Assembly (NCBI RefSeq): GCF_006716305.1
Contig: NZ_VFOU01000001.1
Coordinates: 124,001 to 188,000 of the forward strand
Direction of reading: 5' to 3'
Length of the DNA stretch: 64,000 bases
Origin: Enteractinococcus coprophilus
GTDB lineage: Bacteria; Actinomycetota; Actinomycetes; Actinomycetales; Micrococcaceae
The notes under the pieces were generated by a model, which was not told the origin of the DNA, did not search any database, and worked only from the letters and a program-made list of their open reading frames with translations. A program made the position numbers and the translations under genes. Below are positions 1 through 64,000 of the stretch, in pieces. Numbering within the stretch: position 1 is the first letter of the stretch; every line of letters starts with the position of its first letter.

Positions 1-1
1 G

Positions 2-256
2 ATGCGCGAGGTGGCTGATACTCATCCGGCCTTTGAAAACCTCCATCCAGGACGGTTAGCCGGACCAGACTCACCGCTAACGCTGGCGAGGTTGCACGGC
101 ACGGATAATGAAATCCCACAACCGCTAACAGAAGCACTTGATGAAGTCGGCGGCTGGGCTCCCAGGTTTGAAACCCGCCCGGTCACGAGTTTTGAGTCTA
201 AAGCACAACGTGCGGGTCGCTATATCTTTGATCTGGCCTACCAAAAAATCGACTAA
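2..256 (+). CDS. trmB: tRNA (guanine-N7)-methyltransferase, C-terminal fragment
   Basis: This is the last 84 residues of a gene entering from outside the window. The tail contains R-P-V-T-x-F-E followed by R-x-G-R-x-x-x-D-L, the conserved C-terminal signature of TrmB (compare RPVTKFE and HRLGHGVWDL in E. coli TrmB). TrmB uses SAM to methylate G46 of tRNA. The methyltransferase core lies upstream and cannot be checked, and the first ATG at position 2 is probably internal. The gene converges on hspR across a strong hairpin. Identification rests on the C-terminal motif alone but that match is distinctive. Confidence 0.75.
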   Translation: MREVADTHPAFENLHPGRLAGPDSPLTLARLHGTDNEIPQPLTEALDEVGGWAPRFETRPVTSFESKAQRAGRYIFDLAYQKID

Positions 257-291
257 GACCAGGGTGATCACACGCCGGACTGTGGACGACA

Positions 292-324
292 ACAGCCGGA
301 TCCGATGACTCGGGATCCGGCTGT
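292..324. terminator. Bidirectional terminator-like hairpin
   Basis: A perfect 12-bp stem (ACAGCCGGATCC pairing with GGATCCGGCTGT) around a 9-nt loop lies between the converging trmB and hspR genes. There is no strong T-run on either side, so it may be a non-canonical terminator serving both strands. Confidence 0.6.
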
Positions 325-377
325 CAGATGCTCATAGCTCTGGCCAAGATGCGCGACACACACCTCGTCAAAGCTTG

Positions 378-914
378 TCAGCGTGGCAAGGCATACCGTG
401 GGCGGTTGAGCGCATACCGCGGTGTGGATTGTTCCAGGGCGAACATCACGGCTTGTTCGACCCGGTCGCGGTCGAAGCGCTGACGACGCCGTTCTTCGCG
501 GTAGGCGCGCGCGGCGTCGTCGTGATGCTGGTGGTTGGGTTCTGTGAGACCGTGAATATTCGTCGTCACGCCAGAAGACCCGGCAGTAAAGGTGCGGGAG
601 AAGGACACGTGGGATCGCATCACGGCAATTTGGTCGACCAGGTCGCTGACCGTATCGCGGAGTTCTTGGACTTCTTCCTCCAGCTCGACGATACGGCGGA
701 TGCCTTCCAATGAGACCCCGTCACGAGACAACGATTGAATCCGCCGTAACCGCCGGACATCTTCGGCGGAGTATCGGCGTTGGCCGCCAGCTTGGCGCGC
801 AGGCACCACCAGTCCCATGCGGTCATATTGCCGCAGGGTCTGGGGGTGCATGTCGGCCAGCTGGGCCGCGACCGAAATGACGTAGACCGGATCGTGTTTG
901 TGACGGCTGACCAT
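378..914 (-). CDS. hspR: Heat shock repressor HspR (MerR family)
   Basis: A 178-residue MerR-type regulator. The N-terminal helix-turn-helix (about residues 10-60) has the HspR-like segment V-Y-V-I-S-V-A-A-Q-L-A-D-M-H-P-Q-T-L-R, followed by an effector-poor coiled-coil region. HspR represses the dnaK operon by binding HAIR elements, with DnaK as co-repressor; both the target operon and two HAIR boxes are in this window. It is the last gene of dnaK-grpE-dnaJ-hspR. Its ATG shares one base with the dnaJ stop (TAATG), implying translational coupling. The rest of the protein is a variable basic tail. Confidence 0.93.
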   Translation of the reverse strand: MVSRHKHDPVYVISVAAQLADMHPQTLRQYDRMGLVVPARQAGGQRRYSAEDVRRLRRIQSLSRDGVSLEGIRRIVELEEEVQELRDTVSDLVDQIAVMRSHVSFSRTFTAGSSGVTTNIHGLTEPNHQHHDDAARAYREERRRQRFDRDRVEQAVMFALEQSTPRYALNRPRYALPR

Positions 915-1864
915 TACAACTTAGCCTTCTTTACCAGCTCGGCCCTCGGATCAATGCCGGCGGTTGCCGCACGGTAGGCTTCCACTGCGGCGTGCGCCTC
1001 GTCACTGAGGTTGGTGGGCACATCGATGACCAGTTCGACGAGCAGATCACCAGTGCGTTTGGCGGTCTTCACGCCTCGCCCGCGCAATCGCAGGACACGG
1101 CCCGACGACGATCCGGCAGGAACTCCGATTTTCACGGCACCTTCCAGGGTTGGCACTTCGATCGTAGTACCCAGAACCGCCTCATCGAAAGAGACGGGTA
1201 CCTTGATCCGGATATTGTAGTCATCACGTTCGAAAACCGGATGCGGGGTCACCGAGACTTTGACCATCAGGTCGCCTCGCCCACCGGTCCCCTGTTGTCC
1301 TTTGCCTTTGACGCGCATCGTTTGGCCATCTTTGACTCCGGCCGGGATGCGCACCTCGGTGGGGGCCCCGTAACCGGTGTTGACCTTGACGGTCGTGCCG
1401 CGAATGGCATCGGCGAAGCTGATCGTGATGGCACTTTTCAAATCAGCACCTTTGGTTGGCGCCTGTTGAAAACCGCCGAAGCTTTGGCCGCCGCCAAATC
1501 CACCGAACATATCACTGAATCCGGCGTTGCGGCCGCCACCCCCACCTCCAGCTTGGCCAAACAGTCCCGAGAAGATATCCTCAAATCCTCCTTGGCCGGC
1601 CCCGGGCGCGGTGAAGCGCGCGCCACCGGTTCGCATAGCACGCAGCTGATCATATTCTTGGCGCTGTGTCGGATCCGACAGCACAGTGTTGGCTTCGGTG
1701 ATTTCTTTGAAGCGTTGCTCTGCTGTGGCGTCGTTGGGGTTGGCGTCGGGGTGATATTTACGGGCGAGTTTGCGGTAAGCCTTTTTGATCTCGGCGTCGC
1801 TGGCGTCTTTGTCGACACCTAAAATGGCGTAGAAATCTTTTTCTAGCCAGTCTTGTGAGGCCAT
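914..1864 (-). CDS. dnaJ: DnaJ/CbpA-type co-chaperone without zinc finger
   Basis: A 316-residue J-domain protein that stimulates DnaK ATPase and delivers substrates. The J domain (about 9-75) carries HPD at residues 38-40; a Gly/Phe-rich linker follows (about 85-140), then two C-terminal substrate-binding beta domains. The four CxxCxGxG zinc repeats of classical DnaJ are absent, so this is the type II (CbpA-like) form although it sits in the dnaK operon. A strong AGGAGG-like ribosome site lies in the 15-nt gap after grpE. The protein is shorter than E. coli DnaJ (376 residues), as expected without the zinc domain. Confidence 0.93.
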   Translation of the reverse strand: MASQDWLEKDFYAILGVDKDASDAEIKKAYRKLARKYHPDANPNDATAEQRFKEITEANTVLSDPTQRQEYDQLRAMRTGGARFTAPGAGQGGFEDIFSGLFGQAGGGGGGRNAGFSDMFGGFGGGQSFGGFQQAPTKGADLKSAITISFADAIRGTTVKVNTGYGAPTEVRIPAGVKDGQTMRVKGKGQQGTGGRGDLMVKVSVTPHPVFERDDYNIRIKVPVSFDEAVLGTTIEVPTLEGAVKIGVPAGSSSGRVLRLRGRGVKTAKRTGDLLVELVIDVPTNLSDEAHAAVEAYRAATAGIDPRAELVKKAKL

Positions 1865-1879
1865 GGGATCTCCCTCCTG

Positions 1880-2524
1880 TTATTCGTCACCGGCGGAGAC
1901 CATCACTTGAGCGGCGCGTAGCACGCGTTCGTTATACAGGTAACCGTTGCGGAATACTTGCACGATGTGTTCGGCGGCAACCTCTTGCGATGGTTGACGC
2001 AACATCGCTTCGTGGTGGGCTGGGTCAAATGCTTCTCCCACCAGGGTGTCGCTGTCGTGTTTGACCAGGCCCTCGGACTCCAGCGTGGTGAACAGTTTGC
2101 GGGCGATCGCGGCAAATGGACCGTCAAGGTCACCGGCAGCATCGGCGGCATCGATATCATCGAGCACCGGCAGCAGCGCTTCCAGCATCGAAAACTTGGC
2201 GTTGTCTTTGGCGACGTCGCGGTCGCGTTCAACGCGACGGCGATAGTTCACGAACTCCGCCTGCAATCGTTGCAGGTCACTGCGCAGCTCGGCGGCTTCG
2301 TCCACCTGGGCAGTCTCGTCCGTGGCAGCTTCTTCTTCGGCTTCAGCACCGGCAGCGTTGAGGATGTCTTCAACCTGCGATAGCGGATCGGCATGCTCTG
2401 ACGACTCGTCGGTTGTTTCAGATTCGGCAGCTTGATCGCGTAGCTCGCCGGTTTCTGGATCGATGCGGCGTTTATCGGTAAACCGGATCGGTTCGTTTTC
2501 TTCATTATGCGGCTGATCGGTCAT
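1880..2524 (-). CDS. grpE: Nucleotide exchange factor GrpE
   Basis: A 214-residue GrpE: an acidic disordered N-terminus (about 1-75), a long helical coiled coil containing L-R-S-D-L-Q-R-L-Q-A-E-F-x-N-Y-R-R-R, and the C-terminal beta domain ending in V-L-R-A-A-Q-V-M-V-S. It catalyses ADP release from DnaK. The start at 2524 is chosen because AAGGAG lies seven bases ahead of that ATG; an in-frame start 27 bases upstream lacks such a site. It is separated from dnaK by 91 bp that hold a very stable hairpin, which could lower GrpE output relative to DnaK. Confidence 0.95.
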   Translation of the reverse strand: MTDQPHNEENEPIRFTDKRRIDPETGELRDQAAESETTDESSEHADPLSQVEDILNAAGAEAEEEAATDETAQVDEAAELRSDLQRLQAEFVNYRRRVERDRDVAKDNAKFSMLEALLPVLDDIDAADAAGDLDGPFAAIARKLFTTLESEGLVKHDSDTLVGEAFDPAHHEAMLRQPSQEVAAEHIVQVFRNGYLYNERVLRAAQVMVSAGDE

Positions 2525-2552
2525 GGTATATCTCCTTGAAAAACTTAACACG

Positions 2553-2581
2553 CGAGGCCGGCCGGAAACCGGCCGGCCTCG
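2553..2581 (-). terminator. Very stable hairpin between dnaK and grpE
   Basis: A GC-only-like stem of 13 bp (arms at 2553-2565 and 2569-2581, core GGCCGGCCGG) closes a 3-nt loop. On the minus strand it is followed after several bases by a T-stretch (TTAAGTTTTT), so it may act as a partial terminator or as a 3' stabiliser of processed dnaK mRNA. Confidence 0.6.
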
Positions 2582-2615
2582 GTCCTAAACATTGAACAGC
2601 TAAACGGTCAGAAAG

Positions 2616-4457
2616 TTACTTCTTTTCGTCTTCGTCAATCACTTCAGCGTCGACGATGTCCTCGTCCTCGTTGGCATCAGCATCAGGCTGTGCGCCCTCC
2701 TGCTGCGAAGTTGCATACAGGGCTTCACCGATCTTGGTTTGCGACTGCTGCAGTTTCTCGAACGCCGACTGGATTTCTGCGTCATTATCCTGTTTTTCAA
2801 GGGCTGCCTTGAGCGCATCGACGTCGGCCTGAACCTCAGTCTTAACATCCTCAGGCAGTTTTTCGTCATTGTCTTTGAGCAGTTTGTCCACCGAGTACGC
2901 AGTGGTTTCGGCAGCGTTGCGAGCCTCGGCGGCTTCGCGGCGCTGCTTATCTTCCTCAGCGTGGGCTTCGGCGTCTTTGACCATGCGATCGATCTCCTCA
3001 TCAGACAGCGAGGTGCCACCTGTGATGGTCATCGACTGTTCGGTTCCGGTTGCGCCGTCCTTGGCAGAAACGTGCACAATACCGTTGGCGTCGATGTCGA
3101 AGGTGACCTCGATCTGTGGGACACCGCGAGGGGCAGGCGCAATACCGGTCAGCTGGAAGTTACCCAGTGGCTTATTGTCGCGGGTAAATTCGCGTTCACC
3201 CTGGAACACCTGAATATCAACCGATGGCTGGTTGTCATCAGCGGTGGTGAAGGTTTCGGAACGCTTGGTTGGGATAGCAGTGTTGCGCTCGATGAGTTTA
3301 GCCATCACACCACCCTTGGTTTCAATACCAAGTGACAGTGGGGTGACGTCGATCAGCAACACGTCTTTGCGCTCACCGGCCAGCACACCGGCCTGAATGG
3401 CAGCACCGACAGCGACAACCTCGTCCGGGTTGACACCCTTATTTGGTTCTTTTCCACCGGCCAGTTTCTGGACCAGTTCGGCAACCGCTGGCATACGGGT
3501 CGAACCACCCACGAGGACGACGTGGTCAATTTCGGAAACCGAAACGCCGGCTTCTTTGATGACGTCTTCGAATGGGCGACGGGTGCGCTCCAGCAGATGG
3601 GAGGTCATGTCTTCGAACTTGGCGCGCGACAGGTGCTCATCCAAGTGAACCGGACCGTTTTCGGTCACGGACAGGTACTGCAGCGAGATGTTGGTCGAAG
3701 TTGCCGAGGAGAGTTCCTTCTTGGCCTGTTCGGCGGCTTCCTTCAGACGCTGCAGCGCAATCTTGTCTTTGGATAGGTCTGCACCTGAGGCTTTGGCGCG
3801 TTCGAGCAGCCAGTCGACGATAACCTGGTCCCAGTCGTCGCCACCGAGACGGTTGTCGCCGGCAGTGGAACGAACCTGAATGGTCGAGAAGTCGTCGTCG
3901 TCTTTGCCAACTTCTAGCAGGGAGACGTCGAAGGTACCGCCACCGAGGTCAAAGACCAGGATCAGTTCGTCTTCTTTACCGCGTTCCAGGCCGTAGGCCA
4001 AAGCGGCCGAGGTTGGTTCGTTGATAATACGTGAGACGTTGAGCCCGGCGATTTCACCGGCTTCTTTGGTGGCCTGGCGTTCGGCGTCGTTGAAGTAGGC
4101 CGGCACGGTGATAACCGCATCGGTTACCTTTTCGCCGAGGTATTCTTCGGCGTCGTGCTTGAGCTTCATCAAAATACGGGCCGAGATTTCCTGCGCGGTG
4201 TACGACTTGTCGTCGATTTCGGCTTTCCAGTCGGTACCCATGTGACGCTTAACCGAAGAAATGGTGCGTTCTGGGTTGTTGACGGCCTGGCGCTTGGCGA
4301 TATCACCGGTCAGGACTTCGCCGCCCTTGGTGAATGCGACCACCGATGGCGTGGTGCGTGCACCTTCGGCGTTGGCGATAACCGTTGGGTCGCCGCCTTC
4401 TAGTACGGCAACCACCGAGTTGGTGGTACCCAGGTCAATACCTACAGCACGTGACAT
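2616..4457 (-). CDS. dnaK: Molecular chaperone DnaK (Hsp70)
   Basis: A 613-residue Hsp70. The N-terminus [14 protein letters not shown] is the phosphate-1 loop; the ATPase motif [12 protein letters not shown] and the linker/substrate-domain segment [14 protein letters not shown] are intact, and the tail is acidic (ending E-D-E-K-K). The start at 4457 is preferred over an in-frame extension of 29 residues because it gives the canonical N-terminus and is preceded by AAAGGA. It heads dnaK-grpE-dnaJ-hspR. Two HAIR operators at 4525-4545 and 4579-4599 indicate HspR control. Confidence 0.98.
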
Positions 4458-4476
4458 ATGGGAATCCTTTCGTTGC

Positions 4477-4496
4477 AAATACTTGGGAAAGTATTT
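4477..4496 (-). promoter_or_regulatory. A/U-rich hairpin in dnaK leader
   Basis: AAATACTT and AAGTATTT form an 8-bp stem around a four-base loop, ending about 10 nt upstream of the dnaK Shine-Dalgarno sequence. It could stabilise or thermally tune the dnaK mRNA; function is inference. Confidence 0.4.
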
Positions 4497-4524
4497 TCGT
4501 GTTTTAAAATTTCTCAGCCCACTC

Positions 4525-4545
4525 CTTGAGCTCTCTACACTCAAG
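4525..4545. promoter_or_regulatory. HAIR element 1 (HspR operator)
   Basis: CTTGAGC-N7-ACTCAAG matches the actinobacterial HAIR consensus CTTGAGT-N7-ACTCAAG at 13 of 14 positions. It lies 68 bp upstream of the dnaK start codon. Confidence 0.9.
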
Positions 4546-4578
4546 GTGCCACAGGTTGCGACTCCGTGTCAAATAAAA

Positions 4579-4599
4579 CCTGAGTCAAGTGGACTCAAC
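4579..4599. promoter_or_regulatory. HAIR element 2 (HspR operator)
   Basis: CCTGAGT-N7-ACTCAAC matches the HAIR consensus at 12 of 14 positions. Its centre is 54 bp (about five helical turns) from that of HAIR 1, allowing HspR to bind the same DNA face. Confidence 0.8.
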
Positions 4600-4712
4600 T
4601 TCGCATCTGTCACGTATAGCATTCAGGACCTTGGTTTTATTCCCGCCTGCACGCAAATGTGGTTTGGCGTACACGCCTTGACCGGTTCGTCGATGCATCG
4701 AGATCGGTGGCC

Positions 4713-4724
4713 TAGCATAGAGTT
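4713..4724 (+). promoter_or_regulatory. Leaderless-type -10 box for the kinase gene
   Basis: TAGCAT followed by six bases and then the ATG at 4725. No Shine-Dalgarno sequence is present, so transcription probably begins at the start codon. Confidence 0.5.
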
Positions 4725-5360
4725 ATGTCACGCTATTCCGCCGCTCGTCCGCTCATCATTGGTATCGACGGCCGTTCGGGCTCCGGCAAAACGGTCCTAT
4801 CGAAGGTCCTTGCCGAAACGCTCTCGGTCGACCACGAGGTCACCGTGGTACGTCTTGAAGACTTCTACCGCGGCTGGGATGGGTTGGCAGCCGGCATCGA
4901 AAAATTTAGCCACGACGTCCTACCGGCCTTAGCCGAGGGCGAAACTGCGACCTATCAAACCTGGGACTGGCATGCTTCCGATACGCCCCAGGGCGGTCCC
5001 GGGCCGGTCGTGATCACGCAACCCAGCGAAGTCATTATCTGTGAAGGGGTGGGTGTGGGGGCCCGGCCGAACCGCGAATATCTGGACGTCCTGATCTGGT
5101 TGCGCGTGCCCGATAAGGTCCGGCATAAGCGCGCCATGGGACGCGACGGCGACACCTACCGTGCTCACTGGGATCGCTGGGCGGCTCAGGAGCGTGCGAT
5201 GTTAGACCAGGACCAGATTTATGATGCCGCAGACTTAGTGCTGGTGGCTGATGAACCCGATGAACGCCATCACATCTCCGCACTGGCTGTTGTCCAGGCA
5301 ATGTTGGCCACCGGACGCAGTCTGGAGGATCCGACACCGGCCGATCAGAGCGACGCTTAG
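4725..5360 (+). CDS. Uridine kinase-like P-loop kinase
   Basis: A 211-residue protein with a Walker A motif G-I-D-G-R-S-G-S-G-K-T at about residues 13-23 and the acidic segment V-V-R-L-E-D-F-Y-R-G-W-D near 43-54, typical of the uridine kinase/phosphoribulokinase superfamily (DDFY in Udk). A Walker B-like strand V-I-I-C-E-G-V-G-V-G follows. It probably phosphorylates a nucleoside or related small molecule with ATP; the substrate cannot be read from the sequence. It is a single gene divergent from dnaK and appears leaderless. The family is often annotated only as an ATP-binding protein in Actinobacteria. Confidence 0.75.
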   Translation: MSRYSAARPLIIGIDGRSGSGKTVLSKVLAETLSVDHEVTVVRLEDFYRGWDGLAAGIEKFSHDVLPALAEGETATYQTWDWHASDTPQGGPGPVVITQPSEVIICEGVGVGARPNREYLDVLIWLRVPDKVRHKRAMGRDGDTYRAHWDRWAAQERAMLDQDQIYDAADLVLVADEPDERHHISALAVVQAMLATGRSLEDPTPADQSDA

Positions 5361-5384
5361 GCCGGGCGATGCGCGCCTGGGCAG

Positions 5385-6884
5385 CTACTGTAAGGCCGAG
5401 GTCAGGCGGAAGACGTTATCCACCCAGCGGTAATAGCGCGGCCGAGCCAACCAATCTTTGAGTAACAGGTGCTCGCACTTGGCCTGGTACATATCGATAA
5501 TCGCATCGAGTTTGGCAACCTCTTCGGAGCCGACCACCATGACCGTCACCTCTGAGTTCAGCGAAAACGAGCGCATATCCATATTCGAGGACCCAAAAAC
5601 GCCGACGTCGTCGTCGATGGTAAACATCTTGGAGTGCAGCACATCCGGATCCGGGTAGCGGTAAATGTGGATCCCGGCGCGCAACAGTTGCTCATAATAG
5701 GACTGCTGGGCGTGTTGGACGGCCAGCTGATCTGCCCGGCGTACCACCAGCACCTCGACGCGCACGCCGCGCTGAGCCGCTGTGGTCAGAGCATAGAGCA
5801 TCGTGTCGTCGGGGACGAGATAGGGGGTGACCACGCGGATGGTCTCCTGAGCCGCATAAAATAGATGGATAAAGGCCCGCAGATTATTCTCTTGGGAAAA
5901 CCCAGGTCCCGAGGGAATGACCTGGGCTGCGGGACCTTCGTGATCCTCAATCTCGTCTTCGGTGACGTCGCGGAGTTCTTGATGCAGTTGTTTGCCGGTT
6001 TCTGAAAACCAGTCGGTAGCAAACACCACGTCAAGCGAGGCCACCGTGGGCCCTTCGATCCGCGCCATCATATCGACCCAGTGACGGTTGAGCCGGTGTG
6101 CCGAGGCTCGCTTATAGCCGGGTTCAATGAGGTTGATTGAGCCCGTATATCCCACGACACCATCGACGACGATCATTTTGCGGTGGTTGCGCAGATCTGG
6201 GCGTTGATATTGTCCGCGCCAGGGCCGCACCGGCATGAGCCGAAAATACTCGATTTCGGCCGCGTCCAAGCGCCGCAGGAGCTGGCGGTATCCTCTGACC
6301 CGAGCAGTGCCAATGTGATCGAACAGCAAGCGCACCGTCACCCCTCGAGTCACCGCGCGCTCCATCGCGTCTAAGACCAAGTCCGCATAACCCTGCCGAT
6401 GTTTCGGGTCGGTGCCGATGATATAGAACATCACATTGACGTAGTTTTGGGCCCGATCGATATCGTCGGCCATGTGCTGCATGGTCAGCCGATAATCGGT
6501 GAGGTATTCAAACGTGTTGCCGTCCAACATGGGAAAACCGGTCAACCGACGGGTCAGTTTCGAATTCGCCGCCACGTAATCCGGGGCCGCACCCACCTGG
6601 TCGGGTAAATCCAAGTGCGCGGTGGCTCGTCGCAGCTCCGAATTGACTGCGACTTGACGCGAGCGGCGTTGGCCGCCCAGCCGGAAGGAGCCAAACGTCA
6701 AGAACAACAACAGCCCCGGGATGGGGAAAAAGAAAATGACCAACAGCCAGGCCATGGCCACGGCAGGTCGACGGTTGCCCGGGACAATGCCTAGCAGTGC
6801 GATACGGATGGCAATGTCGGCGCTCGTGAACAAAACACGCACCCAGAACGGAAAATCCGCCAAGTCAGCCACCGACCAAATCAT
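5385..6884 (-). CDS. cls: Cardiolipin synthase (phospholipase D family)
   Basis: A 499-residue membrane enzyme that joins phosphatidylglycerol molecules into cardiolipin. Two N-terminal membrane helices (about 10-70) precede two PLD HKD motifs: N-H-R-K-M-I-V-V-D-G in the first half and L-H-S-K-M-F-T-I-D-D near the C-terminus. Length and arrangement match bacterial ClsA. The second half also carries the G-S-S-N-M-D-x-R-S motif that follows the second HKD. The gene appears leaderless: TAGACT lies six bases before the ATG. It ends 24 bp from the convergent kinase gene with no obvious hairpin between them. Confidence 0.93.
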   Translation of the reverse strand: MIWSVADLADFPFWVRVLFTSADIAIRIALLGIVPGNRRPAVAMAWLLVIFFFPIPGLLLFLTFGSFRLGGQRRSRQVAVNSELRRATAHLDLPDQVGAAPDYVAANSKLTRRLTGFPMLDGNTFEYLTDYRLTMQHMADDIDRAQNYVNVMFYIIGTDPKHRQGYADLVLDAMERAVTRGVTVRLLFDHIGTARVRGYRQLLRRLDAAEIEYFRLMPVRPWRGQYQRPDLRNHRKMIVVDGVVGYTGSINLIEPGYKRASAHRLNRHWVDMMARIEGPTVASLDVVFATDWFSETGKQLHQELRDVTEDEIEDHEGPAAQVIPSGPGFSQENNLRAFIHLFYAAQETIRVVTPYLVPDDTMLYALTTAAQRGVRVEVLVVRRADQLAVQHAQQSYYEQLLRAGIHIYRYPDPDVLHSKMFTIDDDVGVFGSSNMDMRSFSLNSEVTVMVVGSEEVAKLDAIIDMYQAKCEHLLLKDWLARPRYYRWVDNVFRLTSALQ

Positions 6885-6896
6885 GCCAATAGTCTA
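6885..6896 (-). promoter_or_regulatory. Leaderless-type -10 box for cls
   Basis: On the minus strand TAGACT is followed by six bases and the cls ATG, with no Shine-Dalgarno sequence. Confidence 0.5.
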
Positions 6897-7020
6897 GGCC
6901 ACGAAGCCATAGAAACAGGTTGGGCAGCGCCCATCGGACAAATTTACGGGCCTGTTCGCTTCCGATACAGTTGTATAGGGTCGCAAACGGCCCACCATAC
7001 TTTCATATACAAGGGTGAAC

Positions 7021-9630
7021 ATGGCAAAGCTTCTTTATCGTCTTGGGCTCGGTGCAGCTAAACGGCCACTTGCAGTGATCTTCTCCTGGTTGGTCATGCT
7101 CGCGATCGCCGCGGCAGCTTTTCTAACCTTCGGCGGCACGCTGGTTTCCACCATTGATATCCCCGGCACCCCGACGGCGCAAACCACGGACCGGCTTCAA
7201 GAAGAATTTCCTGATGCCGCACGTGGGACCGGCAATGTGGTCTTCCAGACCGTAGACGGCTCGGAATTGAGCACCGACCAGCGTGAGGCCATCACCACGG
7301 TGCTTGAGGATGCTGGCGAGGTGGACGGGGTTGCCGAGGTGATCGACCCGTTTGCTACCGAAGCCGAACTGGCCGAGCAGCAACAACAGCTCACGGAGGG
7401 TCGCCAAGAGCTGAAGGTCGCAGGCCAACAGCTTGCATCCGCGCCCGCACAACTTGAAGCCGCCCAAGAAGAACTCGATGCCGCTGCAGCCGAGCTCGAA
7501 GCCGCCCAAGAACAACTCGATGCTGGCAAACACCAGGCCCTCGGAGCGGGTCTGCCCGAAGCCGCCGTCGAACAACAATTCGCCACGCAACAAGCCCAGT
7601 TAGACGCAGCGGTCGAAGAACTTGAAGCCGGCCGTGAGCAGCTGGCCGAGGAACGCACGAACTATGAAGAAGGCCGTGCCGAATACGAAGAAGGCCAAGA
7701 ACTCGTGGAACTCGGTGACCGTCTACTGACTACTACCAACGACTATTCGGTGGTCTCAGCGGACGGGTCCGCGGCGATTGGCACCGTACAGTTCGTTGAC
7801 CAAGACATGGATGTCTCGACCGAGATTCGCGAAGCCGTTGTCACCACGTTCACCGACGCCCAGATCGACGGCGTCGACATCCTCCCTTCCCAAGAACTCT
7901 CCATGGCCGTACCCCAGGTCTTAGGCTGGGCCGAAGTCGTCGGGCTGGTCATCGCCGGCATCGTGTTAGTCGTCATGCTGGGAACCTTCATCACCGCAGG
8001 ACTGCCGCTGCTCAACGCCCTGGTGGGTGTCGGCGTTGGCGCATTAGCGGCCATGGCCTTCTCCTCGGTGGTCGAGATGAGCTCGGTCACCCCCGTGTTA
8101 GGTGTGATGCTCGGGTTGGCGGTCGGCATTGACTACGCCCTGTTCATCGTCCACCGGCACCGTACCCAGTTGAAGACCGGCATGGAGATACGCCATTCAA
8201 TTGCCATGGCCAATGGCACCTCGGGCAACGCGGTGGTCTTTGCCGGCTCGACCGTGGTGATCGCACTGCTGGCACTCAACCTAACCGGCATCCCATTTTT
8301 GGGACTCATGGGAACCGTCGGCGGCTTCGTTGTGGTCATTGCCGTGCTGGTGGCCATCACCCTGACCCCCGCGATGCTCTCGCTGCTGGGGCACCGTGCT
8401 CTGTCGAAACGCGAACGTCGCCAACTCAACGAGCGCGCAGACCGGACCGGAGTAACCAAAACGCTGCAACCCATGTCGACGGCGCGCGCCGTGTTCACGG
8501 CCATCGGTACCATCGCCGTGCTGGCCCTCATTGCCATTCCGGTGTTTTCGATGCGCCTTGGCATCCCCGATGGGTCAGCCGAGGCCCCAGACACCTCCGA
8601 ATACCAAGCCTATGCGGCCCAGGCCGAACACTTCGGGGCCGGCCGGAACGCGCCGATCATTGCAGTAGCCGACATCCCAGCGGACCTTGATCAAACCGAC
8701 CTGCTCACCACGACCGTCGAACAAGCCGAACAGATTGCCGCGCTTGATGAAGTCGAACACGTCGTGCCGGTGGGTGAAAACGAAGCCGGCGATATCCTGA
8801 TGTACCAAATTATCCCGGTGCACGACGCGAATCATGAAGCCACCGTAAATCTGGTCTATCAGCTTCGTGACCTCGACCCGGCCGGTGAAGTCACCAACCT
8901 TGCTCTGGCCGGGCACGCAACCGGCGTCATTGACATCTCTGACGCGCTCGCCGAGGTCCTGCCGCTATACCTGGGCGTCGTCGTCGGGCTGTCCCTGTTG
9001 ATCATGGTGCTGGTCTTCCGATCGCTGGTGGTCCCACTGATCGCCTCGGGAGGATTTGTATTGTCCGTGGGCGCGGCCATGGGTGCTGTCGTAGCAATTT
9101 ACCAGTGGGGCTGGTTGGGCGATATCTTCATGGTGCACAACCCGGCACCCGTGCTGTCGTTCTTGCCGACCATCATGATCGGAGTGCTGTTCGGCCTGGC
9201 CATGGACTATCAGTTGTTCATCTCCTCGGGAATGCGCGAAGCCTATGCCCATGGCACCGAGGCACGCCTGGCCGTCCAAAAAGGCTTTGTGCAGGGCCGG
9301 GCCGTCGTCGCAGCTGCTGCGATCATCATGGTCTCGGTATTCGGCGGTTTCGTCTACGCCGACGACTCCTATATCCGGCCGATCGGTTTTGGGTTAGCCA
9401 TCGGGGTGCTATTTGATGCATTTCTGGTGCGTATGCTCATGGTGCCCGCGCTCATGCACCTGCTGGGGCCCGCGGCCTGGTACTTGCCGAAATGGTTGGA
9501 CCGCATCCTGCCGGATGTGGACGTCGAAGGCGCCAAACTAGCGGAACTCAACACCACCGACGACGCCGGGCGCCACGCAGACGAAACCGCGACCGATACG
9601 CCCGTTACAACCTCGCGCCGCAAGGTCTAA
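7021..9630 (+). CDS. MMPL/RND-family transporter with coiled-coil ectodomain
   Basis: About 869 residues with the MMPL layout: TM1 near residues 15-40, a large outer domain, a 5-TM block, a second ectodomain, and a second 5-TM block. Proton-relay-type segments G-I-D-Y-A-L-F (first block) and A-M-D-Y-Q-L-F (second block) are present. The first ectodomain (about 125-245) is a Glu/Gln/Ala-rich heptad coiled coil, similar to YdfJ/MmpL-like proteins with hairpin extensions. It probably exports lipids or drugs using the proton gradient. ATG at 7021 is preferred to GTG at 7015 because AAGGG then sits at correct spacing. No regulator is adjacent. Confidence 0.85.
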   Translation: MAKLLYRLGLGAAKRPLAVIFSWLVMLAIAAAAFLTFGGTLVSTIDIPGTPTAQTTDRLQEEFPDAARGTGNVVFQTVDGSELSTDQREAITTVLEDAGEVDGVAEVIDPFATEAELAEQQQQLTEGRQELKVAGQQLASAPAQLEAAQEELDAAAAELEAAQEQLDAGKHQALGAGLPEAAVEQQFATQQAQLDAAVEELEAGREQLAEERTNYEEGRAEYEEGQELVELGDRLLTTTNDYSVVSADGSAAIGTVQFVDQDMDVSTEIREAVVTTFTDAQIDGVDILPSQELSMAVPQVLGWAEVVGLVIAGIVLVVMLGTFITAGLPLLNALVGVGVGALAAMAFSSVVEMSSVTPVLGVMLGLAVGIDYALFIVHRHRTQLKTGMEIRHSIAMANGTSGNAVVFAGSTVVIALLALNLTGIPFLGLMGTVGGFVVVIAVLVAITLTPAMLSLLGHRALSKRERRQLNERADRTGVTKTLQPMSTARAVFTAIGTIAVLALIAIPVFSMRLGIPDGSAEAPDTSEYQAYAAQAEHFGAGRNAPIIAVADIPADLDQTDLLTTTVEQAEQIAALDEVEHVVPVGENEAGDILMYQIIPVHDANHEATVNLVYQLRDLDPAGEVTNLALAGHATGVIDISDALAEVLPLYLGVVVGLSLLIMVLVFRSLVVPLIASGGFVLSVGAAMGAVVAIYQWGWLGDIFMVHNPAPVLSFLPTIMIGVLFGLAMDYQLFISSGMREAYAHGTEARLAVQKGFVQGRAVVAAAAIIMVSVFGGFVYADDSYIRPIGFGLAIGVLFDAFLVRMLMVPALMHLLGPAAWYLPKWLDRILPDVDVEGAKLAELNTTDDAGRHADETATDTPVTTSRRKV

Positions 9631-9665
9631 GCTAGAAACGGTTCCCCATCGAGAAAGGCATAAGG

Positions 9666-9947
9666 ATGAATGACATGATGCAAAAACTTCTGCGTACCGG
9701 AGTTTCCATCGGCGCTGGTTTCATTGGCACTAAAGCCGTTGAAGCCATTTGGAAAGCCGCAACCGGTGACGACGAGGCCCCAAACACCGACGACGACCAG
9801 GCCACCCTGTTGCGGGTTGTTGCCTTCGCCACGATCTCTGCCGGAGTCTCGGCTCTGCTCGAAGTCGGTTCCCAGCGCCTAGTGAATAAGGCCATGTCGA
9901 AGACCGATAACAAAAAAGCCAAACAGCTCGGCCGCGCCGAAGTCTAA
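9666..9947 (+). CDS. DUF4235 membrane protein
   Basis: A 93-residue protein with two predicted membrane-associated helices (about 8-30 and 55-80), a central W-K-A-A-T-G-D-D-E-A-P segment and a T-I-S-A-G-V-x-A-L-L-E-V-G-S-Q-R stretch, matching the DUF4235 family of small actinobacterial integral membrane proteins. The function of the family is unknown. It follows the MMPL transporter by 35 bp on the same strand with an AAAGGC ribosome site, so it may be cotranscribed. A hairpin at 9971-10002 closes the unit. Confidence 0.75.
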   Translation: MNDMMQKLLRTGVSIGAGFIGTKAVEAIWKAATGDDEAPNTDDDQATLLRVVAFATISAGVSALLEVGSQRLVNKAMSKTDNKKAKQLGRAEV

Positions 9948-9970
9948 ACACCTGACAACTATTGCTTCAC

Positions 9971-10002
9971 CGTGGTGCCGGAGGGAAACCTCTGGCACCA
10001 CG
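9971..10002. terminator. Hairpin terminator between convergent genes
   Basis: A 14-bp stem (CGTGGTGCC and GGCACCACG plus five further pairs with one G-T) encloses a GAAA tetraloop. It sits between the DUF4235 gene and the opposing Pth2-like gene. No long T-run is seen. Confidence 0.65.
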
Positions 10003-10016
10003 AGTGTTTAAAGGCC

Positions 10017-10718
10017 CTACCAATAGGCGCGGGCGGTTTCGGTAACACCGCAAACTTCAGTCAGACCGGCGTCCATCACCCGCACCGGCCGGTCTGTGGC
10101 GTCCCACTGAGACACGGATGGTTCCTCGACCCGGATCCGGAAATTATCGTCGCGCCACGCTGCCAGCACCTGTTGGGCCTGGTCATCACCGGCATGGGAT
10201 TGTTCGACGAGATGCTCATAGGCCAGTTGCGCGGCGTGGCCGACTTGGGCGGCCGCCTTGCCGGTAGTGAGCTCGGTGTGCGGAGTCACCTCGATGCTTA
10301 CGACAGTATGCTGCTGCACCGAAGCACGAAGCCGCGGCAGTTCGGTGCCTCGAACCTGCAGTTTTTTTATTGCCGCGGGCAGTGGATCCACCGGGCCGGG
10401 AACAAGTGCCCTCACCTGGGCGCTCCCCGAGGCTGCGGTGATCCCGTCTAAGTTGTGGACATCATCCCACCGCTTATTTTCTGCCCGGCGGGCTACCTTG
10501 CGGATCCACCCGGCACGCCAGTGTGCAACCGCAGCAGCCCACGCCCCTCGCGGATCGGATGCCTGCGGGTCGTCCAACAACTGCACTACGGCCGTCCCGG
10601 CGGCTTCTAGCACATCAAGGTGATTGGCTGGATCCTGTTTATTGCGATGGATCACCAACTGCATGGCCCAGGGGTTTTCGTGATCAGGATGCTCCGGACG
10701 CGATACAGGTTGACTCAT
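10017..10718 (-). CDS. Peptidyl-tRNA hydrolase II-like protein
   Basis: A 233-residue protein with a C-terminal Pth2-like domain: T-G-K-A-A-A-Q-V-G-H-A-A-Q-L-A at about residues 152-166 matches the family's G-K-x-A-A-Q-x-x-H-A signature, and T-x-x-C-G-x-T near the end resembles the Pth2 tail. The N-terminal 80 residues are helical and lineage-specific. It may recycle peptidyl- or aminoacyl-tRNA, but the domain is divergent from archaeal/eukaryotic Pth2 and activity is inferred. The start is leaderless (TAGAGT, six bases, ATG) and the promoter is divergent from that of the mug gene. Confidence 0.7.
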   Translation of the reverse strand: MSQPVSRPEHPDHENPWAMQLVIHRNKQDPANHLDVLEAAGTAVVQLLDDPQASDPRGAWAAAVAHWRAGWIRKVARRAENKRWDDVHNLDGITAASGSAQVRALVPGPVDPLPAAIKKLQVRGTELPRLRASVQQHTVVSIEVTPHTELTTGKAAAQVGHAAQLAYEHLVEQSHAGDDQAQQVLAAWRDDNFRIRVEEPSVSQWDATDRPVRVMDAGLTEVCGVTETARAYW

Positions 10719-10768
10719 GTTTCTACTCTAACGTTGCATTACCACGGCGGCGTCTTAGGGTAGAACAT
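10719..10768. promoter_or_regulatory. Divergent leaderless promoters, pth2-like and mug
   Basis: Only 50 bp separate the two start codons. On the minus strand TAGAGT lies six bases before the ATG at 10718. On the plus strand TTGCAT (10734-10739), a 16-bp spacer and TAGGGT (10756-10761) precede the ATG at 10769 by seven bases. Neither gene has a Shine-Dalgarno sequence. Confidence 0.6.
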
Positions 10769-11446
10769 ATGGACACTAAGCTTCCCGACACCTGGACCCC
10801 GTGGCGTGCGCCCTCCCCACTGCAGGGGCGCCGTCCCACCAAAGAAGAGCTGGCTGAGACCGCGGCAAACGGCGTGACTTTGGACGATGTGCTGCCCTAT
10901 CCTGCCGAACACGACAATGCAGGCCTGTTGCGATTGCTTATCGTGGGGACCAATCCCAGCCCATGGGCGGCATCCGTTCAAGCGCCGTTTGCTCGGCCGG
11001 GGAATCGATTCTGGAAATCCCTCCACGCCGGTGGCGTGACGGAGCGGCTGGTCAATAACTCCAATGGCATGGAGCGTTCCGATGAGTTGATGCTGGCGCA
11101 ACGCGGTGTTGGCATCACCAATATCGTCTCCCGACCAACCTCCAGATCCAGTGAGCTCAGCCGCGAAGAATTACAGGCCGGATGTGCCCAGCTGATAGAG
11201 CGCGTCGCAGTGTTAAGACCTCGCGTTGTAGCGTTTACCGGGATCACCGCGTTTCGGACGGCCTTTGCGTCACCCAAGGCCCTGCTCGGGCCGCAACCAA
11301 CCGATGACCTGACGGGATGGCCCGAGCAGTCACAGCTGTGGGTCGTGCCGGACCCCAGTGGGCTGAACGCTCATGAGTCCGTCGAAACGCTGGGTGAAAA
11401 ATGGGCTCAGGTCTGGGCCGCCAGCGCTCACGGCGAGGAGGATTAA
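10769..11446 (+). CDS. mug: G/U mismatch-specific DNA glycosylase (Mug/TDG family)
   Basis: A 225-residue uracil-DNA-glycosylase-superfamily enzyme for mismatched or damaged pyrimidines. The active-site segment V-G-T-N-P-S-P-W-A-A and the following F-A-R-P-G-N-R-F-W-K-S-L-H-A-G-G are diagnostic of Mug (GINPG...ARPGNRFW). The second motif is N-x-x-G-L-N-A-H-like: D-P-S-G-L-N-A-H near residue 200. The catalytic-loop Asn is kept (N in GTNP). The start is set by a promoter that places the ATG at the mRNA end; the open frame continues upstream across the opposite gene. The next gene begins one base after its stop. Confidence 0.87.
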   Translation: MDTKLPDTWTPWRAPSPLQGRRPTKEELAETAANGVTLDDVLPYPAEHDNAGLLRLLIVGTNPSPWAASVQAPFARPGNRFWKSLHAGGVTERLVNNSNGMERSDELMLAQRGVGITNIVSRPTSRSSELSREELQAGCAQLIERVAVLRPRVVAFTGITAFRTAFASPKALLGPQPTDDLTGWPEQSQLWVVPDPSGLNAHESVETLGEKWAQVWAASAHGEED

Positions 11447-11447
11447 G

Positions 11448-12266
11448 ATGGTAGCTGCCGAGCCAACGATTTTCCTGACCGGTGCGACCAGTGGCTTGGG
11501 CCGGGCGGTAGCCGCTACGCTGGCCACGAGGAAAAGTCGATTGATTTTACACGGGCGCGATGCACAACGACTGCAGCAACTGCGTGCAGAACTCAGCAAC
11601 GCGACCGCAGTGATCGACGTTGTTCAAGCAGATCTGGCGGATTTATCCCAGGTAGTACAACTGGCTGACGACGTCGCCGAGCTGACCGAACATTTAGAGG
11701 TGGTGGTGCATAATGCCGGAGTTGGCAAGGGTGCAACCGATACTCGACAGCTTTCCGTTGATGGATATGAGCTGCGCTTAGCGGTCAACCATCTCGCCCC
11801 GTTTGCCTTAACCAATTACCTGCTGCCGTTGTTAGAAGCCGGGGCGCCCAGCCGGATCGTCAATGTGGCGTCCGGGGCGCAAGAACCCGTAGATTTCGAA
11901 GACCCGCAGCTGGCACAGCACTACTCAGGAAATCGGGCCTATGCGCAAAGCAAGTTCGCCATGGTAGCCACCGGGTTCAAACTGGCGCGTACCCTGGCGC
12001 CGAAGACGGTTACGGTCAATAGTTTGCATCCGGCCACGCTGATGCCCACTCGGATGGTGCATGAAGGCTACGGCCGCACGGTTGATGATCTCCAGACCGG
12101 TGTGGATGCGGTCTTGCAGCTGATCGAATCACCCAAGCTCGACGGGGTATCCGGGCAGTACTTTTCCATCCAGCAGCCTGCCAGAGCCCACCCGCAAACG
12201 TATGATCTCCAGGTCCAAGAGCGACTGTGGGAACTGAGTGAAGCACTGACCGGGGTGCGTTACTGA
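11448..12266 (+). CDS. Short-chain dehydrogenase/reductase
   Basis: A 272-residue SDR with the cofactor motif T-G-A-T-S-G-L-G near residues 11-18, the N-A-G-V motif near 88, and the Y-A-Q-S-K (YxxxK) catalytic pair near 164-168, preceded by N-V-A-S-G containing the catalytic Ser. It resembles retinol-dehydrogenase/WW-domain-oxidoreductase-like SDRs that use NADP. Substrate is unknown. GAGGAGG inside the end of mug gives its ribosome site, so the two genes are translationally linked. Its stop overlaps the convergent mrpG stop by 7 bp. Confidence 0.85.
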   Translation: MVAAEPTIFLTGATSGLGRAVAATLATRKSRLILHGRDAQRLQQLRAELSNATAVIDVVQADLADLSQVVQLADDVAELTEHLEVVVHNAGVGKGATDTRQLSVDGYELRLAVNHLAPFALTNYLLPLLEAGAPSRIVNVASGAQEPVDFEDPQLAQHYSGNRAYAQSKFAMVATGFKLARTLAPKTVTVNSLHPATLMPTRMVHEGYGRTVDDLQTGVDAVLQLIESPKLDGVSGQYFSIQQPARAHPQTYDLQVQERLWELSEALTGVRY

Positions 12267-12664
12267 CGCCCGTTCGCGCGATCCTCGGCGTCTGTTTCCG
12301 CGTCGGCACGCTCTTGTTCGTAAATGACCTTGGCCAAGTCATCGACGGCGATATGCGCCGGATCCAGGTGATGGGACCGGTAGGTTGCTCGTCCGACCAG
12401 GTGTGCTGATACCGGGGCGGTAATCAGCTGCATCAGCCACGCGACGATCAAAACCGGCACCACCACCCAGGTTTTCAAGGCGAAGCCCAAACCGGCCAAT
12501 GCTAGAAAGAGACCCAGTACCTGGGGTTTAGTGGCTGCGTGCATGCGCGACAGCACATCAGGAAACCTCAGGAGACCAAATCCGGCCACCGCCGATAATA
12601 GCGTGCCCAGCACCAGCAAGATCGCCGCAACGATGTCCATCCAGGAGTCATAGGTAATTTCCAT
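12260..12664 (-). CDS. mrpG: Na+/H+ antiporter subunit MrpG
   Basis: A 134-residue three-TM subunit with the MrpG signature G-x-L-R-F-P-D-V-L-S-R-M-H-A-A-T-K around residues 30-47. MrpG is part of the multi-subunit cation/proton antiporter that expels Na+ and supports alkaline and salt tolerance. It is the last gene of mrpACDEFG; its ATG directly follows the mrpF stop without a gap. The C-terminal 35 residues are charged and cytosolic. It overlaps the convergent SDR stop. Confidence 0.92.
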   Translation of the reverse strand: MEITYDSWMDIVAAILLVLGTLLSAVAGFGLLRFPDVLSRMHAATKPQVLGLFLALAGLGFALKTWVVVPVLIVAWLMQLITAPVSAHLVGRATYRSHHLDPAHIAVDDLAKVIYEQERADAETDAEDRANGRQ

Positions 12665-12985
12665 TTAGACGTCACCGCCTGTGGGACCTTGTTGGGGTTC
12701 GGGTTCAGCTTGATTCGCGTGGGCGCCTTCCACCGTGAATCGCGCCAATGTTGCCGAGGAGATGAAGCCAATCAGCGATGCGACCACGACCAACACGATG
12801 AAATGCGTCGAATCGTTCAGCGCCATCCACACGGTCAGTCCAGACGAGAGCACTATGAGGATGACGTCGACGGCAATTGCACGGTCGAGCAGTGCTGGGC
12901 CGCGCACAATGCGGTACAGCGCCCCGATGGCTCCCAAAGCTAGGAAGCCCAGACTGATCCAACCGGCCAGAGATAAAACACTCAT
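12665..12985 (-). CDS. mrpF: Na+/H+ antiporter subunit MrpF
   Basis: A 106-residue subunit with three TM helices and the MrpF motif R-I-V-R-G-P-A-L-L-D-R-A-I-A-V-D near residues 25-40, whose P-x-x-x-D-R segment is conserved in the family. It overlaps the mrpE stop by 4 bp (ATGA). The C-terminal tail (about 85-106) is soluble and Gln/Pro-rich. It works within the Mrp membrane complex. Confidence 0.93.
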   Translation of the reverse strand: MSVLSLAGWISLGFLALGAIGALYRIVRGPALLDRAIAVDVILIVLSSGLTVWMALNDSTHFIVLVVVASLIGFISSATLARFTVEGAHANQAEPEPQQGPTGGDV

Positions 12986-13650
12986 GATCGTTCCTCCAGC
13001 TCTGTCAGCTCAGCGATCTCCGCTAGTTCGCTATGCCGACGGATCACCCCGTCGTCGGCGTGGTCTTCGGCTTTTACCAGGGCGTAATCACGTTTGGAAC
13101 CGAAGCCACGAATCATCCGTGCTTCAATATCCAAGGAATCCACGCGAAACGCTTCTGCCGCCGCTTCGTCTGGAACGTCCAGCACGTGTAAGAACAGCGT
13201 CGAGGTCGGTCGATCAACATCGATCACCAACGAACCCGGGATGAGGGCATAGACATGTCCAACTAACGTCAACAGCAAGTCATCTTGGGTGCGCAGTTTC
13301 ACCGCGACCACCGAGTTGACAACATTGGGCCCGGGTTTGCCGGCTTTGACGGCGACATCCCAGGTAGCTGCTGTGATTTTCCACAGGAAATAGAACACGA
13401 ATTTGATGCTGTAATACACGTTGAAACGGTCAGCAAACGGAACCTGTGGCAACCGTAATAACAACATGACGGCGGAGCTAAAAATGATGCCCAATACGAT
13501 CGTGCCCAGTGTGAGATCCTGCCAGAGGGCGACCCAAACGAAGGTGAGCACCACAATCATGGGCCATTGAGACAGCCTGGATCGTTTATCTTCGATGGCC
13601 GAAGGCATGTCGGGGCGCCGGTTCTGCGATGTCTTCGCGGTTTTTGGCAT
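12982..13650 (-). CDS. mrpE: Na+/H+ antiporter subunit MrpE
   Basis: A 222-residue subunit. Two TM helices (about 30-70) are followed by Y-S-I-K-F-V-F-Y-F-L-W and the V-A-V-K-L-R-T-Q-D-D-L-L-L-T-L-V segment, then the I-P-G-S-L-V-I-D-V-D motif typical of MrpE. The N-terminus and the C-terminal 50 residues (acidic) are longer than in Bacillus MrpE (about 158 residues), a common actinobacterial form. Its start shares a base with the mrpD stop (TAATG). Confidence 0.93.
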   Translation of the reverse strand: MPKTAKTSQNRRPDMPSAIEDKRSRLSQWPMIVVLTFVWVALWQDLTLGTIVLGIIFSSAVMLLLRLPQVPFADRFNVYYSIKFVFYFLWKITAATWDVAVKAGKPGPNVVNSVVAVKLRTQDDLLLTLVGHVYALIPGSLVIDVDRPTSTLFLHVLDVPDEAAAEAFRVDSLDIEARMIRGFGSKRDYALVKAEDHADDGVIRRHSELAEIAELTELEERS

Positions 13651-15320
13651 TAGTTCGTGCCTCCTTCCGAATCCTGTGAAGTGCCCGCTCCATCGGAGCC
13701 CTCAATCCCCCAGGCTTCCAACTGGTCGGCTTCCAGCTGGGCCTGTTGGGCGGCCTCGTCGCCCAACACCGCCTGAATATACGGGGTCCGGTGGATCATG
13801 TCGTCGGCGGCTTCATCTGCAAATTCAAAGAGCGGGCCTGCCACGACGGTCAGTGCCACCCCGACCGTGACTAGGGCGACGGTCGGTGCTACCAGACCTG
13901 GAGAGTCTTTGCGCAGAGGTTTTTTCCGTTGGTCGACGCGTTTGGCTTCTTCGGTGCCACGCATCGCGGGGTCTTCGGAGTCTTCGATCGGTCGCCAGAA
14001 GACACGGCTCCAGATGCGCATCATGACCAGCAGCGTCAACAGTGAGGTAATAATCGAGGCTGCCACGAGCACCCAGGCCAGTCCGGAACCATTGGCCACG
14101 CCGGCCTGGACCAGACCAACCTTGCCGATGAACCCAGAAAACGGTGGAATACCACCCAAGTTGAGTGCGGGGATAATGTACAGAATGGCTACGAGCGGGG
14201 AAATCTTGAGCATCGACCCAAGCCGGTCCAGGTTCGCTGATCCGGTGCGATATTCGATCAGACCGGTCACCAAAAATAGCGCGGTCTGGATGGTGATGTG
14301 GTGGACGACGTAGAACACCGTGGCGGTCAGACCAATGTGGTTGGACACTGCCACACCAAAGATCATGTATCCGATGTGTGAGACCAGCGTAAAGGATAAA
14401 ACACGTTTGATGTCGAACTGGACAAGGGCACCCAGAATCCCCACGATCATGGTCAGCCCAGAAATCACCAGTAACAGCGAATTGACGCGGTCGCCTGGGA
14501 ACAGCAGCGTTTCAGTACGGATGATGGCGTAGACGCCGACCTTGGTCAGCAAGCCGGCGAACACTGCGGTAACCGGTGCTGGGGCGGTCGGATAGGAGTC
14601 TGGCAACCAAAACGATAACGGGAACACCGCCGCCTTGATACCAAAACCCACCAGCAACATCAAGTGCAATAACTGTTGCAGATCCGGGTCCAAATCTCCG
14701 AGTTTCATAGCTAAATCAGCCATGTTCACGGTCCCGGTGGCCCCGTAGATCATCGCGATGGCGACCAAAAAGACCACTGACGAAACGACGGAGACGACGA
14801 CGTAGGTAACGCCGGCTCGTACTCGCGGTCCGGTCCCGCCAATGGTGAGCAAGACGTAGGAGGCTGTTAGGAGAATCTCGAACCCAACATAAAGGTTGAA
14901 GAGATCTCCGGCCAGAAACGCGTTGGACACGCCTGCAGTCAAGATCAAAAACGTCGGGTGGAAAATAGACACCGGCTGCTGCGGGGATTCGTCACTGCCG
15001 ACACCTTGGGCCGAAGAAAATAGCAGCACGAGCATGACCACCACGGATGAAACCACGAGCATTAGCGCGGAGAACCGGTCCACGACCAGGACGATGCCGA
15101 TCGGGGCTTCCCAGCCACCTAACAGTACGGCTTCGGCGCCACCGTGGATCCACACATCGATCAGCAACCAGATTTCTAAGGCAAGGGTGATTGCCAGCGT
15201 GCTGAGCGTGACGGCAACCTGACTGACTGGCTTGCGCACCAGGGTGAACGCGATTGCTGCACCCAGGATGGGCAGCAGTACCGAAAGTGGCGCGAGTTCG
15301 ACCACAGAAATGTCAATCAC
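13650..15320 (-). CDS. mrpD: Na+/H+ antiporter subunit MrpD
   Basis: A 556-residue proton-channel subunit homologous to complex I NuoM/N. About 14 TM helices are visible, with the antiporter-core segments G-F-G-I-K-A-A-V-F-P-L-S-F-W-L-P-D-S-Y (TM7-8 region) and V-S-H-I-G-Y-M. The start is GTG, overlapping the mrpC stop (GTGA). A 60-residue hydrophilic C-terminal extension rich in Gln/Ala/Glu follows the last TM. Confidence 0.95.
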   Translation of the reverse strand: MIDISVVELAPLSVLLPILGAAIAFTLVRKPVSQVAVTLSTLAITLALEIWLLIDVWIHGGAEAVLLGGWEAPIGIVLVVDRFSALMLVVSSVVVMLVLLFSSAQGVGSDESPQQPVSIFHPTFLILTAGVSNAFLAGDLFNLYVGFEILLTASYVLLTIGGTGPRVRAGVTYVVVSVVSSVVFLVAIAMIYGATGTVNMADLAMKLGDLDPDLQQLLHLMLLVGFGIKAAVFPLSFWLPDSYPTAPAPVTAVFAGLLTKVGVYAIIRTETLLFPGDRVNSLLLVISGLTMIVGILGALVQFDIKRVLSFTLVSHIGYMIFGVAVSNHIGLTATVFYVVHHITIQTALFLVTGLIEYRTGSANLDRLGSMLKISPLVAILYIIPALNLGGIPPFSGFIGKVGLVQAGVANGSGLAWVLVAASIITSLLTLLVMMRIWSRVFWRPIEDSEDPAMRGTEEAKRVDQRKKPLRKDSPGLVAPTVALVTVGVALTVVAGPLFEFADEAADDMIHRTPYIQAVLGDEAAQQAQLEADQLEAWGIEGSDGAGTSQDSEGGTN

Positions 15321-15823
15321 CAGCGGTCACCTTCTTTCGGTTCTGCAGAGTCCACATTGGGATTGGTCTCGGTGGTGTATTCGTAATAAATATTTGGATC
15401 CTCGTGATCTTCGAGGAATTCGGATGCTTCATCGGCAATGAGCGCATCGTCTTCGGCATCGTAGGTTGGCTGTTCGGCAACCTGGATGTCTTCGATATCG
15501 ACTTGGACTTCATCACGCCGGGCCAGCACCCAGGATCGGTAGATGAGCGCCAGAATAAACGCGGTGACCGCAAAGCTAATAACAATCGAGGTGAGCGTCA
15601 GTGCCTGGGGCAGCGGATCGAGGTATTCGTCGGCCGCGATGTCATCGCGGAAGATCGGCGGGAGTCCTGCTGGACCGGCCATGATGATAATCAGCAGGTT
15701 CGCAGCGTTGGTGAACATCATCAAACCGAACATAATCCGGGTCAGGGTGCGGTCCAGGAGCAGGTAGATTGCCGCGGCGAACATGACACCCATCATGATG
15801 AGCAATATGGCATCAATGGTCAC
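15317..15823 (-). CDS. mrpC: Na+/H+ antiporter subunit MrpC
   Basis: About 168 residues, homologous to NuoK: three TM helices with G-x-x-x-L-L-D-R-T-L-T-R-I-M-F-G-L-M-M near residues 20-40. An acidic cytosolic tail of about 60 residues exceeds the usual length of about 115. The GTG at 15823 is preferred because CAGGAGG precedes it at good spacing; the alternative in-frame start at 15847 would lie further inside mrpA. With this start the overlap with mrpA is 11 bp. Confidence 0.9.
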   Translation of the reverse strand: MTIDAILLIMMGVMFAAAIYLLLDRTLTRIMFGLMMFTNAANLLIIIMAGPAGLPPIFRDDIAADEYLDPLPQALTLTSIVISFAVTAFILALIYRSWVLARRDEVQVDIEDIQVAEQPTYDAEDDALIADEASEFLEDHEDPNIYYEYTTETNPNVDSAEPKEGDRW

Positions 15824-18800
15824 GGCGGCCTCCTGAACTTTGTGCACTGACTCGGGCTGCGGTCATACGTTGTTCGGCCTCGGTTCGGTCACGGATCTCG
15901 ATTTCGTAGCGGCGATCCACTTCGGAACCTAGGGAGCGCAGCACATCAATGACCAGCCCAATAACAACGAGGTACACACCGATATCGAAGACCATGGCCG
16001 AGGCGAAGTGGACATGACCAAACAACGGCAGGACGACTTCGACGTCATAGGCTTGGAAGACTTGCCCGCCAAAGAAGAGTGGAATGACACCAGCGACGGC
16101 GGCGATGGCAAGACCTGAGCCCAGGATAATGCCGGCGGGGACCTTAATGGATTGCTCTAACTCGAACCGGCCTCCAGCTACATAACGAATGGCAAAAGCA
16201 ATACCGGCTAATAGACCACCGGCGAATCCACCACCGGGGAGGTTATGGCCGGAAATCAGCAAGTACAGTGACACGAGGATAATGGCGTGGAAGATTAGTC
16301 GGGTGATCACTTCGAAAATGATCGAGCGACGTTCCGGGGCCATGGTGGAACCGGCAACAATCCAGGGTTCGCGCTGCACATTGAAAAAGCTGCGGAAACT
16401 TTTCACTTCGGTTTCGTTCATTGGCAGTTCTTCGACACGGTATGCGCCCACGGTTCCGGCGGTGATTTCCGAAAGGCTCTTGCGGCGCTTCTCGCGTTCA
16501 GCAATGAACACCAGTGAGGCGACGCCGGTGGCTGCGGCCGCCAGGACGGTGATTTCCCCGAAGGTATCCCAGGCACGCATATCGACCAGGGTTACGTTGA
16601 CGATGTTTGTGCCCCCACCTTCGTAATAGGACAGCTCTGGCATGGCTAGTGAAATCGGGTCGGCAATGCGCGAGGCCATGACGGTAGCGGCGATCCATAT
16701 CATGACGAATCCGAACGCGATGGCTAGTAGCGCTCGCGCCCACTGCTTATCGTGTTCTTCTTGGACTTTAGGAATCTCTGGGGGTAAGACGCGTAGTCCC
16801 AAGACCATCGCAACGGTTAACACAGATTCAACCAGCACTTGCGTCAGTGCAAGATCCGGGGAACCTTGGAAAGCGAAGACCGCTGCTAGGGCATATCCGG
16901 TTGTCGAGACTAATAGGACGGCCCAGAAACGTCGTTTGGCACGGATCGCCGAGATCGCAGCCAGGATCATCACGGCTGCCACCACGAAGTACACCGGATG
17001 ACCGGTGAGTATCCAGTCGCCGGCAAAGGCCGCATTGGGCAGCGAAATGGTGGTCTCATCAGTATTGGTGGGGAACAACAAGACGGCAAGCGGTGCCAGC
17101 ACTGTGACGGCAAGAATGATGTAGAGGTAGACCGACAAGTCACCCCGTTGGGTCCGGCCGGTGATCCAAATGGCCAAATCGTCCAGACGGGCCAGGCCAT
17201 TACGGTAGACCCGCGACATATCGATCCAGGTGGGCACAGCGTCCTGGGCACGACTCACGTGGCCGCGGATGACGAAGAGCCCGACACCGGCCAGGATAAT
17301 CAGCACGGAGAGTCCCAGCACCAGATTGAAACCGTGCCATAGCGCAATCGGTTCCACATGTTCACCTTCGATGTGTTCGAAGGTCTGGCTGAACCCGTAG
17401 GGTAAAGCGCCTACCCAGCTGGGGACCAGTGCTGCTACGACGCCGGCGGCCGAGAGTAATGCGGCCGGGATCAGACCGAGTCGGCCAAATCCGCGCAGTG
17501 CTGGGGTTTGTGGAAGTTCTTGCAGCTGGCCACCCGCTCGGACTTTCTTGGTGGCAAATGCGGCCCACAGAAAGCGTGCGGTGTAGGCGGCTGTCAGGAT
17601 GGAACCCAGAACAACGATGACCAGTGGAGCCCAGCTCCACACAGCGCCCCAGAAGTTTGGCTGGCCTAGCAAAAACGCATCGGTTCGCCACAGCCCCCAG
17701 TCCATGGCGGCCTGCATCACGGTTTCTTTGCCGATAAAGCCAAACAGCGGTGGCACACCCGCCATCGACAGTGAGGCAATAGTCGCCGTCCAGAATAATC
17801 CTGGATGGGACTTCCGCAGTCCGGAAAGCTTCGTCAGATCGCGGGTCCCGGTGATCTTGTCGATGGCACCAACCACCATGAACAACGGTGCTTTAAACAG
17901 GGAGTGGGCCAAGAGCATCACCAGGCCCGCTTGAGCTCCTGCAGCTGTGCCAAGCCCATTGGCGATCATCAAGAAGCCCAGCTGGGAGACGGTGCCGTAG
18001 GCCAAAATAAGTTTAATATCGGTTTGTCGCAGGGCGCGCCAACCACCCACGAGCATGGTCCACATGCCCACGCCCAAGACCATGATTTGCCAGATATTTT
18101 CACTGGAAAAGGCAGGAGCGAACCGTGCCACCAGATAAATACCGGCTTTCACCATCGCTGCAGCGTGCAGGTAAGCAGACACGGGAGTTGGAGCGGCCAT
18201 GGCTGCCGGCAACCAGAAGTGGAACGGGACTTGTGCCGATTTCGTAATTGCCCCAAGGAGGACCAGGCCGATAGCCCAGGTCATATAAGTCCCGGCGAAA
18301 TCTCCGGCGAGGAGTTCAGCACCTTGAGCAACGATCTCGGAAATGCGGAAGGTCCCTGCTGCATGTCCGAACATGACCAGCCCGATCAGCATGCCCAAGC
18401 CACCAAGAGTGGTGATCATCAAAGCGGTCATCGCGGACCGGCGAGCAAAAATACGATGCGCCTGGTACCCGATCATGAGGAACGACAGGATCGAGGTGAC
18501 TTCCCAAAAGACGTAGAGCACCATGAGATCATCGGTTGTAACCAAACCAAACATGGCTCCAGCAAAGGCCAAGAACTGGGCTCCGAAGCTGCCCAAGCGC
18601 GGCTCATCTGCTTTAAAGTACCGTGCACAATAGACCAGCACCGCAGCACCAACGCCCAGGACAATCAGTCCGAGGAAAGCGCTGAGCGTGTCTAAGCGGA
18701 ACGAAAGTTCGATCCCCAGCTGTGGGATCCATTGCCAGGTTTGGACAAGGGAAGTATCTTGGTGATCTGCAGCAGCGCCCGACGCTAACAATTCCTCGGC

Positions 18801-18950
18801 TGCAAGGACATTGGGTAATTGTGCCGTAAGCCAGATAAACCCGGCCGCTGGTATCGCTGCGAGTATGAGGAAGCCTGAACGTCCGGTTTTATGGAAGATC
18901 AGGGGTGCGATGAGCGCAACCACAAAAAGTGCAAGCAGCACAATCAGCAT
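15813..18950 (-). CDS. mrpA: Na+/H+ antiporter subunit MrpA with fused MrpB domain
   Basis: A 1045-residue fusion. The first 800 residues form the NuoL-like MrpA core, with L-M-V-L-Y-V-F-W-E-V-T-S and S-A-Q-V-P-F-H-F-W-L-P-A-A-M near the ion path. After residue 850 comes an MrpB domain including S-L-Y-L-L-I-S-G-H-N-L-P-G-G-G-F-A-G-G. The separate mrpB gene is therefore absent, as in many Actinobacteria. It leads a six-gene operon with overlapping junctions. A GGAGG-type ribosome site (GGAGGCAACC) precedes the ATG. Confidence 0.95.
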   Translation of the reverse strand: MLIVLLALFVVALIAPLIFHKTGRSGFLILAAIPAAGFIWLTAQLPNVLAAEELLASGAAADHQDTSLVQTWQWIPQLGIELSFRLDTLSAFLGLIVLGVGAAVLVYCARYFKADEPRLGSFGAQFLAFAGAMFGLVTTDDLMVLYVFWEVTSILSFLMIGYQAHRIFARRSAMTALMITTLGGLGMLIGLVMFGHAAGTFRISEIVAQGAELLAGDFAGTYMTWAIGLVLLGAITKSAQVPFHFWLPAAMAAPTPVSAYLHAAAMVKAGIYLVARFAPAFSSENIWQIMVLGVGMWTMLVGGWRALRQTDIKLILAYGTVSQLGFLMIANGLGTAAGAQAGLVMLLAHSLFKAPLFMVVGAIDKITGTRDLTKLSGLRKSHPGLFWTATIASLSMAGVPPLFGFIGKETVMQAAMDWGLWRTDAFLLGQPNFWGAVWSWAPLVIVVLGSILTAAYTARFLWAAFATKKVRAGGQLQELPQTPALRGFGRLGLIPAALLSAAGVVAALVPSWVGALPYGFSQTFEHIEGEHVEPIALWHGFNLVLGLSVLIILAGVGLFVIRGHVSRAQDAVPTWIDMSRVYRNGLARLDDLAIWITGRTQRGDLSVYLYIILAVTVLAPLAVLLFPTNTDETTISLPNAAFAGDWILTGHPVYFVVAAVMILAAISAIRAKRRFWAVLLVSTTGYALAAVFAFQGSPDLALTQVLVESVLTVAMVLGLRVLPPEIPKVQEEHDKQWARALLAIAFGFVMIWIAATVMASRIADPISLAMPELSYYEGGGTNIVNVTLVDMRAWDTFGEITVLAAAATGVASLVFIAEREKRRKSLSEITAGTVGAYRVEELPMNETEVKSFRSFFNVQREPWIVAGSTMAPERRSIIFEVITRLIFHAIILVSLYLLISGHNLPGGGFAGGLLAGIAFAIRYVAGGRFELEQSIKVPAGIILGSGLAIAAVAGVIPLFFGGQVFQAYDVEVVLPLFGHVHFASAMVFDIGVYLVVIGLVIDVLRSLGSEVDRRYEIEIRDRTEAEQRMTAARVSAQSSGGRRDH

Positions 18951-19397
18951 GGTTGCCTCCGTGAGGTCTAGGGGACGGTCACCTGGTTAACCTTACATAG
19001 TGGAGGAGGCCTTTGGCGCAGGGCGTTTGAGGTTCACATTCTCGACCTATCCCGCTTAAGTCTTGTTTTACCGGTTCTAGTTTGGTTTATACCAAACAAC
19101 CTGGATCAAGAGCATTACTAAAATCACCGTTGTGTTACTGAAAACGAACCGCAGTTGGCGCCCTGGCTCCAAGGCCTTAACCTGCATTCCCAGAAGGTTT
19201 AAAATCCCGCTCTCACGCTGCACGGCGCGAATTATTCACCGCCCATAACGTCGCGAATGGGAGATGTTGGATCGAAATGTGAAGCACTGACAGGCTGCAT
19301 TCTGTTTTCAGCGCAACGGCTCCTACGCTCCGAGATTTGCGGCAGCTTCGGCCGGGTTAGGGCTCAACTGTTGAGCAGACGGGACGGCTACAGGTGC
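18951..19397. other. Intergenic region upstream of mrp operon, 447 bp
   Basis: No supported gene. The region must hold the mrpA promoter (minus strand) but no clear -35/-10 pair was identified. It contains a perfect palindrome at 19080-19097. Confidence 0.5.
19080..19097. promoter_or_regulatory. Operator-like perfect palindrome upstream of mrpA
   Basis: GTTTGGTTTATACCAAAC: 7-bp perfect arms around TTAT, about 130 bp upstream of the mrpA start. This is the size of a dimeric repressor or activator site; no matching regulator gene is adjacent. Confidence 0.4.
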
Positions 19398-19979
19398 TTA
19401 CCGTTCGATGGTCGAACGGTGGAAATTCAGATGCGACCTGGAGGCAGTCGGCCCACGCTGGTCTTGATACCGGTTAAGGTTGGGTCCCGTGCCGTAAGGA
19501 TGTTCCGACGGCGAAGTCAGAGCAAAGAAGGCCATCTGACCAATTTTTGAACCAGGCCACAGCTTGATTGGCAGCGTCGACATGTTAGACAACTCCAGCG
19601 TGATGTGACCTGAGAACCCGGGATCGATGAAACCTGCGGTCGAGTGCGTCAATAAGCCCAGACGCCCGAGAGAGGATTTACCTTCTAATCGAGCGGCGAC
19701 GTCGTCTGCTAACGTCACCTTCTCATAGGTCGAGCCCAGCACGAATTCTCCGGGGTGGAGAATGAAGGGCTGATCGGGTTCGACATCGACCATGCGTGTG
19801 AGGTTCGTCTGCTCTATCGCTGGGTCGATGAACGGGTAGTTGTGGTTATCGAACAGCCGAAAATACCGGTCGATCCGGACATCCACGCTGGCCGGTTGCA
19901 CCATGGCAACGTCCAGCGGGTCTAGACCGATCCGCCCAGTTTCTAATGATTTCTTGATATCACGATCCGATAGAAGCAC
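19398..19979 (-). CDS. dcd: dCTP deaminase (possibly bifunctional dCTP deaminase/dUTPase)
   Basis: A 193-residue trimeric nucleotide-metabolism enzyme. The substrate motif [10 protein letters not shown] (about 110-119) and the catalytic-Glu region [17 protein letters not shown] are intact. Actinobacterial Dcd such as that of M. tuberculosis makes dUMP directly from dCTP; which activity applies here cannot be settled by eye. The start codon is GTG, six bases after a TACCGT -10 box, with no Shine-Dalgarno sequence. Confidence 0.95.
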
Positions 19980-19991
19980 AGCTTAACGGTA
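19980..19991 (-). promoter_or_regulatory. Leaderless-type -10 box for dcd
   Basis: On the minus strand TACCGT is followed by six bases and the GTG start of dcd; no Shine-Dalgarno sequence is visible. Confidence 0.4.
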
Positions 19992-20050
19992 GCGCACGAT
20001 CCGAAGAGCGTAGCCATTATGGCAGCAGGCGTGCCATCACCTTAGACCGA

Positions 20051-20416
20051 TTAGAAAATCAGCGCTGATTCGAGCGGCAGATCGACTTTGACGTCAAGAT
20101 TAGGAGCAACCTCAAAGTACGAGGGTTTCCCGTCATCGACGAACAGCATGACGATACCTTCAGGAATAAATGCTTCAAGAATGATGGGGGCATCGCTGGG
20201 TTGCACTTCTTGCCCATCGACCCGGAGCTGGAATGACGGGCACTTACCGCAATCACATAATTTTCCCACTGAGAGGCGGTCAATCATTGCGTGAAGCTCA
20301 TGGCGCCAGTTCCGCCACGCCACGGATCCTTTGAGCCGATCGGGGTCGGATGCCTTGGCGCTGGTAATCATGGCGCTAATCAAAGTGTGTTCTGGATGTG
20401 TGAGGGACCGGGCCAT
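20051..20416 (-). CDS. Conserved hypothetical protein with C-x-C-G-x-C motif
   Basis: A 121-residue protein of unrecognised family. Near residue 54 it has C-D-C-G-K-C-P-S, which could bind zinc or an iron-sulfur centre or act in redox chemistry, followed by a beta-rich C-terminal half. No signal peptide or TM segment is seen, so it is probably cytosolic. AAAGGAG precedes the ATG. It is 35 bp downstream of an SDR gene on the same strand and could be cotranscribed with it. Confidence 0.7.
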   Translation of the reverse strand: MARSLTHPEHTLISAMITSAKASDPDRLKGSVAWRNWRHELHAMIDRLSVGKLCDCGKCPSFQLRVDGQEVQPSDAPIILEAFIPEGIVMLFVDDGKPSYFEVAPNLDVKVDLPLESALIF

Positions 20417-20450
20417 GAGTGCTCCTTTCCACCGGCACCAACACTGTGCA

Positions 20451-21071
20451 TTAGTGGCGAATAGCCGCTAGCATTTCTTGGGCAAGATCCGCGGGGGAGT
20501 TCTGGCCTTTTTTGGTTCCAATAATTCTTGGACGGAGCACATGAACATCGACCTCTTCGGGTTCGTACTCTCGCTGTATTTGTCGCGCCAAGCTATCGAC
20601 TGCCATTTTCGAGGTGGCATAGGCCCCGCCGTTAGTAAACCGTCTTTCCACTGCCGTTGCGGAGGTCAACACAACCTTCCCTCCGCCGTGGGACTTCCAG
20701 TGTGGCAAGATTCGCGACAGAACTTTGGTCGTCGGGTAGACGTTCTTTTCCATCATTTCCTGTAAGACTTCGGTAAATCCCTCGGCACCGATACCTTGGT
20801 CGCTACTGAAGCCACCATTCAAAAAAATGGCTCCACGAAGCGTGTCCGCACGTTCCAGCGCGGTCGTCACCAACGAGTCAATACAGGCCGTATCATCCAA
20901 TGAGCCGATTTCGAGGCTCATCCGAGGATCATCGAATGGTTGGCCAGTCACTTGACGTCGAGAAAATACCACGAGGTGATACCCGGCATCTGCCAGAATC
21001 GGCAGCACCTGTGTCCCCAGGCTACCTGTCCCGCCCAGGACAATCAGCGATTCTTGCTCTGGATGTGACAT
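20451..21071 (-). CDS. NAD(P)-binding SDR-family oxidoreductase
   Basis: A 206-residue Rossmann-fold protein with G-G-T-G-S-L-G-T near residues 12-19 and the catalytic pair Y-A-T-S-K (about 148-152), preceded by T-S-A-T-A. It is an atypical short SDR (family usually about 250 residues). Substrate unknown. The start at 21071 has AGGAGGG before it; an in-frame start 33 bases upstream has none. The gene lies downstream of a hairpin terminator of the preceding small membrane gene. Confidence 0.75.
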   Translation of the reverse strand: MSHPEQESLIVLGGTGSLGTQVLPILADAGYHLVVFSRRQVTGQPFDDPRMSLEIGSLDDTACIDSLVTTALERADTLRGAIFLNGGFSSDQGIGAEGFTEVLQEMMEKNVYPTTKVLSRILPHWKSHGGGKVVLTSATAVERRFTNGGAYATSKMAVDSLARQIQREYEPEEVDVHVLRPRIIGTKKGQNSPADLAQEMLAAIRH

Positions 21072-21115
21072 GGTCAACCCTCCTGCTAATGTCGCGTGCC
21101 TCACGTTAAGAATAC

Positions 21116-21152
21116 CAAGCCCCCGGCGTCGAAGCTCGAGACCGGGGGCTTG
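21116..21152 (-). terminator. Hairpin terminator after small membrane gene
   Basis: An 11-bp perfect stem CAAGCCCCCGG/CCGGGGGCTTG with a 15-nt loop, followed on the minus strand by a T-rich stretch (GTATTCTT). It ends the 21198-21422 gene. Confidence 0.7.
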
Positions 21153-21197
21153 AAAGCGTGGAAAGTTATGCGTTTGTCACAGGTGCGACTGAAAGGG

Positions 21198-21422
21198 TTA
21201 TTTACTAACGGTCAAGCTAGCGCAGAACATTTCGTTCTTTTGTTCGCGGGCCTTCGTGTAGACATAGCCAATGGCGCCAAGAACGGCGAGCTGAGCGACA
21301 ATGAAGCTGACGGTGAGCGCGTACATCTGAGCGATCGCGGTAACGACGACCAATGCAGACAGGGCGGCAACGACAGCACCCAGCGCACCCATAAGTGTGT
21401 TTTTGTTCTGGTGATGAATCAA
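21198..21422 (-). CDS. Small two-TM membrane protein
   Basis: About 74 residues with two hydrophobic helices: G-A-L-G-A-V-V-A-A-L-S-A-L-V-V-V and V-S-F-I-V-A-Q-L-A-V-L-G-A-I-G-Y. A basic tail follows. No family recognised. The TTG start at 21422 is chosen because AGGAGGG sits seven bases upstream; an ATG further upstream (21461) falls inside a palindromic operator and an internal ATG lies at 21389. It is a single-gene unit with operator and terminator, which suggests dedicated regulation. Confidence 0.6.
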   Translation of the reverse strand: MIHHQNKNTLMGALGAVVAALSALVVVTAIAQMYALTVSFIVAQLAVLGAIGYVYTKAREQKNEMFCASLTVSK

Positions 21423-21455
21423 AGCTGCTCCCTCCTGATGTTCATATAGAACGGC

Positions 21456-21476
21456 ATTCAAAATCGTATTTTGAAT
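21456..21476. promoter_or_regulatory. Perfect 21-bp operator-like palindrome
   Basis: Arms ATTCAAAAT and ATTTTGAAT are perfectly complementary around CGT. It lies directly downstream of a -10-like TATATT/TATTAT on the minus strand and 34 bp before the start of the small membrane gene, the position expected of a repressor operator. Confidence 0.55.
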
Positions 21477-21729
21477 TACTCATAATATAACGTGCCGAGA
21501 GCGGAGGATCTAGGCAATTTGGGCTTGCCGAATTAGCGAACATAAGGTGTGCCCTAATTGGTTACGAAGGGCAAACTTCGGCGGAATTCCGCGGCTCGCA
21601 GCACAATGATTACGAAACGCGGCAACGTGTTCGCCGACCGCAGGGAACCTCAGCTAGCAAAGTGAGCCGTACAACATGAACTCGGGGGCTGGCTTTTCAC
21701 TACTGGCATAAAGAGTCGCGGGAACAAGT

Positions 21730-21912
21730 CTATGAATCCATCTCCGCCAGGGCAGCCCCCAACAGGATAGTCACGACCAGAGCAACCCCTACGGTCACCA
21801 GTGTGACAACAAATAATTCCATAGCGGCAAACATTGCAATACCCGCGCCAAGAATAGCTAGAATTCCAGACAGCCACCAGATTCTGGTTCGTCTGCGTTG
21901 CTGATGAGCCAT
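21730..21912 (-). CDS. Small two-TM membrane protein
   Basis: A 60-residue protein with a basic N-terminus (M-A-H-Q-Q-R-R-R-T-R) and two hydrophobic helices covering about residues 12-55. No family recognised. AGGAAG lies very close to the ATG, a weak ribosome site. About 250 bp on its 3' side hold no gene before the next palindrome. The hydrophobic composition and codon pattern favour a real gene, but evidence is limited. Confidence 0.5.
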   Translation of the reverse strand: MAHQQRRRTRIWWLSGILAILGAGIAMFAAMELFVVTLVTVGVALVVTILLGAALAEMDS

Positions 21913-22019
21913 GACTTCCTATCTTGGGGCACTTCCGATTCACTTCGGGGGTAGTTTAGTGCAAGTGCGCCTCAAGAACGAAGGATAGCCCGGACACTAT
22001 TACTTGACGAAAGGTACCA

Positions 22020-22994
22020 GTGACACAGGTTCTGTCGGGGTTTTTCATCATCTGGTTGATCATCCTGGTCGGGTATGCGGTCGGTAAAACTGGCGCACTC
22101 GGAAAGAATGCTCAGCCCGTGCTTTCTCGTGTAGCCTTCTTCGTGGCCTCTCCCCCGTTACTATTCAATACCTTATCCAATAGCAACGTGTTTGTGGTCT
22201 TGGGACCGCAGCTATGGATCGCTACGCTTTCAGCTGGCATCGCAGCAGGGCTCTATCTGGTCAGTGCGCGCTTCTTGCTAACGCGACGCAGTGGTTCAGA
22301 GAAAATGATTGCCGCGTTATCGGCGTCATTAATAAACTCGGCGAATCTTGGGATACCGATTGCCGCCTATGTACTCGGTGACGCCAGCTATTCAGCGCCC
22401 GTTATATTGTTTCAGCTGGCAATCTATACGCCCATCTACGTCTTTATCCTAGATACTCAAACGCTGAAAGAATCCCAGCAAGGCACCTCGGGCACGAAGG
22501 TCGTGCGCGCCGGGTTCTGGCGAAGTCTCTGGCGCATCTTTGCCACCGTGCTACGCAACCCCTTAATTATCGGTTCTGCTGCCGGTTTACTTTTCTCAAT
22601 TACCGGGTGGCAGTTGTGGGAGCCGTTAGACGAGTCCATCAATCTGATCGCCGGTGCCGCTATTCCCACCATGCTGATGGCTTTTGGCATCTCGCTGGTT
22701 GGTTCACGTCCGCTCGATAAAGAACAGGGTCGACGCCGTGACACCGTGCTAGCTGCGACGATCAAATTACTCATCCATCCGGTGGTGGCGTGGCTACTGG
22801 CACAGTTTGTATTCCAACTCGATGCTCATGCGGTGCTCGTGGCCACGGTGTTAGCGTCATTGCCGACGGCACAAAACGTGTTTGTCTCGGCATCTCGCTA
22901 TAACACCGGCCTGATCGTTGCCCGCGATACAGTGTTCGTGACGACCATCCTTGCAATACCGGCGATGATCATCGTCGCGGGTCTGTTAGCCTAG
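22020..22994 (+). CDS. AEC-family transporter (auxin efflux carrier/malonate permease type)
   Basis: A 324-residue membrane protein with about ten TM helices in two inverted halves. S-L-I-N-S-A-N-L-G-I-P-I near residue 100 is the AEC N-x-x-x-x-G-x-P motif, and A-S-L-P-T-A-Q-N-V-F near residue 285 is its C-terminal counterpart. Family members export auxin-like compounds or move organic acids such as malate and malonate; substrate here is unknown. The start is GTG with GAAAGG upstream. It is followed by a hypothetical gene after 25 bp. Confidence 0.88.
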   Translation: MTQVLSGFFIIWLIILVGYAVGKTGALGKNAQPVLSRVAFFVASPPLLFNTLSNSNVFVVLGPQLWIATLSAGIAAGLYLVSARFLLTRRSGSEKMIAALSASLINSANLGIPIAAYVLGDASYSAPVILFQLAIYTPIYVFILDTQTLKESQQGTSGTKVVRAGFWRSLWRIFATVLRNPLIIGSAAGLLFSITGWQLWEPLDESINLIAGAAIPTMLMAFGISLVGSRPLDKEQGRRRDTVLAATIKLLIHPVVAWLLAQFVFQLDAHAVLVATVLASLPTAQNVFVSASRYNTGLIVARDTVFVTTILAIPAMIIVAGLLA

Positions 22995-23019
22995 AGCATT
23001 ATCTGTCATTTCGAAGGAC

Positions 23020-24102
23020 ATGAACGTGCCCAAAACTTCCACACAGCGGCCTGTCGCCACACGGCCAGGCTTTTGGGGCATCATCATCGGCGCACTGGTA
23101 CTGGCTGGCGCTGGCGTGGTCATGCTACTCAACTCGCTGGTGTACAACGCAGAGTCAGCGGTCGAAGACTACATTGCCGCGCTGCGTGCCGGTGACGGGT
23201 CTACCGCGATGGCACTGTCTCAAGGGTACCTGCCAGATAATGCCCCCGAGACAATCTCCACGGTGTTATTGGACGGCGAGCCGTTAGCTGCTTCGGCTGC
23301 GATATTGGAAGGCGCTGACATTGTGGCAACTGACGCCGAGATACCCGAGAGCTTTCGAGACCCTGATGTTTCCCAACGAGTAGTCGAGATCCGCTACCGC
23401 GATGCCGACGACGAGGCGAGTTCAACCGTGCTGGTCGTGGATAAGGTGGGGACCTCGTGGTTGTTCTTTAACCAGTGGCAACTGCACCCGCTCCCGCTGC
23501 AGCAAATTGAGCTCACGCCGCTACAAATGCCGGAAAACGCTAAAGCCGATGAACCGGTGGCACACATCCACGATGAGCCCACTCCTCTGCTGGGGTCCAA
23601 TGGCACCCCTGCCACACTTGCGGCTTTTGCGCCGTCGTCCATAGAACTGGAGTATCACGGCACATACTTGGAGGTCCCCGAACCGGTAGATCTGGTAGCC
23701 CACGATGTCTTGGCCGCCGGGGCGCATACGGATTTTGAATTCGAAGTCCAGCCCACCCAAGCCGTTGACGATGCAATTACCCAAGAAGTTCAAGAACAAT
23801 TGCAGCGGTGCACGCAGCAACAGGTGTTGAAACCTACGGGCTGTCCGTTTGGGTATGAGACCACCAACCGGATTGTGCCGGAGTCAGTCAACTGGTCGAT
23901 CGATGTTCCTAAAGTGCACTATTCGTGGGAAGATTCGGAACCAAGAATCGATCGGATCATGGCGACCGCGGTGCTCAATGCCCAAGAGATTGATATTGGT
24001 TCGGGGCAGCAGGCAGAAGTTCGGCACGAAGAAGTCTTTGAAATGACAGCCGAGCTAGAGCTGACCCCTGAAAATCTTCGGGTGCGTCCCGACTGGCAGT
24101 AA
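23020..24102 (+). CDS. Membrane-anchored hypothetical protein
   Basis: A 360-residue protein with a short cytosolic N-terminus, one TM helix (about residues 18-42) and a large extracytoplasmic part. The region after the TM resembles repeated small alpha-beta domains seen in actinobacterial DUF4878-like/zinc-ribbon anchored proteins, but no motif is decisive. Two cysteines in C-T-Q-Q-Q-V-L-K-P-T-G-C may form a disulfide outside the cell. Its stop abuts that of the convergent 24103-24507 gene with no spacer. Confidence 0.7.
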   Translation: MNVPKTSTQRPVATRPGFWGIIIGALVLAGAGVVMLLNSLVYNAESAVEDYIAALRAGDGSTAMALSQGYLPDNAPETISTVLLDGEPLAASAAILEGADIVATDAEIPESFRDPDVSQRVVEIRYRDADDEASSTVLVVDKVGTSWLFFNQWQLHPLPLQQIELTPLQMPENAKADEPVAHIHDEPTPLLGSNGTPATLAAFAPSSIELEYHGTYLEVPEPVDLVAHDVLAAGAHTDFEFEVQPTQAVDDAITQEVQEQLQRCTQQQVLKPTGCPFGYETTNRIVPESVNWSIDVPKVHYSWEDSEPRIDRIMATAVLNAQEIDIGSGQQAEVRHEEVFEMTAELELTPENLRVRPDWQ

Positions 24103-24507
24103 CTAGGCGACACCGCGCCGATAAATCTGGCCGACCCACGCGTTGAGCGCCGACTCATCGAGGACGTCAGTCCGGAAATAAGCGGTGTCGCGCGGCTGGA
24201 AGGCGTCCATGGCAAGCTGTTGGGTTTCAGTGAGGCCAGCGACTGTGCCCAGTGCGACGACGAACAGTGACTTTTCGGCAAGCTCGGCGTGCTCGGCGGC
24301 CAGAAAGTTGCGGGCCTGAGTATTGAAGGTTTCCGCATCGGCTTCGGCCACGACAATGACGGCGTCCACGTTATCGATATAGCGGTCAGCGCGCGCCAAA
24401 TCCACCACGGCCAGTGTGATTCCACGCTGTTGTTTTAGCAGGGTCGCGAGGTGGTCGACGAAGTGCTGGGTTGCTGGTTCGGGGCTGTGGGCGATGAGAG
24501 TTGCCAT
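24103..24507 (-). CDS. Flavodoxin-like fold hypothetical protein
   Basis: A 134-residue protein with alternating beta strands and helices: V-D-A-V-I-V-V-A-E-A-D at about 47-57 and L-F-V-V-A-L-G-T-V-A near 80-89 resemble the core of HemG-type flavodoxins. The N-terminal phosphate loop expected of FMN binders (T-x-T-x-x-T) is not seen, so flavin binding is doubtful. Cytosolic. Assignment is structural inference only. It is separated from the upstream NHL-repeat gene by a terminator, hence probably independent. Confidence 0.55.
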   Translation of the reverse strand: MATLIAHSPEPATQHFVDHLATLLKQQRGITLAVVDLARADRYIDNVDAVIVVAEADAETFNTQARNFLAAEHAELAEKSLFVVALGTVAGLTETQQLAMDAFQPRDTAYFRTDVLDESALNAWVGQIYRRGVA

Positions 24508-24516
24508 GAAACAACA

Positions 24517-24567
24517 AATCCGTTCGGGTAGACGACACGTTGGTGCCTAGTCTAACCCGAACGGATT
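24517..24567 (-). terminator. Intrinsic terminator of the NHL-repeat gene
   Basis: Arms AATCCGTTCGGGT-AGAC and GTCTAACCCGAACGGATT pair over 17 bp with a single bulge, around a 16-nt loop, followed on the minus strand by TTTGTTGTTT. Confidence 0.8.
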
Positions 24568-24586
24568 GCTGTGTTGAGTCTGGGTT

Positions 24587-26638
24587 TTAGTGGATACCGC
24601 GCAGGTCAAGGTCCAGTGTGGCGTGCGCGCCGTCGGAGGTATCCGCGTGGATAGTCACGGGAATGCCCCAGTCTTGCTGATAGAGGTGGCAGGCGGCCGA
24701 ATCTGGGATCGGTTGACCATGCTCACCGTCGCAGGCCGCAGCACGGGCAGTCACGTGGAGCACCCCTTCGGTGACCTCCGGGTTGAGTTTCAGCTGTCGG
24801 GTCAGCCCCGTTTCGCGGCCTTCACCCTGTAACAGGAGGTTTTCTGGGGTGGAGGAGATGGTCAACTGCGTTGGATCACCCCAGCGGTCATCGAGCTTTT
24901 GGCCTCTGGGTGCAGTGAACGAAATATTGATTGGCACCTCACCGGCGACCAGTTTCGTTGGTGGTCGCTGGACCTGCATCGCGCCTTCGTCGACGTGCAA
25001 GAATTTCTCCGGCACCGAGATTCGCACCAGCTGGTGGGCGTTGGTTTCGACGACAACAATCGACACCGCATTGCCCTCGGCATCGGTTTCCACCAGGATG
25101 TCGGAGGGTTCTTCGAGGTCACGGGCCACCGTGGTAACCTCGGCCGGTTTGCTGGTGCCATCCGCATTCAGGGTTTGTGGCGCCCAGCGACGGATCGCGT
25201 GGTTGTACGTATCGGCGATCAGCACCGAACCGTCTGGCAGATTCGTGACACCCAGCGGATGCTGCAGACGGGCGTCTTCGGGTGTGCCGTCGCGGAAGCC
25301 AAAATCAAACAGGCCAGTGCCGACGACGGTGCCAACTTCGGGTTTACCCGAGTCGGTTTTGGTTGACGGGATCACGTACCGGACCGCAGAGGTTTCCGAA
25401 TCAGCAACCCACAGGGTGCCATCGGCGTCGATCGACAGGCCAGAAGATTGAGCGAACCAGGCTTCATCAGCGGGTCCATCGAGTAGACCTTCCAGTGCGG
25501 TGCCAGCATAGATCGCCAGGTCTTTGGTTACTGGGTTGTAGGAGAACAGTTGGTGGGTTCCGGCCATCGCGATAATAGCCTTGGCCTCGGCTGCAGAGTA
25601 CTGGACATCCCACGGGGTCGACAACGAGGTGTTCAGAGCACCGGCAGCAAATGGTGCCAAGTCAACTGCACTGGCATCGTTCGCGTCGGCTTCGGCCTGG
25701 ACGCGCTCGGAGTCGATCAGACGTTGCACCCCGTTGCCGGCAACGGTTGAGACCTCACCGGTGGTCAGGTTCACTGCGCGCAACCGGTGGTTCACGGCGT
25801 CGGCGATCAGCACATCGTAACCAACTGCAGCGGCCACATCGTCAGGCAACAGGGCCAGACCCTGCGGTTCATTGAACAGTGCGACTTCACGACCGCCATC
25901 AGCATACCCACGCACCGAAATCAGCTCAGGATCGGCCTGGGCGGCATCTTCAGACACCGCCTCACCGGTGCCGTTGCCACCAATGGTCTGCAAGACGGTT
26001 TCTAAGTCGTCAGCAACTTCCACCAGGCGGTGGTGGCCGGTGTCAGCCACCAAGAACGAACCCGTCTGGGTCCCGCGAGCGCCCAGCGCAATGGCCTTGC
26101 CCGGGAATTTCAGGTCACGTGCCACCGGTTCTGGTGCAACGTATGGTCCCTCTCCGCGGTGCAGGGTGCCCTTGGCATCGTGTTCTTCAATGAGTTGGTC
26201 CATCAGCGAGTACAGCCCGGACACGTGGCCCTCGCCGGTCAGATGGGCAACAACGTAGCCTTCTGGATCTACGACCACCAGGGTTGGCCAGGCGCGTGCT
26301 GTGTATGCCTGCCAGGTGATCAATTCCGGGTCATTGAGCACCGGGTGGGCGATGTCGTAGCGTTCAATCGCTGCGGCCACCGCCGAGGTTTCGGCCTCGT
26401 AATCAAATTTTGGTGAGTGTACACCCACGGTTACCAGCACGTCGGAGTACTTGGCTTCTAATGGGCGCAGCTCGTCGAGTACGTGTAGGCAGTTCACACA
26501 GCAAAACGCCCAGAAGTCTAGGATCACGATCTTGCCGCGAAGCTCTTTGAGGCTCAGGTCTTGATCGCCGATGTTGAACCAGGTTTCGCCAACTAGTTCT
26601 GAGGCGCGGATACGGGGAGTTGATGGTGCCGAAGTCAT
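24587..26638 (-). CDS. Thioredoxin-domain / NHL-repeat protein (NHLRC2-like)
   Basis: A 683-residue protein. The N-terminal TlpA-like thioredoxin domain (about 10-150) has F-W-A-F-C-C-V-N-C-L-H at the active site, i.e. CxxC as C-V-N-C preceded by another Cys. A central beta-propeller (about 180-520) has repeated NHL-type segments such as L-L-P-D-D-V and V-L-I-A-D-T-Y-N-H-A-I-R-R-W. A C-terminal beta domain contains A-C-D-G-E and C-H-L-Y-Q. The same order occurs in human NHLRC2. No signal peptide is seen. Redox or scaffolding role is inferred from domains. Confidence 0.88.
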   Translation of the reverse strand: MTSAPSTPRIRASELVGETWFNIGDQDLSLKELRGKIVILDFWAFCCVNCLHVLDELRPLEAKYSDVLVTVGVHSPKFDYEAETSAVAAAIERYDIAHPVLNDPELITWQAYTARAWPTLVVVDPEGYVVAHLTGEGHVSGLYSLMDQLIEEHDAKGTLHRGEGPYVAPEPVARDLKFPGKAIALGARGTQTGSFLVADTGHHRLVEVADDLETVLQTIGGNGTGEAVSEDAAQADPELISVRGYADGGREVALFNEPQGLALLPDDVAAAVGYDVLIADAVNHRLRAVNLTTGEVSTVAGNGVQRLIDSERVQAEADANDASAVDLAPFAAGALNTSLSTPWDVQYSAAEAKAIIAMAGTHQLFSYNPVTKDLAIYAGTALEGLLDGPADEAWFAQSSGLSIDADGTLWVADSETSAVRYVIPSTKTDSGKPEVGTVVGTGLFDFGFRDGTPEDARLQHPLGVTNLPDGSVLIADTYNHAIRRWAPQTLNADGTSKPAEVTTVARDLEEPSDILVETDAEGNAVSIVVVETNAHQLVRISVPEKFLHVDEGAMQVQRPPTKLVAGEVPINISFTAPRGQKLDDRWGDPTQLTISSTPENLLLQGEGRETGLTRQLKLNPEVTEGVLHVTARAAACDGEHGQPIPDSAACHLYQQDWGIPVTIHADTSDGAHATLDLDLRGIH

Positions 26639-26810
26639 GCCTTGTATTCTTCCCTATCCCCCATGCAACGCAAGTGTTTGCGTCACATTCAGTAGTCAGG
26701 TTCACGGTGGGCAAATCGCCACACTCATCGAATGCACTGATTCAACGTCATCGGGTGTTAAGATATCTTTTGTACCAATGACGACGGCGTACTTAGCCGT
26801 TGCGAATTGT

Positions 26811-26884
26811 GCGGGTGTAGCTCAATGGTAGAGCGCTTGCTTCCCAAGCAAGATACGCGGGTTCGATTCCCGTCACCCGCTCCA
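26811..26884 (+). tRNA. tRNA-Gly (CCC)
   Basis: A complete cloverleaf: acceptor GCGGGTG/CACCCGC, D arm with TAGCTC-AATGGTA-GAGC, anticodon stem CTTGC/GCAAG with loop TTCCCAA giving anticodon CCC, T arm CGGGT-TCGATTC-CCG, discriminator T and encoded CCA. It reads GGG codons. Confidence 0.97.
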
Positions 26885-26943
26885 CTTACGGATGCGTGAT
26901 CTCCACGTGTCCCTACCAGCAAGCTTGGCTGTAACTTCGTCCA

Positions 26944-27354
26944 TCAATATTGGAAGATGGTTCCGTGGCGCGAAATGTTCCAAATTTCCGCGCCGCATAT
27001 CGCTAGTCCGAAACTTTCCGGCCCTATTGTATATATCTTGGAATAAATGCTTATGAAGCGTTGGGTTCTCATGGATGTCGCGAGTCGGTTTACCCTAGTT
27101 GTCGGCCCGTAGTTGTAGCACACACGCGTGGAACAGATCGGCTTCAGCGATCGCTCCTCACAAGTCTGAGCCCCGCCTAAGTTCTTAAAGAAGAGAACAC
27201 GACAACACCCGGTCAATCTCTGAATTGTCGACGGGCTTTGCCGCCCGCCTTCGTCGAGCGCTGCGTCGATATTTTCTAGAATCAGCATTGCTCGGGCAAT
27301 CTCGAACGGACGGCAGCTGAGCGAGCTCAAGATTCGCCGTGTTTTTTTCAGCAT
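26944..27354 (-). CDS. Doubtful 136-residue ORF downstream of tRNA-Gly
   Basis: An open frame starting at ATG 27354 with AAGGAG nine bases upstream. The first 60 residues look protein-like (L-S-C-R-P-F-E-I-A-R-A-M-L-I-L, then S-P-S-T-I-Q-R-L), but the remainder is Cys/Ser-rich and unlike the neighbouring proteins. No family is recognised. It fills most of a 570-bp gap between tRNA-Gly and the glycosylase gene. It could be a decayed gene or a mobile-element remnant beside the tRNA, or may be spurious. Confidence 0.25.
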   Translation of the reverse strand: MLKKTRRILSSLSCRPFEIARAMLILENIDAALDEGGRQSPSTIQRLTGCCRVLFFKNLGGAQTCEERSLKPICSTRVCYNYGPTTRVNRLATSMRTQRFISIYSKIYTIGPESFGLAICGAEIWNISRHGTIFQY

Positions 27355-27457
27355 GGTTCTCAGCTCCTTGTGTTCAAGGCAGCTCAGCAGACCTAGGGCG
27401 AGTCGATGCAGCGGAACACCAACAGGGGTCGCACGTGCGAGGATGACAACCTCGGGT

Positions 27458-28081
27458 TTAGTCCTGCAGCTGATGCCAGTAGTTCTCCCAACCACCGGCC
27501 GCGGTGGCCAATTTCCCCGCCTCCACAATCAGCCCGTGGAATCGCTGCTGTTCGAGCGTTGTAAACTCCGCGGCAAGCATCGGCTCCGTCAGAGCGCGTC
27601 GCGCCGACTCATAGCCATTGGCTACTGCATAACCGGCTGCGGCAAGAACACGTCGAGCATAAGAATCCCAGATAAACACCGGTCTGTCGTAGACATACAG
27701 CATCAGCACATCGGCGGTTTCCGGCCCAATTCCCCGCACCGCCATGAGGTTCTTGCGCAACTGCTCGTCCGAAAGTTCCGCGGCAGTCGTGTAATTGGCC
27801 AGATACCAGGTCGTGTAATTCTTCAAGTACGCGGCTTTGGCGTTCATGAATCCGGCAGGACGAATCAGCTCTTTGAGTCCCTCTTTGTCCACGGCCGCGA
27901 TACCGGTGGGCGTGAGCAGCCGGTTGGCACGCAGCGCCTCGATGGCCTGTTCGACATTCGACCAGGCGGTGTTCTGCGTAAGGATCGCACCCACGCCGAC
28001 TTCATAATGCGTATCGGCCGGCCACCAGGTACCCGGATCAACCGACGCATCGAGCAGCTCATAGAGTTCGCGGAAAGCCAT
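27458..28081 (-). CDS. Endonuclease III-related HhH-GPD protein (COG2231 type)
   Basis: A 207-residue DNA-glycosylase-fold protein. The substrate helix G-A-I-L-T-Q-N-T-A-W-S-N-V is typical of the superfamily; the helix-hairpin-helix is A-V-R-G-I-G-P-E-T-A-D-V and the conserved Asp is in V-F-I-W-D-S-Y-A-R-R. The lysine of Nth (G-x-K-T-A) is Glu here, and the C-terminal four-cysteine iron-sulfur loop is missing. These features match COG2231 and H. pylori MagIII, a 3-methyladenine glycosylase. Start 28081 gives the canonical N-terminus. It is 16 bp behind cpdA. Confidence 0.85.
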   Translation of the reverse strand: MAFRELYELLDASVDPGTWWPADTHYEVGVGAILTQNTAWSNVEQAIEALRANRLLTPTGIAAVDKEGLKELIRPAGFMNAKAAYLKNYTTWYLANYTTAAELSDEQLRKNLMAVRGIGPETADVLMLYVYDRPVFIWDSYARRVLAAAGYAVANGYESARRALTEPMLAAEFTTLEQQRFHGLIVEAGKLATAAGGWENYWHQLQD

Positions 28082-28097
28082 GGGATCAGACCTTTGA

Positions 28098-28910
28098 TTA
28101 GCCAACGGTTTTTGCAAACACCTCATCGCGATGGGTCAGTAACAGCGAGGAGAAGGTAATGGTCTCTGGGTAGACGTCCACGAGAGTGGCCCACCCATCG
28201 GCCATGCCTCGCAGCACCTCACCGGGTGCGAAGAGATCAAAGTTATACGACGCCGCCCCGGAGACCCACACGGGGATATGCCCCAGCGTGCCAGCAACCT
28301 GGTAGTGGTAGTGGCCCGACAAAATTGCCCGCACATCCGAAGCTTTAATAACGTCGTGCAGTGCCTTGGCGTTTTGTAACCCGGAACCGCGCTGTGCCGT
28401 CGTCGTCGATGGAAGTGGCGGATGATGCACTACCAGCAGTGTGCCGTGTCTGGCAGGTTCAGCAGTCATCTGGGCCAACCAGTCGAGTTGTTCTTGCGTC
28501 AGATGGCCAAAGTTTCGTCCCACCCCGTGAGAGTCGAGGCCGATAATTCGCAAACCCTGGACGTCGTGCACGGTGTCGCACAGTTCTGGGCCGGAGGCAA
28601 TTTTGGCTGGATTGAAGGCCGGACCGACCGAGTCGATTGGGTCATGGTTGCCACCCACCGTGATGAACGGGATACCAAGTTGTTCCTGGAAATGGCCGAC
28701 GTAGGCGGCGACGTCGTCATGCACATAATGATTTCGCTGCCCGAGGTCTCCAGACAAAATGACGGCCGCTGGACCCAGTGTGAGCACACGATCGAGGGCA
28801 TCACGCATGCGGTTGGGAGTGTCCATCACATCACGCAGAAGTTTGCCTTCTTCCACCAGATGCAGGTCAGATATCTGAATGAGTCGCAGGGTCGGAGACG
28901 GTGTGGTCAT
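28098..28910 (-). CDS. cpdA: CpdA-type metallophosphodiesterase
   Basis: A 270-residue calcineurin-like phosphoesterase. All metal motifs are present: D-L-H-L near residue 15, G-D-L-G-Q near 55, G-N-H-D near 90, V-H-H-P-P near 160 and G-H-Y-H-Y near 200. Homologues hydrolyse cAMP or other phosphodiesters; the cAMP assignment is by similarity. The gene appears leaderless (TAGTAT, six bases, ATG) and leads a two-gene unit with the glycosylase. A set of nested inverted repeats lies about 130 bp upstream. Confidence 0.88.
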   Translation of the reverse strand: MTTPSPTLRLIQISDLHLVEEGKLLRDVMDTPNRMRDALDRVLTLGPAAVILSGDLGQRNHYVHDDVAAYVGHFQEQLGIPFITVGGNHDPIDSVGPAFNPAKIASGPELCDTVHDVQGLRIIGLDSHGVGRNFGHLTQEQLDWLAQMTAEPARHGTLLVVHHPPLPSTTTAQRGSGLQNAKALHDVIKASDVRAILSGHYHYQVAGTLGHIPVWVSGAASYNFDLFAPGEVLRGMADGWATLVDVYPETITFSSLLLTHRDEVFAKTVG

Positions 28911-28922
28911 AAATTCATACTA
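28911..28922 (-). promoter_or_regulatory. Leaderless-type -10 box for cpdA
   Basis: On the minus strand TAGTAT is followed by six bases and the cpdA ATG, with no Shine-Dalgarno sequence. Confidence 0.5.
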
Positions 28923-29035
28923 ACGTTGCTGACGCCGCGTCCGGCCCGTGCTCGCTGTCTGGCGAACTACGCGGCTGGCAAATTGCAGAAAAGTTCAGGG
29001 CAAAAGTTGATGCCGCGTTTACCTCAGTGGAAGGT

Positions 29036-29082
29036 TTAGGTCACCCAGGGCCCCTAAATTAGGAGTCGTTCCAGTGACCTAA
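29036..29082. repeat. Nested inverted repeats upstream of cpdA
   Basis: Outer arms TTAGGTCAC and GTGACCTAA (9 bp, perfect) flank an inner palindrome CCTAAATTAGG at 29053-29063 that repeats the TTAGG core. It could be a multi-site operator or an RNA structure. Confidence 0.5.
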
Positions 29083-29108
29083 GGAACGCTCCAAATTGAC
29101 ACATGCAC

Positions 29109-29141
29109 AAACGGTCAGGCTCGCCAACGGCCTGACCGTTT
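29109..29141 (-). terminator. Terminator of the copper operon
   Basis: A 12-bp perfect stem AAACGGTCAGGC/GCCTGACCGTTT around a 9-nt loop, 13 bp after the last gene of the operon. Confidence 0.75.
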
Positions 29142-29153
29142 TGCGTTGCACCT

Positions 29154-29948
29154 CTAGTCCAGCTGGGCGACCGCCGAGGCAAGAATCGCTTCACTAATGT
29201 CGGTAAATTCCGCATCCGCGATTTCTTGACTGCCAATAAATGCGACCATGATCGCATGCCCTTCATGTTCGGTCATCAGCGTCAGGGCTGTCGTGGATTG
29301 GCTTTCGGGATCATCGGTGGGATAGCGCTGCCACAACAGCCCGGACCCCGACTCTGTTTCCACAGCCTGCGCGGTGAAGGTGTATTCTATTTCGGCCCAA
29401 TCGGGTTCTGCAGCATCGGCTAACATCATCGTAATGTCACCACAATTCGTCGTGATTTCTTCCACCGCTTGATGATGGGCCGCCACTTCGTCAGCGGCCT
29501 CGGCAGATCCGCCCGTGTCCTCGGTGATGCCGGCGACTTCAACACTGCCGGCACCTGCGAAGTTCTCGCGAGTGAAATCCACGCGCGTTACGGATTCGGA
29601 CGATGCTTGAATCGGCGACCAATCGAGTTCGGCAATCGGTGCGGCGCAACTGGCAGGTTCGACATTGAGCTGGCGAGCGGTGTCCGTGCGTTCGGCAGCT
29701 GATTCTCGCACGCTGGTGATGTCTTCCTGCGAAGCGGGTTGGACCTGGTCGAAGCCCAGCTCGATGGCCATGGCGGTAGCTCCTCCAGCGGCCCGTTGGT
29801 CCGGGCGTGCATCGGTAGCCAGCAGTGAATCAACTTGGTGAGTCTGTCCGTCGTCAGCGGTTCCGGCATCTGAGGCGCAGCCGACCAACCCGAGGGCGGC
29901 TATCGAGAACACTGTCAGGGTCTGGGTCACTTTACCGAGGGTTGTCAT
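29154..29948 (-). CDS. Putative lipoprotein at end of copper operon
   Basis: A 264-residue protein with a lipoprotein signal: a hydrophobic stretch then L-V-G-C at about residues 19-22, followed by a Ser/Asp-rich linker. The mature part (about 60-264) contains two cysteines (S-C-A-A-P and N-C-G-D) and resembles sensor/PknH-like extracellular domains in composition; no firm family. The ATG at 29948 lies within the end of the CopD-CtaG gene (17-bp overlap) with AGGAG ten bases ahead. Longer in-frame starts run into that gene and are rejected. Position implies a role with copper or oxidase maturation, but that is inference. Confidence 0.7.
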   Translation of the reverse strand: MTTLGKVTQTLTVFSIAALGLVGCASDAGTADDGQTHQVDSLLATDARPDQRAAGGATAMAIELGFDQVQPASQEDITSVRESAAERTDTARQLNVEPASCAAPIAELDWSPIQASSESVTRVDFTRENFAGAGSVEVAGITEDTGGSAEAADEVAAHHQAVEEITTNCGDITMMLADAAEPDWAEIEYTFTAQAVETESGSGLLWQRYPTDDPESQSTTALTLMTEHEGHAIMVAFIGSQEIADAEFTDISEAILASAVAQLD

Positions 29949-32043
29949 GCGTGGTGGGCTCCTGGACTGCCGCCATGCGGGCATAGTATTCGTTGAGTTC
30001 ATCAAGATCGGTGTCACCGTATTTATCAACGCGCGCGTCGCGGCGTTTAGCATGTTGAACGTCTTCGGTGCGCCACCGGTATAGCACGATCAGAACCATA
30101 GCCACGGTAGGGAATTCACCGGTCCCCCACATGAGCAGCCCACCCGCTTTTTGGTCATCAATGGCCGGCAGGCCCCAGTCGCGGCCGATCGCAGAGAACC
30201 ACTCGGCCATGAGCAATGAGTCCGAACCGGTCAAGGAGACGGCGATGAACGCGTGGAAGACCATGGTGGCAATCAGAATCACCAGGCGCAGCGGATAAGT
30301 GGGTCTGTTGGGCAGCGGATCAATACCGATCATCACGGAAGCCAAAATGAACCCGGTGAGTAAGAAGTGCACATTCATCAGCTCATGACCGATGTGATAG
30401 CGCAACGCGAATTCAAAGACGGGAGTGAAGTAGAAGATCACCAGCGAACCCGCAAAGTTTACTGCTGCAAAGATTGGGTGTGTGATGACCTTGGCGTATT
30501 TGGATTGCAACATGGCTAGCATATATTCGCGCGGGCCCCGGGTGCCGTCCTTGCGGGATTCCATGCTGCGCATCGCCAGCGTGATCGGTGCGCCCAAGAC
30601 CAAAAAGATTGGGATGAGCATGGTCAAGATCATGTGGTTGATCATGTGTGCTGAAAACAGTACCAGTCCGTAGATGGCTGGAGCGCTGGAGGTATCCCAG
30701 ACCAGGATGGTCAGCCCGGTGAAGAAAAAAATGGTGCGGACAACGGGCCACTTATCGCCCCGGGCGGCCAATTTTCGTATCGCCCGGATATACCAGACGG
30801 CCAAGAAGAGCACGACAGCGACCCATAGCCAGTTGAATCGCCACTCGGTGATCCACCGGATCGCAGTCAGCTCGGGTGGCAGCTCATATTTGGTGGTAAT
30901 TCGTGCCGGCGAGGCATTGGGTGGGATTTCTTCAGGTTTGGGTGGTTCGGATTTGCCCAGCAGGCTCGCGGTGGTCATGACCGCGACCATGATCACGACT
31001 TCGACAGCGATGAGTTGCCACAGGGTTTTTCGGGCGCTGCCGGGTGGTTGGGTCGTGCCGGTTTTTAATCGCGGGATGACACGCACCCGGTGTGCTAAAC
31101 CAATCAAGCCCAGCGCAATGGTCAGGACGAATTTGAGCACCACCATCTGGCCGTATGGGGAGGTAAAGTGCTCCAGATTTTCCATCCGGATGGCGGCATT
31201 GGCCACCCCGGACCCGGCGACCAGTGCGATCGCAACGCCGGCCACAGCCGAGTATCGGCTCAACACGGTGTAGACCAGCGGTTGGGTGTGCCCCTTTTTC
31301 ACCTTGGGCTTTAACTGCGAGGTGCCGGTCAGCGTCGGCGCCAGCATGGCCAGCAGCACCAGACCACCGACCCACAGCAGCACGCCCAACAGGTGCAGGC
31401 CAATCGAGTTGACTGCGGCAAAGTGATCATCGCCCGAAGACGAGTGCCCAACCAGTGCCAGCGGGACGACACCCAACAGTGCTAACCCTGCACCCCAAGC
31501 CATCCCGGTCGGGGTGCGCCATGCGACGATCATACTGGTCACCATTGCGGCAATAATCGTCATCCAGAACCAAGCCCGGCCGACCGCAATAGCCAGCACA
31601 TAGTCCAACATGCCCGATGAGAACCCTTCGGAAGCGTTCACCGGCATCCCGGCGACATCCGAATAGGTAAAGACGATTTGGGCGATCGCACTAAACGTCC
31701 AGATGATCGCGGCCACCGTGGCAATCTTCACGGTGCGAGTGTAGGCCGGGTGTTCCTGAGCGTTTGCCGGGACCGGTCTGCCGCGCTTGGGCATCGCCGT
31801 CCAGCGCGGCAAAATAATGGCCCCGAACATTAACGCCCCGAAGGTTAACGACCAGGCCAAGTTGTGGATGATCTTGGTTGCCGGTAGCGCCCAGCGGGTC
31901 AGCGCCCCGGGATCTGAGAGCTGCTGCACGGCGGTCACGCCCGAGGAGATCCCGATGACGATTAAAAACGCGACACCTGTGATCACCGCAACCGGCCATA
32001 ACCAGCTGGGTGTCTGCGTCGTCTGTGTGGTCGTTTTCGTCAA
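29932..32043 (-). CDS. CopD-CtaG fusion, copper transport/oxidase assembly membrane protein
   Basis: A 703-residue protein with about 16 TM helices. The first half is a CopD-type copper-resistance domain (His-containing helices, including H-N-L-A-W-S-L and H-S-S-S-G-D-D-H); the second is a caa3-type CtaG domain with S-A-H-M-I-N-H-M-I-L, G-H-E-L-M-N-V-H-F-L and F-H-A-F-I-A-V-S-L. Such fusions are common in Actinobacteria and supply copper across the membrane and to cytochrome c oxidase. It lies in an operon with CopC, PCuAC and DyP. The gap to the DyP gene is 18 bp. Confidence 0.9.
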   Translation of the reverse strand: MTKTTTQTTQTPSWLWPVAVITGVAFLIVIGISSGVTAVQQLSDPGALTRWALPATKIIHNLAWSLTFGALMFGAIILPRWTAMPKRGRPVPANAQEHPAYTRTVKIATVAAIIWTFSAIAQIVFTYSDVAGMPVNASEGFSSGMLDYVLAIAVGRAWFWMTIIAAMVTSMIVAWRTPTGMAWGAGLALLGVVPLALVGHSSSGDDHFAAVNSIGLHLLGVLLWVGGLVLLAMLAPTLTGTSQLKPKVKKGHTQPLVYTVLSRYSAVAGVAIALVAGSGVANAAIRMENLEHFTSPYGQMVVLKFVLTIALGLIGLAHRVRVIPRLKTGTTQPPGSARKTLWQLIAVEVVIMVAVMTTASLLGKSEPPKPEEIPPNASPARITTKYELPPELTAIRWITEWRFNWLWVAVVLFLAVWYIRAIRKLAARGDKWPVVRTIFFFTGLTILVWDTSSAPAIYGLVLFSAHMINHMILTMLIPIFLVLGAPITLAMRSMESRKDGTRGPREYMLAMLQSKYAKVITHPIFAAVNFAGSLVIFYFTPVFEFALRYHIGHELMNVHFLLTGFILASVMIGIDPLPNRPTYPLRLVILIATMVFHAFIAVSLTGSDSLLMAEWFSAIGRDWGLPAIDDQKAGGLLMWGTGEFPTVAMVLIVLYRWRTEDVQHAKRRDARVDKYGDTDLDELNEYYARMAAVQEPTTHDNPR

Positions 32044-32061
32044 CGGTACTCCTTGGGGGTG

Positions 32062-33408
32062 CTAGGCGAAGAGCGCTTCGCCAATATAACCATCCGGTTG
32101 GCAGCCCGGCGGCACGGCAAAAACCGCCGAGCCGATGGGAATGGTCCACAGGTTCAGATGGTCGGTTTCAGCCAGCCGGTCCTGAATCGGGGTGTATTGC
32201 TGGTCGACGTCACACTGGAAGGCAACGAAGATCAGCCCGGATTGGGATACTCCGGTTTGGCCGTGCAGGCTATCGCCGGACGTGGCAGGTTGTTCATCAT
32301 AGTTGAAACTGCGTCGGAACATCGCTTCATCTGGATCAGCTGAGCGTGCACGGCGGAGGTGTGCAATATCCGAAATGACCGGGAACCCCGAGGGTCCCAG
32401 CGCCTCAAAATCGGGTTCATCGTGCTCATGTTGCCCGGTCAGTGGCGCGCCTGAACCCAGTGTGCGCCCGATGACGCCCTCTTGGGCGGACCGGTCTAGT
32501 TCGTCCCATTCGTCAACGTTCATCGCGATGCGCCGGATGACCATTGAGGTGCCGTTTTCGATCCACGGTTGTAAGTTCTTGCTGCCGCTACCGTCACCTT
32601 GCCCGACACCCCAGATGATGCGCTCAGCGTGCTCGGAACCAGGTTCCGGGTTGCCGGTGCCATCGATTTGGCCAAATAAGTTACGCATCGTCGTGTTATC
32701 CGGTCGTGTGGCTCGAGCATGGGTGAAACCGTTTTGCACCCAGGCCACCGTGGCGAATGCACGGGCGTCTTTGAGCAGCATACGCCGAGCGTGCGCGACT
32801 GATAACGGGTCGTCCCCTTGAACTTGGATGACGATGTCGCCGCCGGTATACGCCGGGTCGAGTTGGTCGATGTCATATTTTGGCAGTGGTTTCAGCCAGG
32901 CGGGTTTCAGCTCGGGTCGGGTCCGGGCAAAGACCTCGGAGCCGAATCCGAAAGTGACGGTCAAGCGTGCCGGGGCTGCGGCGAGCTCCTCGTCGAGATC
33001 GGCCAGCGCGCCGCGACCTTGGGTCAGTCGTGCGGCGTCGTCGGTGAGGAGGCGCATCATGGATGACAGCCGCTCGGCGTCGGTGTCATCTTTGAGGGTC
33101 AGCCCAATATAGACCCCGTGGGCCTGCTGCGGGGTATCAACTCCGGCCTGGCGTGGTCCATAAAACGGTATCGTGTCCGTGCCGTACGGGTGGGACACCG
33201 TCACCTGCGTGTTAGCCACCCCCGGGGTGACGTCTACGGGTTGTTGAAGATCACCGGGTGCGGCGGTGGCCGCGGTCGATGCCACAGAGTATCCTGCTGC
33301 GGCACCAACCAGGCCACCCCCCACGATTCCTCCGGCGCCCAACAGCAATCCGCGCCGCGACACACCCTGGTTGGGCTGCTTGTCGGCGGATATGTCGTTG
33401 TTGGTCAC
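32062..33408 (-). CDS. Tat-exported DyP-type heme peroxidase
   Basis: A 448-residue peroxidase. The N-terminus has S-R-R-G-L-L-L at 17-23 followed by a Gly/Ala helix, a Tat signal. The family motif GxxDG is G-Q-I-D-G at 246-250 (Asp249 catalytic), and D-I-A-H-L-R-R-A carries the proximal heme His. It groups with EfeB/DtpA peroxidases. In Streptomyces lividans, DtpA is encoded with copper chaperones and works in oxidase maturation; the same association is seen here, with PCuAC 15 bp upstream and CopD-CtaG downstream. Confidence 0.93.
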   Translation of the reverse strand: MTNNDISADKQPNQGVSRRGLLLGAGGIVGGGLVGAAAGYSVASTAATAAPGDLQQPVDVTPGVANTQVTVSHPYGTDTIPFYGPRQAGVDTPQQAHGVYIGLTLKDDTDAERLSSMMRLLTDDAARLTQGRGALADLDEELAAAPARLTVTFGFGSEVFARTRPELKPAWLKPLPKYDIDQLDPAYTGGDIVIQVQGDDPLSVAHARRMLLKDARAFATVAWVQNGFTHARATRPDNTTMRNLFGQIDGTGNPEPGSEHAERIIWGVGQGDGSGSKNLQPWIENGTSMVIRRIAMNVDEWDELDRSAQEGVIGRTLGSGAPLTGQHEHDEPDFEALGPSGFPVISDIAHLRRARSADPDEAMFRRSFNYDEQPATSGDSLHGQTGVSQSGLIFVAFQCDVDQQYTPIQDRLAETDHLNLWTIPIGSAVFAVPPGCQPDGYIGEALFA

Positions 33409-33423
33409 TAGGTATCGTTTTCC

Positions 33424-33990
33424 TTAGTGCGTGTGATCATGCTCGGCGTCATCGCCGTGGTCATGCTCTAGGTCACCGTAGTTTTCTTGTGCGCCAACGT
33501 ATTCTTTGGCAACAAAGTCGATGACTTGGGTTTCACCGTTCGCCAATTCCAGAGTGACTTCGATCCGATCTCCGGGGTTGACGTCGTCGGTGAGATCCAT
33601 GAGCATGATATGGTCTTGCCCCGGGTTAAGCTCGTACCGCTCATCCGCAGCGACGGGAAAGCCACCTTCTTTTTCTTGCATCAGGTTCACACCGCCGTCG
33701 TCAACGACTTCGTGGAGCTCCACGACCTCGGCGATCTCGGCGTCAGCACCAATGATGGTCTGGTCCTCACCCGATACATTGGTCAGGTGTACAAACGCTC
33801 CGGTCATAGAGTGGTCACTGGAAGTGTCCAGGGACTCTTCGGTGGCTTTGATCCAAGGATCTTCCACCGAAAAGAATTCGCCATCTTCTGCGTGGTCGCG
33901 TGTGGTTTCGGCAGAGTCTGCAGTACCACATCCGGCCAGGACCAGCCCAGCTAGTGCTGAGGTAATAATAAAGTGACGGGTTGTATTCAT
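33424..33990 (-). CDS. Periplasmic-type copper chaperone PCu(A)C, lipoprotein
   Basis: A 188-residue protein with a lipobox L-A-G-C near residue 21. The Cu(I) motif is kept: H in V-V-E-L-H-E-V, M in V-N-L-M-Q, then G-Q-D-H-I-M-L-M (H-x-M), as in the family pattern HX10MX21HXM. The last 25 residues are His/Asp-rich (E-H-D-H-G-D-D-A-E-H-D-H-T-H), a second potential metal-binding tail. It delivers Cu(I) to the CuA or CuB sites of cytochrome oxidase. It sits 17 bp after copC. Confidence 0.92.
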   Translation of the reverse strand: MNTTRHFIITSALAGLVLAGCGTADSAETTRDHAEDGEFFSVEDPWIKATEESLDTSSDHSMTGAFVHLTNVSGEDQTIIGADAEIAEVVELHEVVDDGGVNLMQEKEGGFPVAADERYELNPGQDHIMLMDLTDDVNPGDRIEVTLELANGETQVIDFVAKEYVGAQENYGDLEHDHGDDAEHDHTH

Positions 33991-34007
33991 GAATGATGTC
34001 CTACAGG

Positions 34008-34673
34008 TTAGGCGTCATCATCGTCATGGCGGCTCTCTGCTCTGCGGCTACCGCGCAACAACAGCACAATGACCGTTGCTACCACGCCAATGCCAACAAT
34101 CGCAGAGATCCAAATCCATGCGGGGATAGACGCTGAAGAGTTTTCTTGGTTGGCTGCTTCGGCGTCGGACGTAGCCTGTGGTTCGTTGGTCTCAGGTTTT
34201 TCAATATCACTTGCGTTCGGTGAGCTTGCCGCTACGGCTTCTCCGCACTTTTGCGGTGCGCCCTGAGTTGGGGCATTCGTGTCGGCGTTGGTGAAACTGA
34301 ACCGTTCCTCACCGGTGTGACCATCCGAGTAGATCACTCTGTAGGCCACCGTGTATTCCCCCTGCGGAAGGCCTTCACACAGCGGTACGGCCAGTTCATA
34401 ACCTTCCACGACAGGTTCGCCATCTTGCCACTGATTGCCTTGAGCATCAGTGACGCGAATCAGATTGGCCAGCCCCTCGCCAGTTAAGGGCGTACCGGAG
34501 AAGCGCAGCCGAACTTCGGCTGGGGTCTCGTCAACGGTTCCCCCAACTTCTGGCGTCGATTCAATTAACACATCGTGGGCGTGTGCCAATTGTGGGACGA
34601 GCATCAAGCCAAGGGTGGTCATGAGGGCGGCGGCGAACCAGACACGGAGCCTGGTGGTGAGAGTTTTTTGCAT
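34008..34673 (-). CDS. copC: Copper resistance protein CopC
   Basis: A 221-residue protein with a signal peptide ending H-A-H-D, which leaves an N-terminal His for copper binding after cleavage. The CopC beta-sandwich includes S-T-P-x-x-G and the segments L-R-F-S-G and V-A-Y-R-V-I-Y-S-D-G-H-T-G-E. A Ser/Glu/Asn-rich linker and a C-terminal TM helix (about 185-208) anchor it to the membrane, followed by R-R and an acidic end. The start has GGGAGGAAC before it; the in-frame extension upstream is not supported. Confidence 0.92.
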   Translation of the reverse strand: MQKTLTTRLRVWFAAALMTTLGLMLVPQLAHAHDVLIESTPEVGGTVDETPAEVRLRFSGTPLTGEGLANLIRVTDAQGNQWQDGEPVVEGYELAVPLCEGLPQGEYTVAYRVIYSDGHTGEERFSFTNADTNAPTQGAPQKCGEAVAASSPNASDIEKPETNEPQATSDAEAANQENSSASIPAWIWISAIVGIGVVATVIVLLLRGSRRAESRHDDDDA

Positions 34674-34743
34674 AGTTCCTCCCCAAAAGTCTTTGGGATG
34701 ATCCAACGAATGTGGGAGGGCCACTTCCACAGGTAGGCCACGT

Positions 34744-35391
34744 CTACGCTAATACAGGCGGACCCCTGGTCGTGCGCGTTTGGGCCACATTCATCGGATG
34801 GGGAATCCAGACGTGCACAGCCGACGGTATCGTGGGAGTGCGCACAGGGCTCATCGGACGGGTGGCCAAAACCACACGCACCTGGGTGAGTGTAAGCCAG
34901 TCTGCCAGCGTTACGAAGCTGCGTTCGCCGTGCGTTATGACGACGACGGTCATGGTCGCAGCTAGTAAGTGAGCGGCGATCATCACGATATCTGCCGCAG
35001 CTGTTGAGTGCGCTGCGTGCTGTACACCTAACGGCTCGGCTGCCACACGGGGCGTTAAGTGGTGGAGGTCATGCCCGGTGGGCAGGTTGGAGACGCCGGT
35101 ATATGGCAGCGAATACAGTCCGTGAAAGATAATCTGCCCGAGAATCGTGGTGGCAGCCGTTGACCAGGCGGAGATACGTCGGCCAGCTAAGACCACAGCC
35201 ATGGGTGCCGTGAGTGCCGCTGAGAATGCCAGCAGTTGCAACGGGATCGCTTCGGTCGCTCCGTGCATGACGGAATGAGCAGTCTGGTGACCGCCAGCGG
35301 CGAGTAGCACCGCAATGACGGCAATGGTCCATCCGCGGAGAAGTCGAACAATACCGGAACTACGTCTACACAAGACGGCATGGTCCGACAT
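34744..35391 (-). CDS. Multi-pass membrane protein heading the copper operon
   Basis: A 215-residue protein with about four TM helices and several histidines in or near them (G-G-H-Q-T-A-H-S-V-M-H-G, G-H-D-L-H-H-L, V-Q-H-A-A-H-S). No family is recognised. AGGAGAGTAC precedes the ATG. Its position 70 bp upstream of copC and the His-rich membrane segments suggest a metal-related role, which is inference. The last 40 residues are soluble. Confidence 0.65.
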   Translation of the reverse strand: MSDHAVLCRRSSGIVRLLRGWTIAVIAVLLAAGGHQTAHSVMHGATEAIPLQLLAFSAALTAPMAVVLAGRRISAWSTAATTILGQIIFHGLYSLPYTGVSNLPTGHDLHHLTPRVAAEPLGVQHAAHSTAAADIVMIAAHLLAATMTVVVITHGERSFVTLADWLTLTQVRVVLATRPMSPVRTPTIPSAVHVWIPHPMNVAQTRTTRGPPVLA

Positions 35392-35494
35392 GTACTCTCC
35401 TGGGTCAGCGCAAGGGCGCTCCGTGAATTCTACGGGTGGTCGAATTCATTAAACCACTTTTCGCACTTCGCTCGCAGAATGTTTGTTAAGAGCA

Positions 35495-35524
35495 AAGACG
35501 CCCCGGTCAATTCCGGAGCGTCTT
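35495..35524 (-). terminator. Terminator of hup
   Basis: AAGACGCCCCGG pairs with CCGGAGCGTCTT (one mismatch) around a 6-nt loop, followed on the minus strand by TTTGCTCTT. Confidence 0.7.
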
Positions 35525-35546
35525 GGTTCTATAGGAGAACTAGAAC

Positions 35547-35837
35547 CTATTTCTTCTCACCTGTGGCGGCTGCTTTCAGTTTCGAACCAGCGGAAAGCTT
35601 GACACCGTGACCGGCTGGGATTTCGATTGCTTCACCGGTGCGTGGGTTACGACCGGTGCGGGCTGCACGGTTGGTGCGTTCTACTGAGAACCAGCCTGGA
35701 ATGGTGATTTTTTCGCCTTTGGAAACCTGGGATGCAAAGACCTCAAATACGGCGTCGAGCACACCATTGACGGCGGTAGCAGAGTTGCCAGATTTTTCGG
35801 CGACTGCTGCAACAAGTTCACTGCGATTCATAGCCAT
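35547..35837 (-). CDS. hup: HU-family DNA-binding protein
   Basis: A 96-residue nucleoid protein. The HU signature G-x-F is G-W-F-S-V-E, followed by the arm R-T-N-R-A-A-R-T-G-R-N-P-R-T-G-E with the conserved P that intercalates in DNA, and K-L-S-A-G-S-K-L near the end. Unlike mycobacterial HU it has no long basic tail. AGGAGG precedes the ATG. It is a single-gene unit with its own terminator. Confidence 0.96.
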   Translation of the reverse strand: MAMNRSELVAAVAEKSGNSATAVNGVLDAVFEVFASQVSKGEKITIPGWFSVERTNRAARTGRNPRTGEAIEIPAGHGVKLSAGSKLKAAATGEKK

Positions 35838-36073
35838 ATGTCCTCCTGGACTTAGGTTGTCTTAAACCCGACGTTCGCCGGGCTCCTTTTGGAAAAACTA
35901 CCACCATTGGCGCGGTTTGTGGCGCTTTTGGCGGCGGTTTTTGCGGAAATTCGCGGAAATTCGCCTTTTTTGGGCAAAAAGTCCCCAAAATCTCAGCTTC
36001 TTCCCAGCAATGGCACCCATATCGTGTGACGTATGCGGTGGCATTTTTACCGAAAGAGCTCCATATGGGCTAG
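35838..36073. other. hup upstream region with short direct repeats
   Basis: No gene is seen. The 236 bp contain a tandem repeat of CGGAAATTCG (from 35942) and runs of G/T-rich pseudo-repeats (GGCG-TTT). The hup promoter is presumably here but no clear hexamers were identified. Confidence 0.4.
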
Positions 36074-37831
36074 CTATTTCTGACGAAAACTCCGATAACT
36101 CACGCTCGTCATCAATAGGCTCAGTAGGGTTATCGCCAGGGTGAGAATCATACCGGCGATCTTGGTTTCAAGCATTAATGAGTTCTCGGTAAAAAAGAGC
36201 ATGCTTGCCATGACCACTAAGACAATACCGATGATGCTGAGCAGCCCAAAAACAAACAACCCAACAAAACCGAAAATTTGGTTGACGTTCGAGGCTGGTC
36301 GAGAAGTTCTACTCACCCGCGGTCGGTCAGATACTTTGACCGCATGCGCCGTCTGTGGTTGTGCCATCGAATCCGTCGGCTGGGACGCTCGGTCGCCTAT
36401 CGGTGTTACGACTGGCGGTCTGGCAGTAGTCGCCAGCACAGGGGCCTCCTTGGCCTCTGCAGGATGCGGTTCCTCTTGTGGGCTGTCTGAGAATACCTCG
36501 TCTGCGGCTACCAAATCTGCCGGCTCAGCTTGTTCAGGCGCAGCGGACTCTATGTCCTGTTGTGCGATCACCTCAGGGGCAGTTTCCTCCAGAAAGGCTC
36601 GAGATGTTTCTGGCTCATGAGGGTCAACCGCGTCTTCATCGACGCGTTCGACTGGTACATCGTCAGCGGGTTCTACCGATTTTTTATTGAGGGCTGGTGG
36701 TGCAAGCGGCTGGGAGTGTTCGGTGTGGGATTCTTCAACGGCCTCATCGACGCGTGTCTCTTCATCCAGTGCGGCGTCGAGTGATTCCACCGACTCGTCA
36801 TCGGAGCCTACGGACTGGGATGAGCTGGTAGCCGTTGCGCCTGCAAGTTCGGCGGCGGTATCAGGTTGAGCGTCTGGCTCGGTCGCTTCGGTGTGCAGAT
36901 CATCTCGCTCATCACGAGTAGGTTCTTGTAAGAACAGTGGCAGTTCGTCCGAGCCCGGGGCAGGTGGCAGCACCTGGTCAACGGCAGTCTCCGCGTGTGC
37001 TGCTGGTAGTTGCGTGTCGGTTTGGGTGCTTGAAGCAACCTCGGTCGCCTCATCAAGGGATGGTGCGTGTCCCGGTGATGCTGGTGCATCGCCGGATTCG
37101 TCCTGTGTTGCTTCAGCTGGAGCAGCATCAGCAAATATTGGTTCAGCAGCCTGCTCGGCTTGCTCAGTTTGGCCAGCAGCACCGACTGCTGGAGCAAATG
37201 GCAGGACTTCGGCTGCCGATGGTGCATCAATCACGTCGTCGTCATCTGTAGAACTCCCTGAGTCTGCAGCGCCTTCGAATGTGGAATCGAGCCCGAGTAA
37301 ATTCTCTGGCTGGTTATAGAGTTCATCCCAGAGTTGAGCAACCGTCTGAGCGTCCTGACGTTGGGCAAGTGCTATAACGATCTGCGTCGTCTGCTCTACA
37401 GCACTGCTATCGGCATAGTCGTCATAGAGGTCAAGTGTTTTCAGCACCGTAGATAACTGCACATCTGGAAGTTCAGGAAGCAGCTTGCGCGCCAGCTCAC
37501 GACAGTCCAGCCAGTGCAGCACCGGTGGCTCGATATTGAGCTGACGAGACGCCGCGTGGAAAATTTCCTTGTCGGCATCTCGGTAGTAGCTGACAATTGG
37601 TAGTTTGCCAATCATCATGCCTAACTTTTCAAGCGTTGCATTCCACGTAATATGGGATCTTTCGGCTTGCTCATCAGTAGCTTTCAGTTTGCCGGTAGGC
37701 GGAATGATTGGGATATCGTCTTGACGGGTAATGTTTCCGTCGACGAGTTTCACATAAGTGACTCTTGAAACCGAGGCCGGGTCCAAGTGTGTGGTCTGTA
37801 AGGAGAGGGCCACAAAACTCAACTTTGACAT
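36074..37831 (-). CDS. Membrane-anchored protein with degenerate DnaQ-like exonuclease domain
   Basis: A 585-residue protein in three parts. Residues 1-160 resemble a DEDDh exonuclease (F-V-A-L-S-L-Q-T-T-H; later R-E-L-A-R-K-L-L-P-E-L-P), but the D-x-E of motif I is S10-x-Q12 and the H-x4-D of motif III reads S-x4-Q; only a motif II Asp appears kept. Residues 165-510 are Ala/Glu/Asp/Pro-rich and probably disordered. Two TM helices occupy about 520-547 and 555-578. Catalysis seems impossible; a binding or scaffolding role is inferred. No operon partner. Confidence 0.7.
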   Translation of the reverse strand: MSKLSFVALSLQTTHLDPASVSRVTYVKLVDGNITRQDDIPIIPPTGKLKATDEQAERSHITWNATLEKLGMMIGKLPIVSYYRDADKEIFHAASRQLNIEPPVLHWLDCRELARKLLPELPDVQLSTVLKTLDLYDDYADSSAVEQTTQIVIALAQRQDAQTVAQLWDELYNQPENLLGLDSTFEGAADSGSSTDDDDVIDAPSAAEVLPFAPAVGAAGQTEQAEQAAEPIFADAAPAEATQDESGDAPASPGHAPSLDEATEVASSTQTDTQLPAAHAETAVDQVLPPAPGSDELPLFLQEPTRDERDDLHTEATEPDAQPDTAAELAGATATSSSQSVGSDDESVESLDAALDEETRVDEAVEESHTEHSQPLAPPALNKKSVEPADDVPVERVDEDAVDPHEPETSRAFLEETAPEVIAQQDIESAAPEQAEPADLVAADEVFSDSPQEEPHPAEAKEAPVLATTARPPVVTPIGDRASQPTDSMAQPQTAHAVKVSDRPRVSRTSRPASNVNQIFGFVGLFVFGLLSIIGIVLVVMASMLFFTENSLMLETKIAGMILTLAITLLSLLMTSVSYRSFRQK

Positions 37832-37964
37832 GACGATAATGCCTTCCCTCTGAGCAACTGATATGGCAAGGATAACGCATGGTGTCGCCGGTCGATATCT
37901 TCTCTGCGCATCGCCGTGTCAGGTATGGTGGCCTGCAGTTCAATCGCGGAAGACGGTTAAAAGA

Positions 37965-38000
37965 AAAATCTGGCCGAAGGGAACCCACCGGCCAGATTTT
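37965..38000 (-). terminator. Terminator of the rpmB-rpmG-rpsN operon
   Basis: A 12-bp perfect stem AAAATCTGGCCG/CGGCCAGATTTT with a 12-nt loop, followed on the minus strand by TTTTTCTTTT. Confidence 0.9.
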
Positions 38001-38017
38001 GTTAAAGCTTTACGTGA

Positions 38018-38323
38018 TTACCAGGATGATTTGGTAACGCCTGGCAGTTCACCACGGTGAGCCATTTCACGGAGGCGGACACGTGAGATACCAAACTTCT
38101 GCAGGGTACCGCGTGGACGTCCGTCAATGGAGTCACGGTTACGAACACGGACCGGAGAGGCGTCGCGTGGCAGCTTCTGCAAGCCAAGGCGTGCTTCTTC
38201 GCGCTCTTCATCGGTTGCGTTCGGGTCGATCAGCTGTGCTTTCAGCTTTTTGCGACGTTCGTCGTAACGAGCAACGATTTCTTTGCGTTTCTCGTTTTTC
38301 GCGATCATAGATTTCTTAGCCAA
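38018..38323 (-). CDS. rpsN: 30S ribosomal protein S14, zinc-free form
   Basis: A 101-residue S14 of the long, cysteine-free (C-) type: M-A-K-K-S-M-I-A-K at the N-terminus and [20 protein letters not shown] at the C-terminal half, with no CxxC motifs. It binds 16S rRNA near the decoding head. The start codon is TTG, positioned behind GAGGAG that lies at the end of rpmG. It is the third gene of rpmB-rpmG-rpsN. Confidence 0.96.
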
Positions 38324-38326
38324 TGC

Positions 38327-38494
38327 TTAGCGCTCCTCTCGAAAATCAACATGCTTGCGGGCTACTGGGTCGTATTTTTTCAAAGTAATACGGTCGGGAT
38401 TGTTCCGACGGTTCTTACGGGTGACGTAAGTGTAACCAGTGCCAGCGGTTGATTTCATTTTGATGATGGGGCGCAAGCCCTTATCTTTTGCCAT
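38327..38494 (-). CDS. rpmG: 50S ribosomal protein L33, zinc-free form
   Basis: A 55-residue L33 beginning M-A-K-D-K-G-L-R-P and containing [13 protein letters not shown] and [11 protein letters not shown]. It has no cysteines, so it is the zinc-independent form. It starts two bases after the rpmB stop (TAACCATG) and ends four bases before the rpsN start, giving tight coupling. Confidence 0.96.
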
Positions 38495-38496
38495 GG

Positions 38497-38733
38497 TTAG
38501 AGCTTCACTCCCTTAGCGACCAGTTCTGAAATGACAGAATCGATGCCGCGTGCATCAATGACTTTGATACCGCGGGCGGATACATTGAGCGTTACTTTGC
38601 GACCCAAGGATGGGACGAAGTAGCTCTTTTTTTGAATATTTGGGTTGAACCGGCGTTTAGTTTTGCGGTTCGAGTGGGAAACTCGGTTCCCTGATCCCGG
38701 TCCAGCTCCGGTTACCTGGCAGTGTGCTGCCAT
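38497..38733 (-). CDS. rpmB: 50S ribosomal protein L28
   Basis: A 78-residue L28: [17 protein letters not shown] near the start, T-K-R-R-F-N-P-N and the C-terminal G-I-K-V-I-D-x-x-G-I-D. It has a single Cys and lacks the two CxxC pairs of zinc-binding L28. The start at 38733 follows an ACGAGGAG site; a longer in-frame extension is not supported. It heads the operon with L33 and S14, an arrangement that in other Actinobacteria belongs to the Zur regulon, although no clear Zur box was found. Confidence 0.95.
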
Positions 38734-39065
38734 GATCACTCCTCGTGTTAAGCAGTAGTAAAAGTACGGGCGAAATAATGGTCTGGCTGATGGAATCAGC
38801 AGAACTTTCGCCACCAGTTGTTACACCGCGCTCTTACTGCGACCTTCTCGAAGGAATACCAGGCTGGGTGAGAACCAACCGAAGTGCCCTTTTTATCGCT
38901 AGGGTGAAGACGGTGAGTCTCCGTCGATACAAAGTACCGAAAGAGAGCCATATTTCGGTTGTCGCACATGCTCTCCGTCGCCTTCATCTGGTCATGGTCG
39001 AACCAGATTCGGCACAGTGCAGACAACAACCCCACAGTCTAGTATGAGCAAATCATTTAATCAAA

Positions 39066-39095
39066 CTAAAACCGGGGGTCGCGCTCCCCGCAATG
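39066..39095 (-). terminator. Terminator of marR gene
   Basis: CGGGG and CCCCG pair around an 8-nt loop, followed on the minus strand by GTTTTAGTTT. The remaining 38734-39065 stretch (about 330 bp) between rpmB and this site shows a small hairpin (GACGG/CCGTC) but no gene. Confidence 0.6.
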
Positions 39096-39117
39096 CGACG
39101 GGAGGAGTCGGTTGTTG

Positions 39118-39627
39118 CTAGTAGGAGAAGAGCCAGTGATTCGGCTCGTTTTTGCGCAGCATACTGTCGAGAAGACCGGTGACCTGACGAAGCTCATCCG
39201 GTGATAGCGACTGCAACACACGAGTTTCTACTGATTGACGGTAAATCTCACGGGTTCTATCAACGAGCTTTCTGCCTTCTGCGGTAAGTTCAGCCACCGT
39301 GACCCGTTTGTCCTCTTCAGATAGTTGGCGGGTCAGTAATCGACGCCCTTCCAGTTTCCGTGCGACATGCGAGAGTCGAGACAACGATGAGTTACACCTA
39401 GTTGACAACTGAGTCATGCTCATGGCCCCGTCGACTGATGAGAGATGTTCGAGCACCTGGTATTCGAAGAAGCTGAGTCTTCCAGCTCTTTGGAGGTCGC
39501 GTTCCAGTTCAGGCAGAACACCCATATAGACCGCGACGACTCGATGCCAGAACCCTAACTCCTCTGAGGTCCAAAGTGCGTCGTTGTATTCTCGTGCATC
39601 AATGTCATGTGATGTAGTCAAAACCAT
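39118..39627 (-). CDS. MarR-family transcriptional regulator
   Basis: A 169-residue winged-helix regulator: L-S-F-F-E-Y-Q-V-L-E-H-L-S near residues 50-62, recognition region S-T-R-C-N-S-S-L-S-R-L-S-H-V-A-R-K-L-E, and wing L-S-E-E-D-K-R-V-T-V-A-E-L-T-A-E-G. Ligand and targets are unknown. AAGGGAC precedes the ATG. It follows the thioester surface protein by 220 bp on the same strand, so it may or may not be linked. Confidence 0.9.
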   Translation of the reverse strand: MVLTTSHDIDAREYNDALWTSEELGFWHRVVAVYMGVLPELERDLQRAGRLSFFEYQVLEHLSSVDGAMSMTQLSTRCNSSLSRLSHVARKLEGRRLLTRQLSEEDKRVTVAELTAEGRKLVDRTREIYRQSVETRVLQSLSPDELRQVTGLLDSMLRKNEPNHWLFSY

Positions 39628-39846
39628 GTCCCTTCTAGCTGTCTTCGAAAACTTCCGTCAGCAAGCGCCTGAAGGTCAACATGTTCGCTACGTTCAAGGC
39701 ACTCATTGTCGTAAGCATCCGAATATTGGAAAGCTTCGCCATGATGGTTGCAGCACTCCGATCAATGATTGCCTTCACGTTAATGTTAAATTTCCATCTT
39801 TTGGCGTTTTCGGGTCGACATCATCCTCAAAATCACCCGGCCCCCA

Positions 39847-41259
39847 CTAAGCCCACCTCCGTCGCAATCGGTTCATCACAATTAGGACACCACCGACGGC
39901 TATTGTCCCGAGTGCTACAAGGATGTTCCGTGTTTGATGTGCTCCGGTTTCGGCGAGTTCTTCAGTAGATGCTTGGTGAGCCTGGACCGTTTCTTCAGTC
40001 TCGATGGTGTCAGCTAGCGTTTGGTTCGGCGCTGGTGTGTGCTCGGCGCTTTCGAGGGTAACGGTGGTTGATACTGCCTGACTGGTTTGTTGTTCTTGGG
40101 TGGGGTTAGCAATGACTGCTCCCGCGGCTGAGGTCATTTCTTCGTCAGCAGGACGCTCTTCGGCATTATCAGAAATTTCTTCTTCCACGGGCTCTTCCAA
40201 GGGCGGTTCAGTCAGTTCAGGTTTCTCCCAATGCAGCGCTAGTTCAGTGGTGGCGATATTGGAAATTTGGTCTGCCACCACAATGGTTTGAAACCGGCGG
40301 TCAGGTGCAGGCTCGGGAATAATCAAACGGCCCGTATAGCCGTATTCGGTGGATTCGGCAGCTAACTGCACGCCGCCTGATGCTGTATCAGCGGGCACAA
40401 GCACCCACAGTTCCGGAACTGTCACGGGCTCGGTCGCATCGATGATTTGTCCTTGCGCATCTAATAGTGTGACATCTTCTGGTGATACGGCAGGATTCGT
40501 GGTTTCAAGGTGCAAGCTGACGTTCTCTGATGAACTTGTGACAGCCACTGGCCCTAGAATGTGGTCGTCATCGTCGATTTTGGCTTCCAGTACAGGACCG
40601 GGCACACTGACTTCGGCGCCGCTGGCATCGTGCAGCGTGACACTGGCTTGAACTTCTTGTTCCGTTAGCCCGGTGTTCTGATCCCCGGTGAGATAATCGA
40701 AAACATTTTGGACGTTCGGAGCAGCGGTAGCAGTCAAACTTGCAGCATCATCAGGAGCCGGCTCAACAGTAAGAACCCCATCGGAGACGAAATCATCTGT
40801 GTAGAACCAGATGGCGGCCTGTGTTGCGGCGATTGCTTCCGCTTCGGTGAGGCTGGTGGACGCTGTTCGTGCTGCCAGCTCGTCTATGGCAAGCGCTGGA
40901 TACGAATTATGCAAAATCCATGCAACGGCTTCCCGAACCTGTGGACTGGTCTTGAAGTGATTATCTCCAGTGAAACCATCCCAGCTGGTAACAGCTGCTT
41001 GATGGCCAGGCTGCGCAGCGCGAACCCAGTATTCAATACAGTAGGCAAGAATAGTTTCCTCATCGACCGTCACGGATCGAAGAGTCGGCGCTACACCGTT
41101 GACGGTCAGACCCCGCTGATATTCTTGTTCCGGACCCATCACAGCACTGACTTCGTGCTCGATCTCTACAGCGTGGCTGGCGTAAGCAGGTGCTGTCCCC
41201 AGCAATGCTGTTGCACCTAGGGTGACGGCGGCTAGAGACGCCAAAAGGGTGTGATTCAA
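39847..41259 (-). CDS. Thioester-domain surface protein with LAETG sorting signal
   Basis: A 470-residue secreted protein. A signal peptide ends A-Y-A-S near residue 28. The TQXA-type thioester domain shows Y-C74-I-E and A-T-Q147-A-A-I-W, the Cys and Gln that form an internal thioester in Gram-positive adhesins. Beta-rich domains follow, then a Pro/Glu/Thr-rich stalk (about 355-430) and LAETG at 435-439 with a hydrophobic helix and R-R-R tail, a sortase substrate. The start is TTG behind GAGGAG. It can covalently attach to host or environmental amines. No sortase gene is in the window. Confidence 0.88.
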   Translation of the reverse strand: MNHTLLASLAAVTLGATALLGTAPAYASHAVEIEHEVSAVMGPEQEYQRGLTVNGVAPTLRSVTVDEETILAYCIEYWVRAAQPGHQAAVTSWDGFTGDNHFKTSPQVREAVAWILHNSYPALAIDELAARTASTSLTEAEAIAATQAAIWFYTDDFVSDGVLTVEPAPDDAASLTATAAPNVQNVFDYLTGDQNTGLTEQEVQASVTLHDASGAEVSVPGPVLEAKIDDDDHILGPVAVTSSSENVSLHLETTNPAVSPEDVTLLDAQGQIIDATEPVTVPELWVLVPADTASGGVQLAAESTEYGYTGRLIIPEPAPDRRFQTIVVADQISNIATTELALHWEKPELTEPPLEEPVEEEISDNAEERPADEEMTSAAGAVIANPTQEQQTSQAVSTTVTLESAEHTPAPNQTLADTIETEETVQAHQASTEELAETGAHQTRNILVALGTIAVGGVLIVMNRLRRRWA

Positions 41260-41398
41260 CGTGTCTCCTCAACTCAGTTGGACTGCCGTATGCAGTCTGA
41301 TGTGAGTCCGAGACTATGCAACCTATGCGATGAACACGCCCGGAACCGGTATCAACTGTGGATAACTCGACGACGACGTTGCCCGGTTGCGTAGAGCG

Positions 41399-42895
41399 CT
41401 ATGATCCAATGCTCGCGGCTGCCTGTTCGGCCAATTGCCGGCTGCGAGCGCGATGGTCAATGCCGGCGAAGACCAGCGCGACCACCGAGAACATTATGAG
41501 CACTACCATCGCCATTTGGAATGCGTACGCGTAGGTGGCAACACTCGATGGGTTGGTGGGGTCGGGCAGACCGGAGGCGTCACGCGGAACGGCTACGACT
41601 AATGAGTAGAAGATTGCGGAACCCACAGCTATGCCAATCGCGTTGCCAAGTCGTTGTCCGACTTGTTGGAAGGATCCTGCAACGCCACCCTGGGTGACCG
41701 GCACGTCCATGAGTGTGCGCATCTGGTTTGCGGCCATAATAAAACCCGGTCCAACGCCAGCGATAGCTAACACGATGGCCATAGCGAGTGGGTTATGTTC
41801 CGGCGGGACCACCGCTGCCACGATCACCAGTCCGATCAGTGCGGCGATAAAGATCATGAAACCCCAGATAATCAGGCCGGTCGCATGCCGGTAGGTATAT
41901 TTGCCAACAACAGCGGCCACAATGGCGGATACAACAGCGTAGGGCACGGTGATCAGTCCGACCACCACTGGATCATGGCCGAGTCCTTGTTGGTTGAAGA
42001 GCGTCATGACTAAAAACATCGCAGGCATCGCTGCAAAAAACAGCGTGGTGATGATGACGCCGTTACGGTAAGACGACAACGTAAACAGGGTGAAATCCAA
42101 AACGGGACTTTTTCCTGCAGCCCGATAGCGGTTTTCCCACCGCACGAATAAATAGGCGGTCACAGCTCCCAGGCCCAATAACGCCCAGCGAGCCGGGTGG
42201 TCACCAGATCCTGTCGTCAACACAAACGGCAACATGACACATAAGACGCTGACAGCCATCAGCAGGACGCCCACGATATCAAGATCGGCGCGTCCTTCAC
42301 GGGGTTGTGCGGCCGGAATGAGCCATAGTGCTAGCGGAATGACAAGCAGCACTAATGGGACATTCATTCCGAAAGTCCAACGCCAGCCAAGCTCAGAACC
42401 CAAGCCACCGAGGAAGAGCCCGCCGATGGTTGGCCCAAACGCCGTCCCTAACCCAATGGCAGCTCCGAGGATACCAAAAGCCTGCCCTCGGGCTTGTCCT
42501 TGAAATATCGTCTGGATCATGCCCAACACTTGGGGCATGAGGATGCCAGCGGCGATTCCTTGCAGAATGCGAGCTATGACCAACAGGCTGGCAGTCGGAG
42601 CTAAAGCTGCCCCGAGTGACGCGACGGCGAAAATAACCAGCCCTATCATAAACATCGCTTTGCGATTCCACTGGTCCCCGAGTCGCCCCGAGGGCACCAG
42701 CGCGATACCAAACGCCAAGACATAGCCGGCAACAACCAGCCCTGTTTGAGCGGGTGTTGCCTGCAGTGTTTCCTCTAGCGGAGTCAATACGACATTGACT
42801 TTGACCACGTCAAGGATGGTTAATACCGCCACGGAGACGGTGACGGCAAAAGCGATCCACGGGGAACGGACCTCGGATTGTTGTTGGTCAGTCAC
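41399..42895 (-). CDS. MFS transporter, DHA2 (14-TM) family
   Basis: A 498-residue exporter with 14 hydrophobic helices. Motif A G-R-L-G-D-Q-W-N-R-K follows TM2, and motif C-like G-x-x-x-G-P-x-x-G-G is present in G-T-A-F-G-P-T-I-G-G. Family members pump drugs or metabolites with protons. The start is GTG and the promoter looks leaderless (TAGCCT, six bases, GTG). It is divergent from ychJ. A paralogue lies at 62480-63943. Confidence 0.9.
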   Translation of the reverse strand: MTDQQQSEVRSPWIAFAVTVSVAVLTILDVVKVNVVLTPLEETLQATPAQTGLVVAGYVLAFGIALVPSGRLGDQWNRKAMFMIGLVIFAVASLGAALAPTASLLVIARILQGIAAGILMPQVLGMIQTIFQGQARGQAFGILGAAIGLGTAFGPTIGGLFLGGLGSELGWRWTFGMNVPLVLLVIPLALWLIPAAQPREGRADLDIVGVLLMAVSVLCVMLPFVLTTGSGDHPARWALLGLGAVTAYLFVRWENRYRAAGKSPVLDFTLFTLSSYRNGVIITTLFFAAMPAMFLVMTLFNQQGLGHDPVVVGLITVPYAVVSAIVAAVVGKYTYRHATGLIIWGFMIFIAALIGLVIVAAVVPPEHNPLAMAIVLAIAGVGPGFIMAANQMRTLMDVPVTQGGVAGSFQQVGQRLGNAIGIAVGSAIFYSLVVAVPRDASGLPDPTNPSSVATYAYAFQMAMVVLIMFSVVALVFAGIDHRARSRQLAEQAAASIGS

Positions 42896-42907
42896 AACGA
42901 CAGGCTA
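42896..42907 (-). promoter_or_regulatory. Leaderless-type -10 box for the MFS gene
   Basis: On the minus strand TAGCCT is followed by six bases and the GTG start; no Shine-Dalgarno sequence. Confidence 0.45.
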
Positions 42908-43076
42908 GCCTATCGGGCTAATTTTAGGGTATGACACTGACGACCCACCAGCGCTGTGATAGTGACCCAGCGGAGGCTTGATTCTGAGGCTAGCGGCTGC
43001 GAGAACAAAGCCTTGCGGCTACAGTAGCAATCCGAGGCCCCCGCCCAGGGCGCACCCAGCTCAATGGAAGGTCACG

Positions 43077-43472
43077 ATGACAGTTCACCAGGATGCGCCA
43101 TGCCCCTGTGGCACAACAGCCCGCTTCAAGGACTGTTGTGCACCGTTGCTCAACGGTGCAGCGTTCCCCAAGACTGCCGAGGCACTTATGCGCTCGCGCT
43201 ACACGGCATTCGTCATCGGCGACGACGCCTATCTCGCAGCCAGTTGGCACTCCGCGACGCGTCCCGCCGACCCATCGGCGCCGCAAGGTATCGACTGGCG
43301 ACGGCTGCGCATTCGTGACACCGTTGCTGGCGGCCCGGATGATGAAACCGGCGAGGTCGAGTTCGTCGCGCATTTTCGCACGGTCGACGGCGCCCGGGAT
43401 TTCCTGCATGAACGTTCCCGGTTTGCTCGCGAAAACGATCGCTGGGTCTACGTTGACGGGGAGCTTTTCTAA
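43077..43472 (+). CDS. ychJ: YchJ-family (UPF0225) SEC-C motif protein
   Basis: A 131-residue protein with an N-terminal SEC-C zinc motif P-C-P-C-G-T-T-A-R-F-K-D-C-C and the YchJ core L-M-R-S-R-Y-T-A-F, followed by F-V-A-H-F and W-V-Y-V-D-G near the end. Cytosolic, function unknown. GGAAGG precedes the ATG at 43077; the longer in-frame extension is not supported. It is 23 bp upstream of the asparaginase gene. Confidence 0.88.
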   Translation: MTVHQDAPCPCGTTARFKDCCAPLLNGAAFPKTAEALMRSRYTAFVIGDDAYLAASWHSATRPADPSAPQGIDWRRLRIRDTVAGGPDDETGEVEFVAHFRTVDGARDFLHERSRFARENDRWVYVDGELF

Positions 43473-43495
43473 CCGGTCACCTTTACAATGGCTTC

Positions 43496-44464
43496 ATGAG
43501 CAATGTGCATGTAATAGGTACCGGCGGCACTATCGCGTCGCGGGCTGACGTCGGTGGTTCCGTCGTGGCAGACTCGGCAGGCGATGTCCTGGATGCCACG
43601 GGCTTGGACACCAACGTCACCACCGACGATGTGTTGCACATTAACTCATTTCATCTCACGTTTGCCGATCTACTCAAAATCCGGGCCGCCGTCGCGGAAG
43701 CTCTTGATGATCCGCAGATCGACGGGATTGTCCTGACTCATGGAACCGACACAATGGAAGAAACTGCATTCTTTTTGTCCCTGTTCCACGATTCCGAGAA
43801 ACCGGTCGTGCTGACCGGCGCTCAACGTGCCGCCGATTTACCCAACACTGATGGCCCAGAAAACCTCCGCCAGGCCGTGTTGGCCGCGGGGTCTGCCACG
43901 CTGCGCGGTGCCGGCGTCGTCGTTGGATTTGATGCGCAATTTCATGCGGCCCGTCGCACTCGCAAACAACACACGCTGGCAACATCGGCCTTTTCCGGTG
44001 GCACCCTGATCGCTGAGTTCTATCACCACGAGCTCACCCGCCTGGCGGCACCGGTGTCCTATCCGGTGCTTCAGGAGCCAACAGAACGCTTCGGGCAGCT
44101 TAACATCCCGGTCATTGATGCAGCGCCTGGCACGGATGCAGCCTTATTTTATGCGGCGTTGGAACACGGGGTTGATGGGCTGGTACTGCAAGGCGTGGGT
44201 GCTGGCAATGCCCCACCGGCATTTACCGACGCCGTAGAAACCGCCGTGGCTGACGGGATTCCGGTAGTGCTTTCGACCCGGGTGCCGGCCGGCCCGGTAG
44301 CACCCATTTATGGTAACGGCGGGGCGGTCACGCTGTTGGATGCGGGTGCCATGAGCGCGCATCAGCTCAACACGTATCAGGCGCGCATCCTGTTGGCCGT
44401 GTTAGTTTCCCACTCCCTACCAGAGCAGTCGCTGCGCACTATGTTCGCTGACCAAACTCGCTAA
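43496..44464 (+). CDS. ansA: L-asparaginase
   Basis: A 322-residue asparaginase. The first catalytic Thr is in G-T-G-G-T-I-A-S (residues 8-15) and the second triad in L-T-H-G-T-D-T-M-E-E-T. It converts asparagine to aspartate and ammonia. No signal peptide, so it is cytosolic. It sits between ychJ and an SDR that follows after 8 bp. Together with the aspartate ammonia-lyase at 57235 it could feed a route from Asn to fumarate. Confidence 0.93.
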   Translation: MSNVHVIGTGGTIASRADVGGSVVADSAGDVLDATGLDTNVTTDDVLHINSFHLTFADLLKIRAAVAEALDDPQIDGIVLTHGTDTMEETAFFLSLFHDSEKPVVLTGAQRAADLPNTDGPENLRQAVLAAGSATLRGAGVVVGFDAQFHAARRTRKQHTLATSAFSGGTLIAEFYHHELTRLAAPVSYPVLQEPTERFGQLNIPVIDAAPGTDAALFYAALEHGVDGLVLQGVGAGNAPPAFTDAVETAVADGIPVVLSTRVPAGPVAPIYGNGGAVTLLDAGAMSAHQLNTYQARILLAVLVSHSLPEQSLRTMFADQTR

Positions 44465-44472
44465 GGAGTACG

Positions 44473-45213
44473 ATGAATACCGCTCAACAACAGCTCAAAA
44501 TCACCGATCATCTGAAAGCTTTGGCCGTGACGAATAAACCGGTCGTGCTGGTCACAGGTGCTACCGGTGGCATTGGTCAGGCGATCGTCGAAGAACTCGT
44601 AGGCGACTACGCTATTGTCGCGCAGGGCCGCGATGAGGTTCGCTTGTTGACCCTGTCCCGGTTGGGTGAAGAGATTTATCCGGTGCAATGCGATCTGGTC
44701 GACACCGAAGAGTTTGCAACCACGTTTGGAATGTTACCCCGCGTCGATGCGCTGCTCAATGTTGCGGCCATCGCGCCCCGATTCGCTTTCGACGACGCCA
44801 ATGCGGCCGTGTGGTCAGAGGTCATGCACCTCAACGTCACTGTGCCCTCTGAATTGACTCGCACGCTGTTGCCCCAGTTGCAAGAAGCCACCGGAACCGT
44901 GGTGTTTTTAGGGTCGGGAGCCTCGCGGACGACGTCGCCAAATAATGTGGTCTATGCGGCGTCGAAACACGCTCTGCAGGCCCTGGCCGATGGGGTCCGG
45001 ATGCGGACGGAGGCTGACCGGATCCGGGTAGCAACCGTTGCGCCGGGATATGTTGATACGCAGATGATTGCCTGGGACGACAACTATCCGTTGCTGCTCC
45101 CCGAAACCCTAATCAAGCCCTCGACTGTTGCTCGGACCATCCGGCACGTGATCGAAGCCCCCTCGGATACCCAGATCACTGAGGTGTGGATTCGACCACG
45201 TACCGAAGCCTAA
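44473..45213 (+). CDS. SDR-family oxidoreductase
   Basis: A 246-residue SDR. The Rossmann motif T-G-A-T-G-G-I-G lies near residues 29-36, later than usual because of a 24-residue N-terminal helix. N-V-A-A-I (NNAG-like) and the Y-A-A-S-K catalytic pair (about 159-163) are intact, with G-S-G-A-S before it. Substrate unknown. TAAGGAG containing the ansA stop provides its ribosome site, so the two genes are coupled. Confidence 0.85.
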   Translation: MNTAQQQLKITDHLKALAVTNKPVVLVTGATGGIGQAIVEELVGDYAIVAQGRDEVRLLTLSRLGEEIYPVQCDLVDTEEFATTFGMLPRVDALLNVAAIAPRFAFDDANAAVWSEVMHLNVTVPSELTRTLLPQLQEATGTVVFLGSGASRTTSPNNVVYAASKHALQALADGVRMRTEADRIRVATVAPGYVDTQMIAWDDNYPLLLPETLIKPSTVARTIRHVIEAPSDTQITEVWIRPRTEA

Positions 45214-45231
45214 CGGGTTCGGTAGACAGCG

Positions 45232-46344
45232 TTAGGCGTACAGCGGGTTCGTGGCCGGGTCGACGCCTTCACCCTCACGTACCGGGCCGGGGGCAGTGCC
45301 GTCACCAAATGGTGAACCGCCCAAGTCCTGGCGTCCGTGCTCGGTGAGCCATTCGGCCAGTACGGGACCCTTGGGCACAATGCCGGAAGGGTTAATGTCG
45401 CGGTGGACGATGTAGTAGTGGTCTTTGACCTGTTGGAAGTCCACGGTGTCCCCGAAGCCCGGGGTTTGGAACAGATCACGCGCGTAGGCCCATAATGCCG
45501 AGAATTCGATGAGCTTATTGCGGTTGCACTTGAAATGTCCGTGGTAGGCGGGATCAAAACGTACCAGGGTCGTGAACAGGCGGACGTCGGCCTCGGTGAT
45601 GTGTTCACCCATCAGATACCGTCGGGTCGTTAGGCGCTCTTCCAGCCAGTCCATCGCGGTAAATAACCGCTCGTAGGCATCCTCGTAGGCTTCCTGGGAG
45701 CCGGCGAAGCCCGCACGGTAGACGCCGTTGTTGACCTCGGTGAAGATGCGTTTGATGATGTCAAACATCTCATCAAGGTGTTCTTCGGGCAGTAAGTTTG
45801 GAGCGCCGTCACGATGGAATGCGGTCCACTCGGTAGAGAAATCCAGGGTGATCTGCGGGTAGTCGTTGGTCACCACGCCCCCGGTTGGGATGTCCACGAT
45901 CGCCGGTACGGTGATGCCACGTGGGTAATCTGGGAAGCGTTTGAAATAGTTTTCCTGCAGCCGATGGGTACCCAGCACCGGGTCAACGCCGTCAGGATCC
46001 AAATCAAAAGTCCAGGAGTTCGCGTCGTGGGTGGGGCCCGGAGTGCCAAGCGAGATGGCGTCTTCCAATCCCAATAGACGACGCACGATAATCGTCCGGT
46101 TCGCCCACGGGCACGCGCGGGCCGCCACCAAGCGGTACCGGCCGGCCTCGACCGGCCAGGCTTCAGCATCTTTGGTCAGACCGGTGGTCAAGGTACCGAT
46201 CGTATTGTATTCATAGGGGTCGGCGTCCCGGTGTGCTTCAGGGTCGGCGACGATGCGATCATTAATGTAGTTTGTGTCGCGAGTAAATGGTTTGCCGGGT
46301 GTGGAGTATCCAGTATTGGTCGAAGAGTCCATAGACTTCACCAT
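45232..46344 (-). CDS. Glutathione S-transferase family reductase (Ecm4/xenobiotic reductase type)
   Basis: A 370-residue protein. The active-site motif A-R-A-C-P-W-A-N-R has Cys78, as in glutathionyl-hydroquinone reductases; the GST C-terminal helical domain follows with Y-L-M-G-E-H-I-T-E-A-D-V-R-L-F-T-T. Actinobacteria generally use mycothiol instead of glutathione, so the thiol donor may be mycothiol. The start at 46344 has GGAAG seven bases upstream; an alternative ATG lies at 46332. Its start codon abuts that of the divergent MBL gene. Confidence 0.87.
   Translation of the reverse strand: MVKSMDSSTNTGYSTPGKPFTRDTNYINDRIVADPEAHRDADPYEYNTIGTLTTGLTKDAEAWPVEAGRYRLVAARACPWANRTIIVRRLLGLEDAISLGTPGPTHDANSWTFDLDPDGVDPVLGTHRLQENYFKRFPDYPRGITVPAIVDIPTGGVVTNDYPQITLDFSTEWTAFHRDGAPNLLPEEHLDEMFDIIKRIFTEVNNGVYRAGFAGSQEAYEDAYERLFTAMDWLEERLTTRRYLMGEHITEADVRLFTTLVRFDPAYHGHFKCNRNKLIEFSALWAYARDLFQTPGFGDTVDFQQVKDHYYIVHRDINPSGIVPKGPVLAEWLTEHGRQDLGGSPFGDGTAPGPVREGEGVDPATNPLYA
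46332..46344 (+). promoter_or_regulatory. Leaderless-type -10 box for MBL hydrolase, inside the divergent gene
   Basis: TAGACT (46332-46337) is followed by seven bases and the ATG at 46345. The box overlaps the first codons of the opposite gene. No clear -35 was identified. Confidence 0.45.
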
Positions 46345-47193
46345 ATGAGTTCTTCCAGCATTGTGGCTAGTAGCCTGTTCACAACCCGAATTACCCAGGA
46401 CAATCCTTCCGGGATGACCTTGAGCGGCACGAACACGTATGTCATCGCGGCGCCCGGGGCCGACACGGCGGTGATCGTGGACCCGGGGTATGCTACCGGC
46501 GCCACCGCCCACGCTGACGCGGTCAGCAAAGTGTTGGGTGATCGCACGGTCGAAACCATCCTGATCACCCATCATCATCTCGACCACACGGGGGCCTTGC
46601 CCACCTTTATTGAACGCTTTGATGCGCCGGTGCGGGCAGTCGATGAGCAGTGGTGCCGCAATGCGCCGCCCTTGATCGGCGGGGAGGTCCTCACCGGCGG
46701 CGGCACTCGGATCCGCGTGGTCGCAACCCCCGGCCACACTTCCGACTCAGTATCCTTCTTCCTGCCCGAAGATCATGCGCCACCGCACCCGGGCGGGACC
46801 GTCCTGACCGGGGATACGATTCTGGGTGAAGGCACCACCATGCTGGATTACCCAGACGGTACACTCCACGATTATCTGAAGTCCTTGGACACCCTAGCGG
46901 GGCTGGAAGGTGCCGGACGTCAGGTGGCCATCCTGCCGGCCCACGGCCCAACTCTTGCCTCAGTGGCTCGCACTGCCGAGGAGTATCGTACGCACCGGTT
47001 AGAACGTGTGGACCAGGTACGCGAACTCATCCGAGATTTGCCACCCATTTTGACGCCGGTGGATTGGGAGTCGGTCGTCGTGCGTGATGTATCGATGCGG
47101 CTCTACCCCAACCTGCCCGATGTGGTTCGCGGACCAGCCATGAAAACCTTGGCTGCAACCCTGGACTATTTGCTTGCTAGCCCGAAGGATTAA
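46345..47193 (+). CDS. MBL-fold metallo-hydrolase
   Basis: A 282-residue hydrolase with the zinc motif T-H-H-H-L-D-H-T-G (HxHxDH) near residues 74-82, a further ligand in P-G-H-T-S-D-S near 130 and G-D-T-I near 155. It resembles LACTB2/glyoxalase II-like hydrolases. Substrate unknown. The chosen ATG lacks a Shine-Dalgarno sequence and is probably leaderless. Usp and macro-domain genes follow within 3 bp each, forming an operon. Confidence 0.87.
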   Translation: MSSSSIVASSLFTTRITQDNPSGMTLSGTNTYVIAAPGADTAVIVDPGYATGATAHADAVSKVLGDRTVETILITHHHLDHTGALPTFIERFDAPVRAVDEQWCRNAPPLIGGEVLTGGGTRIRVVATPGHTSDSVSFFLPEDHAPPHPGGTVLTGDTILGEGTTMLDYPDGTLHDYLKSLDTLAGLEGAGRQVAILPAHGPTLASVARTAEEYRTHRLERVDQVRELIRDLPPILTPVDWESVVVRDVSMRLYPNLPDVVRGPAMKTLAATLDYLLASPKD

Positions 47194-47196
47194 GTC

Positions 47197-47628
47197 ATGA
47201 CCATTATTGTGGGATACACCGAGTCAGAACCATCACGAGCAGCCCTAGACTTCGGGCTTGACCTCGCCGAGAAACTGTCCATGAGCGTCGTCGTCGTCAA
47301 TGCCGGCCCCGGAGCAGAACGACGCTCGGAGTCAGAGCTCACGCAAGCCCAAACCGAACAGCTAGAACAGTATCTGGCCCGATTCAGCGTGCCAACGGAA
47401 CTGCGGAAATACTCGCGCGGCCGCTCCACCACTGATGAGTTTAAAGACGTCGTCGCCGAGCTGCACCCCTATGCGGTGATCATTGGGACCGCAAAACGCA
47501 CCGGATTTTCCAAGTTCATGATGGGTTCCGTTGCCGATGAACTGCTGCGCGAACTGCCGGTTCCGGTCGTTTCAGTTAAAGTCCCCGAGACTGCCGTCAC
47601 GAAACAGGCCAAGCACGAAGAGGATTAG
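47197..47628 (+). CDS. Universal stress protein (UspA family)
   Basis: A 143-residue Usp: Y-T-E-S-E-P-S-R-A-A-L-D at the N-terminus (GYDGSxxS-like) and I-G-T-A-K-R-T-G-F-S-K-F-M-M-G-S-V-A near residues 94-110, a variant of the ATP-binding G-x2-G-x9-G-S/T motif with the first part altered. ATP binding is therefore uncertain. It starts 3 bp after the MBL gene and ends 2 bp before the macro-domain gene. Confidence 0.85.
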   Translation: MTIIVGYTESEPSRAALDFGLDLAEKLSMSVVVVNAGPGAERRSESELTQAQTEQLEQYLARFSVPTELRKYSRGRSTTDEFKDVVAELHPYAVIIGTAKRTGFSKFMMGSVADELLRELPVPVVSVKVPETAVTKQAKHEED

Positions 47629-47630
47629 AT

Positions 47631-48146
47631 ATGGAACTGGTTGTCCAACGCGGTGACATCACCACCGTCGAGGTTGATGCGATCGTCAATGCCGCCAATT
47701 CCACATTATTAGGCGGTGGTGGCGTCGACGGTGCGATTCATCGAGCCGGCGGACCTGAGATCCTGGAAGCAACCAAAGCGTTACGGGCTACTGAGCTGCC
47801 CGATGGTCTGCCAACCGGTGACGCCGTGGCGACCACAGCCGGTAAACTGCCCGCTCGCTGGGTCATTCACACCGTGGGACCGGTCTATGCAAAGTCCAAG
47901 GACCGGCGCCACCTGCTGATCAGCTGCTATCGGCGCTCACTGGAAGTCGCTGATGAGCTGGGCGCCACATCGGTCGCGTTCCCCACCATCTCAGCCGGCG
48001 TCTATGGTTGGCCGCACGACGACGCCGTGGCCGTTGCGGTGGACACCGTACGCTCCATGGCGTCTAAAATTTCGGTTGCCACAGTAGTGTTCGTGCCGTT
48101 CTCGGAAGACATGGAACAGCTCTACAACGCCCACCTGGCTAAGTAG
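47631..48146 (+). CDS. Macro-domain protein (O-acetyl-ADP-ribose deacetylase type)
   Basis: A 171-residue macro domain: D-A-I-V-N-A-A-N-S-T-L-L-G-G-G-G-V-D-G-A-I-H at about residues 18-39 contains the catalytic-type Asn and Asp, and I-S-A-G-V-Y-G-W-P lines the ribose pocket. It resembles YmdB/MacroD proteins that remove ADP-ribose or O-acetyl-ADP-ribose adducts. It is the last gene of an MBL-Usp-macro operon and ends 5 bp from the convergent mscS stop. Confidence 0.92.
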   Translation: MELVVQRGDITTVEVDAIVNAANSTLLGGGGVDGAIHRAGGPEILEATKALRATELPDGLPTGDAVATTAGKLPARWVIHTVGPVYAKSKDRRHLLISCYRRSLEVADELGATSVAFPTISAGVYGWPHDDAVAVAVDTVRSMASKISVATVVFVPFSEDMEQLYNAHLAK

Positions 48147-48151
48147 GGTGG

Positions 48152-49750
48152 CTAGTCGTCACGACGGCGGCGGTCGTCGTCCTCGGCACCTTCCTGGTCG
48201 TCGTCATCACGGCGACCTTGGTCTACGACTTCGAGCTCGCTGGTGTTCTGCGCACGACTGCGGTAGGCCTCTTCGCCGGGGCCTGCCATATCCGCGCTGC
48301 GTTCAATCGCAGAAACCGAGCCGGTGTACATCGTCCCATCTTCGGACGGTTTGGTCAGCGGCACCGATGAGGTATCCGGACCGGTCGGGACTAACTCGTC
48401 GTCCTGTTCCTGTTGGCGACGGGTTATCGTAGGAATCGTCCCGATCTCAACCGGTGGTTCAGTACTGTAGCGCTGCGCCTTGTCATGATCGAAGCTTGGC
48501 ACCGAGTTCATATCCCAGCGACTGCTGCGATGGGCGGGCTCCTTGGCGCGCTTGCGCTGAGCAGGTTCGCGCTCGGGTTGCTGCTCGGGTGTCTCAACGC
48601 GGGGTTCTGGCGGGGCTTGTTCGATCCGCATCACGTTCATCGCATACGGGTGCTCTTCGGAAATGAACTTGATGAAGTCCTCGCGCACCAGGCACTGCAG
48701 GTCCCACAACTCTCCGGCGTTGCGTGCTGACACCGCCACGCGCAGGGTTGCCCGATCATTGGCAATGTCTAAGACCTGGATCTTGGCGTCACGTCCATCC
48801 CACAGATCCGAGGACTCTACCAGCGCACGCAGGCGGGCGCGCAGCGCATCTACCGGCACGCGCCAGTCAACTTGGAAATCGATTCCGGCGGAAATCTCGG
48901 TCCCAACGCGCGTGTAGTTCTCAAACGGAGTGGTGGTGAAATACGACGACGGATAAATAATGCGCCGGCCGTCCCAAATTTTCAGTACAACATACGACAT
49001 CGTGATGTCTTCGATGGTCCCGTAGTAATCGTCCATCACGACGACGTCGCCCACGCGGATCGCGTCGGTGAAAGCCAGCTGCATTCCGGCAAAAACGTTC
49101 GTCAGCGTGGTTTGCACGGCCAGAGCGGCGACCACTGAAATTAAACCGGCCGAGGCCAACAGACCGGCGCCCAGAGCGCGTACCTGCGGAATGGCCAGCA
49201 GGATTGCAGCGATAGCGATCACAATAATGATGGCGTGCAGGACGCGTTTAATGAGTTGCATCTGAGTTTTGATGCGACGACCGCGTCGATCTTCGGTGGT
49301 GACTTCGTCATAGCGCACCTCAACACGCCGCTCAATGACGTTGACGAGGCGCAGTGCTAACCAGGCAAAACCTGAGGCCGTACCGATCAGCAGTATGAAG
49401 GCCAAGAGGTCATACATCGCGATGTCGCGGCCGGACAGTTCCAGGCCGATGCGGGCACCGAGGAAAGCCATCGCCGTGAAGGCGGGCACCAGAAGAATTT
49501 TCAGATGGGATAAAAAGCGTTTGCGCGATCGTAGGAGAAAACGAGCGACGAGAGCGACCGCTGCGGTAACGAGCAGCCCTATGAGTACCCCGACGGCGAT
49601 ATTGAGCGAGACACCAAACAGCGGGCCTAGTGATTCGATATTTTCTAGTGCCGAGTTCTGCACATCCTCGGGGACGGCTTCTTCCATATTCGGCAGTGAA
49701 GGCACCTCGGTCGGCTCAGCCGGGGCCTCTTCAGTTTCGTGACGCAACAT
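48152..49750 (-). CDS. MscS-family mechanosensitive channel
   Basis: A 532-residue channel. Three to five N-terminal TM helices (about 30-175) end in the pore helix with G-A-G-L-L-A-S-A-G-L-I-S-V-V-A-A-L-A-V-Q, then the beta domain D-A-I-R-V-G-D-V-V-V-M-D. The last 160 residues are a charged, disordered extension rich in Arg/Glu/Pro and Asp. The start at 49750 is chosen because GAGAGG lies nine bases ahead; in-frame ATGs at 49759 and 49810 are alternatives, but the last would coincide with the hisD start. Confidence 0.9.
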   Translation of the reverse strand: MLRHETEEAPAEPTEVPSLPNMEEAVPEDVQNSALENIESLGPLFGVSLNIAVGVLIGLLVTAAVALVARFLLRSRKRFLSHLKILLVPAFTAMAFLGARIGLELSGRDIAMYDLLAFILLIGTASGFAWLALRLVNVIERRVEVRYDEVTTEDRRGRRIKTQMQLIKRVLHAIIIVIAIAAILLAIPQVRALGAGLLASAGLISVVAALAVQTTLTNVFAGMQLAFTDAIRVGDVVVMDDYYGTIEDITMSYVVLKIWDGRRIIYPSSYFTTTPFENYTRVGTEISAGIDFQVDWRVPVDALRARLRALVESSDLWDGRDAKIQVLDIANDRATLRVAVSARNAGELWDLQCLVREDFIKFISEEHPYAMNVMRIEQAPPEPRVETPEQQPEREPAQRKRAKEPAHRSSRWDMNSVPSFDHDKAQRYSTEPPVEIGTIPTITRRQQEQDDELVPTGPDTSSVPLTKPSEDGTMYTGSVSAIERSADMAGPGEEAYRSRAQNTSELEVVDQGRRDDDDQEGAEDDDRRRRDD

Positions 49751-49773
49751 AGGCACCATCCTCTCAGCGCGAT

Positions 49774-49808
49774 CTGAACTAAACCTGAAAACGGCTACAC
49801 TAACAGTC
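49774..49808 (+). promoter_or_regulatory. Leaderless promoter of hisD
   Basis: CTGAAC (49774-49779), a 16-bp spacer and TACACT (49796-49801) precede the ATG by seven bases. No Shine-Dalgarno sequence. Confidence 0.55.
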
Positions 49809-51122
49809 ATGCTTCACATCACCGATTTGCGCAACACAACCTATGATCCAGCAACCGTGATGCCGCGGGCAAAACTTGAAGTTGCTGATGCCTCAGCCAT
49901 CGTGCAACCCATCATTGACAAGGTCAAAGCCGGTGGTGCCGAAGCAGTGTTGGAACTGACCGAACAGTTCGACCGCGTCCGTCCTGAAAGCCTGCGAGTA
50001 CCGAGTTCCGCACTCGACCAAGCCCTAACCGAACTCGACGACGATGTTCGCGCAGCGCTAGAAGAATCCATCCGTCGTGCGCGTGCTGTCCACGCCGCGC
50101 AGGTGCCAACCGATACTGTTGTCCCACTCGGTGACGGTGCAGCAGTAGAAAACCACTGGGTTCCGATCCAGCGAGTGGGCTTGTACGTGCCCGGCGGACG
50201 AGCCGTGTATCCGTCGTCGGTCATCATGAATGTGGTGCCAGCTCAAGCCGCCGGCGTGCCGGGCATTGTCGTCACGTCTCCCCCACAAGCCAACTTCAAC
50301 GGTCTGCCACACCCCACGATCTTGGCCGCCTGCAAGCTGCTTGGCATCAACGAAGTGTATGCAACCGGTGGTGCACAGGCCGTTGCTATGTTGGCACTGG
50401 GTGTGGAGGATGCTGCAGGCAACCCGGTCTGTGCGCCGGTAGATCTGATTACCGGTCCCGGCAACGTGTATGTTGCTGCGGCAAAACAGGCATTCTTCGG
50501 TCAAGTCGGCATTGATGCGGTTGCCGGCCCCTCCGAAATCCTCGTCTTAGCCGATGAGACTGCGAACCCAGCCTGGGTCGCTGCCGATCTCATCTCCCAG
50601 TCGGAACACGATCCGCTAGCAGCCTCGGTGCTCGTGACCACCTCGATGGACTTCGCAGAGTCCGTGGTGGCAGAAATCGAGGCGCAAGTTCCTGGTGCAG
50701 TGTTAGAAGGTCAGATCCGTGAAGCCCTGACCGGACAACAGTCGGGTGCCCTGGTTGTGACCACAATGGAGGAAGCCATTGAGGTCACCAACGCGATTGC
50801 AACCGAGCACCTGGAAATTCAAACCGCAGACAATGAAGCCGTTCTCGCAAAGATCACCCACGCTGGCGCGATCTTCATGGGACCCTACGCGCCGGTTCCA
50901 CTCGGTGATTACTCTGCTGGTTCCAATCACGTTTTACCTACCTCCGGGACCGCCCGGTTTTCATCGGGTCTCAATACCGTGTCGTTTCTCCGGTTGCAAC
51001 AACGCATTCGCTATGACAAGGACGGCCTGCAGCCACTTGCTGACGGCATCCAAGCGCTTGCCGCTTCCGAAGGACTTCATGCCCATGCCACGGCCATCGC
51101 GCAACGATTTAACGGAATGTGA
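49809..51122 (+). CDS. hisD: Histidinol dehydrogenase
   Basis: A 437-residue enzyme for the last two steps of histidine synthesis. L-I-T-G-P-G-N-V-Y-V-A-A-A-K near residue 215 and I-D-A-V-A-G-P-S-E-I are diagnostic; zinc-ligand segments S-Q-S-E-H-D (Gln/His) and T-E-H-L-E are intact. It stands alone, unlike the hisDCB operon common in Actinobacteria: the next plus-strand gene is a flavin reductase behind a SAM riboswitch. Expression is probably leaderless. Confidence 0.97.
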   Translation: MLHITDLRNTTYDPATVMPRAKLEVADASAIVQPIIDKVKAGGAEAVLELTEQFDRVRPESLRVPSSALDQALTELDDDVRAALEESIRRARAVHAAQVPTDTVVPLGDGAAVENHWVPIQRVGLYVPGGRAVYPSSVIMNVVPAQAAGVPGIVVTSPPQANFNGLPHPTILAACKLLGINEVYATGGAQAVAMLALGVEDAAGNPVCAPVDLITGPGNVYVAAAKQAFFGQVGIDAVAGPSEILVLADETANPAWVAADLISQSEHDPLAASVLVTTSMDFAESVVAEIEAQVPGAVLEGQIREALTGQQSGALVVTTMEEAIEVTNAIATEHLEIQTADNEAVLAKITHAGAIFMGPYAPVPLGDYSAGSNHVLPTSGTARFSSGLNTVSFLRLQQRIRYDKDGLQPLADGIQALAASEGLHAHATAIAQRFNGM

Positions 51123-51170
51123 CAAACTGCACTGCCGTGGCAGGTCAAAATAGGTTAGTCTGTTTTGCAG

Positions 51171-51295
51171 AATCACGAGTTCTTACCGCACCGTAGCCCT
51201 GGCTGGTAAGACGGCAACCCTCCCACGTTGTAGTGGGGTGCCCCAGGTGATGATTCGGCCTCACGGAACACCCCGTGTCGGGCAAGTACAGCGTT
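51171..51295 (+). ncRNA. SAM-IV type riboswitch
   Basis: Conserved core CGGCAACCCTCC and GGGGTGCCCC-GGTGATGA matches the SAM-IV class of Actinobacteria. P1 pairs AATCA (51171) with TGATT near 51254; P2 is TCTTACC/GGTAAGA; P3 is GTGG/CCAC inside GGCA...TGCC. Downstream CACGG/CCGTG and CGGC/GGGC segments can form P4 and the pseudoknot. It precedes a flavin reductase gene, predicting repression when SAM is abundant. Confidence 0.85.
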
Positions 51296-51334
51296 CGAGC
51301 GCATATTCGGGCGCAAAACTTTGAAGGCATGATT

Positions 51335-51871
51335 GTGACAACTACTTTGCAAGTCCACCACCTGCAGACCACCACCCAACTGTCCAACGACCTATCGCCA
51401 CTGTCGCTCCGCGGCGCCTTCGGCCAGTTCCCCTCGGGCGTCGCAGCACTCGCCGCCTACACCCAAGACGGTGTAGCACAAGGCATGGTCGCTTCGTCAT
51501 TCACCGTCGGTGTTTCCTTAGAGCCACCCTTAGTCTCAGTGGCTGTGCAAAACACTTCCACCACCTGGCCCGTGCTGCGTGAAACTAATCGCATCGGTAT
51601 TTCAATTCTGGGTGAAGGTCAGGGCACGATTGCCCGGCAGATGGCCGCCAAGGGTGCCGATCGTTTCGAGGGTCTCAACCTGGAGACCAACAACGATGCG
51701 ATCTTCGTTGCTGAATCCGCGCTGTGGCTAGAGACCTCAATCTACGGTGAATTCCCAGCAGGCGACCACGTAGTGGCCCTGCTCGAAGTGCACAATATCG
51801 CCGATTTCACTGACGTTCACGAACCATTGGTATTCCATAAATCCCAGTTCCGTAACGTCCGCGATCACTAA
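51335..51871 (+). CDS. Flavin reductase-like FMN-binding protein
   Basis: About 178 residues. L-R-G-A-F-G-Q-F-P-S-G-V-A-A-L near the N-terminus and A-S-S-F-T-V-G-V-S-L-E-P-P-L-V-S-V are typical of the flavin reductase family; F-E-G-L-N and V-A-L-L-E-V-H occur later. It supplies reduced FMN to partner monooxygenases. The GTG at 51335 has GAAGG seven bases ahead; ATG at 51329 is an alternative. The SAM-IV riboswitch upstream suggests a sulfur-assimilation role, such as sulfonate desulfurisation. An S4 gene follows after 11 bp. Confidence 0.87.
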   Translation: MTTTLQVHHLQTTTQLSNDLSPLSLRGAFGQFPSGVAALAAYTQDGVAQGMVASSFTVGVSLEPPLVSVAVQNTSTTWPVLRETNRIGISILGEGQGTIARQMAAKGADRFEGLNLETNNDAIFVAESALWLETSIYGEFPAGDHVVALLEVHNIADFTDVHEPLVFHKSQFRNVRDH

Positions 51872-51882
51872 CAACCGCGCTC

Positions 51883-52251
51883 ATGGATTTTGTTCGCGTA
51901 GACGTCTGGTTGCACGCGGTTCGGCTGTTCAAAACCCGTTCCGCTGCCAACACTGCGGTCAAAGGTGGCAAAATCAAAATCGACGGCGACCCGGTCAAGC
52001 CCTCCCACAAACTACGGGTTGGTCAGACTGTGACGTTTCGAGAGCCCGGACGCGAACGCATTATCGAAGTCACCGGCCTGCTAGATAAACGTGTTGGCCA
52101 CCCGATTGCCATAAAGCAGTACAAGGATCATTCGCCAGAGCCCGTCGCTCGCCATCTGCTGGCGGTTCCACGGCGTGAACGCGGTGCAGGTCGACCAACG
52201 AAGAAACAACGCCGGGAGCTCGATCGCCTGCGTGGTTATACTAACCGTTAG
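51883..52251 (+). CDS. S4-domain RNA-binding protein (Hsp15-like)
   Basis: A 122-residue protein with an S4 domain (residues 1-60: R-V-D-V-W-L-H-A-V-R-L-F-K-T-R-S-A-A, then V-K-G-G-K-I-K-I-D-G) and a basic C-terminal tail, as in Hsp15, which rescues stalled 50S-tRNA complexes. It follows the flavin reductase on the same strand with no visible ribosome site, so it may be coupled to it. Confidence 0.88.
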   Translation: MDFVRVDVWLHAVRLFKTRSAANTAVKGGKIKIDGDPVKPSHKLRVGQTVTFREPGRERIIEVTGLLDKRVGHPIAIKQYKDHSPEPVARHLLAVPRRERGAGRPTKKQRRELDRLRGYTNR

Positions 52252-52302
52252 ATACACAGGAACCTCCCAGCAAACGTTCGGACAACTTCAAACAAGTTTC
52301 CT

Positions 52303-52390
52303 TAGACTATAGATACCTCTTCAAGGTGCGAGTGATGTTGTAAAGATCCCGCCGCCCGATGATCCCCTTTCATCAGGCGGCGGGATTTTT
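52303..52390 (+). ncRNA. Candidate small transcript ending in an intrinsic terminator
   Basis: A -10-like TAGACT/TATAGA (52303-52313), with GGACA-type -35 about 18 bp upstream, precedes by 35 bp a strong terminator: 11-bp stem ATCCCGCCGCC/GGCGGCGGGAT with an inner GATGA/TCATC pair (52347-52385) and TTTTT. The terminator could simply end the S4 operon; the promoter makes a short RNA possible. Confidence 0.4.
52346..52390 (+). terminator. Intrinsic terminator after S4-protein gene
   Basis: Stem of 11 bp extended by an inner five-pair helix, followed by five T. It is the strongest plus-strand terminator of the window. Confidence 0.9.
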
Positions 52391-52447
52391 CATCGTATTT
52401 AATGAAGACCCGGGAGCGCCATCCACATACTTTTAGATCATGCGTCT

Positions 52448-52476
52448 TGATATCGTTCCGCAGAGTTTTATAAAAC
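52448..52476 (+). promoter_or_regulatory. Candidate promoter of shortened csp gene
   Basis: TTGATA (52448-52453) and TATAAA/TAAAAC (52469-52476) at 15-17 bp spacing would give a leader of about 80 nt before the ATG at 52561, as is usual for cold-shock genes. Confidence 0.4.
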
Positions 52477-52560
52477 GGGCTTTTCCAGTAGCCTAAAATC
52501 TGGTGTCAAATACCTCGAAACGACACCCTCCCCGCTCAGATAAGGAACGCGAGCTGCCTT

Positions 52561-52704
52561 ATGTCTCATCGACTATCGGGAACCGTCAAGTGGTTCAACG
52601 TCGGACAAGGATACGGCTTTATCTCCACAGACCAGCTCGTCGAATGCAGTGTCACCGAGTCGGACCGAGGCCTCATCGCCCAGAAGGTGACACCATTGGC
52701 ATGA
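52561..52704 (+). pseudogene. Cold-shock protein gene with internal deletion
   Basis: A 47-codon open frame. Its start G-T-V-K-W-F-N-V-G-Q-G-Y-G-F-I-S is the Csp RNP1 half, and its end V-T-E-S-D-R-G-L-I-A-Q-K-V-T-P-L is the Csp C-terminus. About 25 residues between them, including RNP2 (V-F-V-H-F), are missing, with the reading frame kept. A functional OB fold seems unlikely. The stop TGA overlaps the ATG of the next gene (ATGA), so it may now act as a translated leader. Confidence 0.65.
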
Positions 52705-53774
52705 ACTTTCTCGCGCGCTTAGGAGTCGGACTCATCACAGGTCTAGTGTCCTACGGTCTGGTCCCTGCTGCCTACGCCGTAGCCACTCCCATGACTCATC
52801 CCAATGGGGTAACGACATCAGCGGCCAGCCAGACTGTGTCTCCCAGTCCGCCGGTCGATACAGCGGCTCGCTCGTTGGCAATGTCATGCCAAGTGGATGT
52901 GACGAGTACTCAACTGACCATTGACTTCTCCCCTGAGCCCCCGTTCGATGAGCTCACTGTGAAAGTTAACGGTCAACTCGTTGATCCGCAGACTATTCAC
53001 GACAGCTCGATAGTCATCGAGCGGCCAGACTCCGGGAGCACTGTCGGCATAGAGCTATGGCAAAATGCTTCGTTGACTGGGGAATGTATCGAGACGGCAC
53101 CGTCCACCACGGCAGAACCTACCCCACCGGAACCCACGCCCACTGAAACTATCGAACCGACGACTCCGTCCAGCCCGACTGAGCCTGAGACAACGCCGAC
53201 TTCGGGCCGTCCGACGCCAGGTCCCTCCCAGACATCTCCGGGTCTTACACCGACACCGACAGCACCATCGAAGCCAACAGTCACAGCCCCAGGCTCGTCG
53301 TCCGCGGCACCCAGTAGACCAGCCAGTAGCCCACCAATGTCTACCACGCCATCGTTGCTGCCATCGGGGACGACTCAGCAACAGGAATCAACCACGCAGC
53401 GTCGGCCCTCCGGCCAGATTGGGCCGCGCATTATTCGGCAGTTCTCTCACGATCCGCGTCATCTCTTGCCGCAATTATTAGGCATTGATGTACAGCCTGG
53501 CTCGGGGCTCATCATGCTTCAACCGCGCAGCGCTGACCAAGGGCCACCAGATTTAGAAACGCTTCCCCCGGTCTCTGAAGAGGAACTCGAGGCAATCAAG
53601 GCACGACTGAGTTCACCTGACAGGGCTGACCGGCCGCCAGCCGATCACCTCGCGTCAGCTGATGAGCGGATATCCAATCGCACATCCAATGCGCTCGTAC
53701 CCAGCCTGATCGCTGCTCTGTGTCTGGGCCTAGCGATTTTCTGGTTGCTGAAACGCCGCCGACACAATCTCTAA
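52701..53774 (+). CDS. Secreted Pro/Thr-rich membrane-anchored protein
   Basis: A 357-residue protein. Signal peptide residues 1-27 end A-Y-A; a small beta-rich domain (about 50-140, two cysteines, S-C-Q-V and G-E-C-I) follows; then about 110 residues almost entirely Thr, Pro, Ser and Glu (a stalk); then a helical region and a C-terminal TM helix (about 325-348) with K-R-R-R. No sortase motif. The start overlaps the shortened csp stop by 4 bp. Cell-surface role is inferred from layout. Its stop overlaps the convergent MFS stop by 4 bp. Confidence 0.7.
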   Translation: MNFLARLGVGLITGLVSYGLVPAAYAVATPMTHPNGVTTSAASQTVSPSPPVDTAARSLAMSCQVDVTSTQLTIDFSPEPPFDELTVKVNGQLVDPQTIHDSSIVIERPDSGSTVGIELWQNASLTGECIETAPSTTAEPTPPEPTPTETIEPTTPSSPTEPETTPTSGRPTPGPSQTSPGLTPTPTAPSKPTVTAPGSSSAAPSRPASSPPMSTTPSLLPSGTTQQQESTTQRRPSGQIGPRIIRQFSHDPRHLLPQLLGIDVQPGSGLIMLQPRSADQGPPDLETLPPVSEEELEAIKARLSSPDRADRPPADHLASADERISNRTSNALVPSLIAALCLGLAIFWLLKRRRHNL

Positions 53775-55036
53775 CGAGGTGACACATTCGGGCCGGTGCG
53801 CTTATTGATTAACCGTTCGGCGCCCGATATTCCCAAGACAGCACACGCGAACCAAATCCCGCCGGCCGGACCGACGGGGCCTGTCACCAGGCTGGCGACA
53901 ATCGGCAGTGTGACCTGACCGATACGGTTGCCCATCAGCCGCAACGCTAATGCTGTGCCGCGCCACGAGCGTGGGACCGCTTGGGAGATCAACGTCATCG
54001 TCATCGGCTGGCCTACCCCTAGGGTGAAGCCCCCGATGGTCATGCACACAAACGCACTTGCAATCCCCACCGGACCGAAGCCCAACACGGCGGGCACTAC
54101 AGCAATAGCTACTGCGGAAACCAGGAGTGCCACCAGGACCAGGGTGTTGCGAGAAAACCGCGCGGATAACGGACGGATGAATATTCTGGACAACACTGAT
54201 GTGGCGCCGCGCGTAGCCAAGAGCGCTCCGATGACCAAGGGCGATACTCCAACAGACTCACCCACCAGCGGCATGAAGGCCACCAAAATATCCAAAATCG
54301 CAAGCAACGCCAGCGCGGCTAGCATATGCGACGCAATACCGGGAAGCCGCAGAATATTAAGTGCCGAGGGTTTCATACCCGGCTCCACGGTCACTAAGTC
54401 CTGTGTCGCAGTGGTCGGAGGCGGCTGCGTAGAGCGCAGAACATACAAGACCGGCACCGCGACAATCGAAGTGATCGCACCGATCCACAGGGCCAGATCG
54501 ATACTGAACGACAAATCCCCGCCGCCGGCCTGTGCCTCAGCTAAGGAACTCCCGCCCAATAACACCCCCGACAGAAGCGGGCCAAGCATCTGCCCGACAG
54601 AAAATGACGCCGTAAACCAGCCAAAGTTCGCGTCCATCTGCGTGGCTCGCGAACGTCTGGCGACCATGCTTTGACCGCCAATCGTAAACATCAGATGTCC
54701 CACACCAAGGACCGCAGACGCGATCATTAGGTGAATCACATTATTCGTGAGTGCAAGATAGGCGGCACCGGTCGCTAAAATGAGCACCCCCAGTGCCACA
54801 AAATTCCGAGGTGAGCGCAGCCGCGCCTGTAACCGCCCAAACGGTAATGCAACAAATAGCGGTAACAGGGCGTAGGCCGCAGTTGCGATGCCGATCTCTG
54901 TTTCGCCCCAGCCAAGCAAAATGAGCTTATAGCTAGTCACCGGCCGAACCAGGTTTGCGGTCGTCTGCGTCAACACGCCGGCGGTCACCATCAGCCATAA
55001 CCAACCCGGCAGCGGGGTCGTGGAGCGTTTCTTCAT
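53771..55036 (-). CDS. MFS transporter
   Basis: A 421-residue 12-TM exporter. A short motif-A-like L-P-F-G-R-L-Q-A-R-L-R-S-P follows TM2. The start at 55036 gives a normal N-terminus; AAGGAA is rather distant (15 bases). It is divergent from a MarR regulator with palindromes in the 180-bp gap, the classical arrangement of a MarR-controlled efflux pump. Substrate unknown. Confidence 0.87.
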   Translation of the reverse strand: MKKRSTTPLPGWLWLMVTAGVLTQTTANLVRPVTSYKLILLGWGETEIGIATAAYALLPLFVALPFGRLQARLRSPRNFVALGVLILATGAAYLALTNNVIHLMIASAVLGVGHLMFTIGGQSMVARRSRATQMDANFGWFTASFSVGQMLGPLLSGVLLGGSSLAEAQAGGGDLSFSIDLALWIGAITSIVAVPVLYVLRSTQPPPTTATQDLVTVEPGMKPSALNILRLPGIASHMLAALALLAILDILVAFMPLVGESVGVSPLVIGALLATRGATSVLSRIFIRPLSARFSRNTLVLVALLVSAVAIAVVPAVLGFGPVGIASAFVCMTIGGFTLGVGQPMTMTLISQAVPRSWRGTALALRLMGNRIGQVTLPIVASLVTGPVGPAGGIWFACAVLGISGAERLINKRTGPNVSPR

Positions 55037-55089
55037 AGGTCGCGAACAAGTTTCCTTTTTACATAACCGCGGCCTGAACCGAGGGGCGA

Positions 55090-55107
55090 TATTCTTGGAC
55101 AAGAATA
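55090..55107. promoter_or_regulatory. Perfect palindrome, candidate MarR operator
   Basis: TATTCTTG-GA-CAAGAATA: 8-bp perfect arms, 54 bp upstream of the MFS start. Size and position fit a MarR dimer site. Confidence 0.6.
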
Positions 55108-55126
55108 CCAAGCGTTTCAACGTTAG

Positions 55127-55145
55127 CGCTGTCAGATATACAGCG
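55127..55145. promoter_or_regulatory. Second inverted repeat in MarR/MFS gap
   Basis: CGCTGT and ACAGCG form 6-bp arms around 7 bp, 70 bp upstream of marR. It differs in sequence from the first palindrome. Confidence 0.4.
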
Positions 55146-55215
55146 GAGCCGACTAGATGAACGCTCGAAACTATTGCGGGTCAAGCAATGAAGGCAGCCA
55201 TAGATTGGGAGCAGC

Positions 55216-55695
55216 ATGCACACATCATTCGGGTCGAAGCATACGCGAGCCCGCACCGCACTGGTTGCCGCCCAATCATCCGCCTTGGGCCGGCAATTGT
55301 TCTTTGCTTTAACACAGCTTGAGCACGAGTTTCGGACCACAATGCAGGCGGCACTGGAACAGGTAGACCTAGATGTCCGACAATATACGACGCTGGCGTA
55401 TATTGTCGGGGGTCATAGGCCGACCCAGCTAGATCTGGGCCATATCTTGCATCTCGACGCCTCCCAAGTTGTCACGCTTACGAAAGGACTTGCCGCTCGC
55501 GGGTTACTCCTACGACAGACCGTGCCAGAAGATCGACGTGCACGAGCACTGATCATCACCGCAGACGGTAAGCGTCTATATCAGCAAGCCGCAGTGTTAG
55601 TACAACGCGTTGAGGAGGCACTCACCGCTTCGTTGTCACGCCGTGACCATAGTGCCCTGAAAAACTTATTGGATCGAACGCTTCCATTCTCTTAA
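55216..55695 (+). CDS. MarR-family transcriptional regulator
   Basis: A 159-residue regulator: dimer helices at both ends, recognition segment L-G-H-I-L-H-L-D-A-S-Q-V-V-T-L-T-K-G-L-A-A-R-G, and wing V-P-E-D-R-R-A-R-A-L-I-I-T-A-D-G-K, with the conserved D-x-R. GGGAG precedes the ATG. It is divergent from an MFS transporter gene that it probably represses. A long hairpin terminator follows. Confidence 0.92.
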   Translation: MHTSFGSKHTRARTALVAAQSSALGRQLFFALTQLEHEFRTTMQAALEQVDLDVRQYTTLAYIVGGHRPTQLDLGHILHLDASQVVTLTKGLAARGLLLRQTVPEDRRARALIITADGKRLYQQAAVLVQRVEEALTASLSRRDHSALKNLLDRTLPFS

Positions 55696-55698
55696 CGT

Positions 55699-55732
55699 CT
55701 CAGGCCAGGTTCCAACTGGAACCTGGCCTGAG
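55699..55732. terminator. Bidirectional terminator between marR and M23 peptidase
   Basis: A perfect 15-bp stem CTCAGGCCAGGTTCC/GGAACCTGGCCTGAG with an AACT tetraloop, followed by CATTTT on the plus strand. Confidence 0.85.
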
Positions 55733-55750
55733 CATTTTGAATGCTATAAG

Positions 55751-56608
55751 CTATTGCGCGCTTGAAGCTGTGTGAAGGCGTTTTTCTCCGCCATCGGACT
55801 GAGATGGAAGATAGTACTCAGGATCGACCCACTTGCCATTGACCTGGATTTCGTAATGAATATGCGGGCCGGTTGAATTACCGGTGGACCCTGCCAGAGC
55901 GATGATCTGTCCCTGAGAAACAGCATCGCCAACGTTCACTTTGAATTGGGAGTTGTGGCTATAAGCAGTTGTGACGCCATTACCGTGATCGATCTCTACA
56001 CGGTATCCGCCGGTGCTGTGCACCCCTGCAAAGGTCACAGTGCCTGCTTCGGTTGCTTTGACCGGAGTGCCGGTTGGCACTGGGAAGTCGGTTCCGACGT
56101 GGAACTGCGAGCCTGCACCGGTTGGGTTACTACGCAAGCCGAAAGTCGAAGAGGTCCGGGTGGAGTCAGCCGGGTAAATCATCTGTAAGTTCCCTGGTAG
56201 TGATTTCAGGGACCCATTATGCGGGTTTTGCGCTTCTGCAACGGCCAGCTGCCCAGCTGCAACGTCTCCTTCACCTTCTTGGTAAAGGCGGCCGAGACCG
56301 ACCTGGGAAGCGGCCATTTCGTTCGTCATCTTGGCAACAACGCGTTCATTGCCACCCGAAATGGCAGCTGGGATAACTGTGGTCTGACGGGGAGCCGCCT
56401 CTAGCGAGGCTTTATTAGTGTCGGCATGCGCCGTGTCACCAAACGCCAGAAGGTTGCCATCTGTAACAGTGCTGCCACCGAACGTCACAGCCGCCGAAGA
56501 CACGGCGACTGCAACGCCTGCCGTAATGACGGTGGCCTTGCGTCCGTTCTTCTTTTTGGCAGCGGCTTCGCGCAGCTCGCGGCGGGATGGGTATTCAGAA
56601 ACTGTCAT
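55751..56608 (-). CDS. M23-family peptidase (LytM/DD-endopeptidase type)
   Basis: A 285-residue secreted metallopeptidase. A basic start is followed by a TM/signal helix (about 25-45). The M23 domain has H-V-G-T-D (HxxxD) near residue 170 and G-P-H-I-H-Y-E-I (HxH) near residue 250, with Y-S-H-N between them; the zinc ligands are complete. It cleaves peptidoglycan cross-bridges or remodels the wall. A promoter with TTGGAG-18-TACTAT and direct repeats lies just upstream. Confidence 0.93.
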   Translation of the reverse strand: MTVSEYPSRRELREAAAKKKNGRKATVITAGVAVAVSSAAVTFGGSTVTDGNLLAFGDTAHADTNKASLEAAPRQTTVIPAAISGGNERVVAKMTNEMAASQVGLGRLYQEGEGDVAAGQLAVAEAQNPHNGSLKSLPGNLQMIYPADSTRTSSTFGLRSNPTGAGSQFHVGTDFPVPTGTPVKATEAGTVTFAGVHSTGGYRVEIDHGNGVTTAYSHNSQFKVNVGDAVSQGQIIALAGSTGNSTGPHIHYEIQVNGKWVDPEYYLPSQSDGGEKRLHTASSAQ

Positions 56609-56660
56609 AAAAGCTGGTCACCAAGAAAGGGGGAAGTTTGAATTGCCTGTTACATAGTAG

Positions 56661-56678
56661 CGTTATCATTTCGTTATC
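56661..56678. promoter_or_regulatory. Direct repeat in M23 promoter (possible MtrA site)
   Basis: CGTTATC occurs at 56661-56667 and 56672-56678, an 11-bp period, between the -35 and -10 of the M23 promoter. Direct repeats of this type are MtrA targets in relatives; the match is approximate. Confidence 0.35.
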
Positions 56679-56724
56679 TCCAATCGTCAAGCTGCTCCGA
56701 ACGGATATCGCACTGTTAGCACAC

Positions 56725-56825
56725 ACGAACCCTTCGCTAGGGACCTCAGAAACCACCACCTCTCCCTAATGTCTGAGTAGGAAACACACCCCCATGTGAG
56801 ATCGGGGTCACGCAGTAGGGTTCGT
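56725..56825. other. Structured intergenic element with 9-bp closing stem
   Basis: ACGAACCCT (56725-56733) and AGGGTTCGT (56817-56825) are perfectly complementary and enclose 83 nt with further stems: ACCCC/GGGGT (56788-56808), CCTA/TAGG and AGGGA/TCCCT. Strand and function unknown; no known RNA family recognised. Confidence 0.45.
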
Positions 56826-57085
56826 CGCTGTTCACCCGTAAAGTAAACTCGGTTCGTCCAGCGGCGAAATAACAGAAGTGTAACGATCTCTCGGTCGTGG
56901 ACTTGGTGTTGAGCTTATCTAGGATGGCCGCGCATCAGGGTCTTTGCTCCTCCAGCTGTGGATACTCCACGTTTTCCACACCCCTAGCCCCTCACCGATG
57001 TTTTGGGTTGTATGCTAGACACAGTGTGCCAGCCACAAGCTGGGATGCTGACGTTGCCCACAACGGCGTGTGTGACGACTCTGAA

Positions 57086-57160
57086 GCGGAAAGTATTTCC
57101 GCAAAATCTGCTCCACATCCAGGAGCGAATATGCATTTTTGCCCGGGCGGATGCCCGGGT
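57086..57160 (+). promoter_or_regulatory. Three successive hairpins in the aspA leader
   Basis: GCGGAAA-GTA-TTTCCGC (57086-57102), GCTCC/GGAGC (57110-57126, containing the Shine-Dalgarno of the leader ORF) and CCCGGGC-GGAT-GCCCGGG (about 57142-57159) followed by TCTTCGT. The arrangement suggests attenuation or translational control. Confidence 0.5.
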
Positions 57161-57238
57161 CTTCGTATGTATAAACCGCCACGATGCAGTCCTATGGCAG
57201 TACGCATCGGCAGGGGGTACGGGATAAGAGAGTCATGA
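57131..57238 (+). CDS. Possible 35-residue leader peptide of aspA
   Basis: ATG at 57131 is preceded by AGGAG at five-base spacing. The peptide begins M-H-F-C-P-G-G-C-P-G and is Cys/Pro/Gly/Arg-rich, with cysteines at 4, 8 and 19. The stop TGA overlaps the aspA start (ATGA). A C+G hairpin lies over codons 4-10. This may be a regulatory leader peptide or chance; no homologues known to me. Confidence 0.4.
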   Translation: MHFCPGGCPGLRMYKPPRCSPMAVRIGRGYGIRES

Positions 57239-58635
57239 CTGAAGTTCAAACACAGCTACGCACCGAATCTGATCTGATCGGCACAGTCGAATTACCAGCC
57301 GATGTCTATTATGGTGTCAACACTGTTCGTGCGGCAGAAAACTTTCAACTGTCGTCGTCGCGGGTCGCGCAATTCCCGGAGCTGATCGAAGCTCTGGCCA
57401 TCATCAAGCATGCTGCTGCCGCTGCGAACCGTGATGTTGGCGCTCTAGATGAAACAATTGCCAGCGCGATTATTGCCGCAGCGAAAGATGTGGCTGCAGG
57501 CCAGCTGCACGACCAATTTATTTTGGACATGATTCAAGGTGGCGCAGGAACTTCCACCAACATGAACGCTAACGAAGTCATTGCCAACCGCGGCTTGGAG
57601 CACATGGGTCTGGCCAAGGGTGAATACGATGCCCTGCACCCACTGAACCACGTGAATATGGGCCAGTCGACAAACGACGTCTACCCCACCGCACTGAAAC
57701 TGGCGCTGCATAAGATGACCGGCAACCTGCTGGAAAGCCTCGAGGTGCTCAAGACCTCGCTGCGCGGGAAAGCCAAAGAGTTCCGTACCAGCGTCAAAAT
57801 GGGTCGTACTCAGATGCAGATTGCCGTGCCGATGACGCTGGGTCAAGAATTTGCTGCTTGGGCCGTAATGCTCGAGCGCGCCGAAACCGGGTTGAAGCGG
57901 GTTCGTTTCGATCTGCTCGAGCTCAACCTGGGTGGTACGGCAATCGGTACGGGGATCAACGCCAATCCCGGTTACCGCGAGCGCGCCGTCGAATACTTGC
58001 GCGAGATCACCGGGCTGACCAACATCTCCTCGGCTCCAGACTTGATTGCTGCAACCGCCGATACTCAAATCTTCGTCGATCTCTCCGGGGCGCTGAAGCG
58101 AGTGGGCCTGACCATGTCGAAGATCGCCAACGACCTGCGCTTGTTATCCTCGGGCCCATCAGGTGGATTCGGAGAAATCAACCTCCCTGCCCGCCAGGCG
58201 GGTTCGTCCATCATGCCGGGCAAGGTCAACCCGGTCATTGCTGAAGCTGTCAACCAGGTCGCATACCAGGTCGCCGGTCACGATGCTGCCATCAGCATGG
58301 CAGTTGAGGCAGGTCAGCTTGAACTCAACCCCTTCGAACCGATCATGGCCCGCGGCCTGTTCGACTCGATTGGTATCCTGTCGAACGCTGCAACCATGTT
58401 TGCTGACAAATGTATCGAAGGTATCACCGCCAACGAACAGCTGATGCGCGACGTCGTCGAAGGATCCGCCGGACTGGCCACGGTCTTCTCCCCCGTTATC
58501 GGGTACAAGGCGGCCACCGCACTGGCCGTTGAAGCGACCAAAACCGGCGCCAAAGTGACCGATCTCGCCGTAGAAAAAGGCCTGCTGACCAGCGCACAGG
58601 TTGAAGACCTGATCAACGAAGCACTTGAAGTCTAG
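57235..58635 (+). CDS. aspA: Aspartate ammonia-lyase
   Basis: A 466-residue member of the fumarase/aspartase superfamily. G-A-G-T-S-T-N-M-N-A-N-E-V near residues 100-112 and the signature G-S-S-I-M-P-G-K-V-N-P-V near 322-333 contain the mobile SS loop serine and Lys. T-S-T-N-M-N and M-G-Q-S-T-N-D are the aspartase forms rather than fumarase. It interconverts aspartate with fumarate and ammonia. The start is ATG 57235; upstream in-frame extension is unlikely. Stop overlaps the convergent YdcZ gene by 4 bp. Confidence 0.93.
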   Translation: MTEVQTQLRTESDLIGTVELPADVYYGVNTVRAAENFQLSSSRVAQFPELIEALAIIKHAAAAANRDVGALDETIASAIIAAAKDVAAGQLHDQFILDMIQGGAGTSTNMNANEVIANRGLEHMGLAKGEYDALHPLNHVNMGQSTNDVYPTALKLALHKMTGNLLESLEVLKTSLRGKAKEFRTSVKMGRTQMQIAVPMTLGQEFAAWAVMLERAETGLKRVRFDLLELNLGGTAIGTGINANPGYRERAVEYLREITGLTNISSAPDLIAATADTQIFVDLSGALKRVGLTMSKIANDLRLLSSGPSGGFGEINLPARQAGSSIMPGKVNPVIAEAVNQVAYQVAGHDAAISMAVEAGQLELNPFEPIMARGLFDSIGILSNAATMFADKCIEGITANEQLMRDVVEGSAGLATVFSPVIGYKAATALAVEATKTGAKVTDLAVEKGLLTSAQVEDLINEALEV

Positions 58636-59564
58636 GCAAGTATCTTCGGGGCGTTCATCACGACGACCCCGGTAATCATCAAGAGCAGTCCGATCACTTG
58701 CAGTGGTCGGACTGCTCTTTTTGGGGCGGATAACAACCCGAATTGATCTACCAGCAACGCACCTGCGATCAACCCCACTTGCACGACAACGACGGTGACC
58801 GCCGATCCAATGAGCGGGGATAAAAACGCCACACCGGTCACGTACAGTGCACCGAGGACTCCCCCAAGCCACATCCACCATGGATTGTGCGTTTCGCCAT
58901 CAGGTACCCGCAGTCGTAGTGGTGAGCGAGTCAAAACAACCAGCGTGATCAGAACGATCGTGCCCACGAGAAATGAGACAAACGCGCTATGAATCGCTGA
59001 GCCAAGCACCAGCGTCAGCTGGCCGTTCACGGCGACTTGCAGCCCAAAACACACCCCGATGCCCAGCCCGGCCAAATACCAGCCCCGCGAGGGGGCCGGT
59101 CGATCCGCCTGAACCCTGCTGCGGCCTGCTACCACAGCGAGCACCGCGGCGAGCATCACGATGCTGGCACCTAGCAACCGCCAGGCATCTGCTGGGTACC
59201 GATCAACATCAAAGAGCCCGAAGTGATCGATGATGAGCGTGGTGATGACCTGGGCGGTCAGGTTCAACACCGTGGAATACAGCGCTCCAATGACCGGCAA
59301 CAACAACACGTTCGTCGTCATCCCGATCACCCCAAAGACACCACCGGACCAGATCCACCAGGGTTGAGCGCTAAGGTGACCCGGATCCAACCCCACGGTG
59401 CCCACGGTCGTCCAGGTGAGTAGCAGCAAACATGCCGTGCCCACCAGAAATGAGATGGCGGCCATGACCCAAGGGGTCGAAACTGCATGTCGGAGACGGT
59501 TATTAATCGCGGACTGGTTGGGCATGAGCACCCCGATGGCCACACCCAGCACCAGGTACATCAT
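58632..59564 (-). CDS. DMT-family transporter, YdcZ/DUF606 tandem
   Basis: A 310-residue protein with about ten TM helices in two homologous halves. Each half has an N-Q-S/N-G-Q-L motif (P-N-Q-S-A-I-N-N and A-V-N-G-Q-L) and W-W-x-W-x-G-G-V (W-I-W-S-G-G-V and W-M-W-L-G-G-V), characteristic of the YdcZ family, with D-H-F-G-L and D-Q-F-G-L repeated. Substrate unknown. It is convergent with aspA and lies 42 bp behind the GlcD-type oxidase on the same strand. Confidence 0.87.
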   Translation of the reverse strand: MMYLVLGVAIGVLMPNQSAINNRLRHAVSTPWVMAAISFLVGTACLLLLTWTTVGTVGLDPGHLSAQPWWIWSGGVFGVIGMTTNVLLLPVIGALYSTVLNLTAQVITTLIIDHFGLFDVDRYPADAWRLLGASIVMLAAVLAVVAGRSRVQADRPAPSRGWYLAGLGIGVCFGLQVAVNGQLTLVLGSAIHSAFVSFLVGTIVLITLVVLTRSPLRLRVPDGETHNPWWMWLGGVLGALYVTGVAFLSPLIGSAVTVVVVQVGLIAGALLVDQFGLLSAPKRAVRPLQVIGLLLMITGVVVMNAPKILA

Positions 59565-59606
59565 TGCGCCCCAGACGGCTTGTACACTCCGAGCGTAGCC
59601 ACTGCC

Positions 59607-60977
59607 TTAGATAGCACGTGCGGGAGTAAGGATGCCGTGGGGGTCGAGCGCATGTTTAATCGCACGCTGGGTGTCCAAAACTGCCGCATCGAGTTGGATC
59701 GGTAATTCATGGTGTTTAACCGCCCCAATGCCGTGTTCGCCACTAATGGTCCCACCCAAGGAGACCGCCAGACGCGAGATATCCACGATGACGGCTTCAG
59801 CGGCCGCGTATTCGTCTTCGGTATCGCCGGCTTCCACAGTGGGGTGCAGATTCCCGTCACCCGCGTGGGCCACAATTGAAATCGCCCGGTTATGTTTGGC
59901 AGCGATCTGATCGATACCCCGGAATACATTCGCCAACTCACCGATGGGCACGCCGACATCACACGAGACGCGCAGGCCGCGTGCTGACAACGCCGGGTTA
60001 GCCAGGCGGCGGGCTTCGAGCAGGGCGTCATTTTGTGCGATGACGACGTCGCTGCCACCGTGGCGGGCACAAATTTCGGTGATGGTCTTGGCATCTTCGG
60101 CGGCGTTGTACCCTACCGTCTGGCCGATGAGCAGCGCGGCTTCGGGCACGGTGAGCCCCGAGGGATAAAACTCTTCGATGGTTCTGACGCTGTGGGCGTC
60201 AAGCAGCTCTAACACCTCGGGTTGCGCTTCCCCGTTGACGATTTCGGTGACCGCTTCGCCGGCTGCATGAATCGAATCAAAATTCACCCGAAACGTGTGC
60301 GAGGTGCCCGGTGGTATGGGCTTGAGTCGCACCGTCGCGGCTGTGATGACACCCAGAGTGCCCTCAGAACCAACAAATAAACTCGTCAGATCCAAACCAA
60401 CCACATTTTTGCGGGTCCGAGTTCCGGTGTGCATGATCCGGCCGTCGGCCAGGACAACCTCAAGGGCCGCGACCGAATCGCGGGTCACCCCGTGAGAAAT
60501 ACAGCGTAAACCCCCGGCATTGGTTGCGATATTGCCGCCGACCGTAGAGGTTTCAACACTGGCCGGATCGGGTGGGAAAAATAAGCCGTGCTCGTGAGCC
60601 GCCCGATCAAGGTCGGCCGTAATCACGCCGGCTTCCACGACCGCTAGACGGTTGACCGGGTCGATCTCACGGATCCTATTGCAACGTTCCAGCGAGATGA
60701 CCAGGCCTTGATCATAGGCCACCGCCCCACCGGCTAGCCCGGTGCCTGCACCTCGTACCGACACCGGAACATGATATTGATGTGCCCAGGCCAAAGCGGT
60801 TGCGACGTCGGCGGTTGACGTAGCCATCACCACGGCTAAGGGCCGGCCGTGCGGGGCATAGCGGGAGCTATCGCGGGCCAGTCGGTCGACTTCGGGGCCG
60901 GCTTCAACAATCTTTTCGGCCAGTTGATCTTTAAGTTCGGTGAGCGCTTCGCGCCGCGGCAGTGTTGTGTGGGGCAT
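59607..60977 (-). CDS. FAD-linked oxidase, GlcD/D-lactate dehydrogenase type
   Basis: A 456-residue flavoprotein. The PP-loop FAD domain (about 40-220) has R-G-A-G-T-G-L-A-G-G-A and P-D-P-A-S-V-x-x-S-T-V-G-G-N-I-A-T-N-A-G-G; the C-terminal cap contains A-H-A-G-D-G-N-L-H-P and G-E-H-G-I-G, the metal/hydroxy-acid site of the family. It oxidises a 2-hydroxy acid such as glycolate or D-lactate. AAGGAACACC precedes the ATG. Divergent from the agmatine-deiminase-like gene. Confidence 0.92.
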   Translation of the reverse strand: MPHTTLPRREALTELKDQLAEKIVEAGPEVDRLARDSSRYAPHGRPLAVVMATSTADVATALAWAHQYHVPVSVRGAGTGLAGGAVAYDQGLVISLERCNRIREIDPVNRLAVVEAGVITADLDRAAHEHGLFFPPDPASVETSTVGGNIATNAGGLRCISHGVTRDSVAALEVVLADGRIMHTGTRTRKNVVGLDLTSLFVGSEGTLGVITAATVRLKPIPPGTSHTFRVNFDSIHAAGEAVTEIVNGEAQPEVLELLDAHSVRTIEEFYPSGLTVPEAALLIGQTVGYNAAEDAKTITEICARHGGSDVVIAQNDALLEARRLANPALSARGLRVSCDVGVPIGELANVFRGIDQIAAKHNRAISIVAHAGDGNLHPTVEAGDTEDEYAAAEAVIVDISRLAVSLGGTISGEHGIGAVKHHELPIQLDAAVLDTQRAIKHALDPHGILTPARAI

Positions 60978-61111
60978 GGTGTTCCTTTTCTTCCAGTCAC
61001 CACATTAGCTGCGTCACAGACCACGGGCTAGTAATCTCCAGTACGGTAACAGTAGTGCTCTCAGCGGTTTTGTGGCGTCTTGACCGTTGGTGTCACTGTC
61101 TGGGTGAGGGA

Positions 61112-61128
61112 GCAAGTAAGATACTTGC
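61112..61128. promoter_or_regulatory. Operator-like palindrome in glcD/AguA-like gap
   Basis: GCAAGTA-AGA-TACTTGC, 7-bp perfect arms, in the 320-bp divergent region. It could control either gene; no regulator is adjacent. Confidence 0.4.
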
Positions 61129-61204
61129 AGCGGCTTTTCCACGATGTGTTTGGCTCATGGTGAGCGGCTTGGTTGGTGCGGCGTGTGCCACACTGGCAAG
61201 CAGG

Positions 61205-61210
61205 TACAAT
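61205..61210 (+). promoter_or_regulatory. -10-like hexamer upstream of AguA-like gene
   Basis: TACAAT, 88 bp upstream of the ATG at 61298. The -35 is not convincing. Confidence 0.35.
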
Positions 61211-61297
61211 AAGGCGCAAGGCTCACGCCGCTATTATCCCTTGTGACAGGTCAGTACTTTACAGCTCAGGCATTTCAAGGAAAGAGAGGAATTCCTG

Positions 61298-62398
61298 ATG
61301 GTCCCAGGTTCACGGTGGGTTATCCCAGCCGAGACTGAACCGGTCCAACGTGTCTGGATGAGCTTTCCTCGAGCCGGTGCCGCGAACTTTCGGGCATCCT
61401 GGCAACTCTCCTCGGCCCGGCGCGCTTGGGTCCGGTTGGCTGAAGGAATCAATGACCACGTCCCGGTCACCTTGCTGGTCGATCCGGACGATCAGCGCAC
61501 CGTGAGTTCCCATCTGTCGAAGCCGCTCGACGTCGTCGTCATACCCTTTAATAACGCCTCGATACGGCGCACTGCCGCCACCCTGGTGGTGTCCCGTCAG
61601 GCACAAGCCAACAGCGGACGTCGGCCGCGGCGTGTGCTGGGCATGGTGGATTTCACTTTCAATGGTTTCGGGCACCTACCCGGGGTCGAGTACGGCCTGG
61701 ATGACAAGGTCCCAGGCACCCTGTCTGAACTGTTGCCCGGCGAACGCGGATGGGGGCACCGCAATTTTTCGATGATGGTCGGCGAGGGCGGTTCCTGGGT
61801 GACCGATGGTGCCGGCACCGCGATTGCTTCCGAGGCGATTTTGACTGATCAGCGGCGCAACCCGGGCTGGAATACTCGCTCGGTCGAACGCGAAATGCGG
61901 CGCAACCTCGGGTTGGAACAGATCATCTGGATCCCCCAAGGCCTGACCCGCGGGGCGGCCCCGGTTGGGTGGGGCGGTTATGCCGATCAGGTCGTGGCTT
62001 TCCACTCCCCCGGCCGCGTGCTACTGCACAACCAACCGGATCCCAGCCACCCGGATCACGCCGTCAGCCAGCAGGTGCGCGAAATTCTCAGCTCCGCGCA
62101 CGATGCGACCGGCCAGGGGTTTGACATCATTGACGTTCCAGCGCCCCAAACACATTCGGATCTTAGCGGTCCGGTCAACTGGTCCTACCTGGATTTTCTG
62201 ATCCTCAATGACGTCATCGTGATGCCACGATTCATCGACCCCTTCGATGCTCAGGCCTATGAGCTGATGCAAAAGCTGTATCCCGAACACCGGATCATCC
62301 AGTTCACCGCCCAGGCGCTATTTGATCACGGGGCCTCAATCCGGGCGATTACGCTGCCCCAACCGCGCGTTAGTCGACGTCGCGAAAGACTTAGCTGA
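61298..62398 (+). CDS. Agmatine-deiminase-fold protein lacking catalytic residues
   Basis: A 366-residue protein aligned over its full length with the PPAD/agmatine deiminase family: V-D-F-T-F-N-G-F-G near 118, G-G-S-W-V-T-D-G-A-G-T near 164, R-N-P near 187, W-I-P-Q-G-L near 211. The active-site motifs are altered: family W-M-R-D-x-G-P is S-I-R-R-T-A-A (88-94), G-H-V-D is G-Y-A-D (227-230), and I-H-C is I-R-A (348-350), so the nucleophilic Cys is Ala350. It is an intact frame with AGAGG upstream; an inactive paralogue with binding function is inferred. Confidence 0.8.
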   Translation: MVPGSRWVIPAETEPVQRVWMSFPRAGAANFRASWQLSSARRAWVRLAEGINDHVPVTLLVDPDDQRTVSSHLSKPLDVVVIPFNNASIRRTAATLVVSRQAQANSGRRPRRVLGMVDFTFNGFGHLPGVEYGLDDKVPGTLSELLPGERGWGHRNFSMMVGEGGSWVTDGAGTAIASEAILTDQRRNPGWNTRSVEREMRRNLGLEQIIWIPQGLTRGAAPVGWGGYADQVVAFHSPGRVLLHNQPDPSHPDHAVSQQVREILSSAHDATGQGFDIIDVPAPQTHSDLSGPVNWSYLDFLILNDVIVMPRFIDPFDAQAYELMQKLYPEHRIIQFTAQALFDHGASIRAITLPQPRVSRRRERLS

Positions 62399-62479
62399 CG
62401 GGCACAAAAGCCTCGTAGGCCACAGCGGGACCCGGCCACAAACGATATCGTGAGCATAACGACGTCGATGAGGAGCCCA

Positions 62480-63943
62480 GTGACCAGACAGAAGATGACC
62501 GGTGTGCAGCGAGCCATTTTGGCGGTTGTGTTAGTTCCCGTCTTCATGTCGTTACTATCGATCTCCTCGATCAACGTGATCCTGCCGTCGGTCAAAGAGT
62601 CCCTGGACGCGTCCAATAGTGCCATCCAGTGGGTGTTATCCGGGTACACGCTGGCCTTCGGAGTCCTCCTGGTGGCCGGTGGTCGTGCCGGCGACACCTT
62701 CGGGCGCGGCAGGCTTTTCGTTGCAGGTCTGACGCTATTTGGCTTGGGCTCGCTACTGGCCGGATTCGCACTCAACGGCCCGATGTTGGTCATCGCCCGG
62801 CTGATTACCGGGTTTGGTTCCGGGCTACTCAACCCGCAAACCGTGGGCTTTATTCAACAGTTTTTCGACGGCCCACGCCGAGCGCGGGCGTTTGCATCAT
62901 TTGGTTCAGTCGTCGGGGTGTCGGTGGCCATCGGTCCGGTCCTGGGCGGGGGGCTCATCGCCTTAGCCGGGCCGGATTGGGGTTGGCGTTGGACGTTTTT
63001 GGTCAACGTCCCCATCGCGATCGTGGCGATTATCGTCGCCTACCGGACGTTCCCGAAGGCGGCCTGGGTGCCGGATGCGCCGGAAGGTACTGCATCACAA
63101 CCCGGCAAACCAGACCTGGATCCCATTGGCACCGTGGCCTTTACGCTGGGCACTCTGTTGGTCATGTGGACGTTTTTAGAAATTGACAAGGGCGGGATCT
63201 ACTGGGCCATGCTGCCCGTGGGCATTGTCATGTTGGTGTGGTGGGTGTGGTGGGAGCGCCGTTATAAACGCCGCGGCGGCGCACCCATGGTCGATATGGC
63301 GCTGTTTCGTAACAGGTCGTATCGTAACGGCTCGCTGCTAATCAGCCTATTTTTCACCGGGTCTACGTCTGTGTGGGTGACCGTCGCAATCTTTTTACAA
63401 ACCGGGCACGGCATTTCGGCCCTGATCGCAGCTCTGGTCGGGATCCCCTCGGCCATTGCGACCTCGATCTCGTCGGTGATCGCCGGCCGGTATGTGTTAT
63501 CCGCCGGGCGCGCGATGGTCGCCTGGGGTATGAGCGTGACCATACTTGCACTGAGCACCTCAATCCTGGTGGTCGTTGGGGTGCAATTATGGGATTGGTC
63601 ACTGTGGTGGCTCATCGCAACCCTCTCCCTCTTGGGAGTCGCCCAAGGATTTATCGTCTCACCGAATCAAACCCTGTCGCTGATGGAAGTACCGGCGTAT
63701 GTCTCCGGAGTTGCCGGCGCCGTGATGCAAACCGGTCAGCGCGTAGGCACCTCGGTCGGGACCGCGATCATCACCTCGATACTGTTCGGTATTGCCGCAG
63801 CGTTCTCCTGGAACTGGGCATTCGTAGCTGCCTTCGGGACGATCCTGGCGTTAGTTTCCATCGCGCTGCTCGTGGCGATCGTCGACATCATCGGAACACG
63901 CCGCGCCCAAGCCGCCGTCCCGCAAGGGGATGAAGGTCGCTAA
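62480..63943 (+). CDS. MFS transporter, DHA2 (14-TM) family
   Basis: A 487-residue exporter with 14 TM helices, similar in layout to the 41399-42895 protein. Motif A is G-R-A-G-D-T-F-G-R-G-R, and motif C-like G-V-S-V-A-I-G-P-V-L-G-G is in TM5. GTG at 62480 is chosen because AGGAG sits just upstream; starts at 62450 and 62495 are alternatives. It follows the agmatine-deiminase-like gene by 81 bp on the same strand, so the two may form a unit. The final 57 bp of the window hold no gene. Confidence 0.88.
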   Translation: MTRQKMTGVQRAILAVVLVPVFMSLLSISSINVILPSVKESLDASNSAIQWVLSGYTLAFGVLLVAGGRAGDTFGRGRLFVAGLTLFGLGSLLAGFALNGPMLVIARLITGFGSGLLNPQTVGFIQQFFDGPRRARAFASFGSVVGVSVAIGPVLGGGLIALAGPDWGWRWTFLVNVPIAIVAIIVAYRTFPKAAWVPDAPEGTASQPGKPDLDPIGTVAFTLGTLLVMWTFLEIDKGGIYWAMLPVGIVMLVWWVWWERRYKRRGGAPMVDMALFRNRSYRNGSLLISLFFTGSTSVWVTVAIFLQTGHGISALIAALVGIPSAIATSISSVIAGRYVLSAGRAMVAWGMSVTILALSTSILVVVGVQLWDWSLWWLIATLSLLGVAQGFIVSPNQTLSLMEVPAYVSGVAGAVMQTGQRVGTSVGTAIITSILFGIAAAFSWNWAFVAAFGTILALVSIALLVAIVDIIGTRRAQAAVPQGDEGR

Positions 63944-64000
63944 CCTCCCCTGGTTTCCACGCCGTCACAGGCGTTAGCATACCTTTCAGGCCGTGTTCCA

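Follow-up and report, generated by a model that had tools for sequence, protein, structure and literature searches.

The agmatine deiminase homologue encoded in the window (the analysed 64,000-nucleotide stretch of the Enteractinococcus coprophilus genome) is, on balance, to be read as a non-catalytic pseudoenzyme of the AguA fold that has retained its pocket, in which the loss of chemistry happened, most simply, once and which has since been kept for a non-catalytic job. The nucleophilic cysteine and one guanidine-binding aspartate are gone from all 19 orthologues compared, the general-acid histidine is gone from 14 of them, and no other cysteine has taken over. The proteins keep the fold, the glutamate of the EGG motif and the aspartate of the GHxD motif, and purifying selection is measurable in two genera.

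The gene, its family and its fold

The pseudo-agmatine-deiminase gene (61298..62398, + strand) encodes a protein of 366 residues with no cysteine, and is preceded by an RBS-like GAGAGG (61284..61289, + strand) 8 bases 5' of the ATG. Either GAGAGG or GGAGG is found 5' of the ATG in all nine orthologues from the window's own genus (Yaniella/Enteractinococcus, here g1; g2, g4, g15 and g17 denote other Micrococcaceae genera). An earlier sequence-only reading had located the open frame and its ribosome site correctly, and had described a full-length agmatine deiminase scaffold, a description that profile searches bear out: the protein belongs to PF04371 (PAD_porph) with 227.1 bits against a gathering cut-off of 25 (4.1e-67, residues 9-356). 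It falls outside the TIGR03380 agmatine_aguA equivalog, with 174.7 bits against a cut-off of 381.8, and reaches 162 against a cut-off of 483 with the NF010070 agmatine deiminase model. It is the single family match in its own genome (2.88 Mb, 100% complete, E<=0.001), and its named close relatives are found in Enteractinococcus helveticum (91% identity) and Yaniella halotolerans (72%). Scans for promoters (none promoter-like) and terminators (three terminator-like against 1.1 expected) gave nothing useful. A separate observation on the same genome is that, in addition to a complete rpoB on contig C5, it has an extra RpoB C-terminal piece outside the window (G000:C4:336611-337447; a 332-aa frame, 484.9 bits), which reflects either a partial duplication or contamination (reported at 3.93%).

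Among solved structures, the nearest belong to agmatine deiminases of plants and enterococci (6nib, 1vkp/3h7c, 2jer). An earlier model built from clade rows alone was poor (pLDDT 60.3), and with canonical rows added (an alignment of 39 rows) the predicted structure reached a pLDDT of 87.6 and a pTM of 0.89. Its top Foldseek match is 6nic, the Medicago AIH (1.3e-33), and VIA-align gave Z 45.5 and an rmsd of 1.9-2.0 over 339 residues to 1vkp and 3h7c (Arabidopsis AIH). The predicted model has the pentein alpha/beta propeller fold, and the structural check proposed in the sequence-only reading points to an agmatine deiminase fold. Set against the characterized AguA/AIH enzymes (TIGR03380, EC 3.5.3.12; 1vkp, 3h7c, 6nib, 2jer), the window protein shares the fold over 331-342 residues at 25-30% identity (Z 44.0-45.5) and keeps the active-site Glu and Asp, but it lacks the Cys, the general-acid His and one guanidine-binding Asp, as well as scoring below the equivalog cut-off. 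Likewise, it lies above the gathering score of the Porphyromonas-type peptidylarginine deiminase family, yet has no counterpart of the catalytic Cys found in the enzymes of that family.

Remodelling of the active site

Active-site positions are numbered here after the E. faecalis enzyme (2jer), to which the window protein was aligned and in which we take D96, E157, H218, D220 and C357 to carry the catalytic roles. The canonical motif (D/E)-x-W-x-R-D-x-G-P is replaced by NASIRRTAA (residues 86-94; 61553..61579, + strand), where the guanidine-binding D96 has become R91 and W93 has become S88. In place of xGHVD stands GGYAD (residues 226-230; 61973..61987, + strand), with Y228 for the general-acid H218 and D230 for the conserved D220, whilst GGGIHC is replaced by GASIRA (residues 345-350; 62330..62347, + strand), in which the nucleophile C357 is A350 and the adjoining H356 is R349. 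The canonical FNGWG reads FNGFG (residues 121-125; 61658..61672, + strand), F124 being found in 17/17 pseudo-deiminase rows aligned and Trp in 39/39 canonical rows. The EGG motif (residues 163-165; 61784..61792, + strand) is unaltered and retains E157 as E163. The earlier claim that every catalytic motif had been replaced therefore stands for the Cys, the His and one Asp and fails for E163 and D230, which are kept in 19/19 orthologues. The R-R-T-A-A described there is present in the window protein, but the loss of both the Gly and the Pro of R-D-x-G-P is confined, among the 19, to the window species and E. helveticum; the remaining seven g1 orthologues read R-R-T-G-P or, in L006 alone, R-R-T-G-F.

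In the Medicago AIH study, the catalytic equivalents are given as Cys366, Asp226 and His224, Trp91, Trp125 and Asp89 are named as channel residues, the channel is described as negatively charged, and deiminase chemistry of the known kind is said to require a Cys nucleophile and a His acid (PMC6447857). Because that chemistry needs both, the loss of known deiminase activity in the window protein is, judged from its sequence, close to certain. An alternative cysteine in the pocket, which would have told against this conclusion, is ruled out: 18 of the 19 clade proteins are free of cysteine, and the remaining one has a single Cys at residue 217 (the 39 canonical rows have 1-5 cysteines each). When mapped by hand on the alignment, Medicago Asp89 corresponds to N86 and Trp125 to F124, so that the channel appears to have lost two acids (N86, R91) and gained two arginines (R91, R349), a change of charge read from residues and not from coordinates. 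The change would be weaker outside g1: g4 has Leu at 91, and the canonical Arg at 90 is replaced by Gly in g2, in g17 and in three genomes of g4.

A clade of orthologues in four genera

An orthologue is present in every genome examined of four Micrococcaceae genera (g1 9/9, g4 8/8, g2 1/1, g17 1/1). In all 19 the Cys and D96 are replaced and E157 and D220 are kept, which answers the call of the sequence-only reading for clade members with the same substitutions, and because these replacements recur in 19/19 genomes of four genera, chance or sequencing error is excluded. The motif comparison covered these 19 clade rows and 39 canonical rows (three more canonical copies were checked separately). 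Whilst all 39 canonical actinobacterial rows have W/D/E/H/D/C at 93/96/157/218/220/357, the clade has R (11) or L (8) at position 96, Y (9), H (5), Q (4) or M (1) at position 218, and A (11), H (5) or Q (3) at position 357. The clade has also fixed residues of its own at positions where the canonical rows read otherwise, among them F124, G129, L182, P310, R349 and L353 (in 17/17 rows aligned; two of the 19, the near-copies L020 and L026, were dropped from this profile comparison). Also newly fixed are W35, S38, R42 and R46, all in an N-terminal helix (34-52) and away from the pocket motifs.

When 395 family genomes were searched with a profile, the 19 orthologues scored 580-673 bits and the next match 348 bits. 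In a phylum sample of 396 genomes searched at E<=1e-95, a cut-off blind to members as diverged as those of g15, the window's own genome stood alone in that score range. Loci were taken for 30 of the 46 family matches listed, and there may be further clade members among the weak or partial family matches (e.g. G021, G033, G082, G096, G101, G117). Alignment A2 was made without L123 and L132, each with a stop in the stretch, and without L131, which has none. Phylogenetically, the 19 orthologues form one clade (100/100, stem 1.53) apart from the 39 canonical rows, three of which were trimmed to their last 360 residues. Eight of the genomes with a pseudo-deiminase were included in an rpoB tree of 30 genomes, where they group with a g15 genome in a single nine-member clade (100/100); the trait thus fits vertical descent from one ancestor.

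Purifying selection and its relaxation in a fifth genus

The gene is under constraint in the window's genus. Its median dN/dS in g1 is 0.121, against 0.078-0.133 for four neighbours, and the lowest-dS pairs give 0.06-0.07. Within an earlier gene set (MFS 0.100, FAD oxidase 0.081, YdcZ 0.134, SBP 0.136, AspA/FumC 0.058, SNF2 0.035) the value lies in the upper half of the range of the six neighbours, two of which (0.035, 0.058) are clearly more constrained. In g4 the median is 0.228 against 0.315-0.326 for three neighbours (0.266 against 0.327 and 0.337 in the earlier set); NG86 underestimates dS at GC3 of 0.93-0.98, and the g4 and g15 values are comparable only within their genus. Judged by the range of the neighbours, purifying selection is seen in g1 and g4 and not in g15; g2 and g17 are represented by one genome each. 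Stop-to-stop frames of 367-434 aa surround the match in 19/19 orthologues. The frame is therefore neither disrupted nor, in g1, neutrally evolving, and the sequence-only reading was right that this is not a simple pseudogene: the catalytic residues are lost, as in a pseudoenzyme, and decay in the window's genus is ruled out by 9/9 open frames and a dN/dS within the neighbours' range. Its proposed check, a dN/dS near 1 in relatives as a sign of decay, gave no such sign in g1 but uncovered relaxation in the fifth genus.

The g15 genomes (2.3-2.7 Mb, GC3 about 0.95) gave only weak matches in the initial search, and the gene is present in 7 of the 11 (L179-L185). The proteins are of 333-360 residues as trimmed and score 99 and 109 bits with PF04371 (two of the seven were scanned). 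Together with the 19 others they form one clade of 26 rows (100/100, in a tree with 22 of the 39 canonical rows), although a stem of 2.1 makes their place inside it unsure. The median dN/dS is 0.70 against 0.33, 0.34 and 0.48 for three neighbours, or 1.5-2 times the neighbours' values. The 19 constrained members share 82 invariant columns, of which 12 lie in the catalytic motif blocks; none of the 12 is kept in at least six of the seven g15 rows, against 33 of the 70 other invariants (Fisher p 0.0012, from one lineage, with blocks and the 6/7 threshold chosen by the authors, an uncertain alignment and columns that are not independent). Nine of the 12 are found in no g15 row, two in one row each, and G227 in four. 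Since the pocket-block residues are not kept in relaxed g15, we read this as selection in the constrained genera holding the pocket as well as the shell.

Gene neighbourhood

Downstream of the gene lies an MFS transporter (DHA2/EmrB-like; 62450..63943, + strand), co-directional and beginning 51 bases after the stop. The exporter noted next door in the sequence-only reading is a recurrent neighbour, being the next gene 3' on the same strand in all nine g1 loci, one of which ends at a contig end, and in the one g17 genome. The gap in g1 is 8-92 bases in eight loci, with an overlap in one if the upstream start is counted there; in g17 it is 36 bases. The FAD-linked oxidase (GlcD-like; 59607..60977, - strand) is indeed a divergent neighbour in 8/9 g1 loci, as had been pointed out, but this arrangement is confined to g1, the G003 locus is without it, and the oxidase is probably not part of the pseudo-deiminase unit.

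Elsewhere the surroundings differ. In g4 the gene adjoins the bifunctional proline dehydrogenase/P5C dehydrogenase PutA, clearly so in seven of eight loci, the eighth showing a 76-bit PutA piece at a contig end, and in 4/8 loci a LysR-type gene lies between the two. In g15 PutA is adjacent in 4/7 loci and AI2E and SBP genes are near in 7/7, and at the g2 locus no neighbour (MFS, PutA or others) is shared with other genera. At none of 21 canonical AguA loci does a PutA match exceed 27% identity or 106 bits in the stretches compared, which is the level of generic aldehyde dehydrogenases only. An association with PutA as a general rule was rejected: it is true of g4, of four of seven g15 loci and of g17 (with a dead PutA-like protein nearby), whereas in g1 and g2 the PutA matches lie elsewhere. 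The flanking YdcZ, M23, SBP, AI2E and PutA genes, shared in varied pairings, suggest one ancestral locus that was later reshuffled.

The g17 PutA-like protein (1134 aa, L046:11141-14545, genome G024) has itself lost its catalytic motifs. The ALDH motif GQKC is GQTP and ETSGK is GFSSK, the ProDH motifs are gone and there is no Pfam Pro_dh match; a second PutA in G024 (L135) has its motifs. Two dead relatives of amino-acid catabolic enzymes are thus found close together in g17.

Competing explanations

Two readings that would tie the gene to a live activity or to none are both very improbable. The suggestion in the sequence-only reading of an anti-enzyme or subunit of AguA, that is, a regulatory, inactive and prozyme-like partner of a canonical agmatine deiminase, could draw on the solved relatives being dimers (PMC6447857) and on a second copy with canonical motifs in four of the 19 genomes (G003, G011, G087, G149). 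In 15/19, however, including the window's own complete genome, no other AguA was found at E<=0.001 (two of the 15 are incomplete, G001 at 88% and G007 at 71%), and the role of AguA partner is disfavoured because no live AguA was found in those genomes. That the gene is a decaying pseudogene has equally little in its favour; it would suit g15, with its raised dN/dS and presence in 7/11 genomes, but not the window's genus, for the reasons of frame and dN/dS given above.

The protein might instead act as a scaffold or adaptor through surface contacts with the MFS transporter, PutA or another enzyme partner, its pocket being a relic or plugged by Arg91 and Arg349 salt-bridged to Glu163 and Asp230; human PADI6, with its blocked pocket, would be comparable. 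This is unlikely, though it deserves more weight than the other rivals: the catalytic positions vary between genera, the newly fixed W35, S38, R42 and R46 sit outside the pocket motifs, and hPADI6, which has this fold, is described as inactive, with its active site blocked and an Arg as gatekeeper (PMC11402830). What a scaffold would not lead one to expect is that E163, G164, G165, N122 and D230 are invariant in 19/19 constrained members, a class of residues not kept on relaxation. A different enzyme, in which Glu163, Asp230, Asn122 and the new Arg349 form a cysteine-independent active site for another substrate, would account for the invariance of these four residues and the good conservation of the gene in the constrained genera, but is distinctly improbable, as the residues at 350 (Ala, His or Gln), 228 (Tyr, His, Gln or Met) and 91 (Arg or Leu) depend on the genus, unlike those of a fixed catalytic centre, and no enzyme-like operon is common to the genera.

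A proposed role for the retained pocket

Under the favoured reading of a pocket-retaining pseudoenzyme, a protein of the agmatine deiminase family (AguA, PAD_porph, pentein), passed on by vertical descent, would have lost its deiminase chemistry in the ancestor of five Micrococcaceae genera. The pocket, altered by Asp->Asn, Asp->Arg or Leu, His->Arg and Trp->Phe, may still bind a small molecule other than agmatine, and the putative ligand would more likely be anionic or zwitterionic. A ligand-dependent change of shape, or the binding of a partner, would then regulate a neighbouring function, which in Yaniella/Enteractinococcus would be the co-directional MFS exporter and in g4 possibly proline catabolism (PutA). 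It is doubtful that there is only one regulatory target, because the neighbourhood changes across the clade (MFS in g1 and g17, PutA in g4, none shared in g2), and a shared ligand would fit poorly with pocket positions that vary by genus (R/L, Y/H/Q/M, A/H/Q). No DNA-binding domain or partner was identified for the pseudo-deiminase. The guanidine sensor put forward in the sequence-only reading may or may not hold: the lost guanidine-binding acid and the changed Trp walls argue against agmatine, but two acids remain. A bolder version is offered tentatively, and we think it more doubtful than probable: a metabolite receptor, converted once only in one Micrococcaceae branch, with its channel turned toward positive charge and in control of efflux or of arginine/proline-derived metabolism. 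It would then be the first family of pseudo-agmatine-deiminases in bacteria, its five genera forming a series from nearly intact (His, Glu and Asp kept) through remodelled to pocket-less decay.

Relation to known pseudoenzymes and significance

To our knowledge, bacterial pseudoenzymes have seldom been documented. No bacterial pseudo-agmatine-deiminase was found among the matches listed from the open-access literature, which is weak evidence of absence, subscription papers lying mostly outside that scope. The nearest published parallel seen is human PADI6, which has the same superfamily fold, is inactive in vitro on standard substrates, is vital in vivo and has a pocket-gating Arg (PMC11402830). 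PADI6 nevertheless retains a displaced Cys and Asp/His, whereas the bacterial clade has lost the Cys and one Asp, and the PADI chains compared (PADI6 not among them) show 11-14% identity to the window protein. The trypanosome AdoMetDC prozyme is likewise described as a dead paralogue in polyamine metabolism (PMC6221367), but it works by activating a live paralogue that the cell also has, and here none was found in 15/19 genomes.

The clade is best regarded as a pseudoenzyme branch of a known family. The name 'deiminase' that an annotation would derive from Pfam would imply a pathway step that the window protein almost certainly cannot perform. The clade offers a natural series. A canonical outgroup is followed by pseudoenzymes that are still constrained, their active sites lost to differing degrees, and these by a relaxing genus in which the gene is missing from some genomes. 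With that last genus as an internal control, it can be asked what residues remain necessary in a dead enzyme.
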